The position numbers and the translations under genes are program-made. A stretch of 46,911 nt of DNA. It comes from Candidatus Gastranaerophilales bacterium (lineage in GTDB: Bacteria; Cyanobacteriota; Vampirovibrionia; Gastranaerophilales; Gastranaerophilaceae). Under the pieces are notes generated by a model, which had not been told where the DNA came from, made no database searches, and saw only the letters and a program-made list of their open reading frames with translations. Positions 1 to 46,911 of this stretch are shown one piece after another (position 1 is the stretch's first letter; every line of letters starts with the position of its first letter). The DNA is taken from contig CALVAM010000017.1 of NCBI GenBank assembly GCA_944325545.1, positions 1 through 46,911 on the forward strand. The letters are read 5' to 3'.

Positions 1-324
1 GGGGGTGTTAAGTTTAGAGTTAAAAAAAATTAATAATAAATTTCTATTCACTACTCACTATTCACTAATAACTAGTAATAGGTTGGGTGAAACCCCACAC
101 AAACTTTTTAAATTTAATGATTTTGTAAAGTTTTGTAACAATATATAGTATATTGTGAAATTATTTATTAAAGGAATACTTTATATATATGTAAGCGTTA
201 AGCAAACATTAAATGAAAAACATAACACAAACCTTTCATACAACCTACACACTAACCTTCTACACATGAGGAATTAAGTAAAACAAAATTCCGAACCTTT
301 CTAAAAAGAAAGGTTTTTTTTTGT
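1..324. other. Intergenic region with repeat, dyad and terminator
   Basis: No convincing gene is seen. The stretch holds a short run of TCACTA-type direct repeats (about 45-72), one copy of a dispersed GGTTGGGTG repeat (81-104), a perfect 8+8 bp dyad ACAATATA-TAG-TATATTGT (138-156), an AT-rich promoter-like segment (about 175-190), and a plus-strand intrinsic terminator. The terminator serves a transcript coming from the left or from the promoter-like segment, since the next gene lies on the other strand. Confidence 0.6.
294..322 (+). terminator. Rho-independent terminator (plus strand)
   Basis: The stem AACCTTTC / GAAAGGTT (8 bp, perfect) closes a 6-nt A-rich loop and is followed at once by a run of T. 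It would end a plus-strand transcript just before the convergent dgkA gene. Confidence 0.85.
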
Positions 325-696
325 CTAAAGTTGTAAAAATTTGCTTCCAAAAAGAATTAATCCAACCATAACGCTAATAACTGAGGCAAACATTACAGCT
401 CCAGCTGAAATATCTTTTGCCATACCAACCATTCTGGAATATTTGTTATGATAGATTGAATCAAGTGTAAACTCAATTGCTGTGTTAAGCATTTCTGTAA
501 CTATTACAAGTGCAATTATAAAAAGCAGTATGCTAAATTCTAAAGCAGAAAATTTTAGAAAAAGTGCCATAATAACAACAAGAAAAGCAATTACGACGTG
601 TATTCTTATGTTAATTTCACTTTTTAAAACAAGTCTAAAACCTTTTCTGGCGTTTTTAAATGTATTATTAAATCCTTGAGCCTTAAATTTGGTCAT
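325..696 (-). CDS. dgkA: Diacylglycerol/undecaprenol kinase, DgkA family
   Basis: Small integral membrane kinase (123 aa, the usual length) that phosphorylates diacylglycerol or, in many bacteria, undecaprenol, and so feeds lipid-carrier recycling for envelope polymers. Three hydrophobic helices are visible (about residues 32-50, 52-72 and 98-118). The family signature E-x-L-N-T-A-I-E lies between helices 2 and 3 and is intact, with a D five residues later. The gene overlaps the end of ybeY by 14 nt and is the last gene of the cdd-ybeY operon, the neighbourhood typical of Firmicutes and other bacteria. Substrate preference cannot be read from the sequence. Confidence 0.93.
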   Translation of the reverse strand: MTKFKAQGFNNTFKNARKGFRLVLKSEINIRIHVVIAFLVVIMALFLKFSALEFSILLFIIALVIVTEMLNTAIEFTLDSIYHNKYSRMVGMAKDISAGAVMFASVISVMVGLILFGSKFLQL

Positions 697-1201
697 AATT
701 AATATACTCCAATGCTTTTCTCTGTTCCCCTATAACAAAATTGTATTCTTCATCTGTTTGGTGGTCAAATCCTAATAGGTGCATAAGGCCGTGGCTTATT
801 AGAAAATATAGTTCTTGTTCTTTATTTTTAGAAAGACTAATATCTCTGTTAACTCCTTCTATAACTTTATCTAAGGCGATAACAATTTCCCCTAAATTAA
901 TTTCGCCGTCAAAAATAAAACTGTTTTCATCATCTGCAAAAATTGCGAATGTTATTATGTCTGCCGGATAATCTTTGTTTCTATAATCTCTATTATATTC
1001 TTGAGTTTTGGAAGAATCACAAAATACAATGTCTAGGGTTATAGAATCATATATTTTATTGTTTAAACAGCTTTGACTTTCAAGTTCAGAAATGTAAAAT
1101 TTAAGCATTTTAGTAGTATTTTCTATAACTTGTTTTTCATTAACCTTCCAGCCGTCAAAAATATTTTCTGTAAAAACATTAATTTGTTTCATCTTTTTCA
1201 T
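683..1201 (-). CDS. ybeY: Endoribonuclease YbeY (rRNA maturation factor)
   Basis: Single-strand-specific metal-dependent endoribonuclease of the UPF0054 family, used in 16S rRNA 3' maturation and ribosome quality control. The zinc motif is intact: HGLMHLLGFDH at residues 137-147 supplies the three His ligands. Length is 172 aa, slightly above average. The start ATG lies inside the last codons of pgpH (23-nt overlap), so translation is probably coupled; an alternative ATG lies three codons downstream. The order pgpH-ybeY-dgkA is a well-known conserved cluster. Confidence 0.95.
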   Translation of the reverse strand: MKKMKQINVFTENIFDGWKVNEKQVIENTTKMLKFYISELESQSCLNNKIYDSITLDIVFCDSSKTQEYNRDYRNKDYPADIITFAIFADDENSFIFDGEINLGEIVIALDKVIEGVNRDISLSKNKEQELYFLISHGLMHLLGFDHQTDEEYNFVIGEQRKALEYINYDQI

Positions 1202-3434
1202 TAATTTCGTTTTTTTTCTTTTCTAATTCTTTTAGTTTAGCATCTAAATCATTATCTATATGATTTGTACTAATTTCACTATTATGTTTACTTTTATCCA
1301 GTTTTTGAACTAAATCATTATGATATTTAATACGTTTATGATGCATTCCTCTAAGTATTCTTGAGAAAGTTTCACCAATAATTTTTAAATCTTTTAAAGT
1401 AAGCGGAGAATCAGACAATTGTCCGTCATTAAGTCTTTCTTTAATAATCTTTTCTATAATAGCATCAATTTTTTCATTAGAAGGATTTTTCGCAGCTCTA
1501 ACAGCTGATTCAACAGCATCTGCAATCATAAGAATTGCTGTTTCTTTAGTATTAGGTTTAGGTCCAGGGTATCTAAACTGTTCTTCATTAACGTTTTCAG
1601 CCCCTTCTTCTTTCAATGCTTCGTTATAAAAATAACTAACAAGACTTGTTCCGTGGTGTTGTGAAATGAAATTGTTTATAACTTGAGGCAAGTGAGCGTC
1701 TTTAGCAAGCTCTAAACCATCTTTTGGGTGAGCAGTAATAAGCATCTTACTAAATCTTGGAGTACAAGTGTTATGAGGGTTTTCAATCCCGTAAAAAGAT
1801 TGATTCTCAACAAAAAACATTGGGCGTAATAATTTACCAATATCGTGATACAATGCACCAACTCTTGCAAGCACAGGATTTGCTCCAATTGCTTCTGCTG
1901 CATTTTCGCAAAGATGAGATACTGTTAAACTGTGATTGAAAGTTCCGGGAGCATCTTGCATTAGTTTTCTTAACAATTCGTGATCAGCAAGCTCTGCCAA
2001 ACCATATGGAGTCATTACTCCAAATAAGTTTTCTATTATAGGTAACATTCCTAATAAAATAATTCCGCTGATACCTAAGCAATTGATAAGGATATAAACT
2101 AAATCTCTAATAATTAATAAGTTATCAATATCCATCATATATTTTTCAAGGAAATATATTCCGCCAACTATTAAAACACCAGCTAAAGCAACTTTTGCAC
2201 TTGTAATTAATAAATCTGAGCGTTTCAAGAATTTCATTTTAGATACTGCTGTCATAATTACTGTATTTAGTAGCATATAAGAAACGACGACTTCAATATT
2301 CCAATGCATACCAATAGATAATAGTGCTAAAACAATTGTTGAAGCAAAAAAAGCATTTCTAGGTGTTGTAAATATTGAAAGTAATATTGTATATGACGGT
2401 ATTGGAATTATATATGGTGAAAAACCCGTTGGCGACATTACAGAAGATAAGTATAAAAATATCTTAAATGAAAAATTTGACACGAAATTTAATAGAAACC
2501 CGGTTGGAAGTATAATAGCAGTAAATGCTAAAAATAACGTAAAAGTTCCCATTATTGTCATGTATTTTGCATTAAAATATTGTTTTTCAAAGTTTCTTTC
2601 ATATTGTAAAAATACAAAAGTAAAAAATGCAACCAATAAATATATTCCTAAAATCCCACCATAATTTATTTCTAAAACATTATATCCAGCAGCACGTAAA
2701 GCATCTCGTTTTAATTTAGTTATAGGTTCTCCTTCAAATACAATTTTTTGACCTTTTTTAAATACTACTTCATAAGGCTTTACAGCATTTTGCGCATTTT
2801 TCTTCGCAATTTCAGTAGCAAATTCATCTATAACAAGATTTGGAACAATTATTTGGTTCAAAATTCCAACAATCAATGTTCCCTGATATCGAGTCACGCT
2901 ATTTGGCAAATTTTTTCGTATAATCGAATTTATATTATTATTTTCAAAGTCTTTAGCAGAAATTCCTACATTTAAAACAGAAGATAATGTAATTTTAGAT
3001 TTATCAAATACAGCCTGTAAATCTTCATCGCTTGATTTTAATAAAAAATTAACCAATTCTTTTTTACCTGATTCCTCAAATAAAACATTTAATTCTTCTT
3101 CTTTTACATCATCTGAAATGTTTTTTTCTCTAATTCTTTTAATAGAATTTTGCAAAGTAAAAAGACTTGATGTTATAAATTCATCTTCTGCTTGAGTTAA
3201 AATTGGTTCAACATTCATTGCAACTTCTTTTTTATGAAGTTCAGTCTTTTTAGTATCAATAACTTTAATATCTTTTTGAGCAACTATATCTTTTTTACTA
3301 ATTCCATTTTCAATTATTTGTTGAAAAAAGAAATTTTGTGAAGATATAATCACAGTCAACAAAAATGTAAATAAAATGAAACAAACTGTATTTCTAAAAG
3401 CTTTTGATGATATAAAATCCAAAAATTTTGTCAT
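1179..3434 (-). CDS. pgpH: Cyclic-di-AMP phosphodiesterase, PgpH-type 7TM-HD protein
   Basis: Membrane HD-domain phosphodiesterase; PgpH-family proteins hydrolyse c-di-AMP to pApA. Domains in order: N-terminal membrane anchor (about 13-31), extracytoplasmic 7TMR-HDED domain (about 35-250), seven-helix membrane region (about 258-470) and cytosolic HD domain (about 485-700). HD residues seen: H501, H530-D531 in YHDIGK, H593/H594 and D639. Length 751 aa fits the family. The C-terminal tail is Lys/Glu-rich and probably disordered. An AAAGGA ribosome site precedes the ATG. It lies between the small zinc-ribbon ORF and ybeY in one operon. No diadenylate cyclase gene is in the window. Confidence 0.93.
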   Translation of the reverse strand: MTKFLDFISSKAFRNTVCFILFTFLLTVIISSQNFFFQQIIENGISKKDIVAQKDIKVIDTKKTELHKKEVAMNVEPILTQAEDEFITSSLFTLQNSIKRIREKNISDDVKEEELNVLFEESGKKELVNFLLKSSDEDLQAVFDKSKITLSSVLNVGISAKDFENNNINSIIRKNLPNSVTRYQGTLIVGILNQIIVPNLVIDEFATEIAKKNAQNAVKPYEVVFKKGQKIVFEGEPITKLKRDALRAAGYNVLEINYGGILGIYLLVAFFTFVFLQYERNFEKQYFNAKYMTIMGTFTLFLAFTAIILPTGFLLNFVSNFSFKIFLYLSSVMSPTGFSPYIIPIPSYTILLSIFTTPRNAFFASTIVLALLSIGMHWNIEVVVSYMLLNTVIMTAVSKMKFLKRSDLLITSAKVALAGVLIVGGIYFLEKYMMDIDNLLIIRDLVYILINCLGISGIILLGMLPIIENLFGVMTPYGLAELADHELLRKLMQDAPGTFNHSLTVSHLCENAAEAIGANPVLARVGALYHDIGKLLRPMFFVENQSFYGIENPHNTCTPRFSKMLITAHPKDGLELAKDAHLPQVINNFISQHHGTSLVSYFYNEALKEEGAENVNEEQFRYPGPKPNTKETAILMIADAVESAVRAAKNPSNEKIDAIIEKIIKERLNDGQLSDSPLTLKDLKIIGETFSRILRGMHHKRIKYHNDLVQKLDKSKHNSEISTNHIDNDLDAKLKELEKKKNEINEKDETN

Positions 3435-3452
3435 ATATAAATATCCTTTATT

Positions 3453-3659
3453 TTATTTATCCCTTTTTTTTACTACAAATCCGCATTTAGTACAAGCTAG
3501 AACTTCTCCGGTACTATCAATCGGCATAAAATTATGTTGACATTCTAAAGCTTCATCTTCAGTCGGCATATCTGTTTCTGAAAATAAACCTTCTGGATTT
3601 GCACAATCTCCCCTCTTATTTTTATTTAACCATTTTATAAAAATTTCAAAAATATACAT
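3453..3659 (-). CDS. Small protein with a C-terminal zinc-ribbon-like motif
   Basis: 68 aa, not recognised as a named family. It has a short hydrophobic/aromatic N-terminus (MYIFEIFIKWL), an acidic middle and a C-terminal C-x-H...C-x2-C arrangement (LECQHNF, then LACTKCGFVV) that could bind one zinc ion like a half zinc ribbon. It lies 2 nt from cdd and 18 nt from pgpH, so it is almost certainly co-transcribed with both. Function is unknown; a role in regulation or RNA binding would be only a guess. Confidence 0.75.
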   Translation of the reverse strand: MYIFEIFIKWLNKNKRGDCANPEGLFSETDMPTEDEALECQHNFMPIDSTGEVLACTKCGFVVKKRDK

Positions 3660-3661
3660 GA

Positions 3662-4048
3662 TTATATTCTAAAACCATATGGTAAAAAATCGCTCAATTG
3701 TTTTATATTGAGAGCTGAATCTTTTTCTGTAATAACAAGAATTTCTTTTTCTCCTTGAAATTCATACATAACTTGTCTGCAAGCTCCACAAGGGAAACAA
3801 TCATCTTGGTTTGGTGAATAAATTGCAACCGCTAAAAGCTCTTTTTCTCCTTCTGAAATGGCTTTAAATATGGCACATCTTTCTGCACAGATAGTCATTC
3901 CAAATGAAGAATTTTCAACATTACAGCCTGTATATATTTTCCCGCTACTCATCAAAACTGCCGCTCCGACAGCAAATTTTGAAAACGGTGAATATGACAT
4001 TTTGGAAGCTTCTTTAGCTTTTTGCATTAATTTTTCATACTTCTTCAT
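3662..4048 (-). CDS. cdd: Cytidine deaminase
   Basis: Homotetrameric zinc-dependent deaminase converting cytidine/deoxycytidine to uridine/deoxyuridine in pyrimidine salvage. From the chosen ATG it is 128 aa, the usual length for the short form. The zinc signature is complete: C54-A55-E56 (catalytic Glu) and P-C87-x-x-C90. A longer reading from a TTG codon 36 nt upstream is possible, but that TTG is better explained as a promoter -35 box (TTGCCT), and the extra 12 residues do not resemble the family. First gene of the cdd-orf-pgpH-ybeY-dgkA operon. Its mRNA is probably leaderless. Confidence 0.93.
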   Translation of the reverse strand: MKKYEKLMQKAKEASKMSYSPFSKFAVGAAVLMSSGKIYTGCNVENSSFGMTICAERCAIFKAISEGEKELLAVAIYSPNQDDCFPCGACRQVMYEFQGEKEILVITEKDSALNIKQLSDFLPYGFRI

Positions 4049-4055
4049 ATCTGTA

Positions 4056-4084
4056 ATTTTATCACGATTTATTGTTACAGGCAA
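4056..4084 (-). promoter_or_regulatory. Promoter of the cdd-pgpH-ybeY-dgkA operon
   Basis: On the minus strand: TTGCCT (-35, 4079-4084), a 17-bp spacer, TAAAAT (-10, 4056-4061). Transcription would start about 7 nt later, at or next to the A of the cdd ATG (4048). No Shine-Dalgarno lies between the -10 box and the start codon, so a leaderless transcript is predicted. Confidence 0.6.
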
Positions 4085-4219
4085 TTTAATTTCTATTTAT
4101 CATCTGGTAAAATGAAATTTTTGTAAATATTTGTAAAAAATATTTTAAATATAGTGCAATTATTTTGTAGTTATTTACTTTATATATATAAATAACTTAA
4201 GGGAAACGCGAGGGAATAT

Positions 4220-4636
4220 ATGTGCCTTGGATTTGGTTCAATATATAATACAACCGTAAATGTTAACGGCCATCGTGTCGGGTTTAGTTGCTATAATAGT
4301 CTGGCACCTTTTGGTTGTGGGACTTTTGGCGGATTTACCCCAGGATGCTTTGGTTTTGGCTTTAACAGCCACTGTATGGGAAATCCTTTTTTAGCAGGTG
4401 CCGGAGTTGGACTTGGATTTGCAGCAGGAATGACATTAATGCCTATATTACCTTCTGTTTTTAAAGGTATAGGTAATGCTTGCGCTTGGACTTGGAATAA
4501 TGCTATTAAACCAGCTTTCCAATGGGTTGGAAACGGAGTTAAAAATCTTTGGAACAATATTTTTCACAAAAAAGAAAAAACAGAAATAGATAAAACTACC
4601 GAAACTCAAAACAATAATATTAAAACAAATACTTAA
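4220..4636 (+). CDS. Gly/Cys/Phe-rich small protein of unknown function
   Basis: 138 aa, not recognised. Residues 1-60 are rich in Gly, Phe and Cys (motifs such as GTFGGFTPGCFGFGF). A glycine-rich hydrophobic segment (about 60-80, AGAGVGLGFAAG) follows, then a Trp-rich amphipathic stretch (about 88-115) and a charged, Thr/Asn-rich tail. The pattern suggests a membrane- or surface-associated protein. A promoter-like TTGTAG...TATAAA and a GAGGGAA ribosome site precede the ATG, and it stands alone between divergent and convergent genes. Several ideas fit (structural surface protein, secreted factor); none is supported by a known motif. Confidence 0.7.
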   Translation: MCLGFGSIYNTTVNVNGHRVGFSCYNSLAPFGCGTFGGFTPGCFGFGFNSHCMGNPFLAGAGVGLGFAAGMTLMPILPSVFKGIGNACAWTWNNAIKPAFQWVGNGVKNLWNNIFHKKEKTEIDKTTETQNNNIKTNT

Positions 4637-4674
4637 TCAGAAAGTGAAATTAAAACAATATAATTTAAGATAAA

Positions 4675-5361
4675 TTAAGCTGAATAGATAGAACAATCAA
4701 ACATAGTTCTATCTATTTCATTAAAATTCTTTATAATACCGGATAATCCATCGATTTTTTGATAAAATTCAATTGGTTCAAGAGAATCAATTGCTATAAT
4801 TTTTCCTATCCCTGCAGATTTTGCGGCATTAATTCCTGCAATAGCATCTTCAATTACAACACAATCTTTTGGTGCTAAACCTATTTTTTCTGCCGCTATT
4901 AAAAAAATATCAGGAGCAGGCTTCCCGGGAATTGTGCCGTCAGAATAAACAATTTTACTTATATCAAACCATTTTTCAAGATTAAATTCTTTTATGTAAA
5001 ATTCAACATTGTCCCATTCTGACATTGTTGCTATTGTTCTTGGAATATCATTTTCTTTTAAGAAATCCAAAAATTCAATAGCTCCCGGTGCCAGTTTAAA
5101 ATTTTCTTTATCTAATAAACAACGTTTACGGTATAAAGATTCTTTTTCTTTAGCATATTTTTCGACCATTTCTTTAGAAGGTTTTTTTCCTATCGCATAT
5201 TCAATAATGTCTTCATTAGTATGACCGAACATTTTATCACGCATTTCTTCTTGGGTGAATTCATATCCTCTAAGAATTTTAGAAAAATCACGCCAAGCAT
5301 CGTAATGAAGCTGTGAGTCCCAATATAGTGTTCCGTTAAAGTCAAAAATTATACCTTTCAT
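4675..5361 (-). CDS. HAD-superfamily hydrolase, beta-phosphoglucomutase-like
   Basis: Cytosolic HAD phosphatase or phosphomutase-like enzyme (228 aa from the chosen ATG). Motif I is FDFNGT (D8, N10), motif II is the T in IATMS, motif III is K in PGKPAPD, and motif IV is VIEDAIAGI, typical of subfamily I with an alpha-helical cap. The second Asp of the usual DxD motif I is Asn here, which in classical members would remove the acid/base residue. The start MKGIIFDF is preferred over a run of upstream ATA/ATT codons, because a TATAAT box (5369-5374) sits inside that upstream stretch. Substrate unknown; sugar phosphate is likely. Confidence 0.85.
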   Translation of the reverse strand: MKGIIFDFNGTLYWDSQLHYDAWRDFSKILRGYEFTQEEMRDKMFGHTNEDIIEYAIGKKPSKEMVEKYAKEKESLYRKRCLLDKENFKLAPGAIEFLDFLKENDIPRTIATMSEWDNVEFYIKEFNLEKWFDISKIVYSDGTIPGKPAPDIFLIAAEKIGLAPKDCVVIEDAIAGINAAKSAGIGKIIAIDSLEPIEFYQKIDGLSGIIKNFNEIDRTMFDCSIYSA

Positions 5362-5368
5362 AATAATT

Positions 5369-5374
5369 ATTATA
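5369..5374 (-). promoter_or_regulatory. -10 box of the HAD hydrolase gene
   Basis: TATAAT on the minus strand ends 7 bp before the ATG at 5361, with no Shine-Dalgarno between them. The transcript is predicted to begin at or within a base or two of the start codon. No good -35 is visible. Confidence 0.45.
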
Positions 5375-5403
5375 ATCAAAAAAATTTAAAAACTCATAAA
5401 ATA

Positions 5404-5412
5404 TGTTATAAT
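5404..5412 (+). promoter_or_regulatory. Extended -10 promoter of the small secreted protein and PilZ gene
   Basis: TGTTATAAT is a perfect extended -10 element (TGnTATAAT). The predicted start point falls at about 5419, exactly the ATG that begins the signal peptide, so a leaderless mRNA is likely. No strong -35 is needed or seen. Confidence 0.55.
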
Positions 5413-5418
5413 ATGAAC

Positions 5419-5622
5419 ATGAAAAAATTTTTTGCATTAATGTTGGTATTTTTAGTTATGTTCCCTGTTTTGGCAGAAACTCCAAAGAAAGTTTATAAGA
5501 AAAATTTACCGCAAGGAACTTTTAAAAAAGCTAGGAACGGTAATTTTGTTCAGTATGATAGTAATGGGAAAAAAGTCGGAACGTATAAATTGAATAATGG
5601 AGAGCTAAAAAGAATAAAATGA
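5419..5622 (+). CDS. Small secreted basic protein
   Basis: 67 aa from the second ATG. A clear Sec signal peptide (MKKFFALML... ending VLAE, cleavage after about residue 19-20) leaves a basic mature peptide of about 47 aa. It carries a short beta-hairpin-like pattern, YDSNGKKVGTY followed by NNGEL, reminiscent of repeats in YwqK/MORN-type proteins, but it is too short to assign. An ATG two codons upstream (5413) is also possible, but the -10 box abuts it. Its stop codon overlaps the start of the PilZ gene (ATGA), so the two are translationally coupled. Confidence 0.75.
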   Translation: MKKFFALMLVFLVMFPVLAETPKKVYKKNLPQGTFKKARNGNFVQYDSNGKKVGTYKLNNGELKRIK

Positions 5623-6242
5623 AATTTAATTTAGATTTAGATAATATTAATTACATAAAAATAACATTTAAAACAAAGGATAATACTCCAAGTTGCACAA
5701 AGGCTGCAATAAAAAGAATTGGAGAAAAAGAAGTTTTAGCGTGTGCCAGATTTGATGAAGAGATGGACATGGAAACTCCGCAAGAAGTTTTAATAAGTTT
5801 TATTTGCGTAAATGGTCTTTATCGTACAAAAACTCTGTTAAAGTATATTGAGAATGATTCTCCATATGTATATTTTACTCTTAAAACCCCTGAAGGCTTA
5901 GAATATCAACAAAATAGAGAATATTTTAGAATAAAAATGGAAGAAAATGCTGTTTTAAGTTTTGATAATACTGTTGTTTCTTGTAAAACGTATGATATCT
6001 CTGCAAGTGGGGTAAAATTAGTTATACCTCATAAGATTGATGACTTAGATGAAGTTGTAATTGATTTGTTATTTGATCCTAAAAATGTAAGAACAAAGGC
6101 GAAATTTGTCAGATATGATGAAGATGATAATATTTTAAAAGCAGCTTTTAAATTTATTAATCTTCCTGAAAGCTCTATTGATATAATTTCGCAAAAATGT
6201 ATTCAAAAACAATTGGAATACAAAAGAAATTCCGCAATGTAA
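5619..6242 (+). CDS. PilZ-domain c-di-GMP-binding protein (YcgR-like)
   Basis: 207 aa with an N-terminal beta-rich domain (about 1-95) resembling the flagellar-brake YcgR_2 module, then a PilZ domain. Both halves of the c-di-GMP signature are present: R-x-x-x-R at residues 100-104 (REYFR) and D-x-S-x-x-G at 126-131 (DISASG). It therefore probably binds c-di-GMP and acts as an effector. No diguanylate cyclase, flagellar motor or cellulose synthase gene lies nearby, so the target is unknown. It is coupled to the upstream small secreted protein by an ATGA overlap. Confidence 0.87.
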   Translation: MKFNLDLDNINYIKITFKTKDNTPSCTKAAIKRIGEKEVLACARFDEEMDMETPQEVLISFICVNGLYRTKTLLKYIENDSPYVYFTLKTPEGLEYQQNREYFRIKMEENAVLSFDNTVVSCKTYDISASGVKLVIPHKIDDLDEVVIDLLFDPKNVRTKAKFVRYDEDDNILKAAFKFINLPESSIDIISQKCIQKQLEYKRNSAM

Positions 6243-6323
6243 CAATTTCTTAATAAAATGACAATTTCTCCGCATAATTTGTTTTTCATGTAGTAGAAGT
6301 GTGTTTAATATGGAGATTTTTGT

Positions 6324-6761
6324 ATGAATAGTATTAATTTTCGTGGCGGAGAAACTGCTGGAAGTATAGCAAAAATTAATAATAAGCAGGATAATCAAAC
6401 GATAGATGCTAATTCTGTTGTGAATTTCCGCGGTAAAGGTGCAGAAAGTGCCGGAAGTATTGCGATACAGGCAGAACCAATAAATAAAGATATAGTTTCT
6501 TTTAAAGGTTATGATAGAGAAGAAAAAAAATCTTCGTTTTTAGGTAAATTATTAGGACTAACAGTTTTATCAGCAGCTGTCATTGCAGGCTTAGGATATG
6601 CACATAAAACAAATATTATTGATAAAATTAAAAATCAAAAATTGCACGATATATTGAAAAATTCTGATAAGATAACGGAGCCTTGTTACAATTTGTGTGT
6701 TAAAACAAAGAATTTTTGTACAGAGTATTATAATAAAGCTAAAAATTATTTTTCCAAGTAA
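6324..6761 (+). CDS. NFRG-repeat protein with one membrane segment
   Basis: 145 aa, no named family recognised. The N-terminal third carries a repeated motif: NFRG at 5-8 with GETAGSIA, NFRG at 34-37 with GAESAGSIA, and a third, SFKG at 59-62. A hydrophobic, alanine/glycine-rich segment follows (about 73-92), then a basic C-terminal part with two Cys (YNLCVKTKNFC). The NFRG motif recurs in other proteins of this window and looks lineage-specific. The ATG is preceded by a GGAG ribosome site. Topology and function are unknown; an N-terminal targeting or docking motif is an inference. Confidence 0.75.
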   Translation: MNSINFRGGETAGSIAKINNKQDNQTIDANSVVNFRGKGAESAGSIAIQAEPINKDIVSFKGYDREEKKSSFLGKLLGLTVLSAAVIAGLGYAHKTNIIDKIKNQKLHDILKNSDKITEPCYNLCVKTKNFCTEYYNKAKNYFSK

Positions 6762-6764
6762 TAA

Positions 6765-7025
6765 CTAGCCTCTGTTTATTCTGAACCAGTTTACGAATTT
6801 ATTGAACATATTTTCTTGAGGAATATCTTCTTCATTAAGTTCTTTTGAGAATTCTATTTCGTTATCGTCTTTATCATCTTTTCTTTCAAAAAGATCATCG
6901 TCAGGTTGTTCTTTACGTTTACCTTTTTGTCGCATGTACATTCCTCCGCCACCAAGACCGCCTCCATCTTTATATGTGGCTTGAGCTTTGCTGATTGGGT
7001 TGATATCGTTAAAATCAAAAGACAT
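6765..7025 (-). CDS. Small acidic protein with a glycine-rich patch
   Basis: 86 aa, not recognised. A short N-terminal region is followed by a Gly-rich stretch (DGGGLGGGGMYM), a charged Lys/Asp/Glu-rich low-complexity middle, and a C-terminal amphipathic segment (FNKFVNWF). It is probably cytosolic and largely disordered. An ATG 27 nt upstream is also open, but a TATAAT box at 7057-7062 on this strand would place the transcription start at about that codon, so the downstream ATG is favoured. Convergent with the NFRG-repeat gene, 3 nt apart. Confidence 0.65.
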   Translation of the reverse strand: MSFDFNDINPISKAQATYKDGGGLGGGGMYMRQKGKRKEQPDDDLFERKDDKDDNEIEFSKELNEEDIPQENMFNKFVNWFRINRG

Positions 7026-7118
7026 AATTTTTACCGTTATTGTACTTTGCATGTATATTATAACCTATTTTTTAAAAATTTCTACTTTTTATGTTAAAAT
7101 CGTACTAACGAGGTATTA

Positions 7119-7895
7119 ATGAAAAAGTTTTTAAGTTTATTTTTGGTGTTTATTTTATCGGTGTCTGTAGTTTTTGCTAAAGACATGCGTTTTGTTCAAG
7201 TTACTGATATTAAATTTTCTGGTGAAAATGTTCAAATGCTTGAGGATTTTATTGAGCAAATAAATAGGCAAAAAGATATTGAGTTTGTTATTTTTAATGG
7301 TGATAATATTGCAAAACCTGATAAAGTAGAATTGGATAAATTTCTTGAAAAAATTAAAAAACTAAATAAACCGTTTTATATAGTTCTTGGTGAAAAAGAT
7401 GTAAATAAATATAAACATTTAGGTAAAGAAGATTATCTTAAGACAATAAAAAAACAGTTTAAAAAATACAAACCTGAAAATAGTAATTATGTTTTTGAAG
7501 TTGATAAATTTGTTTTTATCGTTGTAGATGGGTCAAAAGAAGTTATTCCGAGTACAAATGGATATTATAAAGAAGATACTCTTAGTTGGTTAGAAAATCA
7601 ATTAGATTTATATTTGGATAGAAATGTTATAATTTTTCAACACTTTCCGTTAATACCTCCTTCTGAAAAAGAAACTTATTACACTTTTAAACCGGAAAAG
7701 TATCTTGAAATATTGAGTAAACATAGTAATGTGAAAGCCATAATTTCCGGTCATTTTGGAGTTAATAAAGAAGTTACTTTTAATGGAATAAGCCATATTT
7801 CGACAGCTGGCCTGCCTTTTTACAGGGTTGTTGATATATTAAATTATGAATCTCAAAATCCTATTGTATGGGCTGAGTTGAGAGAGGTTAAATAA
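7119..7895 (+). CDS. Secreted calcineurin-like phosphoesterase with degenerate metal site
   Basis: 258 aa; a Sec signal peptide (about 1-20, ending VVFAK) precedes a metallophosphoesterase fold. The family's five metal motifs can be followed but are eroded: D30-I-K32 where DxH is usual, G61-D62-N (intact), G91-E-K-D94 where GNH(D/E) is usual, Q-H175-F (intact) and G211-H212-F-G214 where GHxH is usual. At least three or four ligands are therefore missing, so it may be catalytically dead or bind metal differently. It acts in the periplasm or outside the cell. GAGGT precedes the ATG, and its 3' end overlaps the convergent gene by 8 nt. Confidence 0.8.
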   Translation: MKKFLSLFLVFILSVSVVFAKDMRFVQVTDIKFSGENVQMLEDFIEQINRQKDIEFVIFNGDNIAKPDKVELDKFLEKIKKLNKPFYIVLGEKDVNKYKHLGKEDYLKTIKKQFKKYKPENSNYVFEVDKFVFIVVDGSKEVIPSTNGYYKEDTLSWLENQLDLYLDRNVIIFQHFPLIPPSEKETYYTFKPEKYLEILSKHSNVKAIISGHFGVNKEVTFNGISHISTAGLPFYRVVDILNYESQNPIVWAELREVK

Positions 7896-8580
7896 ATATT
7901 TTAGGTAAGGCGAGACAAAATGCTTTAAGCGTATTATCTAAATTTTGAAATCTATTATTCTTAAGATTTTTTATTTTATTGAAATCAATATTTTCTCCAA
8001 AATTGTGTTTTTCAAGAATTTCTTTTAATCCACTTACATTTTGTAATTGTTGACACGTTTTAAAATGTTCTCTTAAAGATAGCTTTTTTTCCGGTTTAAA
8101 TTCGGGAGAAGATGCTATATTATCACATAACATGCTTTTTAAATTCATCTTTTTACCGCTTTCCGGATGATGTGAAGAATGCTTTCTATGAAATTTAGAT
8201 ACAAAAGATTTTGGGAAACCTAATGTATATAAAATTAATTTATCGGCATCGTGTGTAATACTATCAATAGAAATTTTTCCAAATAATTCTTTTTCTATAA
8301 GAGCATAAATAATTTTATGATCGTAAGTATGACTTATATTTTTAACATAGTTATGAGCATATGTTTTAATTTTTGATAAAAATGATTTTTTAGTTTTATT
8401 TAAGCCAGAAAGACCGGCAGCACATTCAATCGCAACCGGTCTTTTTATAAACACATCTCTTTTTTCACCAACCCTATTCGCAAAATTTATTGGTCCTTCG
8501 TGGAACGGTAAATCAGTTGTTTTAGGGGTTAACTGATATAAATTATAATAATTAGGGTGAGTTTTACACTTTATTTCCAT
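7888..8580 (-). CDS. Uncharacterised His-rich protein, possibly HD/DUF5662-like
   Basis: About 230 aa. The centre holds a His/Asp pattern, THDADKL followed about 20 residues later by FHRKHSSHHPE and an acidic MLCDNI, which recalls DUF5662 and other small HD-fold phosphohydrolases (HD ... H..HHPE ... D). The N-terminal 40 residues lack predicted structure and contain INFANRVG, weakly like the NFRG motif elsewhere in the window. A TTG two codons upstream could also start it; the ATG at 8580 is preferred. A TTGCAA-16-AATAAT promoter ends just before the ATG. Enzymatic role is not proven. Confidence 0.6.
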   Translation of the reverse strand: MEIKCKTHPNYYNLYQLTPKTTDLPFHEGPINFANRVGEKRDVFIKRPVAIECAAGLSGLNKTKKSFLSKIKTYAHNYVKNISHTYDHKIIYALIEKELFGKISIDSITHDADKLILYTLGFPKSFVSKFHRKHSSHHPESGKKMNLKSMLCDNIASSPEFKPEKKLSLREHFKTCQQLQNVSGLKEILEKHNFGENIDFNKIKNLKNNRFQNLDNTLKAFCLALPKIFI

Positions 8581-8616
8581 ATCCAATTATTGCATAAAAA
8601 ATTTTTCTTGCAACTA

Positions 8617-8973
8617 CTAGTTAATAAATCTTAAAAATTCTTTAAAAAATCCTTTAATTCCATTTTGCCAAGGATTAGCAATTCCTTTATAATATTTTTC
8701 ATAATCTGAAATTATATTTTGCGGTAGAAGTTTCCCTTCAACAAGAGTTTGAGCAAGGTATTCAAGATAGTCATTTTGGGCTTCTCTATATTCAATATCT
8801 TTATAACGCATCTCGGCATCGGCTTCAAAATGTACTAAAGCATGATAAGCACATTTTATGCTTTTATCATTGGTTTCAGGAAATAATAAAATAGCTTCTC
8901 TAGCAGTTTTACGTTCTGTTAAAACTGCGTAAATCAATATTCCTACAAATTTTCGATTATTAATGTCATTCAT
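8617..8973 (-). CDS. Conserved-looking small helical protein of unknown function
   Basis: 118 aa, soluble, predicted mostly alpha-helical; no signal peptide or membrane helix. It contains CAYHALVHFEADAEMR and a Tyr/Glu-rich helix (DYLEYLAQTL). It overlaps the preceding lipoprotein gene by 8 nt, so the two form a translationally coupled pair. No family is recognised. Confidence 0.7.
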   Translation of the reverse strand: MNDINNRKFVGILIYAVLTERKTAREAILLFPETNDKSIKCAYHALVHFEADAEMRYKDIEYREAQNDYLEYLAQTLVEGKLLPQNIISDYEKYYKGIANPWQNGIKGFFKEFLRFIN

Positions 8974-9220
8974 ATTTATATGGATTTTCTATTTTGAAGT
9001 CAAAACTAGGCATTTTAGGTCCAAAAGAAAAGTTGTAGTTTGTTTTGGGCCCTTCAGATAAATCTATTATTCCATTTGTACTGTGATTTTCTAGTGGCTC
9101 AATATATTGAGCAAATTTTCTTTTTGCTTTTATTATAGATGAATTTTGTTTTTTATCACAAGCTGATAAACAGCTTGAAATTAACAAAGCACATAATAAA
9201 AGAGAAAAAATCTTATTCAT
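8966..9220 (-). CDS. Small putative lipoprotein
   Basis: 84 aa. A type II signal peptide (MNKIFSLLLCALLISSC...) ends in a lipobox L-S-A-C with Cys21 as the probable lipidation site; an earlier C at position 17 (ISSC) is an alternative. The short mature part is polar and ends in several aromatic residues. It is paired by overlap with the next gene downstream. Function unknown. Confidence 0.75.
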   Translation of the reverse strand: MNKIFSLLLCALLISSCLSACDKKQNSSIIKAKRKFAQYIEPLENHSTNGIIDLSEGPKTNYNFSFGPKMPSFDFKIENPYKYE

Positions 9221-9318
9221 AAAAAAAATCCTTTATAGTCATGATAGCATATCGAAATCCATTACTTATCCTACTAAAGAATTAAAAAGTTTTCTTTTAT
9301 TTTTAGTTATCTTTATTG

Positions 9319-9348
9319 TATAATCACCATATACTTTTCAGTAAGGAG
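9319..9348 (+). promoter_or_regulatory. thrB -10 box and ribosome binding site
   Basis: TATAAT (9319-9324) with a weak -35 (TTTATT, 9296-9301; 17-bp spacer), followed by a strong AAGGAG (9343-9348) ten bases before the thrB ATG. Unlike several other genes here, this one has a conventional leader. Confidence 0.55.
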
Positions 9349-9358
9349 ATAATAACAA

Positions 9359-10303
9359 ATGAAAGTAAGCGTTAAAGTACCTGCAACATCAGCGAATTTA
9401 GGACCTGGTTTTGATTGTTTAGGTATTGCACTTCCTATATATAATACAATAACAATAGAAGAAACTGTTCTTCCAGGCACTGGTATCGAGATAAATTTAA
9501 TGTCTGAAGAAGAAACGATTGATGAATTGATATTTGATGAAATTCCTCGTGATGAAAATAATATTGTTTATAAAGCAGTAGAGATGTTATATAATTCAAT
9601 TGGTCAAGAGCCTTCTGAATTAAGGATAAATATTCAATCTCAGATTCCAATAACCAGAGGTTTAGGAAGTTCTGCAGCTGTTATTGTCGGAGGCTTAATG
9701 GCAGCTAATAAATTATTAGGTTCTCCTGCTGATGAAACAGCTATTTTATCAATAGCTACAGAAGTTGAAGGACATCCTGATAATGTTGCTCCTGCTATTC
9801 TAGGCGGGTTTGTTTTGGCTTCTCAAGAGGATGATGGTTCTGTTATTTATAGAAAATTAGATTGGCCAGAAGAGTGGGATATTACAGTTTGTATTCCTGA
9901 TTTTGAATTATCAACAAATATTGCAAGATCTGTTTTACCGGAAAATATTCCGATGCAGGATGCAATTTTTAATGCAAAACATCTAGCAATGTTAATAGAA
10001 GCTGTTAATACAAAAGATGCAAAACTTATGAAGATCGCATTACAAGATAAGTTACATCAACCTTATAGGGAAAAACTTGTTCCTGGCATGAAAGAAATTA
10101 TGAATGCATTTAAACACGAAGATGGTGTTTTAGGTTGCGTTTTATCAGGAGCTGGTCCTACTTTACTTATAATTTCACATAAATATGATTTAGATAAAAT
10201 TAAATCTACAGTAAAAGAAATATGGGAACCTCAAAGTATTAAAGTTGAAGTTAAAACTTTGAAAGTTGAAACAAAAGGTGCTGTTGTTTTAGAAAGCAAT
10301 TAA
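9359..10303 (+). CDS. thrB: Homoserine kinase
   Basis: GHMP-family kinase phosphorylating L-homoserine to O-phosphohomoserine, the penultimate step of threonine synthesis, in the cytosol. The N-terminal PATSANLGPGFD and the ATP-binding GHMP loop RGLGSSAA (about residues 99-106) are intact, and the C-terminal GCVLSGAGPT motif is present. Length 314 aa is normal. It stands alone, without thrC or hom beside it, and is convergent with adenine deaminase. Confidence 0.95.
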   Translation: MKVSVKVPATSANLGPGFDCLGIALPIYNTITIEETVLPGTGIEINLMSEEETIDELIFDEIPRDENNIVYKAVEMLYNSIGQEPSELRINIQSQIPITRGLGSSAAVIVGGLMAANKLLGSPADETAILSIATEVEGHPDNVAPAILGGFVLASQEDDGSVIYRKLDWPEEWDITVCIPDFELSTNIARSVLPENIPMQDAIFNAKHLAMLIEAVNTKDAKLMKIALQDKLHQPYREKLVPGMKEIMNAFKHEDGVLGCVLSGAGPTLLIISHKYDLDKIKSTVKEIWEPQSIKVEVKTLKVETKGAVVLESN

Positions 10304-10315
10304 GTTTTTTATATT

Positions 10316-12040
10316 TTATATTTTTGCTGGAATATTTTCAAAAATATCGACGAAGTCAAATTTGTTTGTATCAAAAACGCCTTTGTCTGTAACTTTAAGT
10401 TCTGGAATTACAGGAAGTGAAAGAAACGCCATTGTCATAAATGGATCTTCTAAGGTGCATCCTATCGATTTTGCAGCATTATTAACTTCTTCTGATTTTT
10501 TTACTACATAATCGAATTCTCTATCAGACATAATGCCTGCAACTGGAAGAGGTAATTCTGAAATAATCTCTCCATTATTTACAACAACTTTTCCTCCTTG
10601 GCACTTAATTAGTGCAACAGCAGCAATGTACATATCATAATCATTTGTTCCAATTACGATCATGTTATGAGAATCGTGTGCTACAGTTGATGCAATAGCT
10701 CCTGATTTAAGATTAAAACCTTTTACAAAACCTTTACCAATATTTCCGGTTGCTCTGTGTCTTTCTATTACACAAATCTTTAGGGTATCTGTGTCTATAT
10801 TACTTATTGCATTCCCGTCTTCTATTTTAATTTTAGAATATGTTGATTTTGTAATTAATTGATTAGGAATGACTTCTAATGTTCTTGCAACATCAGATTT
10901 TGCTTCAATTCTGAAATCATTTCTTTCAATCCATCTGACATTAACAGAACCCCTTACGGACGTATTTTCACATTTAGGAATATCACAAATTATTTTACCG
11001 TTTTCTACAACGATATTACCATTTTTAATAACAAATTGAGGTTTAAAAGATTTTAAATCCGGTAAAATAAGCATATCTGCAATATACCCAGGTGCAATTG
11101 CTCCTCTGTCTTTCAAACCGAAATATTCTGCTGTATTTAAGCTTCCTATTTGAATAGCTTTAATAGGGTCAACTCCGGCTTCAACACTTCTTCTTACCAT
11201 ACCATTTATGTGTTCAGGTAAATCTGAAGGATGTCTATCGTCAGTAACAAAAATACATTTTCTTGTATTGCAATTTTTTAGTACAGGTATCAATGCGTCT
11301 AAATCTTTTGCGGCAGTACCTTCTCTTATCATAATGTACATTCCCAAACGCATTTTTTCTATTGCTTCATCCGGAGTTGTACATTCGTGGTCAGATTTTA
11401 CTCCGCTTGCAATATATGCACATAAATCTTTTTGAGATAATTTTGGTGCGTGTCCGTCAATTCTTTTTTCTTTAGATTTAGCTAAATCCAGTTTCGCCAT
11501 AACATTACTATCTAAATTTAAAACTCCCGGGAAATTCATCATTTCAGCCAAACCTAAAACCCAAGGTTTGTCAATCAATAATGATAAATCATAACTGTTT
11601 AAGTCAAAGCCTGAAGTTTCAAATGGAGTTGCAGGAACGCAAGATGGAAGCATTGCAAAAACATCAATTGGTAAATCTTTTACGGCTTCTCGCATAAAAC
11701 TTATTCCGTGCAAGCCTAAAACGTTAGAAATTTCGTGAGGATCTGCAATTGCGGTTGTTGTTCCAGCAGGTAATACAACTTTTGCAAATTCAGAAGGTAA
11801 CATCATTGAACTTTCTAAATGCACGTGACCGTCTATAAATGATGGGCAAATATATGCTCCATTGACATCTATCTCTTTTTTGCCGATATAATTTTCGCCA
11901 ATCCCTGCGATTATTCCTTCATATATTGCGATATCACCTTTATGAATTTCTTCGGATAGCACATTCACAATATTCGCATTTTTGATTACTAAATCAGCTT
12001 TTTCTAAACCTCTTGCAACGTTTATTAATTTATCTTGCAT
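10316..12040 (-). CDS. ade: Adenine deaminase
   Basis: Amidohydrolase converting adenine to hypoxanthine plus ammonia in purine salvage. Metal-binding motifs are clear: DGHVHLESSM (HxH), the ADPHEISN segment, DGHAPKLS, SDHECTT and DDRHPSDL. The C-terminal adenine-deaminase domain contains HDSHNMIVIG. Length 574 aa matches the family. The start ATG overlaps the end of the upstream hypothetical gene by 16 nt, so both are probably translated from one mRNA. Confidence 0.95.
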   Translation of the reverse strand: MQDKLINVARGLEKADLVIKNANIVNVLSEEIHKGDIAIYEGIIAGIGENYIGKKEIDVNGAYICPSFIDGHVHLESSMMLPSEFAKVVLPAGTTTAIADPHEISNVLGLHGISFMREAVKDLPIDVFAMLPSCVPATPFETSGFDLNSYDLSLLIDKPWVLGLAEMMNFPGVLNLDSNVMAKLDLAKSKEKRIDGHAPKLSQKDLCAYIASGVKSDHECTTPDEAIEKMRLGMYIMIREGTAAKDLDALIPVLKNCNTRKCIFVTDDRHPSDLPEHINGMVRRSVEAGVDPIKAIQIGSLNTAEYFGLKDRGAIAPGYIADMLILPDLKSFKPQFVIKNGNIVVENGKIICDIPKCENTSVRGSVNVRWIERNDFRIEAKSDVARTLEVIPNQLITKSTYSKIKIEDGNAISNIDTDTLKICVIERHRATGNIGKGFVKGFNLKSGAIASTVAHDSHNMIVIGTNDYDMYIAAVALIKCQGGKVVVNNGEIISELPLPVAGIMSDREFDYVVKKSEEVNNAAKSIGCTLEDPFMTMAFLSLPVIPELKVTDKGVFDTNKFDFVDIFENIPAKI

Positions 12041-12603
12041 ATTAATTCCTTACATTCTACCAGTTTTGATAAATCTTCAGATTTGATTGCTTCATCAATT
12101 TTTTCTTTATAAACATTTATATCACTTACAATCATATCTTTTGGAAGTAATATATCGGTATTATTTTTAGAATTTGTAAAACCTTTATTTATGATTAAAA
12201 ACTCTTTGTACATTTCCAAAATTTTTAAGTTTGTTTTATCAATAGTAAAATTTTCACCTAGAAAATATTTAACATCTTTAGGTAAAAGTTCTAAAAATTT
12301 AATCATAAAATTGGTATCCGCAACATTTTCTTCTTCATTAAATTCTAAACCAAACCAACCATTGTTTAGAATTTCTTGTTCGGGTTGAGCTTTAATATAT
12401 GCAGCCCACATCAAACATCCAATATAAAATCCTAAATTATTATTAAATAATGCCAACATTTTTTTATAATATTGACGAAATTTCATTTTCTTTTGCGATA
12501 AATTTTTAAAACGATTGATATCTAAATAAAAATATTCTACACTACCGGTAAATGCTAAAATATATGGTGCAAATCCGGGATCAAATTCTAAACCTTTTGT
12601 CAT
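12025..12603 (-). CDS. Hypothetical protein co-transcribed with ade
   Basis: 192 aa, soluble, rich in Phe, Tyr and Lys; no signal peptide. One moderately hydrophobic segment (NNLGFYIGCLMWAAYI, about 65-80) might be buried in a helix bundle. No family recognised. AAAGGAGA stands 5 nt before the ATG, and the gene overlaps ade by 16 nt, which points to coupled expression with purine salvage but does not show a shared function. Confidence 0.75.
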   Translation of the reverse strand: MTKGLEFDPGFAPYILAFTGSVEYFYLDINRFKNLSQKKMKFRQYYKKMLALFNNNLGFYIGCLMWAAYIKAQPEQEILNNGWFGLEFNEEENVADTNFMIKFLELLPKDVKYFLGENFTIDKTNLKILEMYKEFLIINKGFTNSKNNTDILLPKDMIVSDINVYKEKIDEAIKSEDLSKLVECKELICKIN

Positions 12604-12643
12604 AATTCTCCTTTTTTATTTCTAACATTTTAGCATAAAAAAG

Positions 12644-13807
12644 TTAAATTTTATCAGCTTTTTTTTCTAATTCTCCATCGGAAAATTTAAGATTTTCTTC
12701 TGCTTTTTTTAGGAAATCAAATTTAAAATCGCCAGATTTGCCATTTATATTTTCATCTAAATGATAACTTTTAGCATCATTCACAACATATTCAAGATTT
12801 CTGAAAGAAAATTTTCTATCAGCCATTTTTTGAGCAAGTTTTTTTAGCTCTTTATCATTATCAACAAAAAAATTATCTTTGTTTTTAATTTTATCAAGAT
12901 TCATTTTTAATGCTTCATATAAGCAATCTTTATCAGGATATGGGACTTCTACAAGATTTTGGAATCTGCTCATAGCAGCTCTATCGAGATTGTTATTTTG
13001 AGGAGAAATGTTCGTTGTTCCAATAATTGTAACATTAGGTGCTTTTTCTTTTAAAATTTCTAAATAGTTTAGAAAAACTGCTCGTTCTTCCAAAATACTT
13101 ACCCAATGTGTACCTTGTGTTTTTTCAATAATTTTATCAGCAGGGGTTATCATTGCATCAATTTCATTGAAAGTAATAACGTATTTTTTGTTAGGATTTT
13201 TTTGAGTTATTTTGAGAATTTCTTCAAATCTTTTTTTTAATTTATCAACACCTTCTCCTGCCCACATTGAATTATAGTCAGATTGCATTATTTCCATATA
13301 ATCTGCATCAATAGATTTTGCAAAAATCTTTGCAAAATAAGACTTACCAACACCTGGGGAACCGTATAATAACAACCTATTTGAAATTTTAGGATCTCCT
13401 GTTTCTGAAATTGAAATTGCATCTGCTTTCATTTGATTAATTTGACGTTGAAGAAATGATTTTAAATCTTTATTTACACTTTTACAATTTTCAAGAGTTG
13501 GAACTAGAGAATTGTCTTTAAGAGATTTAAATCCGGAAGGTTTGTAGGCAAAATAATTTTCTACTTTTTTGTAAATTTCCAGCAATGTTTTTAAATTTAA
13601 TAGAAATGTTCCAAGTAGTATTGTTATGCTGGTAGCTCCCAAAATATTAATTAATCTTTCATTCTGTTCTACAGTTTTTCTTTGATAATCAAGATTATCA
13701 TTAATATTTAAAGCTTCTTTACGCCCAATAATATTATATTTAGTATTCTTGTTAGCATTTTTAAAATTTGGATATTTACTTATATTTTGTGATATTGGTT
13801 TGATCAT
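12644..13807 (-). CDS. Membrane-anchored AAA+ ATPase with unusual Walker B
   Basis: 387 aa. An N-terminal region with NFKN (14-17) is followed by one hydrophobic segment (about 52-72) and then a AAA+ module. Walker A is GSPGVGKS, Walker B reads ITFNEID instead of the usual hhhhDEID (Asn for the Mg-coordinating Asp, Glu kept), sensor 1 is IIGTTN, and an arginine-finger-like SRFQNLVEVPYPD follows. The overall fit is to the FtsH/spastin-like classic AAA group, but no protease domain follows. It may be a membrane remodelling or unfolding ATPase. A weak ribosome site precedes the ATG, and it is probably monocistronic. Confidence 0.82.
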   Translation of the reverse strand: MIKPISQNISKYPNFKNANKNTKYNIIGRKEALNINDNLDYQRKTVEQNERLINILGATSITILLGTFLLNLKTLLEIYKKVENYFAYKPSGFKSLKDNSLVPTLENCKSVNKDLKSFLQRQINQMKADAISISETGDPKISNRLLLYGSPGVGKSYFAKIFAKSIDADYMEIMQSDYNSMWAGEGVDKLKKRFEEILKITQKNPNKKYVITFNEIDAMITPADKIIEKTQGTHWVSILEERAVFLNYLEILKEKAPNVTIIGTTNISPQNNNLDRAAMSRFQNLVEVPYPDKDCLYEALKMNLDKIKNKDNFFVDNDKELKKLAQKMADRKFSFRNLEYVVNDAKSYHLDENINGKSGDFKFDFLKKAEENLKFSDGELEKKADKI

Positions 13808-13871
13808 TCTAGTTTACACATAATCCCTTTTATAATAATACCAAAATTCATAACTTTTACAAGTATTATTA

Positions 13872-13899
13872 GAGGTCAAATGTTAATACATTCGACCTC
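13872..13899 (-). terminator. Hairpin downstream of the glycine-zipper gene
   Basis: GAGGTC-x-AATGT / ACATT-x-GACCTC forms an 11-bp stem with one mismatch and a 4-nt loop. It lies just beyond the stop codon of the 13911 gene on the minus strand and is followed by a modest T/A-rich tail, so it probably acts as a terminator, though its T tract is weak. Confidence 0.5.
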
Positions 13900-13910
13900 A
13901 TAATAAAAAA

Positions 13911-14243
13911 TTATTTTTTACTGTTTTTACTGTCTAACTTATCCTCAATAATACTTCCTGCAATCCCTCCAATATGTGTCATAGATGCTGCCCCACAAGC
14001 TATTGTAGAACCATATCCAACTGCTGCCACAACACCTGCAAGTCCTCCTGTAGCAACAATTGCTACTGCAGCTAAAGCTCCTGTTGCAGCTCCTGCAAGT
14101 ATACCTAAGGCACCACCTTTAGCACCTTTAAATGTTAAATTAGTATTTTTATTTTGCAAATTGGGTTCTTCTGTTTTATTTTTTATATTATTCTTTTTTA
14201 CATAATTATATCGTTGATACTGGTTGATTGCTTGAATTTTCAT
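13911..14243 (-). CDS. Glycine-zipper protein with FKG motif
   Basis: 110 aa. A polar, Asn/Lys-rich N-terminus leads to LTFKG (36-40). After it comes a long Gly/Ala-rich hydrophobic region (about 42-100) with GxxxG-type repeats (GALGILAGAATGALAA), typical of glycine zippers that pack in membranes or pores. The tail is charged. A good AAGGAG precedes the ATG. The layout (disordered N-terminus, F-K/R-G, hydrophobic segment) matches other proteins in the window. Function unknown; a pore-forming or membrane-inserting role is possible but unproven. Confidence 0.72.
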   Translation of the reverse strand: MKIQAINQYQRYNYVKKNNIKNKTEEPNLQNKNTNLTFKGAKGGALGILAGAATGALAAVAIVATGGLAGVVAAVGYGSTIACGAASMTHIGGIAGSIIEDKLDSKNSKK

Positions 14244-14316
14244 ATTTAAACTCCTTTTTTAATAACACAAGTAAAGTATATAATATCCAACATGATATAA
14301 ACAATTAGCTAATTGA

Positions 14317-15303
14317 CTAATTTCTTAAAGTTTCAACAATATAATCTGATGATATCTTTAAACAGTCAAGCTCTTCACAAGTTGTCTGACGTCTTTCCCA
14401 TAGACAAGGTCTTAATTCACATTTGCAATTCTCATTTTTAATTGGTATAACCTTTCCATTTTGAGGAATTAATTTATTATCATCAGTGGATCCAAATATT
14501 ACATAAGTTTTTACCCCTAAAGCTACTGCAATATGTAAAGGGGCAGAATCTGAACATAAAAATTTTTCTGCTCCTGAAATTAATTCTGCTAATTCTTTTA
14601 AGTTTTTTGTTTTTCCATACATATTAATATATTTTTCAGGAGAAACTTTTTGTTGAATAATATCAATAGTTTCTTTATCATCAGGTCCGCCTGCTAATAT
14701 AACTTTTTTACCAGAATCGGCAAGTTTTTCAACAACCTCCGCCCAAGTTTCGGCAGGAATTGTTTTTATCATGTTTTTTCTAACACTTAACAAACTAACT
14801 CCCGGATGAATTAAAACAGTATTAGATTCTATATTTTTTCTTTCTATATCTATAATAGGAAGATCTGTTTTTATATTAGTTAAACCTTCTACTAAATCGT
14901 GATACATGTTAACAGCGTATTGATTTTTATTTAATTTCACAGCTTGTGTTAATAATAATTCACTTAATTTTCCTGTATTATATCCATAACGTTTTTTTAT
15001 AAAAGTTAAAAACAAAAATATAGAAATAAATTTATTAGAACCTGATGAAATTACAATATCAAATTTTTCAGCCCAAATTTTTAACAATAATTTTGCAAGT
15101 TCAAAATATTTATTCTTACCTTTTATATTTGCAAATAAAGTTTTATCAATAACATTAGTTAAACTTGTAATACCTTTGCTTCTATTTTCAAGAGCAAGTG
15201 TTATTTCAGAATCAGGAAACTTTTGTTTTACTGATAAAATTGTTGGTAAAAATAAAATTTCGTCACCAAGACCGCCAAAATTTATAAATAAAATCTTTTT
15301 CAT
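14317..15303 (-). CDS. Glycosyltransferase family 9 (heptosyltransferase-like)
   Basis: GT-B fold enzyme (328 aa) of the ADP-heptose:LPS heptosyltransferase family, expected to act at the cytosolic face of the inner membrane on LPS core or related glycans. N-terminal NFGGLGDEILFLP matches the family's G-x-G-D start; VLIHPGVS, ILAGGPDD and the C-terminal FLCSDSAPLHIA nucleotide-sugar motif are all present. The C-terminus carries a Cys-rich stretch (CKCELRPCLWERRQTTC) of a type seen in some family 9 members. A small inverted repeat lies just before the start. The donor sugar cannot be assigned. Confidence 0.9.
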   Translation of the reverse strand: MKKILFINFGGLGDEILFLPTILSVKQKFPDSEITLALENRSKGITSLTNVIDKTLFANIKGKNKYFELAKLLLKIWAEKFDIVISSGSNKFISIFLFLTFIKKRYGYNTGKLSELLLTQAVKLNKNQYAVNMYHDLVEGLTNIKTDLPIIDIERKNIESNTVLIHPGVSLLSVRKNMIKTIPAETWAEVVEKLADSGKKVILAGGPDDKETIDIIQQKVSPEKYINMYGKTKNLKELAELISGAEKFLCSDSAPLHIAVALGVKTYVIFGSTDDNKLIPQNGKVIPIKNENCKCELRPCLWERRQTTCEELDCLKISSDYIVETLRN

Positions 15304-15341
15304 AAGTAAGTTTTACTTGAAAAATGTTACATTTGCAATAA

Positions 15342-15370
15342 TTGATTTCTTTTTTTGGTTAAAATATAAT
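15342..15370 (+). promoter_or_regulatory. Promoter of the LCP gene
   Basis: TTGATT (15342-15347), a 17-bp spacer and a perfect TATAAT (15365-15370). The start point would be about 15377, inside a palindrome TCTCTATAGAGA (15371-15382) that could also be an operator. The ATG follows at 15391. Confidence 0.7.
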
Positions 15371-15390
15371 TCTCTATAGAGAGAAAAGAT

Positions 15391-16704
15391 ATGAAAATTA
15401 TAAATAATAATCAAGAGCAAGAGGAATATAAAGCTTTTTTAAAAAATATTCGAGAAGAACGTGAAGAAACTTCTAATTTTGCAAAGTTACTTTTAACTAT
15501 TGTTTTAGCCGTGTTATGTGCTGTTATAGTTTGTGTAACTTTAGTAGAAAATAATTTCTTTGTGCAAAATAATCCTGAAGATGCAGAAAATGCTACAGGT
15601 TTTTTCCATTTATCAAAAGAACAACGTAAAAATTTTGAAACTCCGTTTTCTCCTAGAAGACAAAATATTTTATTACTTGGAGTAGATTCGAACGGAAGTG
15701 GAACTGATATTTGGGAAGGAACTCGGTCTGACACAATTATAATTGTGAATATTGATCCTAAAACTCATTCTATCAATGCGATTTCTATACCTAGAGATAG
15801 TAAAGTTTATCTTCCTGATAATAAAGGAGTTCAAAAAATAAATTCTGCTCACGCTCTTGGGGGGATTAATTTAGTTAAGAAAACTTTAAAAGAAACTTTT
15901 GGAATAAAAATTGATAAATATATAATTGTTCACGATGAAGCAGTAGAAAAAGTTGTGGATGCTTTAGGCGGAATTCCTATCTATGTTGAAAAACCAATGA
16001 AATATCACGATTATGCAGGGAAACTTCATATTGACTTAAATAAAGGGAATACCGTTTTAAATGGAAAACAGGCTGTTGGATATTTAAGGTATAGGAAAGA
16101 TGGGCTAGGTGATATTGGTAGAACTCAACGACAACAATGGTTTATGAAGAGTTTATTTGAACGATTACACTCGCCACAAGTTATTACTAAGATTCCTGAA
16201 GTTTTGAATATTTGTAATACATATGTGAAAACTGATATGAGTTTTTATGAACTTTCTCAATATGCTGCATTTGCAAGAGGTGTTGATGAAAATAAAATAG
16301 AAATTGCTACTCTTCCTGGAGCTCCTAATCAAAGAGGGTATATTAGTTATTGGATTTTGGATCCTAAAAAAACTCAAGAGGTTATTAATCGTATGATTTA
16401 TCGTGATAAACCTGCTTTAGACGGTACTAAATTTAAAGCAGGAATTATGTATTCTCCTAAAAAAGAACAAGAAGCTTTAGCTTTAAAAGAAAAATTGGTT
16501 GAGTTAGGGTTTGAAGTCAATGCCCTTAAAATTACACATTTATCTCATACGAGATTTATTGCAAATAAAAACCAAGTTACTATTGATTTTTATAATTGGT
16601 TACAAAAAAAATTACCTGAATTAAATAATATGCAGTTTATTTATGATCCGACAGAAAATTTTTCTGTTGGAAGTGATTTTACTCTAGTGTTGGCTGATGG
16701 TTAA
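15391..16704 (+). CDS. LytR-CpsA-Psr (LCP) family protein with LytR_C domain
   Basis: Membrane-anchored phosphotransferase family that transfers lipid-linked glycopolymers to peptidoglycan. It has a cytosolic N-terminus, one membrane helix (about 31-52), an extracytoplasmic LCP domain (about 90-250) with ILLLGVDS, TRSDTIIIV, SIPRDSKVYLP and KINSAHALGG carrying the conserved Asp/Arg residues, and a C-terminal LytR_C-like domain (about 345-437). Length 437 aa is typical for LCP plus LytR_C. It fits a role in attaching one of the cell's surface polymers, perhaps that made by the 31.7-41.1 kb cluster, although the two are not adjacent. Confidence 0.92.
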   Translation: MKIINNNQEQEEYKAFLKNIREEREETSNFAKLLLTIVLAVLCAVIVCVTLVENNFFVQNNPEDAENATGFFHLSKEQRKNFETPFSPRRQNILLLGVDSNGSGTDIWEGTRSDTIIIVNIDPKTHSINAISIPRDSKVYLPDNKGVQKINSAHALGGINLVKKTLKETFGIKIDKYIIVHDEAVEKVVDALGGIPIYVEKPMKYHDYAGKLHIDLNKGNTVLNGKQAVGYLRYRKDGLGDIGRTQRQQWFMKSLFERLHSPQVITKIPEVLNICNTYVKTDMSFYELSQYAAFARGVDENKIEIATLPGAPNQRGYISYWILDPKKTQEVINRMIYRDKPALDGTKFKAGIMYSPKKEQEALALKEKLVELGFEVNALKITHLSHTRFIANKNQVTIDFYNWLQKKLPELNNMQFIYDPTENFSVGSDFTLVLADG

Positions 16705-16722
16705 GATAGAAAGGAATTTTTT

Positions 16723-17328
16723 ATGTTATTAGATTTAATTAAATCAAGAAAGAGCGTTAGAAAATATTCTCAAAATCATATTCCTGATGAAGATTTAAGA
16801 AAAATTCTTGAAGCTGGAAGATTAGCACCTTCTTGGATGAATGTTCAATCTTGGAAATTTATTTTAATTAAATCGCAAGAGATGAAAGATTTATTATCAG
16901 AATTATCTGTAGGTCAAGTTCATGTTAAAAATGCAGATGCATTGATTGTTTGTGTTGCGGATGTTAATGCGTGGGAAGAAGCTAAAATAACACATATTAA
17001 ATCTCCTGCCCTCAATCCTGCTTTACAAGGTGAAAATGGTTTGCTAATAAGAACAATGGAACAAGTTATTTATCCGATTTCTTATATGATGTTAGAAGCT
17101 GAATCTTTAAATATCAGATCTTGTATTATTGGTGCTTTAGGCAATGAAATTACAGGACTTTTACCTGATGTATATGTAAAAGTTAGAGAAAAATTGGGAT
17201 TAAAAGAAAATCAAATTCTTTCCACTATAATAACTCTAGGATATGAAGAAGAACAAACTCCTACAAATAAAGTTCGTAAAGATTTTGATGAAGTTATTTC
17301 TCTGGAAAAGCTTGGAAATAAATTCTAA
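16723..17328 (+). CDS. Nitroreductase family protein
   Basis: FMN-dependent NAD(P)H oxidoreductase fold, 201 aa. The N-terminal IKSRKSVRKYS and LAPSWMNVQSWKFI motifs (FMN phosphate and ring binding) and the C-terminal IITLGYEEE are typical. Cytosolic; the substrate cannot be predicted. It lies 18 nt behind the LCP gene and probably shares its mRNA. It is convergent with the small Cys protein, overlapping it by 4 nt. Confidence 0.9.
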   Translation: MLLDLIKSRKSVRKYSQNHIPDEDLRKILEAGRLAPSWMNVQSWKFILIKSQEMKDLLSELSVGQVHVKNADALIVCVADVNAWEEAKITHIKSPALNPALQGENGLLIRTMEQVIYPISYMMLEAESLNIRSCIIGALGNEITGLLPDVYVKVREKLGLKENQILSTIITLGYEEEQTPTNKVRKDFDEVISLEKLGNKF

Positions 17329-17534
17329 TTGATTTTAGGTTGTCCGTTTATTGACATCAGAGCTTTTACTACTTTTGGCATTTGACAGTCAAAAGAATAG
17401 TTTGCTTTTTTTATTGAACACTCTGAACAATTACCTTTGAGTTTGTAACATTCAATTGCTTGTTCTGTCCAGTTTTTTGTAATAGAACTCGATATTGCAG
17501 CCAAATTAGGTTCGCATAAAATTTGATTTAACAT
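17325..17534 (-). CDS. Small Cys-motif protein similar to a cyanobacterial family
   Basis: 69 aa. The C-terminal half carries C-x6-C-x2-C-x10-C (IECYKLKGNCSECSIKK ... DCQM), then KVVKALMSINGQP. This layout resembles a small conserved cyanobacterial protein with a Cys cluster ending in a CQMK-like motif, which I recall but cannot name precisely. It probably binds zinc or an Fe-S cluster. The N-terminus (NWTEQAIECY) looks like the start of a helix-turn-helix or an amphipathic helix. The gene is monocistronic. Confidence 0.75.
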   Translation of the reverse strand: MLNQILCEPNLAAISSSITKNWTEQAIECYKLKGNCSECSIKKANYSFDCQMPKVVKALMSINGQPKIN

Positions 17535-17601
17535 TTAAACACTATCCCCCTTTTACAAAGATAGTACTAAATATTAAAGATGGCATCATATAAAAATATG
17601 A

Positions 17602-18588
17602 TTATTTTTTTAATGGATTTTTATTAAATAATTTGTCTAAATATATTTTACCGGCATTTACTCTTTCTTCATTTGTTGGATATTTTATAGATAAATTTTC
17701 AAGGTTTTCAATGATTTCAAATACATTTGTCTTTATATTACATTTTTTTAAAGCTTTTTGCCAAATTTCTATATCTTCTTTAGAATTTGCGGGAAGCATA
17801 TTGGCGTTTGCAGAAGCAATTAAAACTTTTTTGAATATTTTTCTTACAAATTTTGTACTTTTTCCGGCAAATGGAGCTTCGTGGTTTCGGCTTGCTCTAT
17901 TTATAAATACATTTAATAATTTTGCGGTTGTATTCATGTATGATTTATCTTGAAGTGTATCAATCTCATCAACCAAGTATAGTTTTCCTGAACGTGTAAC
18001 TACATTATTTGGATTTAAATAATCAAATAGACAATATTGGTGTGGGCCTAATTTTATTTCGTTTAGTTTTTCAATATCTTTAATTAAGCTATTATAGCTG
18101 TCTTGTGGTAATTTTGCGAAGGTTGGGAGGTATTTGTTTATATAGTATTGGTTGATTTGATTTTTACTCAAAAATCTCGTTAAATGTTCGGGAATCCCTG
18201 CTGGAATGTGTTTGCCAATGTTGGGCAATATTTGTAATTTCCCGATTTCTAAAACTGATTCGCCAAAATAATTTCGTAATTTAGAAAAAATTCCTCTTCC
18301 CAATTTTAACAAATCATTTTTATTAAAATCATTTGGTTTATATCCTAAAGGAACTCTGGCTGCATATTTGTGTGTAATTTTGTAAACTGCATTATGGCTG
18401 CCTTCTTCAATAAACTTTGGCGGGATAAGTATTGTATCTAAAGCATTAGATATCTCTTTTACAAAAACATCTTGTTCTGTTTTTGATAAATTCTTTTTTA
18501 ATAATGCTTTATCTATGCTACACTGAAGCCTTCTTGAACTACCTTGAAAATTTTGATTATAGTTATATGCGGGGAAATTTATATTCAT
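17602..18588 (-). CDS. Protein-kinase-like (PKL/APH-fold) protein with NFQG motif
   Basis: 328 aa. After an N-terminal NQNFQG (11-16), residues about 60-210 follow the kinase/aminoglycoside-phosphotransferase fold: a glycine-rich loop EEGSHNAVYKI (61-71), a beta3-like AARVPLG (Arg as in APH enzymes), a catalytic loop LFDYLNPNNVV with D189 and N194, and a DFG-equivalent LVDEID (D207). The first His of HxD is replaced by Phe. It could phosphorylate a small molecule or a protein; similarity to effector kinases such as NleH/OspG is only in layout. No neighbour suggests the substrate. Confidence 0.65.
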   Translation of the reverse strand: MNINFPAYNYNQNFQGSSRRLQCSIDKALLKKNLSKTEQDVFVKEISNALDTILIPPKFIEEGSHNAVYKITHKYAARVPLGYKPNDFNKNDLLKLGRGIFSKLRNYFGESVLEIGKLQILPNIGKHIPAGIPEHLTRFLSKNQINQYYINKYLPTFAKLPQDSYNSLIKDIEKLNEIKLGPHQYCLFDYLNPNNVVTRSGKLYLVDEIDTLQDKSYMNTTAKLLNVFINRASRNHEAPFAGKSTKFVRKIFKKVLIASANANMLPANSKEDIEIWQKALKKCNIKTNVFEIIENLENLSIKYPTNEERVNAGKIYLDKLFNKNPLKK

Positions 18589-18620
18589 ATGATGTTAAAA
18601 TCTGCTAAAAAAATTTTTTG

Positions 18621-19502
18621 CTATTGGATTATTACATTAATTAAAAGTCCTGAGAGAATACTTACAGTAATAAGAATAAATATGATTTTAAAGGTATCAA
18701 TAAGGTTGTTATTTTTAAGTAAAACTAACAAACCTAAACCGGCATTTGAAAGTAATCCGCTTATTGCAGCCCCAAAAGATATAGAACCTTTTATTAACAT
18801 CATTGTAATTCCAATAGAAATTGCACAATTAGGAATTAAACCGACTATTGATGCTAATATTGGTTGGATTAAAATATTTCCTTTTATTATATTGATTAAT
18901 TCTATATTGGTAAAAATGTAATTTAGAAAAAGTGAAATTATTAAAATAAATAGGAATACGTTTATAGTATGGTAAATCGGATGGATTAAAAGTTCTATTT
19001 TTTTACCTTTAACTATATCATGTTTACAACAACCTTCTTCAATTTCCGGAAGTGTGTTTGTTTGGATTATGTTAGATGGTAGAAAAATTTCTAAAGTGTA
19101 GCCGATAATTAAAGCTATAATTACTTTGGTTAATAAAATTGGTAAAACCAAATTAATTTTATCAGGTGTTGCAAGAAGAATTGGAATAGCTTCATCAGAT
19201 GTAGCAAGAAATATTGCAACTAAACAGCCTCGTGTAATAATCTTTTTAGAATATAAACCTGCAGCAATCACTGAAAATCCGCATTGAGGGAATATTGCAG
19301 CGAGAGTCCCTGCTAAAACACTTGCTTTTCCTGTTTTTTTTATGAAATTATTAATTTTATCGGTATAGTAAAATTCAATTATTTCAATTAACAAAAAAAC
19401 GATAAACAAGAAGGGAATAATTTTAATACTATCTATAATTGCATCTATAGCCCAGTCCGAAAAAGAAAATTTTAGTAATAAATTCTCTAAAATAGATAAC
19501 AT
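18621..19502 (-). CDS. ArsP_2-type 10-TM putative metal transporter
   Basis: Polytopic inner-membrane protein (293 aa, about 8-10 helices) of the family annotated as putative manganese or heavy-metal/arsenic exporter (ArsP_2). Two inverted-repeat-like motifs are visible: IFPQCGFSVIAAGL in the first half and LIPNCAISIGITM in the second, each P-(Q/N)-C-x-(I/F)-S. TSDEAIPILL follows the first. A cytosolic loop contains EEGCCKHDI, a possible metal-sensing patch. GAGGAG precedes the ATG. Divergent from the ferredoxin-nitroreductase gene across 108 bp; no riboswitch is evident there. The substrate is inferred from family only. Confidence 0.82.
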   Translation of the reverse strand: MLSILENLLLKFSFSDWAIDAIIDSIKIIPFLFIVFLLIEIIEFYYTDKINNFIKKTGKASVLAGTLAAIFPQCGFSVIAAGLYSKKIITRGCLVAIFLATSDEAIPILLATPDKINLVLPILLTKVIIALIIGYTLEIFLPSNIIQTNTLPEIEEGCCKHDIVKGKKIELLIHPIYHTINVFLFILIISLFLNYIFTNIELINIIKGNILIQPILASIVGLIPNCAISIGITMMLIKGSISFGAAISGLLSNAGLGLLVLLKNNNLIDTFKIIFILITVSILSGLLINVIIQ

Positions 19503-19610
19503 TATAACATTCTCCTCTTATTGATGATTGATTTTTTTCTTAAAAAAGATTAACATAAGATAATTAAACAACTAAGATTTTCTGTAGTCAATTTGAGTAG
19601 GAGCGAATTA

Positions 19611-20477
19611 ATGAGAAATATAAAAATTAATGAAGAAAAATGTATTCATTGTGGTCTTTGTATAACTGATTGTGTATCATCTTGTATAGGTTTTGATAAG
19701 AATAATGTCCCTGAGATGAAAGAAGAAAATCGTTGTATTGCTTGTGGACATTGTATGGCCATTTGTCCAACAGGAGCTTTATCTTTTAATGATAAAAATC
19801 CTGATGAATTAGAAAAAGTAAATTATGATGATATATTAGGTTTAATAAAATCAAGAAGAAGTGTAAGACAATATAAGGAAGAAGAAATTCCCACTGAAAC
19901 ATTACAAAAATTAAAAGAAATGCTTCCATATATTCCAACAGGTTGTAATTCTCATGCTTTGCATTTCTCAATTGTAGAAAAAAAATCAGTGATGGATGTT
20001 ATAAGAAAAAAAGTAACTGATTTATTATTAAAAACAATGTCTTATAAAGCGTTATCTCCATTAATGAACAAATTTTCAAGATATAAAGATTCGTTTTTAA
20101 ATGGCGAAGACGTAATTTTTAGGGAAGCACCTCATATGATAGTAGTTTCATCTCCTATTACAGCTCCTTGTGCAAATATTGATCCTATTATTGCATTAAG
20201 TTATGTAGAATTATATGCTCAACATTTAGGTTTAGGAACTTGTTGGTGTGGATTTGCAGAGATTTGTATAAAAATGTTTCCTGAACTTTGTGAAATTTTG
20301 GAAATTCCGTCAGGATATAAACCTGTATATGTAATGCTTTTAGGGGTGTCAAAAGTTAAATATCAAAGAGTTATTGCACCTGAAGCGTATAAAATTTCAG
20401 AAATCAAAGAAATTAAAGAAAAGGATTCTTGTATTTTCTGTAAGATTAAGAGGTTTGTTACTAATTTTATCAGATAA
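19611..20477 (+). CDS. Nitroreductase with N-terminal 2[4Fe-4S] ferredoxin domain
   Basis: 288 aa fusion: two CxxCxxCxxxC clusters (CIHCGLCITDC and CIACGHCMAICP) in residues 1-60, then an FMN nitroreductase domain beginning IKSRRSVRQY. The ferredoxin domain would pass electrons to FMN, as in anaerobe nitroreductases. A C-terminal CIFC pair adds two more Cys. A TTG codon 18 nt upstream is in frame, but AGGAG at 19599-19603 sits 7 nt before the ATG chosen here. It suggests an anaerobic lifestyle. Physiological substrate unknown. Confidence 0.9.
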   Translation: MRNIKINEEKCIHCGLCITDCVSSCIGFDKNNVPEMKEENRCIACGHCMAICPTGALSFNDKNPDELEKVNYDDILGLIKSRRSVRQYKEEEIPTETLQKLKEMLPYIPTGCNSHALHFSIVEKKSVMDVIRKKVTDLLLKTMSYKALSPLMNKFSRYKDSFLNGEDVIFREAPHMIVVSSPITAPCANIDPIIALSYVELYAQHLGLGTCWCGFAEICIKMFPELCEILEIPSGYKPVYVMLLGVSKVKYQRVIAPEAYKISEIKEIKEKDSCIFCKIKRFVTNFIR

Positions 20478-20481
20478 ATTT

Positions 20482-21159
20482 TTAGCACATAACTAACCAT
20501 AATAGTTTTCTGGTTTGTTTTCCCAGATATATTGCCAGAAAACTAAAAAATATGTCATAAAGTATTTGAATACCGCTTTGAGAAAAAATCCAGCTCATAA
20601 CTAAATCCATTGGTGCGTGTCTTAGGGTTGAAATGAAGAGCATGTATAATACTCCGAGTAAATGGATTATTATTACTCCAAGCATGGAGGTAAAGAATAT
20701 GCGTTTAAAATCGGGTTTTGTTTTCAAAATAGTTCCTGCAAAAAATACGGCAGGAATGAATGCTAAAATATATCCGAAACCATATTCAAAAAGATAACTT
20801 ATTCCGCCTCCGAGAGCAAAAATTGGGAAAAAGAATCCTAAAATAATGTACGAAATTATAGCTAGAATCCCAAATTTTCTCCCCATTAATGCTACTATAA
20901 AAAATATTACAGGGATTTGCGGAATATATTTGTAACTCTTTATAAAGTGATGAAATAATTCATAGTCACTGACTTCTTGAGATAAAAGATTCATAATATC
21001 TAAAGGTATATATGGATGTATAATTGTGACTTGAGTAAAAGTTGCAATAATTATAAGAAGAACGCAAAAGCCTGTTAAAACAAGAGTCCCCAATGTTATT
21101 CTTATTGGTTCTCCTTTGTACTTAAAGCTATTTAGTTGTTTTTCTACACGCTTACTCAT
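20482..21159 (-). CDS. BioY-like transporter S component
   Basis: 225 aa integral membrane protein, about six helices. The core YIPQIPVIFFIVALMGRKFG, YIILGFFFPIFALGGG and FGYILAFIPAVFFAG follows the BioY pattern (biotin-binding S component of ECF transporters), but the N-terminus is longer than usual and the substrate-binding loops diverge, so another vitamin is possible. Its ATG overlaps the stop of rimI (TAATG). Last gene of the minus-strand operon that starts at 24024. No ECF ATPase or T subunit is in the window. Confidence 0.75.
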   Translation of the reverse strand: MSKRVEKQLNSFKYKGEPIRITLGTLVLTGFCVLLIIIATFTQVTIIHPYIPLDIMNLLSQEVSDYELFHHFIKSYKYIPQIPVIFFIVALMGRKFGILAIISYIILGFFFPIFALGGGISYLFEYGFGYILAFIPAVFFAGTILKTKPDFKRIFFTSMLGVIIIHLLGVLYMLFISTLRHAPMDLVMSWIFSQSGIQILYDIFFSFLAIYLGKQTRKLLWLVMC

Positions 21160-21698
21160 TATTTTATTTCAATTAATTTTTTTAAATTTTCAATATTTTT
21201 TTGATAATGTTGTTTAAATTTATCGTAAAAAATATTTTCTGTCCACATAATTAATGCATCTTCGTTATTATCTTGATAATAATCTTTTCTTGTGCCTAAA
21301 GATTGAAAACCATATTTTTGATAAAGTTTAATAGCAGGCTCATTAGAAACCCTTACTTCTAATGTTAAGTATTTCACCCCGTCTTTGTAGCAATCTTCGA
21401 TTATTTTATGAATGATAGCTTCTCCAATATGATTTCTTAAAAAATCTTTTTTTACAGCAATTGTTGTAATATGTCCTTCATCAATAATATGCCACGTTCC
21501 GGCATAACCAACCAACTCGCCGGAAGATGTTTTTGCTGCATAATATTTCGCCAAATTATTTGACATTTCATCATAAAAAGATGACTTAGCCCAATGATGT
21601 TTGCCATATGCTTCTTCCTCTATTTTTACAACATCTTCTATATCATCTTTAGTCATTTTTGTTATATAAATTTCTGACAATTTTGTATTTATGGACAT
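21159..21698 (-). CDS. rimI: GNAT N-acetyltransferase, RimI-like
   Basis: 179 aa GNAT protein resembling ribosomal-protein S18 alanine N-acetyltransferase. It contains the acetyl-CoA loop VKKDFLRNHIGEAII (R-x-x-G-x-G/A type), LTLEVRVSNEPAIKLYQKYGF and a late Tyr (DYY). A TTG 12 nt upstream lies inside the end of the previous gene; the ATG with a GGGAAAG-type site is preferred. RimI-like proteins are hard to tell from other GNATs, so the substrate is tentative. The usual partner tsaB is not adjacent. Confidence 0.82.
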   Translation of the reverse strand: MSINTKLSEIYITKMTKDDIEDVVKIEEEAYGKHHWAKSSFYDEMSNNLAKYYAAKTSSGELVGYAGTWHIIDEGHITTIAVKKDFLRNHIGEAIIHKIIEDCYKDGVKYLTLEVRVSNEPAIKLYQKYGFQSLGTRKDYYQDNNEDALIMWTENIFYDKFKQHYQKNIENLKKLIEIK

Positions 21699-21961
21699 AT
21701 GCTTTCCCAATCTATATCATCTTCAACTTCTTCGCCCGGCTCAACTATATGTTCACCATCTTCCAGCATTAACATCAAGGATAAACGAAGTTGTTTTTTA
21801 TAATTTTCTAATGCTTTTTCTCTTGTTTTAGCACAAAAAGCAAAACTTGGAATCTCTTTGATTTCTATATAATGATAAGGATTACCGTTAAAATCCAAAT
21901 CAACTCCTTCAATCAAAGTCCAATCAAGGTTTAAATAATAATCTAAGTCCTTCTTAGTCAT
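21689..21961 (-). CDS. HicB-like protein, apparently without HicA
   Basis: 90 aa. A beta-beta-beta-alpha pattern fits the HicB/RNase-H-like antitoxin fold: DLDFNGNPYHYIEIKEIP, then AFCAKTREKALENYKKQL (the helix with E-x-A-L-x-N) and a MLEDGEHIVEP tail as in HicB proteins. No HicA toxin gene is adjacent, and no C-terminal DNA-binding domain is present. Its ATG overlaps the end of the GerMN gene by 8 nt and follows an AAAGG site. It may have been recruited for another role inside this envelope-related operon. Confidence 0.65.
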   Translation of the reverse strand: MTKKDLDYYLNLDWTLIEGVDLDFNGNPYHYIEIKEIPSFAFCAKTREKALENYKKQLRLSLMLMLEDGEHIVEPGEEVEDDIDWESICP

Positions 21962-22565
21962 CCAAAGACCTTTCATTAAGCGGTTGCTTTAACATAATAC
22001 CTTCCCCACCAATAACATCTGCTTGATGACCGTTTATATACAAATAAACAGGCTGTTTTGTATTAGCTTTTGCTGTTTTAATTAGTTGTTTAACTCTTGT
22101 ATAGGTACTTTCAGTTCCGCCCCCACCTTCAAATGTTGAAGACAAATCTATCATAACACTTCCTTCTCCCTCTCTAATTGAAAGAATTTTTGTACCTTGA
22201 GGGATTTCTGATGATAGACCTTTTGATTTTTCCCATTTTGTAGGTGCTTTTATTAATTCTTTTATTGCATACTCAAAACAAGATTTTTCAACATTTATAT
22301 CACATTCTCTGTTTACTGAACGTAAATTTCCCTTTGAATCTGCGACATAAATTTTCACTGTTTTTGTTTCAGATTTTTCATTTGATTCAATATCATTTGA
22401 ATTGTTTTCTTCTATAATTTCAGGTAATTCTTCCAAATTATTAGAAAAAGATTTTGAAATCGGACTATTAATATGAAAACCTGCTTCTGCAAAAAATGAA
22501 AAATATACATAAGTTATTGTTATTAATACTAAAATAGATAAACCTAATTTTTGAGAAAAATTCAT
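21954..22565 (-). CDS. GerMN-domain protein
   Basis: 203 aa with one N-terminal membrane anchor (about 8-25), a low-complexity Glu/Asn-rich linker (about 45-66) and a C-terminal GerMN domain (about 70-195: VKIYVADSKGNL, AIKELIKAPT, SVMIDLSSTF, QPVYLYINGHQAD). The domain occurs in GerM and in many non-sporulating bacteria including Cyanobacteria, where its role is in peptidoglycan or the envelope and not in spores. It has a GGAG site before the ATG and lies 3 nt after the DUF2993 gene. Confidence 0.87.
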   Translation of the reverse strand: MNFSQKLGLSILVLITITYVYFSFFAEAGFHINSPISKSFSNNLEELPEIIEENNSNDIESNEKSETKTVKIYVADSKGNLRSVNRECDINVEKSCFEYAIKELIKAPTKWEKSKGLSSEIPQGTKILSIREGEGSVMIDLSSTFEGGGGTESTYTRVKQLIKTAKANTKQPVYLYINGHQADVIGGEGIMLKQPLNERSLDD

Positions 22566-22568
22566 GGC

Positions 22569-23390
22569 TTACTCTCCTTCTACGAATATTTTACCATTAA
22601 TTTTCACTTTGTTGTCAATAATTTTAACATTTTCAATTTTTGCATCACAATTTTTTGTTTCTAATAATTGCATAGTGAACTCTAGTGGATTAAGTAAATT
22701 TAACATATTACCAACTTTACTTAGAGAAATGTTACCATATGCACTATCAAGTTTTATATTAACAGCTTTAATTTTTCCATTTTTTACTTCAAATTCTGAA
22801 GATGTTACAAATACTTTATTTTTTGTAGATAAAGCTATAGGGAAATTATATTCTATTATAAAATACAATCTGTTATTAACTATTTTAGTACTTACGCCTT
22901 TTACTTGGAATAAAGGATAAGCAATATCATTAATTGTGTTTAAAACAGATTGATAGTTACTATGTTTCAAGGCTTTATTTATACTATCTTGGGATAATAA
23001 AATATCATAATCAAATTTCATATCAGATTTAAAAACTACAGGGTCTTTTGTATAATCAACATAATTATAATCACTTATTGATTTTAAATGAACATAAGGG
23101 ATAATAATATCTTCGACTTCAACATCTTTACCTGTGATTTCTAAGTTTTTGAAAATCCCTTTTTTCATACTGCCTAAAGTATATCCGTCAAACTTAACTT
23201 TAAATTTGGCACCTGTTTCTTTTTTTAATTCAGATTTAATTCCGTGTTCTACAAAACTTTCTGCAAGCGGATTTAAGATAGAAAAATGTTTTGTATTTTT
23301 TAAATAATCTTCAGAAAATTTATCTTCTTTCGCTAGTACAGTTACATTAAATATCCCTAAAATTAATAATGTTAATAAAATCTTTTTCAT
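22569..23390 (-). CDS. DUF2993 (LmeA-like) periplasmic lipid-binding protein
   Basis: 273 aa; a signal peptide (MKKILLTLLILGIFNVTVLAK) precedes a beta-rich domain with the recurring 'G-k-f-k-n-l-e-i' pattern of DUF2993/LmeA proteins (SMKKGIFKNLEITGKDV, VHLKSISDYNYVDY, then NKALKHSNYQ). LmeA of mycobacteria binds phospholipid and acts in lipoglycan elongation; cyanobacteria also carry this family. It probably acts in the periplasm on lipids or glycolipids. Second gene of the operon starting at 24024. Confidence 0.8.
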   Translation of the reverse strand: MKKILLTLLILGIFNVTVLAKEDKFSEDYLKNTKHFSILNPLAESFVEHGIKSELKKETGAKFKVKFDGYTLGSMKKGIFKNLEITGKDVEVEDIIIPYVHLKSISDYNYVDYTKDPVVFKSDMKFDYDILLSQDSINKALKHSNYQSVLNTINDIAYPLFQVKGVSTKIVNNRLYFIIEYNFPIALSTKNKVFVTSSEFEVKNGKIKAVNIKLDSAYGNISLSKVGNMLNLLNPLEFTMQLLETKNCDAKIENVKIIDNKVKINGKIFVEGE

Positions 23391-23412
23391 AATTTTAACC
23401 TCAAAAATTAAA

Positions 23413-24024
23413 TCAATTTGCTTCTTTCACACCTTTATAGAATTCATTTGTGATAAGCTGTGAATACTTATCTTTTTCGCTAATGGAAAGAGCTAATTTT
23501 TCTTTTCCGTCAGAAGTTGTAACGCTTGATATAACTCCTGCAATTTCACCAAACGGCATTTTAGTAATTTTTGCTTCAAATTTAGCATATGGAACTTGTT
23601 TATTGTAAACATTCATTGTTCCTCGATTGGTCACTTTTACATCTTGTATGGTAATTGCTTGATACTTAAATTTTTCAGCTAAATCTTCTAATTTAGTATC
23701 AATTTTATCACTTTTAATATCTGCTTGAGTAAGTAAAGGTTTTTTACCGGAATCAATTATAACCATCTTTTGTCCGGAAGCTTTATGTTCTGCAATAATA
23801 GCTTTGTATCCGAATAAATTTACAGCATTATCAATAGCAAATTCTTCATTTAAGTTTGAAAAATTACCAATTTTTTTTGCACTTTCCATCGCGTGTTCTT
23901 GAATAAAATTTCCAATATTGATTTTTAAAGCTTCTACATATTTTTGTCCGCCGATTGCGTTAAAACCAATAATTGCAAGGACGATAAGACAAGCATTAAA
24001 AATTATTTTTATTAATCTAAACAT
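23413..24024 (-). CDS. Membrane-anchored protein of unknown function
   Basis: 203 aa from the ATG that follows an AGAGGTG ribosome site; a GTG three codons upstream overlaps that site and is disfavoured. One N-terminal membrane helix (about 4-22) precedes an extracytoplasmic domain with KPLLTQADIKSDKIDTKL and a C-terminal beta-rich part. It has the same size and topology as the beta-rich lipid-binding proteins next to it but no clear family signature. First gene of the six-gene operon, divergent from mutS. Confidence 0.75.
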   Translation of the reverse strand: MFRLIKIIFNACLIVLAIIGFNAIGGQKYVEALKINIGNFIQEHAMESAKKIGNFSNLNEEFAIDNAVNLFGYKAIIAEHKASGQKMVIIDSGKKPLLTQADIKSDKIDTKLEDLAEKFKYQAITIQDVKVTNRGTMNVYNKQVPYAKFEAKITKMPFGEIAGVISSVTTSDGKEKLALSISEKDKYSQLITNEFYKGVKEAN

Positions 24025-24027
24025 TAC

Positions 24028-24056
24028 TTGCACCTCTAATAAATATTATGTACAAT
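24028..24056 (+). promoter_or_regulatory. mutS promoter (predicted leaderless)
   Basis: TTGCAC (24028-24033), a 17-bp spacer and TACAAT (24051-24056). The start point is predicted at about 24063, one base before the mutS ATG, and no Shine-Dalgarno is present. The box overlaps the divergent promoter on the other strand. Confidence 0.6.
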
Positions 24057-24083
24057 TATAACTATGACAAAACCTGAAATCAA
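24055..24083 (-). promoter_or_regulatory. Promoter of the 24024 operon, overlapping that of mutS
   Basis: On the minus strand: TTGATT (24078-24083, inside the first codons of mutS), a 17-bp spacer and TATAAT (24055-24060). The start is near 24048, leaving a leader of about 24 nt with an AGAGG site. The two divergent promoters share bases at 24055-24056, so their polymerases probably exclude each other. Confidence 0.6.
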
Positions 24084-26652
24084 TCTAGTTAATACGAGGG
24101 ATGTTGAAATTAGTGATGCAACCCCTGCTATGCAAAAATATCTTGAGATGAAACGTGAAAATCCGGATTGTTTGCTTTTGTATCGCATGGGTGATTTTTA
24201 TGAAACTTTTTTTGAAGATGCCGTTACTTTATCGAGAGAATTAGAACTAACTTTAACGGGTAGAGATTGTGGAAGTTTAGGAAGGATTCCGCTTGCTGGG
24301 ATTCCGGCTAAGGCAGTTGACGGGTATTTAGAAAAGCTTGTTGCTAAAGATATTAAAGTTGCTATTTGTGAACAGCTTGAAGATCCTAAATTAGCTAAAG
24401 GGATTGTAAAACGCGGGGTTGTTAGAATTATTACTGCAGGTACTTTGATTGAAAGTAATCTTTTAAATCAAAACAGTAATAATTATATGTGTGCATTATT
24501 TGAAATATCAAAACCTAAAAATAAAGAAGATAAAAACTGGGGTTTTGCATATACTGATATTTCTACAGGAGAATTTAAAGCTACACAACTTAGCTATGAG
24601 ATGGTTTTAACAGAACTTGCTCGTCTTCAACCTTCTGAAATTATAGCTCCTGCAAAAAAAATGAAATTACAACCGTTTCAGATAGTTCCTGAAGAAACTG
24701 TTAATCTGCCTGATGAAATTATTGCTAATTATAATTGTTCAAAAGTTCCTGAGAGGGTTTTTGAAGAGAATTTTGCTCAAAATAATTTAAAACAAGTGTT
24801 TAAAGTTCAAGATTTAGAAGTTTTAGGTTATAAATCTTGTCCTTATGGCTTAAGAGCTGCAGCCGGATTGTTAGCTTATATTTGGGAAAATTTAAAAGAA
24901 GGTTTTCCTAAATTTGAGAAAATAGAAATATATGAACTAAGTGAATATTTATCAATTGATGCCAGTACAAGAAAAAATCTTGAACTTACGGAAACATTAA
25001 GAGAAAAAAATAAATATGGATCTCTTTTGTGGGCTATTGATAAAACAAATACAAATATGGGTGCAAGACTTCTTAAATCTTGGATTTGTCAGCCTTTAAA
25101 GGATTTAGGCAGGATTTTAAAACGACAAGAGGTTGTTAAAAAACTTGTTGAAAATTCTTCTGTAAGATATGAAATAGAGAGAAAATTAAAAAATATTTAT
25201 GATATCCAAAGACTTTCTACAAGATTGAGTAATAATTCTGCAAATCCTAGAGATTTTTTGAGTTTAAAAGTTTCTTTATATGAACTTCCTGAACTTGTAG
25301 AATTAGTAAAATCTATCGGGCTTAATGTTTTTGAAAAAATAGAAAATAGTATAGAATCTTTGCAAGAATATACGCAGGTTATAGAACAGACTATAAAAGA
25401 AGATGCTCCGATAACTTTGAAAGAAGGCGGATTGATAAAAAGTGAAGTTAATTCTGATTTGGATTATCTTCGAGATTTGATGTACAACGGAGAAAATTGG
25501 CTTAAAGAATTTGAGCAAAGAGAAAAAGACAGAACAGGAATTAATATCTTAAAGGTTGGATATAATAGAGTTTTTGGGTATTTTATAGAAGTTACAAATT
25601 CAAATTTAAGTAAAGTTCCGTCTGATTATATTAGAAAACAAACTTTAACAGGTGGTGAAAGATTTATTACGGATGAGCTTAAAAAGCATGAAGATGAAGT
25701 TTTAACGGCTCAGGTTAAAGCGTATGAATTAGAGTATAAACTCTTTTCAAATTTTAGAGATTATTCAAAAGAATTTGTATCCATTATTCGTGATACAGCA
25801 GAATGTGTTGCAGAATTGGATGTATTTACATCTCTTGCAATAATTGCGGTAGAACAAAATTATATTTGTCCGATAATTAATGAAACGGGAAATTTTGAGA
25901 TAAAAAATGGCAGACATCCTGTTTTAGAACAAATTTTACCGTTAGGAACTTATGTTGCTAATGATATAGATTTATCAAGTACTGATAAAACTAAAACACA
26001 ATTTATGATTTTAACAGGTCCGAATATGGCAGGAAAATCAACTTATATGCGACAAAATGCCTTAATAACAATACTTGCCCAAATAGGTTCTTTTATTCCT
26101 GCCGATTATGCTGAAATCGGTATTGTTGATAAGATTTTTACAAGAGTCGGAGCAAGTGATGATTTGACCTTAGGAAAATCTACTTTTATGGTAGAGATGA
26201 GTGAAACAGCTTATATTCTAAATAGTGCAACGTCTAAAAGTCTTATTTTAATTGATGAAATAGGGCGTGGAACAAGTACTTATGATGGTGTTGCAATTGC
26301 TTGGTCTGTTGCGGAATATATTGCATCTAAAATTAATGCAAGATGCATTTTTGCAACACATTATCACGAATTAAATGTTATGAGTAATACTTTCCCTCAA
26401 ATTAAAAACTATAGAATTACAGTTAATGAAGAAAATGGGGAAATTGAGTTTTTAAGAAAAATAGTTCCCGGAGGTGCTAGTAAAAGTTATGGTATTCAAG
26501 TAGCTAAAATGGCCGGCTTACCCTCTTCTGTAATTACTCGTTCGCAAGAGCTTATGAATAAAATGCAAAAAGATTTTTCTAAGAATTTGGCTGCTAATAA
26601 AAAGAAAGTTGTTGAAGCAGAAGTAGAAGCTCCTCAACTTAATTTGTTTTAA
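24064..26652 (+). CDS. mutS: DNA mismatch repair protein MutS
   Basis: 862 aa, full length. The N-terminal mismatch-recognition domain has MGDFYETF with the F-x-E wedge (F45, E47). The connector, lever and clamp domains follow. The ATPase domain has Walker A GPNMAGKS at 652-659, Walker B LILIDEIGRGTSTYDG and the ATHYHEL segment. MutS binds mispaired bases and recruits MutL; mutL is not in the window. The C-terminus ends in an acidic tail with LNLF, a possible beta-clamp-binding motif. The mRNA is predicted to be leaderless. Confidence 0.97.
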   Translation: MTKPEINLVNTRDVEISDATPAMQKYLEMKRENPDCLLLYRMGDFYETFFEDAVTLSRELELTLTGRDCGSLGRIPLAGIPAKAVDGYLEKLVAKDIKVAICEQLEDPKLAKGIVKRGVVRIITAGTLIESNLLNQNSNNYMCALFEISKPKNKEDKNWGFAYTDISTGEFKATQLSYEMVLTELARLQPSEIIAPAKKMKLQPFQIVPEETVNLPDEIIANYNCSKVPERVFEENFAQNNLKQVFKVQDLEVLGYKSCPYGLRAAAGLLAYIWENLKEGFPKFEKIEIYELSEYLSIDASTRKNLELTETLREKNKYGSLLWAIDKTNTNMGARLLKSWICQPLKDLGRILKRQEVVKKLVENSSVRYEIERKLKNIYDIQRLSTRLSNNSANPRDFLSLKVSLYELPELVELVKSIGLNVFEKIENSIESLQEYTQVIEQTIKEDAPITLKEGGLIKSEVNSDLDYLRDLMYNGENWLKEFEQREKDRTGINILKVGYNRVFGYFIEVTNSNLSKVPSDYIRKQTLTGGERFITDELKKHEDEVLTAQVKAYELEYKLFSNFRDYSKEFVSIIRDTAECVAELDVFTSLAIIAVEQNYICPIINETGNFEIKNGRHPVLEQILPLGTYVANDIDLSSTDKTKTQFMILTGPNMAGKSTYMRQNALITILAQIGSFIPADYAEIGIVDKIFTRVGASDDLTLGKSTFMVEMSETAYILNSATSKSLILIDEIGRGTSTYDGVAIAWSVAEYIASKINARCIFATHYHELNVMSNTFPQIKNYRITVNEENGEIEFLRKIVPGGASKSYGIQVAKMAGLPSSVITRSQELMNKMQKDFSKNLAANKKKVVEAEVEAPQLNLF

Positions 26653-26678
26653 AATTTAGTTCTGCTTTTTGCTATTAG

Positions 26679-26850
26679 AGTTTGCGGAAAAATCGACATT
26701 TTTCTCGCAAACTTCTGGGAACGATTTCGCATCAGGTTGTGTGCTATCCCACACACGACCTGATGCTCACACACTTAAGGTCGGATTTGAAAAATCTCAA
26801 AAATTTGCGAGAATGAGCTTTTGTACTTTGTACAACGCTCCCGCTCTCGC
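26679..26850. other. Cluster of three strong hairpins between convergent genes
   Basis: Three structures stand in a row: (1) AGTTTGCG...CGCAAACT enclosing GAAAAAT-CGAC-ATTTTTC (26679-26713); (2) GCATCAGGT-x-GTGTG...CACAC-xxx-ACCTGATGC (26729-26766); (3) GCGAGA-GAGC-TTGTAC...GTACAA-GCTC-TCTCGC (26807-26850). The block is more GC-rich than its surroundings. It could include the terminators of mutS and of the opposing Fe-S gene, or be a structured RNA or a palindromic intergenic element. An open reading frame over it looks spurious. Confidence 0.6.
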
Positions 26851-26853
26851 CAG

Positions 26854-27906
26854 TCAATTTTTGGATTTTTTTGCATTCTCATTAAGAAATTCTATTAAAT
26901 CATAAACTTTGTATTGAGCAAAAGAATATAATATTAAAGCTGCTTCACAGCCAAGACAAGATGTTAGTACAATTTTTGTATTAGATGATTTTATATTTTG
27001 TTTTTTTTGTTTAAATAATTGATTGAAAATTTTATATTGACTAAATTTTGTAATTCCATTTAATCCGCAGCACTTATTAAAATCTTTCATTTCTATATAT
27101 TCTAAATTTTTTGTATTATTTAAAATCCAAGAAATATCATTGTAATTATCTATATTGCAAGGTTTATGAAAAGTTACTTTTTTCTCATCTTTTAATTCAA
27201 ATTTTAAATTGTTTTCTTTTATATATTGATAAATATTTTTAACCTCATAACCTTTAGGAAGATAACTTTTAATAGTTTTTTCACAACTTGCACAAGTAGT
27301 TACTATTTCATAGCTTTTATATTTAGATAATTTGTTTATAAAATCTTGTCTATATTTTTCAAAATTATTTTTATCTCCTCTTACGTAAAAAGGAATTCCA
27401 CAACAATTAAAGTTAGGAGTTATAACCTCAATATTACAAGCATTTAATATTTCAACAACTGCTTTATTACCTTTTAATTTGCTTCCGCAGCCGCCAAAAT
27501 ATATAACTTTTTTATCAAAAGTTTTTGTTTTGACTTTTTTACTAAATAAATTTAGAAATTTTATTCCAAATTCAAAAATAAAATATTTTTGGAAAAATGA
27601 AATAAGTTTTTCCAAAAAACTTGTTTTAAAATATTCTGCTTTAGCAGAAGCAATTACATCAACAATATCGATACCACTCGGACAAAATTTAGAACAAGCA
27701 CCGCATTTTAAACACAAATCCAAGTACTTGTTTATTTTTTTTGTCATTTTTAGATCACCTTTAATAATCCCATTTAGCATAATAAATTGTCCTCTTGAAA
27801 CAGAACAATCATTACCTGTTATTTGGTATATAGGACATTCAGCTTGACATAATCCGCATTTTGAACAAGAATGAATGACTTCTTTATATTCAGCTAATTC
27901 TTTCAT
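26854..27906 (-). CDS. Fe-S oxidoreductase, GlcF/LldE-like (CCG domains)
   Basis: 350 aa. N-terminal tandem [4Fe-4S] motifs CSKCGLCQAECP and CLKCGACSKFCP are followed by two CCG-type cysteine-rich domains (FGGCGSK...NCCGIP with TTCASCEK; HKPCNID...KCCGLNG with TSCLGCEA). This layout matches the Fe-S subunit of glycolate or lactate oxidation enzymes. The FAD partner (GlcD-like) is not adjacent, so the substrate is unclear. A TTTACT-17-TAATAT promoter ends 6 bp before the ATG, predicting a leaderless mRNA. Confidence 0.87.
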   Translation of the reverse strand: MKELAEYKEVIHSCSKCGLCQAECPIYQITGNDCSVSRGQFIMLNGIIKGDLKMTKKINKYLDLCLKCGACSKFCPSGIDIVDVIASAKAEYFKTSFLEKLISFFQKYFIFEFGIKFLNLFSKKVKTKTFDKKVIYFGGCGSKLKGNKAVVEILNACNIEVITPNFNCCGIPFYVRGDKNNFEKYRQDFINKLSKYKSYEIVTTCASCEKTIKSYLPKGYEVKNIYQYIKENNLKFELKDEKKVTFHKPCNIDNYNDISWILNNTKNLEYIEMKDFNKCCGLNGITKFSQYKIFNQLFKQKKQNIKSSNTKIVLTSCLGCEAALILYSFAQYKVYDLIEFLNENAKKSKN

Positions 27907-27912
27907 ATTTAT

Positions 27913-27941
27913 ATATTAAAGCAAATAATTTTTGTAGTAAA
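27913..27941 (-). promoter_or_regulatory. Promoter of the Fe-S oxidoreductase gene
   Basis: On the minus strand: TTTACT (27936-27941), a 17-bp spacer and TAATAT (27913-27918), followed by six bases and the ATG. No ribosome binding site fits in between. Confidence 0.55.
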
Positions 27942-27986
27942 ATAGTTGCAGGAGTAAATGAATATTAAAATTGGGAGTAATTCAAT

Positions 27987-28973
27987 ATGACAGAAGTGAT
28001 TAAACAATCACAAATCGAAAAAGATAGAGAATCTGCAAAAAGAACCATAGCTTCTGAAATAGAAGCAATAAAAGAATTAGAAAAATCTTTAGGTGCAGAA
28101 AATTTAACTAAAGCCCTTGATTATATGCAAAATTCAAAAGGCAGAATAATTATTACAGGCATGGGTAAATCCGGTCATATTGGAAAGAAAATTGCAGCTT
28201 CTTTAGCTTCAACAGGTACTCCTTCATTTTTTGTTCATCCTGCAGAAGCAAGTCATGGTGATTTAGGAATGATTACAGAGGATGATGTAGTCATTGCAAT
28301 ATCAAATAGCGGAGAATCTCGTGAGCTTTTAGATATTTTAAATTATTGTAAAAGATTTGGTATAATACTTATTTCAATTACTAAAAATCCTCAAAGTTCA
28401 TTAGGGAAAGCTGGTGATGTGGTTTTAGAATTACCAAATAATGGGGAAGCGTGTCCTTTAGGTTTAGCTCCTACAAATTCAACGACTGCAACACTTGTTT
28501 TAGGTGATATTTTAACTATAGGAATGCTGGAAAGAAAAGGTTTCTCTAAAGAAGATTTTAATGACAGACATCCTGGTGGAAAATTGGGTTCTATTTTGAA
28601 ACGAGTATCAGATTTAATGCATGTCGGAGAAGAAATGCCAATTTTAGAAGAAAATGCCAATATGCAAGCAGTACTTTTAGAAATGACTTCTAAACGATTG
28701 GGATGTGTCGGTTTTATTAATCAAAGTGGAGAATTAGTAGGAATGCTTACTGATGGTGATTTGAGAAGATGTCTTTCTGCAACTATTTTAGAGAAAAAAG
28801 CGTATGAAGTTATGACAAAAAATCCTAAGACGATTCTTCCTGATGCAATGACTGCTGAAGCTTTAAAAATTATGCACGATAAGAAAATTACAAATTTATT
28901 TGTTGTTGAAAATAATAATATTCCTGTAGGAGTTATTCATATTCATGATCTTTTAAATAATGGAGTTGCTTAA
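27987..28973 (+). CDS. kdsD: Arabinose-5-phosphate isomerase (KpsF/GutQ/KdsD)
   Basis: 328 aa: a SIS sugar-isomerase domain (about 40-170, IITGMGKSGHIGKKIA, HPAEASHGDLG) followed by two CBS domains (about 205-325). It converts ribulose 5-phosphate to arabinose 5-phosphate, the first step of KDO synthesis, and so points to a lipopolysaccharide-type outer membrane. Key residues K61 and the catalytic His in the second helix region of the SIS domain appear kept. GGGAG precedes the ATG. The next gene begins 1 nt after its stop. Confidence 0.94.
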   Translation: MTEVIKQSQIEKDRESAKRTIASEIEAIKELEKSLGAENLTKALDYMQNSKGRIIITGMGKSGHIGKKIAASLASTGTPSFFVHPAEASHGDLGMITEDDVVIAISNSGESRELLDILNYCKRFGIILISITKNPQSSLGKAGDVVLELPNNGEACPLGLAPTNSTTATLVLGDILTIGMLERKGFSKEDFNDRHPGGKLGSILKRVSDLMHVGEEMPILEENANMQAVLLEMTSKRLGCVGFINQSGELVGMLTDGDLRRCLSATILEKKAYEVMTKNPKTILPDAMTAEALKIMHDKKITNLFVVENNNIPVGVIHIHDLLNNGVA

Positions 28974-28974
28974 T

Positions 28975-29871
28975 ATGGATATATCTGCAGAAAAAAAATT
29001 CGCAGCAGTTTTATCAATAACTTCTAATACTTTTGTTTTTCTTTTTAAAATAATAGCAGGAGTTTTGTCAGGAAGTATAAGTATAATTTCAGAAGCAATA
29101 CATTCTGTTTCAGATTTTTTAGCCTCTGTTTTAACTTTTTTTGCGGTTACTCGTTCAAGTGAACCTGCTGATAAAGAACATCCTTTCGGACACGGAAAAT
29201 ATGAAGATATGTCAGGGTTTATTGAAGGTGGTTTAATTATTCTAGCTGGGGTTTATATTATTTATGAGGCTTCTAAAAAACTTATTTATGGCTATGAATT
29301 AAAATCTGAACCTATTTTAGGTATTGCTGCTATGGCTTTTGCTGTTATTGCTAATTTTTTGGTTAGCCAATATTTGTTTTATGTAGCAAAGAAATCAGAT
29401 TCGGTGTCCTTAAAGGCTGACGGAGAACATCTTAGGACTGATATTTATTCGTCTTTAGGGGTTTTGGTCGGGTTAATTTTGATAAAAGTAACAGGAATGA
29501 CAATTCTTGATCCGATTATTGCTATAATTGTTGCACTTTTTATCTTTAAAGCAGGGTTTGAAATTTCAAAAGAAACTTTAAATAATCTTCTTGATAGTTC
29601 TTTACCTGATGATGAAATTGATGTTATTGAAAATATTTTGAAAAATAATCAAGTTATTAAAGGATATAAAAATATTAAAGCGAGAAAATCAGGGCAATAT
29701 AAAAGAATTGAAATAACACTTTTGTTTAATGAAGATATGAAAATTAAATGCTGCCATAGCGTGTGCGATCAAATTGAAAATGAAATAAAATCAAAGTTGC
29801 CAAATTCTACAATAGTAATTCATGCAGAACCTGAAGTTACAAATCTTAATAATACTCTTGAAAAATGTTAA
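28975..29871 (+). CDS. Cation diffusion facilitator family transporter
   Basis: 298 aa, six membrane helices plus a C-terminal cytosolic domain. Metal-site residues: HSVSD (H-x3-D) in helix 2, EHPFGHGKYED in the loop after it, and HLRTD (H-x3-D) in helix 5, a pattern usual for zinc/iron/manganese-proton antiporters. An ATG 15 nt upstream lies inside the end of kdsD; the ATG after the stop, with GGAG upstream, is preferred. It probably exports Zn or a similar divalent metal. Co-transcribed with kdsD. Confidence 0.92.
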   Translation: MDISAEKKFAAVLSITSNTFVFLFKIIAGVLSGSISIISEAIHSVSDFLASVLTFFAVTRSSEPADKEHPFGHGKYEDMSGFIEGGLIILAGVYIIYEASKKLIYGYELKSEPILGIAAMAFAVIANFLVSQYLFYVAKKSDSVSLKADGEHLRTDIYSSLGVLVGLILIKVTGMTILDPIIAIIVALFIFKAGFEISKETLNNLLDSSLPDDEIDVIENILKNNQVIKGYKNIKARKSGQYKRIEITLLFNEDMKIKCCHSVCDQIENEIKSKLPNSTIVIHAEPEVTNLNNTLEKC

Positions 29872-29907
29872 AAATGATTTAAACTCAAAATAGAGGGCTG
29901 TATAATA

Positions 29908-30261
29908 ATGGATCCAATATCATCAATAGATACATCGATTTACTCCGGTATATACGAAAATAGAGCTGTTTCAACTCAAAAGCAAGTAAGTGATACTTCA
30001 TTTGTCCCAAAAGAGAATGAGTATGATTATCGTGCTAAAGATGTTGATTTAAGTAATTATTATGCTACAGTCAGACCAGAAGATTTGGTTTCTACCGTCG
30101 GTAATAATGTTGTACAATCTGCAAACAGTTTAGATAACGCTATGGTAAATGCTTTAGCCAACGGTTATACCGTTAATGATGTTTGTAACATGAAATCAGC
30201 TCAAGCTGCTTATAAAGCTAATTGTGCTGTTTTTAAAAGCGTTTTGGAACTTACTGTGTAG
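29908..30261 (+). CDS. Small protein with a flagellar-rod-like C-terminus
   Basis: 117 aa, not firmly assigned. The N-terminal half is polar and disordered. The C-terminal 45 residues form an amphipathic helix ending SAQAAYKANCAVFKSVLEL. This resembles the C-terminal coil of FlgC/FlgE-type axial proteins, whose consensus ends with an A-x-x-A-Y-x-A-N-x-x-x-x-x-x motif. No flagellar gene is nearby. It may be a relic, a needle/rod protein of another secretion device, or chance similarity. An AGAGGG-like site lies upstream. Confidence 0.6.
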   Translation: MDPISSIDTSIYSGIYENRAVSTQKQVSDTSFVPKENEYDYRAKDVDLSNYYATVRPEDLVSTVGNNVVQSANSLDNAMVNALANGYTVNDVCNMKSAQAAYKANCAVFKSVLELTV

Positions 30262-30264
30262 ATT

Positions 30265-30879
30265 CTAGAAAATCCAAGAATATACTTCATAATAAAAACG
30301 AAACATAAATATTATTATGAGTAGTAATATTATTAGAAGTATTCCTTGTGGTGATTTCCAATCAAAATAAACGTGATTTTGTTCAACGCGTTCTTTGTAT
30401 GTATCAATATAATGAACTAAATAAAAGACGTTGAAAATTACCAGATAAAATTTATTGAAGTCTAAAGTAACTCCATAAGTTTTAATTGTGTATTTTTGAA
30501 TTATTCTTAACACTCTGTACGTTAAAGCAATGTAAACTAAGCATTGAATTATTGTAGAAATAAACATTAAAGTAGGGTTATGATACATATAAATTATTAA
30601 AACAATAAAATTGATTCCTAATAATACAAATAACCAATTTAATTTAATAGTGTCTTTTTTATTTTCCGCAATACTATTGATAATTTTTCCGTTAATAAAA
30701 AACCAAATGGTAGAAAACAATCCAAGTGTTAATATTTCTAGAGTAAGAAAAGGACCTAATTCTTTGAATTTAATATTATTAGTATTAGGTTCTTTGAAAA
30801 TTGCGTTGCAAAAAGGACATCTGACTATATCAGAATCTATTTGATTATTGCAAAACGGACAATTAATTCTCTCACTCAT
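30265..30879 (-). CDS. Zinc-ribbon membrane protein
   Basis: 204 aa. The N-terminus carries a double CxxC zinc ribbon (CPFCNNQIDSDIVRCPFC), followed by four to five membrane helices (about 40-60, 72-95, 100-125, 140-160 and 180-200) with a cytosolic-looking loop. An ATG 21 nt upstream is in frame, but GAGG sits properly before the start chosen here. This architecture (zinc ribbon plus DUF4234-like helices) is common in uncharacterised bacterial membrane proteins. Function unknown. Confidence 0.78.
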   Translation of the reverse strand: MSERINCPFCNNQIDSDIVRCPFCNAIFKEPNTNNIKFKELGPFLTLEILTLGLFSTIWFFINGKIINSIAENKKDTIKLNWLFVLLGINFIVLIIYMYHNPTLMFISTIIQCLVYIALTYRVLRIIQKYTIKTYGVTLDFNKFYLVIFNVFYLVHYIDTYKERVEQNHVYFDWKSPQGILLIILLLIIIFMFRFYYEVYSWIF

Positions 30880-30910
30880 TTTGGACCTCATTTGAAACAA
30901 TTATATCATA

Positions 30911-31546
30911 TTACAAAATTTTTGCACAGTATTCAGCTATTGGACAATCTGGGCAGTTAGGTTTTATAGGTTTACAAACATTTTGTCCGTGAGTTACTAA
31001 AAGAGTGTTAATATCAATCCAATATTTTTTAGGAAGTTTTTCTCTTAATTTGAATTCTGTTTCTTCTGGATTCTTTGTTTTGATATATCCAAGTCGATTA
31101 AAAATTCTATGAACATGAACATCTACGCAAATTGCGGGTTTGTTAAAACCTAGAGATAAAACAAGATTTGCAGTTTTTCTGCCAACCCCTTTAAATTTTA
31201 TTAAATCTTCTATTTCATCAGGAACTTTGCCATTCAATTCTTCATCAATAATTCTAGATAGTTCAATTATTTGTTTTGCTTTATTTTCATAAAACCCGAC
31301 GGGATAGATTGCTTTCTTAAGCTCTTCTACATTTACCCCTTTCATCTCTTTTGGAGTTTTAGCTAATTTTAGCATTCTTAATGTCGCAGGATATGTAGTT
31401 TTATCATTTGTTCTGAGACTTAATATACAAGCGATTAATACAAGATAAGGATTTTTAAATGAATCCATTAATAATACAAAATCGCTTTTGGGCTGTTTTG
31501 CATTTTTTAATATTTCTACTACTAGTTTTATATCTGAATCTTTCAT
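30911..31546 (-). CDS. nth: Endonuclease III (DNA glycosylase/AP lyase)
   Basis: 211 aa base-excision repair enzyme removing oxidised pyrimidines. The helix-hairpin-helix FKGVGRKTANLVL holds the catalytic Lys, and the catalytic Asp is in ICVDVHVHR. The C-terminal [4Fe-4S] loop C-x6-C-x2-C-x5-C is complete (CKPIKPNCPDCPIAEYC). A TATAAT box lies about 12 bp before the ATG, leaving only a very short leader without a ribosome site. Confidence 0.96.
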   Translation of the reverse strand: MKDSDIKLVVEILKNAKQPKSDFVLLMDSFKNPYLVLIACILSLRTNDKTTYPATLRMLKLAKTPKEMKGVNVEELKKAIYPVGFYENKAKQIIELSRIIDEELNGKVPDEIEDLIKFKGVGRKTANLVLSLGFNKPAICVDVHVHRIFNRLGYIKTKNPEETEFKLREKLPKKYWIDINTLLVTHGQNVCKPIKPNCPDCPIAEYCAKIL

Positions 31547-31716
31547 AATTTTGTTATTATTATATCAAAAATTTTTATATTAGCTAGTTGGGTAATAATT
31601 TTAATATATTTTCTGTTTTTATATTAAATTTTGTTAAAAATTTCGTTTATTTTTAGGTTTTTTTGTGATAACATTTTTTTGAGAGAATTGTAATACTGTT
31701 TGGAATTAAAAATAAA

Positions 31717-32586
31717 ATGGATGCTATCAAGATTTCAGTAATAATGCCGGTATATAATCCGCCTCAAGAGTTTTTTAGAGATGCTGTTGAAAGTATTCTT
31801 AATCAATCATATAAAAATTTTGAATTACTTATTATAGATGATGGTTCGGATAAATATATTGAAGAAATAGTGAAATCTTATGATGATTCTCGAATAAAAT
31901 ATTATTATCAAGAAAATAGCGGAGTTTCAGTCGCAAGAAATAAAGGTTTAAAATTAGCTCAAGGTGATTATATTGCGATGGCTGATTCTGACGACATTTC
32001 TGATGAATTTAGGTTAGAAAAACAATTAGAATATTTAGAGGTTCATCAGGATATTTCTTTGGTAGGGTCTTGGATAAAAAGAATTCCTCAAAATTGTGTT
32101 ATTAAGTTTCAAGAAAATATAGGAATTCTAGATTTATTGGCGGATTGTTGTGTTATGCAACCTACAATAATGTTCAAAAAGAATATTGTTGAAAAATATA
32201 ATCTTTATTATGATGAAAAATTGGTTTGTGCGGAAGATTATGATTTGTATGCAAGGGCTATAAAATATATTAAAATGGCCAATATCCAAGAGTGTTTGGT
32301 TAATTATAGAGTTTATGAATCAAATACAAGTTCTACAAAACGTGAAGAACGAATTATATCAAGTTTTATTGTGCAAGATAAATTGTTAGACTTATTAAGT
32401 AGTGATGAATTTATAAAAAGAAAAATTCTTGATATTGCTTACAAGAAAAAAAATAAAATAAGTTCTTGGCTTGAGTGGTTGTTTTCAATTAAAAATCTTT
32501 ATAAAGATTGGAAAAAATATAAACTTTTAACTGTTTTTGGTTTAGAATTTAACATTTTTTCAAAGTCTTATAATAGAATTAATTAA
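31717..32586 (+). CDS. Family 2 glycosyltransferase
   Basis: 289 aa GT-A enzyme: N-terminal VIMPVYNPP, LLIIDDGSD and the DxD-type MADSDD metal motif, with ISLVGSWI and AEDYDLYARA further on. First gene of the surface-polysaccharide operon on the plus strand. It probably adds a sugar to the lipid-linked repeat unit on the cytosolic side. The C-terminal 80 residues are Lys-rich and amphipathic and may touch the membrane. Donor and acceptor cannot be inferred. Confidence 0.9.
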   Translation: MDAIKISVIMPVYNPPQEFFRDAVESILNQSYKNFELLIIDDGSDKYIEEIVKSYDDSRIKYYYQENSGVSVARNKGLKLAQGDYIAMADSDDISDEFRLEKQLEYLEVHQDISLVGSWIKRIPQNCVIKFQENIGILDLLADCCVMQPTIMFKKNIVEKYNLYYDEKLVCAEDYDLYARAIKYIKMANIQECLVNYRVYESNTSSTKREERIISSFIVQDKLLDLLSSDEFIKRKILDIAYKKKNKISSWLEWLFSIKNLYKDWKKYKLLTVFGLEFNIFSKSYNRIN

Positions 32587-32597
32587 GTGAGGTTTGA

Positions 32598-33437
32598 TTG
32601 ATTGTATCAACAGATAATAACGTTATAAATAAGATTAAAAAATTTAGTGTAATAACAGTTTGTTATAATGCACCAAATTTGGAAAGAACTTGTCAGAGCA
32701 TAGTTAATCAAACTTATCAAGATTTTGAGTGGATTGTGGTAGATGGTGGTTCTAATCAAGAAACATTAGATATTTTTGAAAAATATAAGTATAGGATTAA
32801 TAAATTTGTTTCTGAGTCTGATAATGGTATTTATGATGCAATGAATAAAGGAATAAAATTATCCTCCGGAGAATATCTATTATTTATGAATGGGGGAGAT
32901 AGTTTTTATGATTCAAATGTTTTGCAAGCATATGTTGATAATGGTTTAGATAAAGATATTATTTATTCAAATGTAGAACTTATGGGAGAAAGAAATAGAA
33001 TTATTGAATATCCTGAAATTTTAGATACGAAGTTTTGGTTAACTAATTGTATTTGTCATCAATCAACGATAGTAAGAAAAGAATTGTTTGATAAATACGG
33101 ATTATATAATGAAGAATATAAGATTGTTGCCGATTTTCAAAAATGGTTGGAATTTATAAAATTACAAAATTGTTCATACAAAAAAGTTGATTTTATAGGT
33201 GCAAAATATTCTTTGGATGGAATATCCAGTGATAAAAAAAGAAGAAAATTTATTAATGAAGAAAGAGAATTTGCGATAAAGAAATATTTTAAAGAAGAAG
33301 AAGTTAGGAATGTTGAAAGAATTCATTATTCATTGTTAGAGAGAATTTTTTCAATAAAAAATCATCCAAATATGGAAGATAAGATAATAACAATATTAGG
33401 AATTCATATAAAAGCAAAAAGAAAGAATAAGGATTGA
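32598..33437 (+). CDS. Family 2 glycosyltransferase (TTG start)
   Basis: 279 aa GT-A enzyme with VITVCYNAP, WIVVDGGSN, SDNGIYDAMNKGI and a metal site FMNGGD, the pattern of WcaA/EpsE-like transferases. The only sensible start is TTG: no in-frame ATG occurs before the catalytic core, and GTGAGG lies 5-6 nt upstream. It follows the first GT2 gene by 11 nt. Both end in a similar Lys-rich, Ile-rich tail (FSIKNH..., ILGIHIKAK), suggesting related membrane association. Confidence 0.88.
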   Translation: MIVSTDNNVINKIKKFSVITVCYNAPNLERTCQSIVNQTYQDFEWIVVDGGSNQETLDIFEKYKYRINKFVSESDNGIYDAMNKGIKLSSGEYLLFMNGGDSFYDSNVLQAYVDNGLDKDIIYSNVELMGERNRIIEYPEILDTKFWLTNCICHQSTIVRKELFDKYGLYNEEYKIVADFQKWLEFIKLQNCSYKKVDFIGAKYSLDGISSDKKRRKFINEEREFAIKKYFKEEEVRNVERIHYSLLERIFSIKNHPNMEDKIITILGIHIKAKRKNKD

Positions 33438-33442
33438 TATAA

Positions 33443-34528
33443 ATGAAAAAGGCTTTAATTACGGGTATAACAGGTCAAGATGGAAGTTATTTAGCAGAAT
33501 TATTATTAGAAAAAGGTTATGAAGTGCACGGTATGAAAAGGCGTGCGAGTTCTTATAACACTCAAAGAATTGATCATTTATATCAAGATATTCATGAAAA
33601 TTCTAATTTTAGACTTCATTACGGGGATTTATCAGATTCTTCAAATTTGATAAGATTAGTGCACGATATAGAACCGGATGAAATTTATAATTTAGCAGCA
33701 CAATCACATGTAAAAGTTTCTTGGGATTGTCCTGAATATACTGCTGATTGTGATGCATTAGGAACTTTAAGATTATTAGAAGCAATTAGAATGAATGGTT
33801 TTGAAAAGAAAACTAAGTTTTATCAAGCTTCAACTTCAGAATTATATGGTTTAATACAGGAGCCTATACAAAAAGAAACAACTCCATTTTATCCAAGATC
33901 TCCTTATGCTGTAGCAAAGTTGTATGCATATTGGATTTGTGTTAATTATAGAGAATCTTTTGATATGTTTGCTGCAAATGGAATATTGTTTAATCACGAA
34001 TCTCCAAGACGTGGTGAAACTTTTGTAACTCGTAAAATTACAATGGCTGCTACAAAAATTAAAGTAGGTTTACAAGATAAATTGTATTTAGGTAATCTTG
34101 ATGCAAAACGTGATTGGGGACATGCAAAAGATTATGTAGAAGGTATGTGGCGAATTCTTCAACAAGAAAAACCTCAAGATTATGTTCTAGCAACAGGGGT
34201 AACAACTTCAATAAGAGATTTTTGCTTGATGACATTCAAAGAATTAGGAATTGATTTGGAATTTGTTGGAGAAGGTGTAAATGAAAAAGGGATTGATAAA
34301 GCGAGTGGTAAAACATTAATAGAAGTAGATCCTAGATATTTTAGACCTGCAGAAGTAGATTTATTATTAGGTGATAGTACTAAAGCAAGAACAGAATTAG
34401 GCTGGTATCCTAAATATGATTTAAAAATGTTAGTAAAAGAAATGGTAGAAGAAGATTTAAAACTTGCAGAAAAAGAAAAATCACTAAGAGCTCAAGGTTT
34501 TGAAGTTTTAATTCCTCAAGAGGTGTAG
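33443..34528 (+). CDS. gmd: GDP-mannose 4,6-dehydratase
   Basis: Short-chain dehydrogenase-type enzyme (361 aa) converting GDP-D-mannose to GDP-4-keto-6-deoxy-D-mannose, first step to GDP-L-fucose. The N-terminal [15 protein letters not shown] is diagnostic; the catalytic STSELYG and [10 protein letters not shown] (YxxxK) are intact, with [15 protein letters not shown] and [16 protein letters not shown] for substrate binding. Followed 1 nt later by fcl, its pathway partner. Confidence 0.96.
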
Positions 34529-34529
34529 A

Positions 34530-35468
34530 ATGGAGAAAAATATAAAAATATATATAGCAGGACATAGAGGTCTTGTAGGTGGTGCTATAAAGAGAGAATT
34601 AGAAAGAAAAGGGTATAATAATCTTGTTTTTAAAACTCATAGTGAATTGGATTTAACGGATTCAAAAGTAGTTCAGGAGTTTTTTGAACAAGAAAAACCT
34701 GAGTGGGTAATTCAAGCGGCCGCAAAGGTTGGTGGAATTGTTGGTAATAATACTTATCCTGTTGAATTTATGCTTGAAAATTTAAAGATACAAAATAATA
34801 TAATTGAAAATTCCTACAAAAATAATGTTAAAAAATTAATGTTTTTGGGTTCAAGTTGTATTTATCCTAAAAATACTCCACAGCCAATGAAGGAAGAGTA
34901 TTTGTTATCAGATTATTTAGAAAAAACGAATGAAGGGTATGCTTTAGCAAAAATTTGCGGGATAAAATTATGTAGTTATTATAACAGAGAATATGGAACA
35001 AATTATATGTCAGTAATGCCTTGTAATTTGTATGGCATAGGTGATAATTATCATCCTCAAAATGCTCATGTTATACCAATGTTAATAAGAAGGTTTCATG
35101 AAGCAAAAGAACAAGGTTTACCGGAAGTAACAGTATGGGGAACAGGAACTCCAAGAAGAGAATTTTTGTTTGCTGATGATTTAGCAGAAGCGGTTGTATT
35201 TTTAATGGAAAATAAAGATGCAAAAGATATTGGAGAGTTTATAAATATAGGTTCTGGTAGGGATATGACGATTTCTGAAATTGCTCAATTGATTAAAGAA
35301 GTCGTCGGTTATGAAGGTAAATTGGTTTATGATAAAACAAAGCCCGATGGTACAATGTTAAAAATGATGGATGTATCAAGAATAAATTCTTTAGGCTGGA
35401 AGGCTAAAACTGAATTGAAAGAAGGTTTAAAAATAGCTTATAAAGATTTTTTGGAGTGTCATAGATAA
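34530..35468 (+). CDS. fcl: GDP-L-fucose synthase
   Basis: 312 aa SDR epimerase/reductase converting GDP-4-keto-6-deoxymannose to GDP-L-fucose. GHRGLVGGAI (NADP binding), SSCIYP and YALAKICGIKLC (Y-x3-K) are conserved, together with NLYGIGDNYHPQNAHVIP. Together with gmd it supplies fucose (or colitose-like) residues for the surface polymer. Its stop codon TAA overlaps the next ATG. Confidence 0.95.
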   Translation: MEKNIKIYIAGHRGLVGGAIKRELERKGYNNLVFKTHSELDLTDSKVVQEFFEQEKPEWVIQAAAKVGGIVGNNTYPVEFMLENLKIQNNIIENSYKNNVKKLMFLGSSCIYPKNTPQPMKEEYLLSDYLEKTNEGYALAKICGIKLCSYYNREYGTNYMSVMPCNLYGIGDNYHPQNAHVIPMLIRRFHEAKEQGLPEVTVWGTGTPRREFLFADDLAEAVVFLMENKDAKDIGEFINIGSGRDMTISEIAQLIKEVVGYEGKLVYDKTKPDGTMLKMMDVSRINSLGWKAKTELKEGLKIAYKDFLECHR

Positions 35469-36529
35469 TGAAGAAAATGTTGTATATAGGGCACGCATTT
35501 CATAATAAAACAAAATCTTCACAATTTATAAAAGAGATTTTAGAAAAAGAATATGAATTGGAAGTATTTAATTTTGATCCTTATACGGATTCTTCTAGTA
35601 TTTTTAAAGAGTTAGGTGGTAAAAAATACGACACCGTAATATTATGGCAAATAATGCCTTCAATAAACAAACTAAAAAAGTATATTGAATGGAAGCATAT
35701 CGCTTTTTTCCCAATGTATGATGCAATGCATGATTTAAAAATGCCTATATGGGACGAATATAGAGAATGTAATATTATTAATTTTTCTAAGACATTGCAT
35801 GATAAATGTAAAGAATATGGCTTATCTTCTTATTATATAAAATTTTTCCCAAAACCTTTAGAAATTAGTAATTATGGAGATATTAGTAAGATTTTTTTAT
35901 GGCAAAGAGAAGTACATATTAGTCCTAAATTGGTAAAGAAAGTTATCGGACTTGAAAATATAAAACAACTCTATTGGCATAAAGTACCGGACCCATTGGT
36001 TACCGTTGAAGAGCCTCCTATAGACTTAATAGATAAAATAAAAATTACAGAGTGGTTTGATACAAAAGAAGAAATGAATGATTATATGCAAGAATGTGCA
36101 ATATATTTTGCTCCTAGAAAATTGGAAGGTATTGGCATGAGTTTTTTAGAAGCAATGGCTTCAGGAAGATGTGTAATTGCACCTAATTATCCTACAATGA
36201 ATGAATATATTAAGAATGGAGAAAATGGATATTTATATAATTATAAGAAGCCTAAAAAAATTAAAATAAATGATATAAGAAAAATTCAAAAAAATACTTA
36301 TTCATTTATAGAAAAAGGATATCAAGAATTTGAGAAAAATAAATGGCAAATTCTTGATTGGATTGAATCTTCTCCTCAAAATAACAGTAATAAAGATTTG
36401 ATGGATAGTAAAATATATCTTAAAAATCCAAGGAAAATTTCGATAACAATTTTGAAAATTATTTATACAAAAAAATATAAGATTTTTAAATTATTTAATT
36501 TTTTAACAATTAAAATGAGAAGGAAATAA
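35468..36529 (+). CDS. GT4-like glycosyltransferase
   Basis: 353 aa GT-B protein. The C-terminal half has the retaining-transferase donor site LEGIGMSFLEAMASGRCVI and NGENGYLY, the E-x7-E region of GT4 enzymes. The N-terminal half (IGHAFHNKTKSSQF...) is divergent. The last 60 residues are rich in Lys and aromatic residues and may bind membrane. Its start overlaps the stop of fcl (TAATG), so it is coupled. Perhaps a fucosyl- or mannosyltransferase, given the neighbours, but this is inference. Confidence 0.85.
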   Translation: MKKMLYIGHAFHNKTKSSQFIKEILEKEYELEVFNFDPYTDSSSIFKELGGKKYDTVILWQIMPSINKLKKYIEWKHIAFFPMYDAMHDLKMPIWDEYRECNIINFSKTLHDKCKEYGLSSYYIKFFPKPLEISNYGDISKIFLWQREVHISPKLVKKVIGLENIKQLYWHKVPDPLVTVEEPPIDLIDKIKITEWFDTKEEMNDYMQECAIYFAPRKLEGIGMSFLEAMASGRCVIAPNYPTMNEYIKNGENGYLYNYKKPKKIKINDIRKIQKNTYSFIEKGYQEFEKNKWQILDWIESSPQNNSNKDLMDSKIYLKNPRKISITILKIIYTKKYKIFKLFNFLTIKMRRK

Positions 36530-36530
36530 A

Positions 36531-36599
36531 ATGCAAAGATTATTGTTTTATGATAAATTTAATAAATTGGAAATTATGGAGAAAATTTTTAATGAATAA
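36531..36599 (+). CDS. Possible 22-residue ORF overlapping the next gene
   Basis: An ATG with a good AGAAGGAAAT site opens a 22-codon frame (MQRLLFYDKFNKLEI...) that ends at a TAA overlapping the next start (ATGAATAA). It could be a coupling peptide, or the remnant of an N-terminal extension shifted out of frame from the DUF5672 gene. The ribosome site belongs to this frame, not to the ATG 19 nt further down. Confidence 0.35.
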   Translation: MQRLLFYDKFNKLEIMEKIFNE

Positions 36600-37437
36600 A
36601 AAAGATATAATAATAGTTATTCCTGTACATAAAGAAACTTTAAGTGATATAGAAAAAGCTTCTTTGACTCAGTGTTTAAAAATTTTAAATGAATATCCTA
36701 TATGTATAATAGGACCTAAATCTTTGAATTTGTCCAAATATGAGATAGTTTTTAATAATTGTAATAAAGAATTTTTGTTTGAAAAATTTGCAGATTCAAA
36801 TTTTTCTGATTATCAGTCATATAATTATTTTTGTTTATCACAAATATTTTATGAAAGATTTTCTCATTATAAATATATGTTAATTTATCAGTTGGATGCT
36901 TGGGTTTTTAGAGATGAATTACTTTATTGGTGTAATCAAAATTATGATTATTTAGGTGCACCTTGGGATTATGAAGAGTTACGAAGATATGGTTTAAAAT
37001 TACAAGAAGGCGGAAATGGTGGTTTCTCTCTAAGAAAAATTTCTTCAATGATAGAGTTAACAAAAAATCATTTAGAGATATTGAGTGCATCATCTCATAA
37101 ATCAATAAAAGATATTTATTATATAAAAGGTAAGAGAAGGTTGATTTCAAATATTTTAAACTTTCCAATTATTTTATTTTTTTATATTTTTCAATACTTT
37201 ATTAAGTGGCAGGATGTTAAAAATGAAGATGTAATAATTGCAAAATACGCTAAAAAATTTTTGCCATCATTTAAATTTGCAAATCAAGTAGAATCTGCAA
37301 GATTTTCGATAGAAACATATCCGAGATATTTTTATGATTTAATTGGTTCAAATTTACCATTTGGTTGTCATGATTTTAAACGTCATGATTTTGAATTTTG
37401 GGAACAATTTATAGAAGTTAATGAGGAGGAAATATAA
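36592..37437 (+). CDS. DUF5672-family protein, putative glycosyltransferase
   Basis: 281 aa from the ATG that overlaps the small upstream ORF; a start 42 nt earlier is also open. Motifs IIIVIPVHKE, YMLIYQLDAWVF (a D-x-W metal-type motif), YDYLGAPWDYEELRRYG and GNGGFSLRKISSMI are typical of DUF5672, a family found in polysaccharide clusters and regarded as GT-A-like. The end overlaps the next ATG by 1 nt. Likely transfers a sugar in the same pathway. Confidence 0.82.
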   Translation: MNKKDIIIVIPVHKETLSDIEKASLTQCLKILNEYPICIIGPKSLNLSKYEIVFNNCNKEFLFEKFADSNFSDYQSYNYFCLSQIFYERFSHYKYMLIYQLDAWVFRDELLYWCNQNYDYLGAPWDYEELRRYGLKLQEGGNGGFSLRKISSMIELTKNHLEILSASSHKSIKDIYYIKGKRRLISNILNFPIILFFYIFQYFIKWQDVKNEDVIIAKYAKKFLPSFKFANQVESARFSIETYPRYFYDLIGSNLPFGCHDFKRHDFEFWEQFIEVNEEEI

Positions 37438-38432
37438 TGTCAAAAAAAGTTTTAATAACAGGTATTGCAGGCCTTTTAGGTAGCCATTTTTCAAGATATT
37501 TGTTGTCAAAAGGATATGATGTAGTTGGAATAGATGATTTTTCAGGCGGGTATAAAGAAAATTTAGCTGAAGGTATTTACTGTGAAGATATAAATTTGGC
37601 AGACTTGGATGCAGTAGATAGTTTTTTTAAAGAACAAAAATTAGATTATGTGTATCATTTTGCTGCATATGCAGCAGAAGGATTATCTCCTTTTATTCGA
37701 AAATATAATTATGAGAATAATTTGATATCTTCAGCAAATTTAATTACTTCTTGTATAAATTATGATGTAAAGAAAATAATATTTACATCTTCTATGGCAG
37801 TTTACGGTAAAGAAAATATTCCTCCTTTTACAGAGGATTTAAGGCCTTGTCCTATAGATCCATATGGGGTTGCAAAGTATGCTGTGGAAATGGATTTGAA
37901 ATTAGCAAATGAACAATTTGGTTTAGATTATACAATTATTAGACCTCATAATGTAGTGGGTATTTATCAAAATATATGGGATAGATATAGAAATGTTATA
38001 GGTATTTGGATTAGAAAAACGATTATAGGAGAGCCATTATCAATTTTTGGTGATGGTCTTCAAAAACGAGCTTTTTCAGATATGCATTATTATAATATTC
38101 CTTTTGAAAAAGTTATGACAGAATTTGGCGGAGAAATTTTTAATATTGGAGCTGATAAGGAACGTACATTACTAGAAACAGCTCATTTGGTACAAAAATG
38201 TGCTAAGAACTTTGGTTTTAATCCGGAAATAATTCATTTTGAGCCTCGTCATGAAGCAAAATATGCTTTTTCAGACCATACAAAAGCAAAAACATTGTTG
38301 GGATTTCGAGATAACACGGACTTAGAATTAACAATTAATAAAATGTTTGAATGGGCTCTGACACAGCCAATTAAAACAGTTAATAATATGAAATATGAAA
38401 CATCTAAAAAAATATATTCGTTTTGGAAATAA
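37437..38432 (+). CDS. NAD-dependent epimerase/dehydratase (GalE-like)
   Basis: 331 aa extended SDR: Rossmann motif ITGIAGLLGSHFSRYLL, HFAAYAAEG, the catalytic SSMAVYG and YGVAKYAVEM (Y-x3-K) and a C-terminal substrate region (FGDGLQKRAFSDMHYY). It probably epimerises a UDP- or GDP-sugar at C4, as UDP-glucose 4-epimerases do, but the exact sugar cannot be read. It forms a unit with the genes before it and is separated from the next by about 100 bp. Confidence 0.87.
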   Translation: MSKKVLITGIAGLLGSHFSRYLLSKGYDVVGIDDFSGGYKENLAEGIYCEDINLADLDAVDSFFKEQKLDYVYHFAAYAAEGLSPFIRKYNYENNLISSANLITSCINYDVKKIIFTSSMAVYGKENIPPFTEDLRPCPIDPYGVAKYAVEMDLKLANEQFGLDYTIIRPHNVVGIYQNIWDRYRNVIGIWIRKTIIGEPLSIFGDGLQKRAFSDMHYYNIPFEKVMTEFGGEIFNIGADKERTLLETAHLVQKCAKNFGFNPEIIHFEPRHEAKYAFSDHTKAKTLLGFRDNTDLELTINKMFEWALTQPIKTVNNMKYETSKKIYSFWK

Positions 38433-38533
38433 TAAATAAAATAATTGCATTAATAAATATGGAAGTATTTTGTTAGAATAATAAGATTAAAAATGTTTGG
38501 TTTATATTAATTAGTTAAGGATTAGTATTTATT

Positions 38534-39808
38534 ATGCAAAAAGCTGTGTTATTAATAACATTTAATAGATTAGATTATTTGCAAGAAGTTTTCGAGGCTA
38601 TAAAATTAGTCCAACCGCCAAGATTATATATAGCATCAGATGGTCCGAGAGAATCTGTAGAAGGTGAAAAGGAGATTGTTGAAAGGATTAGAAAATGGCT
38701 ATTAGATAACGTTACTTGGGATTGTGAAGTTAAAACAAGGTTTTTGGATAAAAATTCAGGTGGTTGTGCTTATGGTGTGTCAGGAGCTGTCACTTGGTTT
38801 TTTGAAAATGAAGAAGATGGAATTATTTTAGAGGATGATTGTGTTCCAAATCAATCATTTTTTAAATATTGTGAAGAGCTTTTAGATAAGTATAAGGATG
38901 ATAAAAGAGTTTGGCATATTGCAGGTTCAGCAGATAATTCTTACAAATCTTTTTCAAACGAATCTTATTATTTTTCTCCATTTATGCATTGTTGGGGTTG
39001 GGCTAGCTGGGCTAATAGATGGAAGCATTTTAAGTTGAATTTAAAAGATTATGATAAAAATGTAATATATAAAAATCTTTGTCCTGCATCACCTCCTGCT
39101 TATCAAGGGAAAAAAGCTATTTTTACAACTAAAACTTGTGTATTAGGTGCAATAAATATGCTTGATTTAGCTAAGAAGAATAATGCTAAAATTTTACAAT
39201 CTTCAACAAGTGAAGTTTATGGCGAGCCTTTAGTTCATCCACAAGTTGAAGCTTATAGGGGTAATGTTAATCCTATCGGAATTAGAGCTTGTTATGATGA
39301 AGGTAAAAGGTGTGCAGAAAGTTTGTTTTTTGATTATTACCGTAATTATGGTGTAAAAATCAAGGTAATAAGAATTTTTAATACTTATGGTCCAAATATG
39401 GATCCAAATGACGGAAGAGTTGTTTCTAATTTTATATGCCAAGCCTTAAGAGGTGAAGATTTAACGATATATGGAGATGGTTCACAAACTCGGTCTTTTT
39501 GTTATATTGATGATTTAATTGATGTGATAATAAGAATGATGAATTCTGAAGATGGATTTGTAGGGCCTGTAAATACAGGGAATCCTGGGGAATTTACAAT
39601 AAAAGAATTAGCAGAATTAGTTAAAGAAAAGATTAATCCAAATTTAAAAATTTCATACAAAATTTTGCCATTAGATGACCCTACACAAAGAAAACCTGAC
39701 ATATCTTTAGCAAAAGAAAAATTAGGTTGGGAACCTAAAATTAAACTAAATGAGGGGTTGGATAAAACAATTGAGTATTTTAAAACGAAAATAGGAGAGA
39801 AAGTGTAA
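38534..39808 (+). CDS. In-frame chimera: GT-A glycosyltransferase N-terminus + UXS C-terminus
   Basis: 424 aa made of two unrelated halves. Residues 1 to about 180 resemble a GT-A-type transferase (LLITFNRLDYLQEVF, IASDGPRES, LDKNSGGCAYGVSGA, ILEDDCVP, HCWGWASWANRWKHF) that normally runs to about 300 aa; its C-terminal third is missing. From about residue 181 the protein is UDP-glucuronate decarboxylase (UXS): LCPASPPAYQ, SSTSEVYG, YDEGKRCAE (Y254, K258), RIFNTYGPNM, GSQTRSFCYIDD. The N-terminal Rossmann GxxGxxG half of UXS is gone, so NAD binding and activity are doubtful. Fusion near nt 39070-39083. Next gene is ugd, which makes the UXS substrate. Confidence 0.85.
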   Translation: MQKAVLLITFNRLDYLQEVFEAIKLVQPPRLYIASDGPRESVEGEKEIVERIRKWLLDNVTWDCEVKTRFLDKNSGGCAYGVSGAVTWFFENEEDGIILEDDCVPNQSFFKYCEELLDKYKDDKRVWHIAGSADNSYKSFSNESYYFSPFMHCWGWASWANRWKHFKLNLKDYDKNVIYKNLCPASPPAYQGKKAIFTTKTCVLGAINMLDLAKKNNAKILQSSTSEVYGEPLVHPQVEAYRGNVNPIGIRACYDEGKRCAESLFFDYYRNYGVKIKVIRIFNTYGPNMDPNDGRVVSNFICQALRGEDLTIYGDGSQTRSFCYIDDLIDVIIRMMNSEDGFVGPVNTGNPGEFTIKELAELVKEKINPNLKISYKILPLDDPTQRKPDISLAKEKLGWEPKIKLNEGLDKTIEYFKTKIGEKV

Positions 39809-41121
39809 TGAAAGTCTGTGTTATAGGAACTGGTTATGTAGGTTTGGTTGCAGGAGCTTGTCTTGCAGAAATGGGAAATGATGTAATTTGTGTTGATAAT
39901 AATCAAGAGAAATTAACTCAATTAAAAAGAGGTATAGTTCCTATTTATGAGCCGGGATTAGAAGATTTAATAAAATCAAATGTAAAGGAGAATAGATTAA
40001 ATTTTTCTGATGATATAGATTATGCAGTAAAAAAATCTCAAATTTGTTTTATCGCAGTAGGAACTCCTCAAGGGGAAGATGGTTCTGCCGATTTACAATA
40101 TGTTTATGCTGTTGCAGAATCTATTGCAAAATCTATGAATGAATATAAGGTAATTGTTGATAAATCTACTGTACCGGTAGGGACTGCAGAAAAAGTCGCA
40201 AATATTATTAAGGAGAATTCTATTTATCCTTTTGATGTTGTTTCTAATCCGGAATTTTTAAAGCAAGGAGCTGCGGTAGAAGATTTTTTACGTCCTGATA
40301 GAGTTATTATAGGTGCAGATAGCGAAAAAGCTAAACAAATTATGTTAGATTTATACGCATCTTTTGTTAGAAATCAAAATCCTATATTAACAATGGATAC
40401 AAAGTCTGCCGAAATGGTAAAATATGCTTCAAATTCTTTTTTGGCGGTAAAAATTTCTTATGCTAATGAAATAGCAAATATTTGTGAAGCAGTTGGTGCT
40501 GATGTTAATAAAGTTCGTTTAGGCATGTGTGCAGATACAAGAATAGGAACAAAGTTTTTATATCCCGGAATAGGTTATGGCGGAAGTTGTTTCCCCAAAG
40601 ATGTTAAAGCTTTAATAAAAACAGCAAATGATTTTGATGTAGAAGCAGATATAATAAAATCAGCAGATAAAGTTAATAAACGTCAGAGAGAAATTTTTCT
40701 TAAAAAAATTTATGAGAAATTTGGTAATGATTTAAAAGGAAAAACTTTTGCAATTTGGGGGTTGGCTTTTAAACCTAAAACAAATGATATGCGAGAAGCA
40801 CCTTCAATAACTGTTATAAATGCTTTATTAGAAAAAGGTGCGAAAATCAAAGCCTTTGATCCGAAAGCTTTTGAAACAGCAAAATTATATTTTGGAGAAA
40901 AAATCATTTATGCAAAGACCGCATACGAAGCTTTAGAAAATGTAGATGCAATGATTTTATTAACAGAGTGGAATGAGTTTAGAAATCCTGATTTTGATAA
41001 AATGAAATCACTTATGAAATCTACAATAATATTTGACGGTAGAAATCAGTACGATTTTAAAACACTTCAAGCTAAAGGTTTCGAATATTATAATGTTGGT
41101 ACTAAATTAGAAGAAATTTAG
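39808..41121 (+). CDS. ugd: UDP-glucose 6-dehydrogenase
   Basis: 437 aa enzyme oxidising UDP-glucose to UDP-glucuronate with two NAD+. N-terminal Rossmann GTGYVGLVAGACLAEMG, the ADLQYVYA and VSNPEFLKQGAAVEDFL segments, and the catalytic Cys in GYGGSCFPKDVKAL are present, and the C-terminal domain is complete. Its ATG overlaps the stop of the chimeric gene by 1 nt. UDP-glucuronate is both a polysaccharide precursor and the substrate of UXS, whose remains lie just upstream. Confidence 0.96.
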   Translation: MKVCVIGTGYVGLVAGACLAEMGNDVICVDNNQEKLTQLKRGIVPIYEPGLEDLIKSNVKENRLNFSDDIDYAVKKSQICFIAVGTPQGEDGSADLQYVYAVAESIAKSMNEYKVIVDKSTVPVGTAEKVANIIKENSIYPFDVVSNPEFLKQGAAVEDFLRPDRVIIGADSEKAKQIMLDLYASFVRNQNPILTMDTKSAEMVKYASNSFLAVKISYANEIANICEAVGADVNKVRLGMCADTRIGTKFLYPGIGYGGSCFPKDVKALIKTANDFDVEADIIKSADKVNKRQREIFLKKIYEKFGNDLKGKTFAIWGLAFKPKTNDMREAPSITVINALLEKGAKIKAFDPKAFETAKLYFGEKIIYAKTAYEALENVDAMILLTEWNEFRNPDFDKMKSLMKSTIIFDGRNQYDFKTLQAKGFEYYNVGTKLEEI

Positions 41122-41476
41122 TCGATGAAATTTTAAATGCTTTAGTAATTTTGAATACAGAATAAATAAAAGCTCACATAATAAATATATAAGAATGTTT
41201 AAAAAGTGAAGCTATGAATATATTTTTATTTTGTTCATGAAAAACTAGGGAAATAATACAAAAAGGAGAGTGGTAATTACTAATCGTAAAGTTAATGTAA
41301 TTTTCGCTGAACCATATGCTACTATTGAAAAATTGGTAAACTTAGCAAAAATAGGAATATCAGAGTTTGGATATGAAAATTTTAAGCAAAAAATAATTTC
41401 TTCCTGTGATAAAAATAGTGCAAATACTAAAAAAGAGCCCGAAGGCTCTGATTTAAATTGTTCTGTTTGTTTTAAA
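41122..41476. other. Intergenic region downstream of ugd
   Basis: No gene is called. An open frame from about 41270 reads like protein (NVIFAEPYATIEKLVNLAK) behind AAAAGGAGAG, but it has no ATG at a proper distance (GTG lies too close to the ribosome site) and runs on into the repeats. It may be a remnant. The stretch ends with the minus-strand terminator at 41429-41449. Confidence 0.4.
41429..41449 (-). terminator. Strong rho-independent terminator (minus strand)
   Basis: On the minus strand AGAGCC-TTCG-GGCTCT closes a UUCG tetraloop and is followed by TTTTTT. It lies beyond the tandem repeats, and would end any transcript reading leftward from the tRNA-Ala gene. Confidence 0.85.
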
Positions 41477-41689
41477 TGGTGGAGGTTAGGAGATTGTCTT
41501 GACCTGTTCGCATTAAACGTGACTTCGGATTTTGCTTCAAGGAACTTCCGTTCTTTTTGCAAAAATCCTCCGCACTCTGCTCACAGGTCGCTCGAACTCT
41601 TAAAATGTGCTTTCGCACATTAGGAGTTCTCATCCGTACTTACCATCACAAAATAAAAAACCGAATAACAAACATCATTCGGTTTTTTA
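41477..41689. repeat. 213-bp tandem repeat, unit 1
   Basis: First of two head-to-tail units of exactly 213 bp. It starts with TGGTGGAGGTTAGGAGATT, identical to the 3' end of the tRNA-Ala gene as read on the plus strand, then diverges from the tRNA. Inside, paired arms are visible: GACCTGT/ACAGGTC enclosing GGATTTTGC/GCAAAAATCC, then GAACTC/GAGTTC enclosing AATGTGC-TTTC-GCACATT, then a terminator-type stem. Unit 2 differs at one base (A at 41674 versus G at 41887). Confidence 0.9.
41653..41688. terminator. Bidirectional terminator stem in unit 1
   Basis: AACCGAAT / ATTCGGTT (8 bp) with A-runs before and T-runs after, so it can work on either strand. Repeated identically (bar one loop base) in unit 2. 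Confidence 0.7.
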
Positions 41690-41902
41690 TGGTGGAGGTT
41701 AGGAGATTGTCTTGACCTGTTCGCATTAAACGTGACTTCGGATTTTGCTTCAAGGAACTTCCGTTCTTTTTGCAAAAATCCTCCGCACTCTGCTCACAGG
41801 TCGCTCGAACTCTTAAAATGTGCTTTCGCACATTAGGAGTTCTCATCCGTACTTACCATCACAAAATAAAAAACCGAATAACAAACGTCATTCGGTTTTT
41901 TA
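41690..41902. repeat. 213-bp tandem repeat, unit 2
   Basis: Second unit, directly joined to the first on its left and to the 3' end of the tRNA-Ala gene on its right. The 20-nt string that begins each unit therefore occurs three times at 213-bp spacing (41476, 41689 and 41902), the last being the true tRNA end. Such near-identity suggests a recent duplication. Confidence 0.9.
41866..41901. terminator. Bidirectional terminator stem in unit 2, just beyond tRNA-Ala
   Basis: The same AACCGAAT / ATTCGGTT stem with a T-run on both strands. On the minus strand it follows the CCA end of the tRNA immediately and is its natural terminator. Confidence 0.8.
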
Positions 41903-41978
41903 TGGTGGAGGTTAGGAGATTCGAACTCCTGACCCCCTGCGTGCAAAGCAGGTGCTCTACCAGCTGAGCTAAACCCCC
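41903..41978 (-). tRNA. tRNA-Ala (anticodon UGC)
   Basis: 76 nt with encoded CCA. The acceptor stem GGGGGTT / AACCTCC contains the G3-U70 pair that identifies alanine tRNAs. The D arm holds AGCTCAGCTGGTAGAGC. The anticodon stem CCTGC/GCAGG encloses the loop TTTGCAC, giving anticodon TGC. The T arm has GGAGTTCGAATCTCC. It reads leftward. Confidence 0.98.
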
Positions 41979-42041
41979 ATTGAGTTCTTGGTAACTGAGA
42001 AGTAGTGCCATTTCCTCATTTACCCCTCGGCTACATTTATT

Positions 42042-42069
42042 ATCATACATGATGATTTTTTTTTGTAAA
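42042..42069 (-). promoter_or_regulatory. Promoter of tRNA-Ala
   Basis: On the minus strand TTTACA (42064-42069), a 16-bp spacer and TATGAT (42042-42047). The predicted start gives a 5' leader of about 57 nt before the tRNA, to be removed by RNase P. Confidence 0.5.
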
Positions 42070-42084
42070 GTACTTTTTTTTTAA

Positions 42085-42411
42085 CTATATGAAATTTTTT
42101 ATATACATGTATAAATGATTCAACTTCTCATCATTATCCTTGATAAATTCCAATTTCTTTATTATATAACCATACATCTCCTCTTTATTCTCGATTCGTC
42201 TGAACTGGAATATCTCAAATGGCTCTACTCCCAATACCCTACACATCTTATCTAATGTAGTTAACGTCATAAATCCGTGACCTGATTCAATATAACTTAA
42301 TGAATTTGTTGCGATATCCAATGCCTCCGCTAATCGCTCCTGACTATATCCCTTAATTTTTCGTAATTCTTTTATTCGTTGACCTATTTGTTTATTAAGA
42401 TATTTCTGCAT
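42085..42411 (-). CDS. XRE-family HTH transcriptional regulator
   Basis: 108 aa. Residues 8-62 form a Cro/C1-type helix-turn-helix (RIKELRKIKGYSQERLAEAL, then ATNSLSYIESG). The C-terminal 40 residues are helical and may dimerise. It lies between the tRNA and the licD gene, divergent from licD, so it may regulate that unit or itself. Such small XRE proteins are common; no target is known. Confidence 0.85.
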   Translation of the reverse strand: MQKYLNKQIGQRIKELRKIKGYSQERLAEALDIATNSLSYIESGHGFMTLTTLDKMCRVLGVEPFEIFQFRRIENKEEMYGYIIKKLEFIKDNDEKLNHLYMYIKNFI

Positions 42412-42543
42412 TTTTTTGATTATATCTTTTTATTACTTTCTTTGAAACAATGTTAAATCTTTAGTTATACATATTTAATATTGTTATGATTTTTCTTTGT
42501 TTTTAATAAATTGATGTTAGTTATATTTACTTCTGAGGGATTT

Positions 42544-43443
42544 ATGGAAGAAAAATCTAAAACGCATTTTAAAATTAATTTTTTAGGCATAAAGTTAAGT
42601 ATTTTAAAACCACAAATTTTTCTTATGAGAAAACGAATTGCTATGTATAAAAATCCACAATTTGTGCCTCAAGCTAAAGGTGATTTAAGATTAATGCAAT
42701 TATTAGCATTTCAGATTTTAAAAGAATTTAATCAATTTGCAACTGAAAATAATCTTAATTATTGGCTTGATTTTGGAACTTTACTTGGTGCCGTTAGGCA
42801 TAGAGGTTTCATTCCTTGGGATGATGATATTGATTTGGGGATGATGAGAGAGGATTATGACAGGTTATGTGAAATTTTGCCTAAATATAATGGAAATATT
42901 ATTTTTACTCCGGCTTTTGGTTATCGGGAATGTTGTTTTGTGAGGATTATGTATAAAAATATTCCTGAAATTTTTGTTGATATTTTCCCGTATGATTATT
43001 TTTATAAAAAGTTGGATGATGTAGAAAAAATTATACAAAGTAATAAAATTAATGAAATTTTAGAAAAGTATAGTAAAGATATTCATGCTCCAAATGACTT
43101 TTATAAAATAAGAGAGAAAGCTACTTTTGTTAGAGAAAAATATTTATTAGAAAACAGGTCGATTGATAAATCTTGTAGACCTGATATTTTTATGGGAATT
43201 GATTTCCCTCATGCTTGGAAGAATAAATTTTATAGTTATGAGGATCTTTTCCCACTTTCAAAAATTGAGTTTGAGGGGGAAATTTTTCCTTGTCCTAATA
43301 AGTCAGAATTAGTTTTAAAAAGTATTTTCGGGGATTATATGAAGATGCCGAAGGATTTATCTCCTAAACATTTTGGGCTTACTAAATTTTCACAAGAGGA
43401 AAGACAAAGAATTTTAGATGTAATTGGAGAAGTTAATTTATGA
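42544..43443 (+). CDS. LicD-family phosphotransferase
   Basis: 299 aa. The LicD/FKTN core is clear: YWLDFGTLLGAVRHRGF and WDDDIDLGM (the DDDID metal site), followed by a C-terminal half typical of this family. LicD proteins transfer phosphocholine or other phospho-alditols from CDP donors onto glycans. An upstream ATG (42511) is open, but GAGGG sits 5 nt before the start chosen here. The stop overlaps the next ATG (ATGA), tying it to the cytidylyltransferase that would make its CDP donor. Confidence 0.88.
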   Translation: MEEKSKTHFKINFLGIKLSILKPQIFLMRKRIAMYKNPQFVPQAKGDLRLMQLLAFQILKEFNQFATENNLNYWLDFGTLLGAVRHRGFIPWDDDIDLGMMREDYDRLCEILPKYNGNIIFTPAFGYRECCFVRIMYKNIPEIFVDIFPYDYFYKKLDDVEKIIQSNKINEILEKYSKDIHAPNDFYKIREKATFVREKYLLENRSIDKSCRPDIFMGIDFPHAWKNKFYSYEDLFPLSKIEFEGEIFPCPNKSELVLKSIFGDYMKMPKDLSPKHFGLTKFSQEERQRILDVIGEVNL

Positions 43444-43826
43444 AAAAAGTAATAACTTATGGAACTTTTGACGTTTTACATTATGGACATATTAATCTTT
43501 TAAAAAGGGCTAAAGCTTTGGGTGATTATTTAATAGTCGGATTATCTTCTGATGAGTTTAATGAGGTAAAAAATAAAAAATCTTATTATAATTATGAACA
43601 ACGTAAGAAGATTTTAGAGTCGTTGAGGTTTGTGGATTTGGTTATACCAGAGGATAATTGGGAGCAAAAAATTAGCGATATAAAAGAATTTAGAGCTGAT
43701 ATTTTTGTTATGGGTGATGATTGGGAAGGCAAGTTTGATTTTCTCAAAGAGCATTGTGCGGTTGTTTATCTTTCCAGAACTCCAGATGTTTCTTCCACTA
43801 AAATAAAAGAATATTTATTAAGTTAA
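43440..43826 (+). CDS. tagD: TagD-like glycerol-3-phosphate cytidylyltransferase
   Basis: 128 aa, the size of TagD. GTFDVLHYGHINLLKRAK has the nucleotidyltransferase HxGH motif, and RTPDVSSTKIKE corresponds to the C-terminal R-T-x-x-x-S-T motif. It makes CDP-glycerol (or a related CDP-alditol) from CTP. Joined to licD by an ATGA overlap, forming a donor-plus-transferase module. The alditol is not certain. Confidence 0.88.
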   Translation: MKKVITYGTFDVLHYGHINLLKRAKALGDYLIVGLSSDEFNEVKNKKSYYNYEQRKKILESLRFVDLVIPEDNWEQKISDIKEFRADIFVMGDDWEGKFDFLKEHCAVVYLSRTPDVSSTKIKEYLLS

Positions 43827-43858
43827 TATAAATAGATATAAAATTTTTAAGTGTTTAA

Positions 43859-43902
43859 TTAATGGCAAAAAGCGGAATTTTAATCCCGCTTTTTGCCATT
43901 AA
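43859..43902. terminator. Bidirectional terminator between tagD and adk
   Basis: Perfect inverted arms AATGGCAAAAAGCGG / CCGCTTTTTGCCATT around a short AT loop, with A/T-rich flanks on both sides. It serves both convergent genes. Confidence 0.85.
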
Positions 43903-43912
43903 TTTATAAATT

Positions 43913-44572
43913 TTATTCATTAATAATTTTTAAAAGTCTTTCCCAAACTTCTTCAATAGAACCGTTGGCATCGATTTTATGAAGAACACCTTTTTGTTCA
44001 TAAAATTCTATTAACGGAGCAGTTTCTCTAAAATATGTTTCAAAACGAGCTTTTGCTATTTCTTCGTTATCATCTGCTCTTGTTTTCAAAGTTTCACCGC
44101 ATTTATCACAAATATTCTCAACTTTTGAAGGTTTGAATTTTTTGTTATAAATTTCACCACATTTAGGACAAGATTGACGATAAATAATTCTTTCAATAAG
44201 AATTTGAGTATCTATATCAAAATAAATAGCTTTAAAATTTGCTTCATTATTTTTATCAATATCTTTATTAATTTCGTCTAACATTTTAGCTTGTTCTAAG
44301 CTTCTTGGGTATCCGTCTAGAACATATCCGTTTTTGCAATCATCACTTGCTAATTTTTTAGCAATAATTTTCCCAACTAATTCAGCAGGAACAAGTTGCC
44401 CTTTATCAATAAAACCTTTAGCAATTTTACCTTCTTCAGATTCTTTAGCGATTTCAGCTCTCAAAAGTGAACCTGTATCAACGTGCGGTAAATTTAAATA
44501 TTCTGACAAATGATTTGTTTGAGTCCCTTTTCCGCAAGCAGGAGGCCCTAAAAAAATTAATTCTTTTTTCAT
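43913..44572 (-). CDS. adk: Adenylate kinase (zinc-lid form)
   Basis: 219 aa P-loop kinase interconverting AMP + ATP and 2 ADP. P-loop GPPACGKGT (9-17), AMP site DGYPRSLEQA, and a lid with four Cys (C135, C138, C155, C158) that bind zinc, the long form of the enzyme. Monocistronic here; the usual secY neighbour is absent. GGAG lies before the ATG. Confidence 0.97.
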   Translation of the reverse strand: MKKELIFLGPPACGKGTQTNHLSEYLNLPHVDTGSLLRAEIAKESEEGKIAKGFIDKGQLVPAELVGKIIAKKLASDDCKNGYVLDGYPRSLEQAKMLDEINKDIDKNNEANFKAIYFDIDTQILIERIIYRQSCPKCGEIYNKKFKPSKVENICDKCGETLKTRADDNEEIAKARFETYFRETAPLIEFYEQKGVLHKIDANGSIEEVWERLLKIINE

Positions 44573-44734
44573 AATTTTCTCCTTCTTAACTAAATTATAA
44601 AACTAAAAAAGAAAATGTATAGTAAGTAAAGTAATCGTCTTAAAATTTTCCTAAAGTTGTAAATTAGTGATTGGTGAACAGAGTTTTTTATTAACTTCTT
44701 CTCAACTTTAAATTTAATACTCCCCTCCCCTTGA

Positions 44735-44754
44735 GGGAGGGGGTGGGGGTGGGG
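44735..44754 (+). repeat. G-quadruplex-type tract
   Basis: Four runs of three to five G separated by single A or T loops, the tightest G4 pattern possible. It is next to a C-rich arm that would compete to form a hairpin. Striking in such AT-rich DNA. Confidence 0.7.
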
Positions 44755-44772
44755 TAAATAAAATACAAGTCG

Positions 44773-44941
44773 GTTGGGTGGAACCCAACAAAAAACTTTT
44801 GGGAACAGTGCTAGCAAGTAGGGTGCAATTTTTTGCACCTTATTTATTAACATTATGCTTTGCTTTTTAATCGTTTATATTGTCATTCCGAATTTATTTT
44901 GGCATCTTACTTGTTAGCAAGTAGGTTGGGTAGAACCCAAC
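44773..44941. repeat. Two copies of a dispersed GTTGGGT stem-loop repeat
   Basis: GTTGGGT-3 nt-ACCCAAC at 44773-44789 and 44925-44941. A third, imperfect copy lies at 81-104 at the other end of the window (GGTTGGGTG with ACCCCAC). The copy at 44925 and the nearby GGTGCAA hairpin share the same left flank, TAGCAAGTAGG. Confidence 0.7.
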
Positions 44942-45025
44942 AAAATAGTGGATAATTTTTATAACAAATTTTTTATTTAGGAGTTTTAGTTATTTATACA
45001 ACACTATTTATTAAAGAATATAAGA

Positions 45026-45574
45026 ATGAATAAAATAGGTCTTAATATATACAATAAAAACTTAGTTCCTAAAAAAATGCTTTTAGGCACAATGCTAGCT
45101 GGTTCTTTATTATGCGGGGGATTAGCTTCTTGCACCAATAAATCAGATACTTTTGAAACAAATAAAATTGAATACGTTCAAGGAAATAATAATCAAACTC
45201 TTGTGATATCTGATAATTTAGAGCTAAAAAATAGAGCTGAACAAAAAAGAGGTGCTATTTCAGGGTTTAAATTTATATCAAAAAATGATTCTCCACTTAA
45301 AAATCTAGGAAAACGAATCAGCGCAGGTCTGCTTGGAGGAGTAATAGGAGCTTTAATTGGGACAGTTAAGGGTGGAAAATCTGCTAAAGGCGGAGCTATT
45401 GGAGCTGCAGCAGGGGTACTATTCCCTGGAATAACTTTAACAGCTATTATTACAGGTATTGCATCATATACAGGAGCAATGGCTGGTACACTTTTTTCAG
45501 GTGGCAATGAGAAAATCGGTAAAATAACAGCCGCAGCATTTGGAATCCTAACCGCTCTAGCTTGCTTGTTATAA
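45026..45574 (+). CDS. Putative lipoprotein with glycine-zipper domain
   Basis: 182 aa. The N-terminal signal contains LLCGGLASC, with L-A-S-C as the likely lipobox, preceded by a long 20-residue polar start. The second half (about 98-182) is a Gly/Ala-rich hydrophobic region with GxxxG repeats (GLLGGVIGALIGTVKGG, AIGAAAGVLFPG), like glycine-zipper outer-membrane lipoproteins. Function unknown; it may insert in or stabilise the envelope. Convergent with the metallopeptidase gene, 1 nt apart. Confidence 0.75.
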   Translation: MNKIGLNIYNKNLVPKKMLLGTMLAGSLLCGGLASCTNKSDTFETNKIEYVQGNNNQTLVISDNLELKNRAEQKRGAISGFKFISKNDSPLKNLGKRISAGLLGGVIGALIGTVKGGKSAKGGAIGAAAGVLFPGITLTAIITGIASYTGAMAGTLFSGGNEKIGKITAAAFGILTALACLL

Positions 45575-45575
45575 A

Positions 45576-46670
45576 TTAAAATATTCGCCAAGGATTTGCA
45601 AAGTAGTTGTAAATCTCATTAAAGTTTTTTCCTGTTTGATGAGCTTCTTTTTCTAATAACTGATTAAAGTATTTTGCTCTATCCTCTTTACAATCTACAT
45701 AGTTTTTAATATTTTCAATATATTTCAGACCCATTTCGTAGTCTTTTGAACCTTGTTCTAGGGGTTTAGTTTTTCCAAAAAGCTTGTTTATCGTATCATA
45801 ATTTTCTAATTTAAAATTTTGAGGAAGTTTTTTCTCTTTTAATGTTTGAGAGATTACTTCTTTTAATTCTTCAAGACTACAACCAATTTCATTAGCTCTC
45901 ACTTTTAATTCTTTCGGATTGTTCAAAATATCTTTTAAATTTTGATTTCTATTAGAAATAACAATTGCTTCAAATAATTTTTTAGGAGATGTTCTATAAG
46001 CGATTTCTTCTTGTTTAGCATGGTGTAATTCATGTATAAGATTTCTGATAAATTCTTTTTTGCAGAATTTATCTTTTAAATTTGGAGCTTTTATTTTCAA
46101 TTCTCCAGTTTTAAGTGCCCACTCTGCTACTGCTTCATTAAATTTATTTTTTGTTTTTAAACGTGTAATATTAATATCTAAATTTTCAAAGCCATAATCT
46201 TTTTTTACTTGTTCTAGTGCTTTATTTATAAATTCTTCTTCATTATTAATGTTTATAATATTTTCATAATTTTTCACCATTTTTTGGGCTTCGTCTTTTG
46301 AAACATCACGTCTAAAGATTTCGGAGAAATTTTTTGCAACTTTTTCTATGCTAGGCTTATTAATCATTCTATGCCCAACAACACAGCCATAAACAGTCGC
46401 TGCAGTGCCTAAAATTCCAAGCCCAATTTTTGCCCCTGTAGACATTCCTGTCTTTTGCTTTTCTTGATTACTCGTTTCATTTATTTTATTCCCTGCTGAG
46501 ATTTCAACAGTATCAGGCGGGGTTGTATAATTTACTGATGTTTGAGAATTAGTTACTCCAACTCCATCACCTCGAAAATTTGGAGTAAATCTATTACTTA
46601 CCCCAAAATTATTTGATAAATATTGAGGATAATTGTAAAAATATGGATTGTAACCAATTCTTTCCGTCAT
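45576..46670 (-). CDS. NFRG-motif protein with HExxH metallopeptidase-like site
   Basis: 364 aa. Disordered, Tyr/Asn-rich N-terminus with TPNFRGDG (NFRG at 31-34), one hydrophobic segment (about 79-100), then a helical domain holding LIHELHHAKQ (HELHH, residues 213-217), the zinc and catalytic Glu pattern of many metallopeptidases. A third ligand is not certain. Either a membrane-bound protease or a pseudo-enzyme. AAGG precedes the ATG. The arrangement NFRG, membrane segment, functional domain matches other proteins here. Confidence 0.72.
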   Translation of the reverse strand: MTERIGYNPYFYNYPQYLSNNFGVSNRFTPNFRGDGVGVTNSQTSVNYTTPPDTVEISAGNKINETSNQEKQKTGMSTGAKIGLGILGTAATVYGCVVGHRMINKPSIEKVAKNFSEIFRRDVSKDEAQKMVKNYENIININNEEEFINKALEQVKKDYGFENLDINITRLKTKNKFNEAVAEWALKTGELKIKAPNLKDKFCKKEFIRNLIHELHHAKQEEIAYRTSPKKLFEAIVISNRNQNLKDILNNPKELKVRANEIGCSLEELKEVISQTLKEKKLPQNFKLENYDTINKLFGKTKPLEQGSKDYEMGLKYIENIKNYVDCKEDRAKYFNQLLEKEAHQTGKNFNEIYNYFANPWRIF

Positions 46671-46911
46671 AAAACAACCTTATTTTCTAACCTTATTTAT
46701 ATAAAGTATTTTTCTTTTCAAAAATTGCTTACAATTTTAATATTGTAAATTTTTATAAAATTAAACAATTTTTCTTTTTGTCATTCCGAATTTAGTTCGG
46801 AATCTTATCAACTTTGTGTGTGACGCCAAGTTTGTAAGATGCTGAAACGAGATTCTGTTGAAAAAGTCAAGTACTTTTTTAAATTTTCTTTGGGGAAAAA
46901 TGTATATTAAT
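46671..46911. other. Repeat-containing window end
   Basis: No gene is seen. A dispersed palindrome TCATTCCGAATTTAGTTCGG begins at 46781; its arms ATTCCGAA / TTCGGAAT pair over 46783-46803. A related but degenerate copy is at 44882-44909. A following GATGCTGAAACGAG segment belongs to the same kind of common dispersed repeat. Confidence 0.55.

Follow-up and report, generated by a model that had tools for sequence, protein, structure and literature searches.

Behind the tRNA-Ala gene of a Candidatus Gastranaerophilales contig stand two nearly identical units of 213 bp, which we read as copies of a tiny, non-coding integrative element that inserts at tRNA ends and has the architecture of the Escherichia coli RtT repeats. 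The whole stretch of DNA analysed, 46,911 nucleotides, is referred to as the window. Taken together with the mechanism that we infer for it, a folded site and a recombinase acting in trans, this reading is put forward tentatively, at a little under an even chance. The E. coli tyrT repeats have long been a single-locus oddity and now seem to be one case of a widespread, comparable family. Whether such repeats are RNA genes or DNA integration sites has become directly testable, also in a laboratory strain of E. coli, by way of empty sites, host-matched T-arm halves and covariation that is nearly free of wobble.

The tRNA-Ala locus and its two units

All features of the locus are read on the minus strand. 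The host gene, an intact tRNA-Ala with anticodon TGC, occupies 41903..41978 (ARAGORN; Rfam RF00005, 70.9 bits). The tail of this tRNA, from the T-loop through CCA (AATCTCCTAACCTCCACCA, 41903-41921, placed by ARAGORN and RF00005), is present twice more, at 41690-41708 and 41477-41495, with spacings of 213 and 213; the repeated tail comprises 19 nt of tRNA and one flanking base. Unit 1, proximal to the tRNA, starts right after the CCA of the gene and closes with its own copy of the tail (41690..41902), and unit 2, distal, covers 41477..41689. Both were delimited by repeat finding and both are matched by the covariance model described below (41705-41810 and 41492-41597, 119 bits each). TRF reports a single tandem array in the window, at 41469-41921, with period 213 and 98% matches, blastn aligns the units at 99.5% with one SNP, and a repeat search returns two 213-nt copies at 99%. 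These results bear out an initial annotation of the locus, which had described the tRNA-Ala 3′ end three times at 213-bp spacing and two near-identical units with a single SNP.

Read away from the tRNA, each unit begins with a terminator-like stem (41866..41903 in unit 1, 41653..41690 in unit 2), so that the terminator previously ascribed to each unit lies at its tRNA-proximal end. A GATGAGAACTCC motif follows (41836..41847 and 41623..41634), which in unit 1 is complementary to the copied T-arm half and whose GATGAGAA part is common to E. coli RtT, as judged from the sequence, the RtT consensus and the E. coli tyrT repeats. Next come a copy of the 5′ half of the host T-arm and T-loop (AGAGTTCGA in unit 1, 41805..41813, assigned from sequence and family statistics; 41592..41600 in unit 2) and the core hairpin, delimited by covariation and fold (GCGACCTGT...ACAGGTCAAGAC in unit 1, 41709..41804; 41496..41591 in unit 2). 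The terminal tail copy closes each unit (41690..41708 and 41477..41495). The minus-strand reading of a unit does therefore end in the tRNA tail, as had been claimed, and the arms named at that time are present in a strong fold (z of -5.2 as DNA and -5.8 as RNA, with none of 200 shuffles as good in either case). The description of the tRNA tail as the head of the units is correct as to the copy and is refined here, in that the match begins inside the T-loop and the T-arm 5′ half has been copied too, across a hairpin of ~96 nt.

Only mechanical open reading frames overlap the units, and 213 bp leaves no room for an integrase of their own. Promoter-like sites were not found within the window units, and Rfam searches of the window, at the gathering threshold and at E<=10, returned the tRNA and chance matches and nothing else.

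Insertion and empty sites

When the flanks of the Ala locus are joined, unbroken matches appear in several relatives, with G075 highest at 91% identity. Seven relatives checked by sequence carry an empty Ala site (L201, L205, L206 and L209-L212). In these, CCA is followed directly by the flank and terminator that, in the window, come after the last tail, that of unit 2; the native terminator stem lies at 41434..41449. The simpler reading is therefore that the 426 bp were inserted precisely, the other being their equally exact loss from many relatives. As each unit has its own terminator, unlike the native one in sequence, the units are not simply duplications of local DNA. A scar of repeated recombination, suggested earlier, would by itself leave the conserved core and the foreign terminator of each unit unexplained.

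Spread might also proceed with no dedicated recombinase, a selfish palindrome multiplying where replication slips, templates are switched or RecA recombines short stretches of tRNA homology. The units within one array are nearly identical, two Xer-type proteins appear to be the only tyrosine recombinases that every genome has, and rtT is given as a 175-bp VNTR in a Salmonella list (PMC2658671), all of which would suit such a process. The units at the occupied site nevertheless carry a foreign terminator, the exact T-loop junction and the co-adapted T-arm half recur at 19 anticodons, and a conserved core implies recognition by something. We regard enzyme-free spread as unlikely.

Family size and anatomy

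Diverged copies of the unit are numerous in relatives by BLAST, mostly 65-116 bp behind a tRNA where single or first units are concerned. A covariance model of the core, built from 42 cores, finds 21 copies in the genome of the window. Within the genus, 63 of 65 genomes have copies, as many as 31 apiece, and in a sample of 192 genomes of the order Gastranaerophilales 151 have them. Most of the genomes are metagenome assemblies in fragments, each species being represented by a single genome, and contig ends often fall inside arrays. In a phylum sample at E<=1e-8, all of the matches listed belong to the window's own taxonomic family; a search of the order at a looser threshold gave a few matches in three further families. 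Scanning GTDB contigs with a core pattern produced 92 stretches. Candidatus Gastranaerophilales or Cyanobacteria stands in the titles of many, and several have titles that appear to be wrong. Among public genomes that bear the element, those at L066, L075, L081, L096 and L046 are labelled Acinetobacter or Bacteroidales and look like mislabelled Gastranaerophilales bins. We found no literature on these elements in Gastranaerophilales.

The plan seen at the Ala locus is that of the family. Away from the tRNA the order is terminator, a GATGAGAAC motif with a small hairpin, the host T-arm 5′ half and a core hairpin of ~96 nt with ends GCGACCTGT...ACAGGTCAAGAC, after which come the remainder of the host T-loop, the T-arm 3′ strand and the acceptor 3′ strand. 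A GATGAGAA-type motif precedes the T-arm half in the window units and, within 75 nt, in 45 of 108 elements, where shuffles predict 2. One type of terminator loop recurs in units at Ala and Val tRNAs, and two adjoining pairs of the core switch between Watson-Crick and tandem G.A. In the genome of the window, arrays of 2-3 units stand behind tRNA-Lys(CTT), Asp, Arg and Thr; other tRNAs there have one unit or a broken one. The majority of elements stand alone, with a length of about 170-300 bp.

Matching to the host tRNA

An upstream tRNA on the same strand, ending within 500 bp, is present for 66 of the 95 elements with enough upstream sequence, and one on the opposite strand for none. The element tail agrees with its own tRNA at 12.6 of 14 positions as opposed to 6.6 of 14 for other tRNAs. 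The hosts of the family represent at least 19 anticodons, none of them Tyr; units beside other tRNAs in relatives, proposed at the outset as a check on the observation, thus do occur, and on the same strand. To the left of the core, agreement with the host stands at 86, 93 and 98% for T-arm positions 51-53. At L024, although the host arm differs, the element's own T-arm halves form pairs between themselves.

When each core is set beside its nearest counterpart in another genome, the two stand at the same type of tRNA in 44% of cases, compared with 6% expected, so that much of the inheritance is vertical or bound to the tRNA. Near-identical cores, up to 97-98%, are also found at different tRNAs. 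The pattern of nearest neighbours fits mostly tRNA-bound inheritance with occasional jumps.

Covariation of the core hairpin

Is the hairpin maintained as DNA or as RNA? Compensatory changes in the arms, which had been named as a test, are present: the core helices show 76 double-sided and 3 one-sided changes, with a covariation score of 0.235 as against 0.121 for shuffles. RNA selection would favour G.U over A.C on the transcribed strand. In 91 distinct cores wobble is nearly absent, with 22 G.T and 15 A.C cells, whilst the anticodon and T stems of tRNAs at the same loci have 63 G.T and 1 A.C. Because G.T is about as rare as A.C, unlike in those tRNA stems, the core hairpin looks to have been selected as DNA. 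The evidence for DNA rather than RNA folding selection is suggestive, the wobble count ignoring the shared ancestry of the sequences.

The pattern bears on a further explanation, that the unit is an RNA gene. Transcription, by read-through from the tRNA or from a promoter belonging to the unit, would be followed by processing to a small RNA of the RtT type, which would bear a 3′ tail like that of a tRNA and act in the physiology of tRNA or of the stringent response. E. coli RtT/rttR, with which the unit shares its architecture, is annotated as an sRNA, the RtT model aligns end-to-end with one unit in a search of the whole genome (E 0.0117), the fold is strong, and the core has tandem G.A as does RtT (PMC7657543). 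A strong terminator, however, separates the tRNA from the core in both window units, the units lack a promoter-like site, the helices have G.T about as seldom as A.C, unlike tRNA stems, and the distal tail and the empty sites are left unexplained. On balance an RNA gene seems somewhat unlikely. The small structured RNA with a tRNA-like tail that the initial annotation proposed keeps some plausibility from the RtT-type architecture, but the substitution pattern of the hairpin does not resemble selection on RNA.

Comparison with RtT and other systems

The Rfam RtT model (RF00391) has one match at E<=1 in the genome of the window, a full-length alignment to a member of the family (24.8 bits, E 0.0117). 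Its gathering cut-off of 45 bits was reached nowhere tested in the phylum, and none of 194 genomes of the phylum gave a match at E<=0.001. At E. coli tyrTV there are four RtT matches (133-137 bits), and nine other E. coli tRNA loci scanned had none. Since the curated cut-off was met nowhere tested in the phylum, we call the elements RtT-like and not members of RF00391.

The similarities are nonetheless considerable. The 178-bp repeats of E. coli tyrT-tyrV (rttR) are likewise tandem units behind a tRNA, each with the tail of that tRNA. Their plan of GGATGAGAAG, AGGTTCGA (the copied T-arm 5′ half), core and ATCCTTCCCCCACCACCA, with the junction in the T-loop, is that of the family, the GATGAGAA motif is common to RtT and the window units, and the tandem G.A reported in the stem of RtT (PMC7657543) occurs in the family core. 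Tested for membership of RtT, the elements possess the host tail end, the T-loop junction, the copied T-arm 5′ half and the GATGAGAA-type motif, and lack the location at tRNA-Tyr. The core sequence differs from that of RtT and scores below the Rfam cut-off, a terminator precedes each window unit, and, whereas RtT stands at tRNA-Tyr, the family occupies many tRNAs (tRNA-Ala in the window) with up to 31 copies per genome, in another phylum. Common descent of the family and RtT is likely, not proven. Listed beside the rtT VNTR in Salmonella is a 220-bp VNTR at tRNA-Gly (PMC2658671), which may be another RtT-like array.

Three other systems share parts of this plan. The attC cassettes of integrons and CALINs are direct repeats in tandem, in which two complementary boxes enclose an imperfect hairpin. 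The family resembles them in its tandem hairpin units, and its covariation suggests a folded-DNA site; it differs in attaching at a tRNA T-arm and in having a minimal unit that carries no cassette gene. By inspection there is no GTTRRRY / RYYYAAC core box, the junctions reading GTTCGAG and CAAGACAATC, and an identity with integron attC was rejected. A second comparison is with integrative elements that cross over in the T-loop, a sublocation of tRNA integrases reportedly described by Williams in 2002. As in elements of that kind, the unit supplies the 3′ part of the tRNA from the T-loop, direct repeats of the tail flank the insertion, and precise insertion regenerates the tRNA 3′ end. By contrast the unit, at about 200 bp, encodes neither an integrase nor any other gene and has a large conserved hairpin between the T-arm halves. 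The third comparison is with REP/REPIN palindromes, which are also dispersed, structured, non-coding repeats, whereas the family is fixed to tRNA ends with host tails and does not require a Y1 transposase. Movement of REPIN-like hairpins by a REP-associated (Y1) transposase would account for dispersed, structured palindromes in many copies. We think it most improbable, and have rejected a REPIN/RAYT system as a candidate, given that a Y1_Tnp match is absent from 27 of 63 genus genomes, including G005 with its 31 copies; the genome of the window itself has two such matches.

A possible mechanism

Among the three readings first suggested for the locus, a minimal att-site-like element at the tRNA 3′ end fits best, in view of own-tRNA tails at many tRNAs and the empty sites. 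We envisage that the core hairpin extrudes, from single strands or as a cruciform, so that the T-arm halves (GRGTTCGA ... ATC-tail) would meet and mimic a tRNA T-arm. A site-specific recombinase of the tyrosine type, provided in trans, could then exchange strands in the T-loop between a circle of the unit and the tRNA gene. The incoming unit would supply the tRNA with a new 3′ end and a new terminator; the tRNA would therefore survive, and units could pile up in tandem. Copy number in an existing array may also be altered by ordinary recombination or slippage between the tails.

A generic PF00589 search returned no dedicated tyrosine recombinase common to all genomes beyond two Xer-like proteins. 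Some unit-bearing genomes have just two PF00589 proteins, both of Xer-like length; one such is G028, 96% complete and with six copies of the element.

A broader proposal, possible though doubtful, is that minimal DNA cassettes form a class of integrative elements mobilised in trans, attaching at the T-arm of a tRNA and offering a folded hairpin as the site on their own side. The class would comprise the Gastranaerophilales elements and, by architecture, the E. coli tyrT repeats, so that RtT would be primarily mobile DNA and secondarily RNA. If the integrative reading is true, integrating elements of exceptionally small size attach at the T-arms of tRNAs, and defence islands may gather at hot spots marked by the arrays.

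Neighbourhood and unusual cores

Islands with Fic/RhuM, DUF1016-type, large NTPase and HigBA-like genes lie beside tails or cores at L051, L064, L079, L110 and L071, and several of their genes match PADLOC candidate defence models (SoFic, PDC-S73, PDC-S02 and PDC-S23). Could the units have been left over from larger islands or prophages that target tRNAs, or be the right ends of such elements, with the core as part of their attachment site? Some tails and cores do adjoin islands of defence or toxin type (L051, L064, L110, L079), and one element adjoins a prophage (L130). Against this, most elements stand alone at about 170-300 bp and the boundaries of the islands vary in position relative to the core, on which account the islands look like later guests. 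An origin as island remnants is improbable. Cassettes with cargo genes, suspected from open reading frames between tRNA and core, were discarded, as the junctions differ between loci, and the genes are treated as parts of nearby islands. An autonomous phage version was discarded too, the sole IMG/VR match being a prophage beside an ordinary unit.

At three loci (oriented positions L079 3960, L110 5340 and L016 1500) the islands end at the core in a common CATCTTGTTCTGTATGTTAAATTACA, the end of which resembles half a dif site.

A few cores are found in other settings. At L181 1059-1602 (G000:C8, minus strand) a diverged core immediately precedes the tmRNA gene; the sequence of the tmRNA 5′ end (GGGGATGTACTGGTTTTGACG) occurs on either side of this core, and that end may therefore be a target too. 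Three times in one species the core forms the tip of a long palindrome other than a tRNA tail, CCCTCGCCCCTT...AAGGGCGGGTGAG (L038 381-483, minus strand; L129 5664-5766 and 7504-7606). At L044, L055, L058, L062 and L118 a core with T-arm-like flanks (ACAGGTTCG..ACAACC) occupies one conserved non-tRNA locus in several species; the three of this group that were scanned had no Rfam match. A second type of core (GAATTTGT..ACAAATTC / GGATTTGC..GCAAATCC) stands beside the usual core or replaces it at L176 (G000:C4, a tRNA-Thr array) and L019, with the same junction. Lastly, a gene for a phage-type integrase is split across two contig ends (L133 and L135, the ends of G000:C28 and C14), so these contigs probably join inside a prophage.
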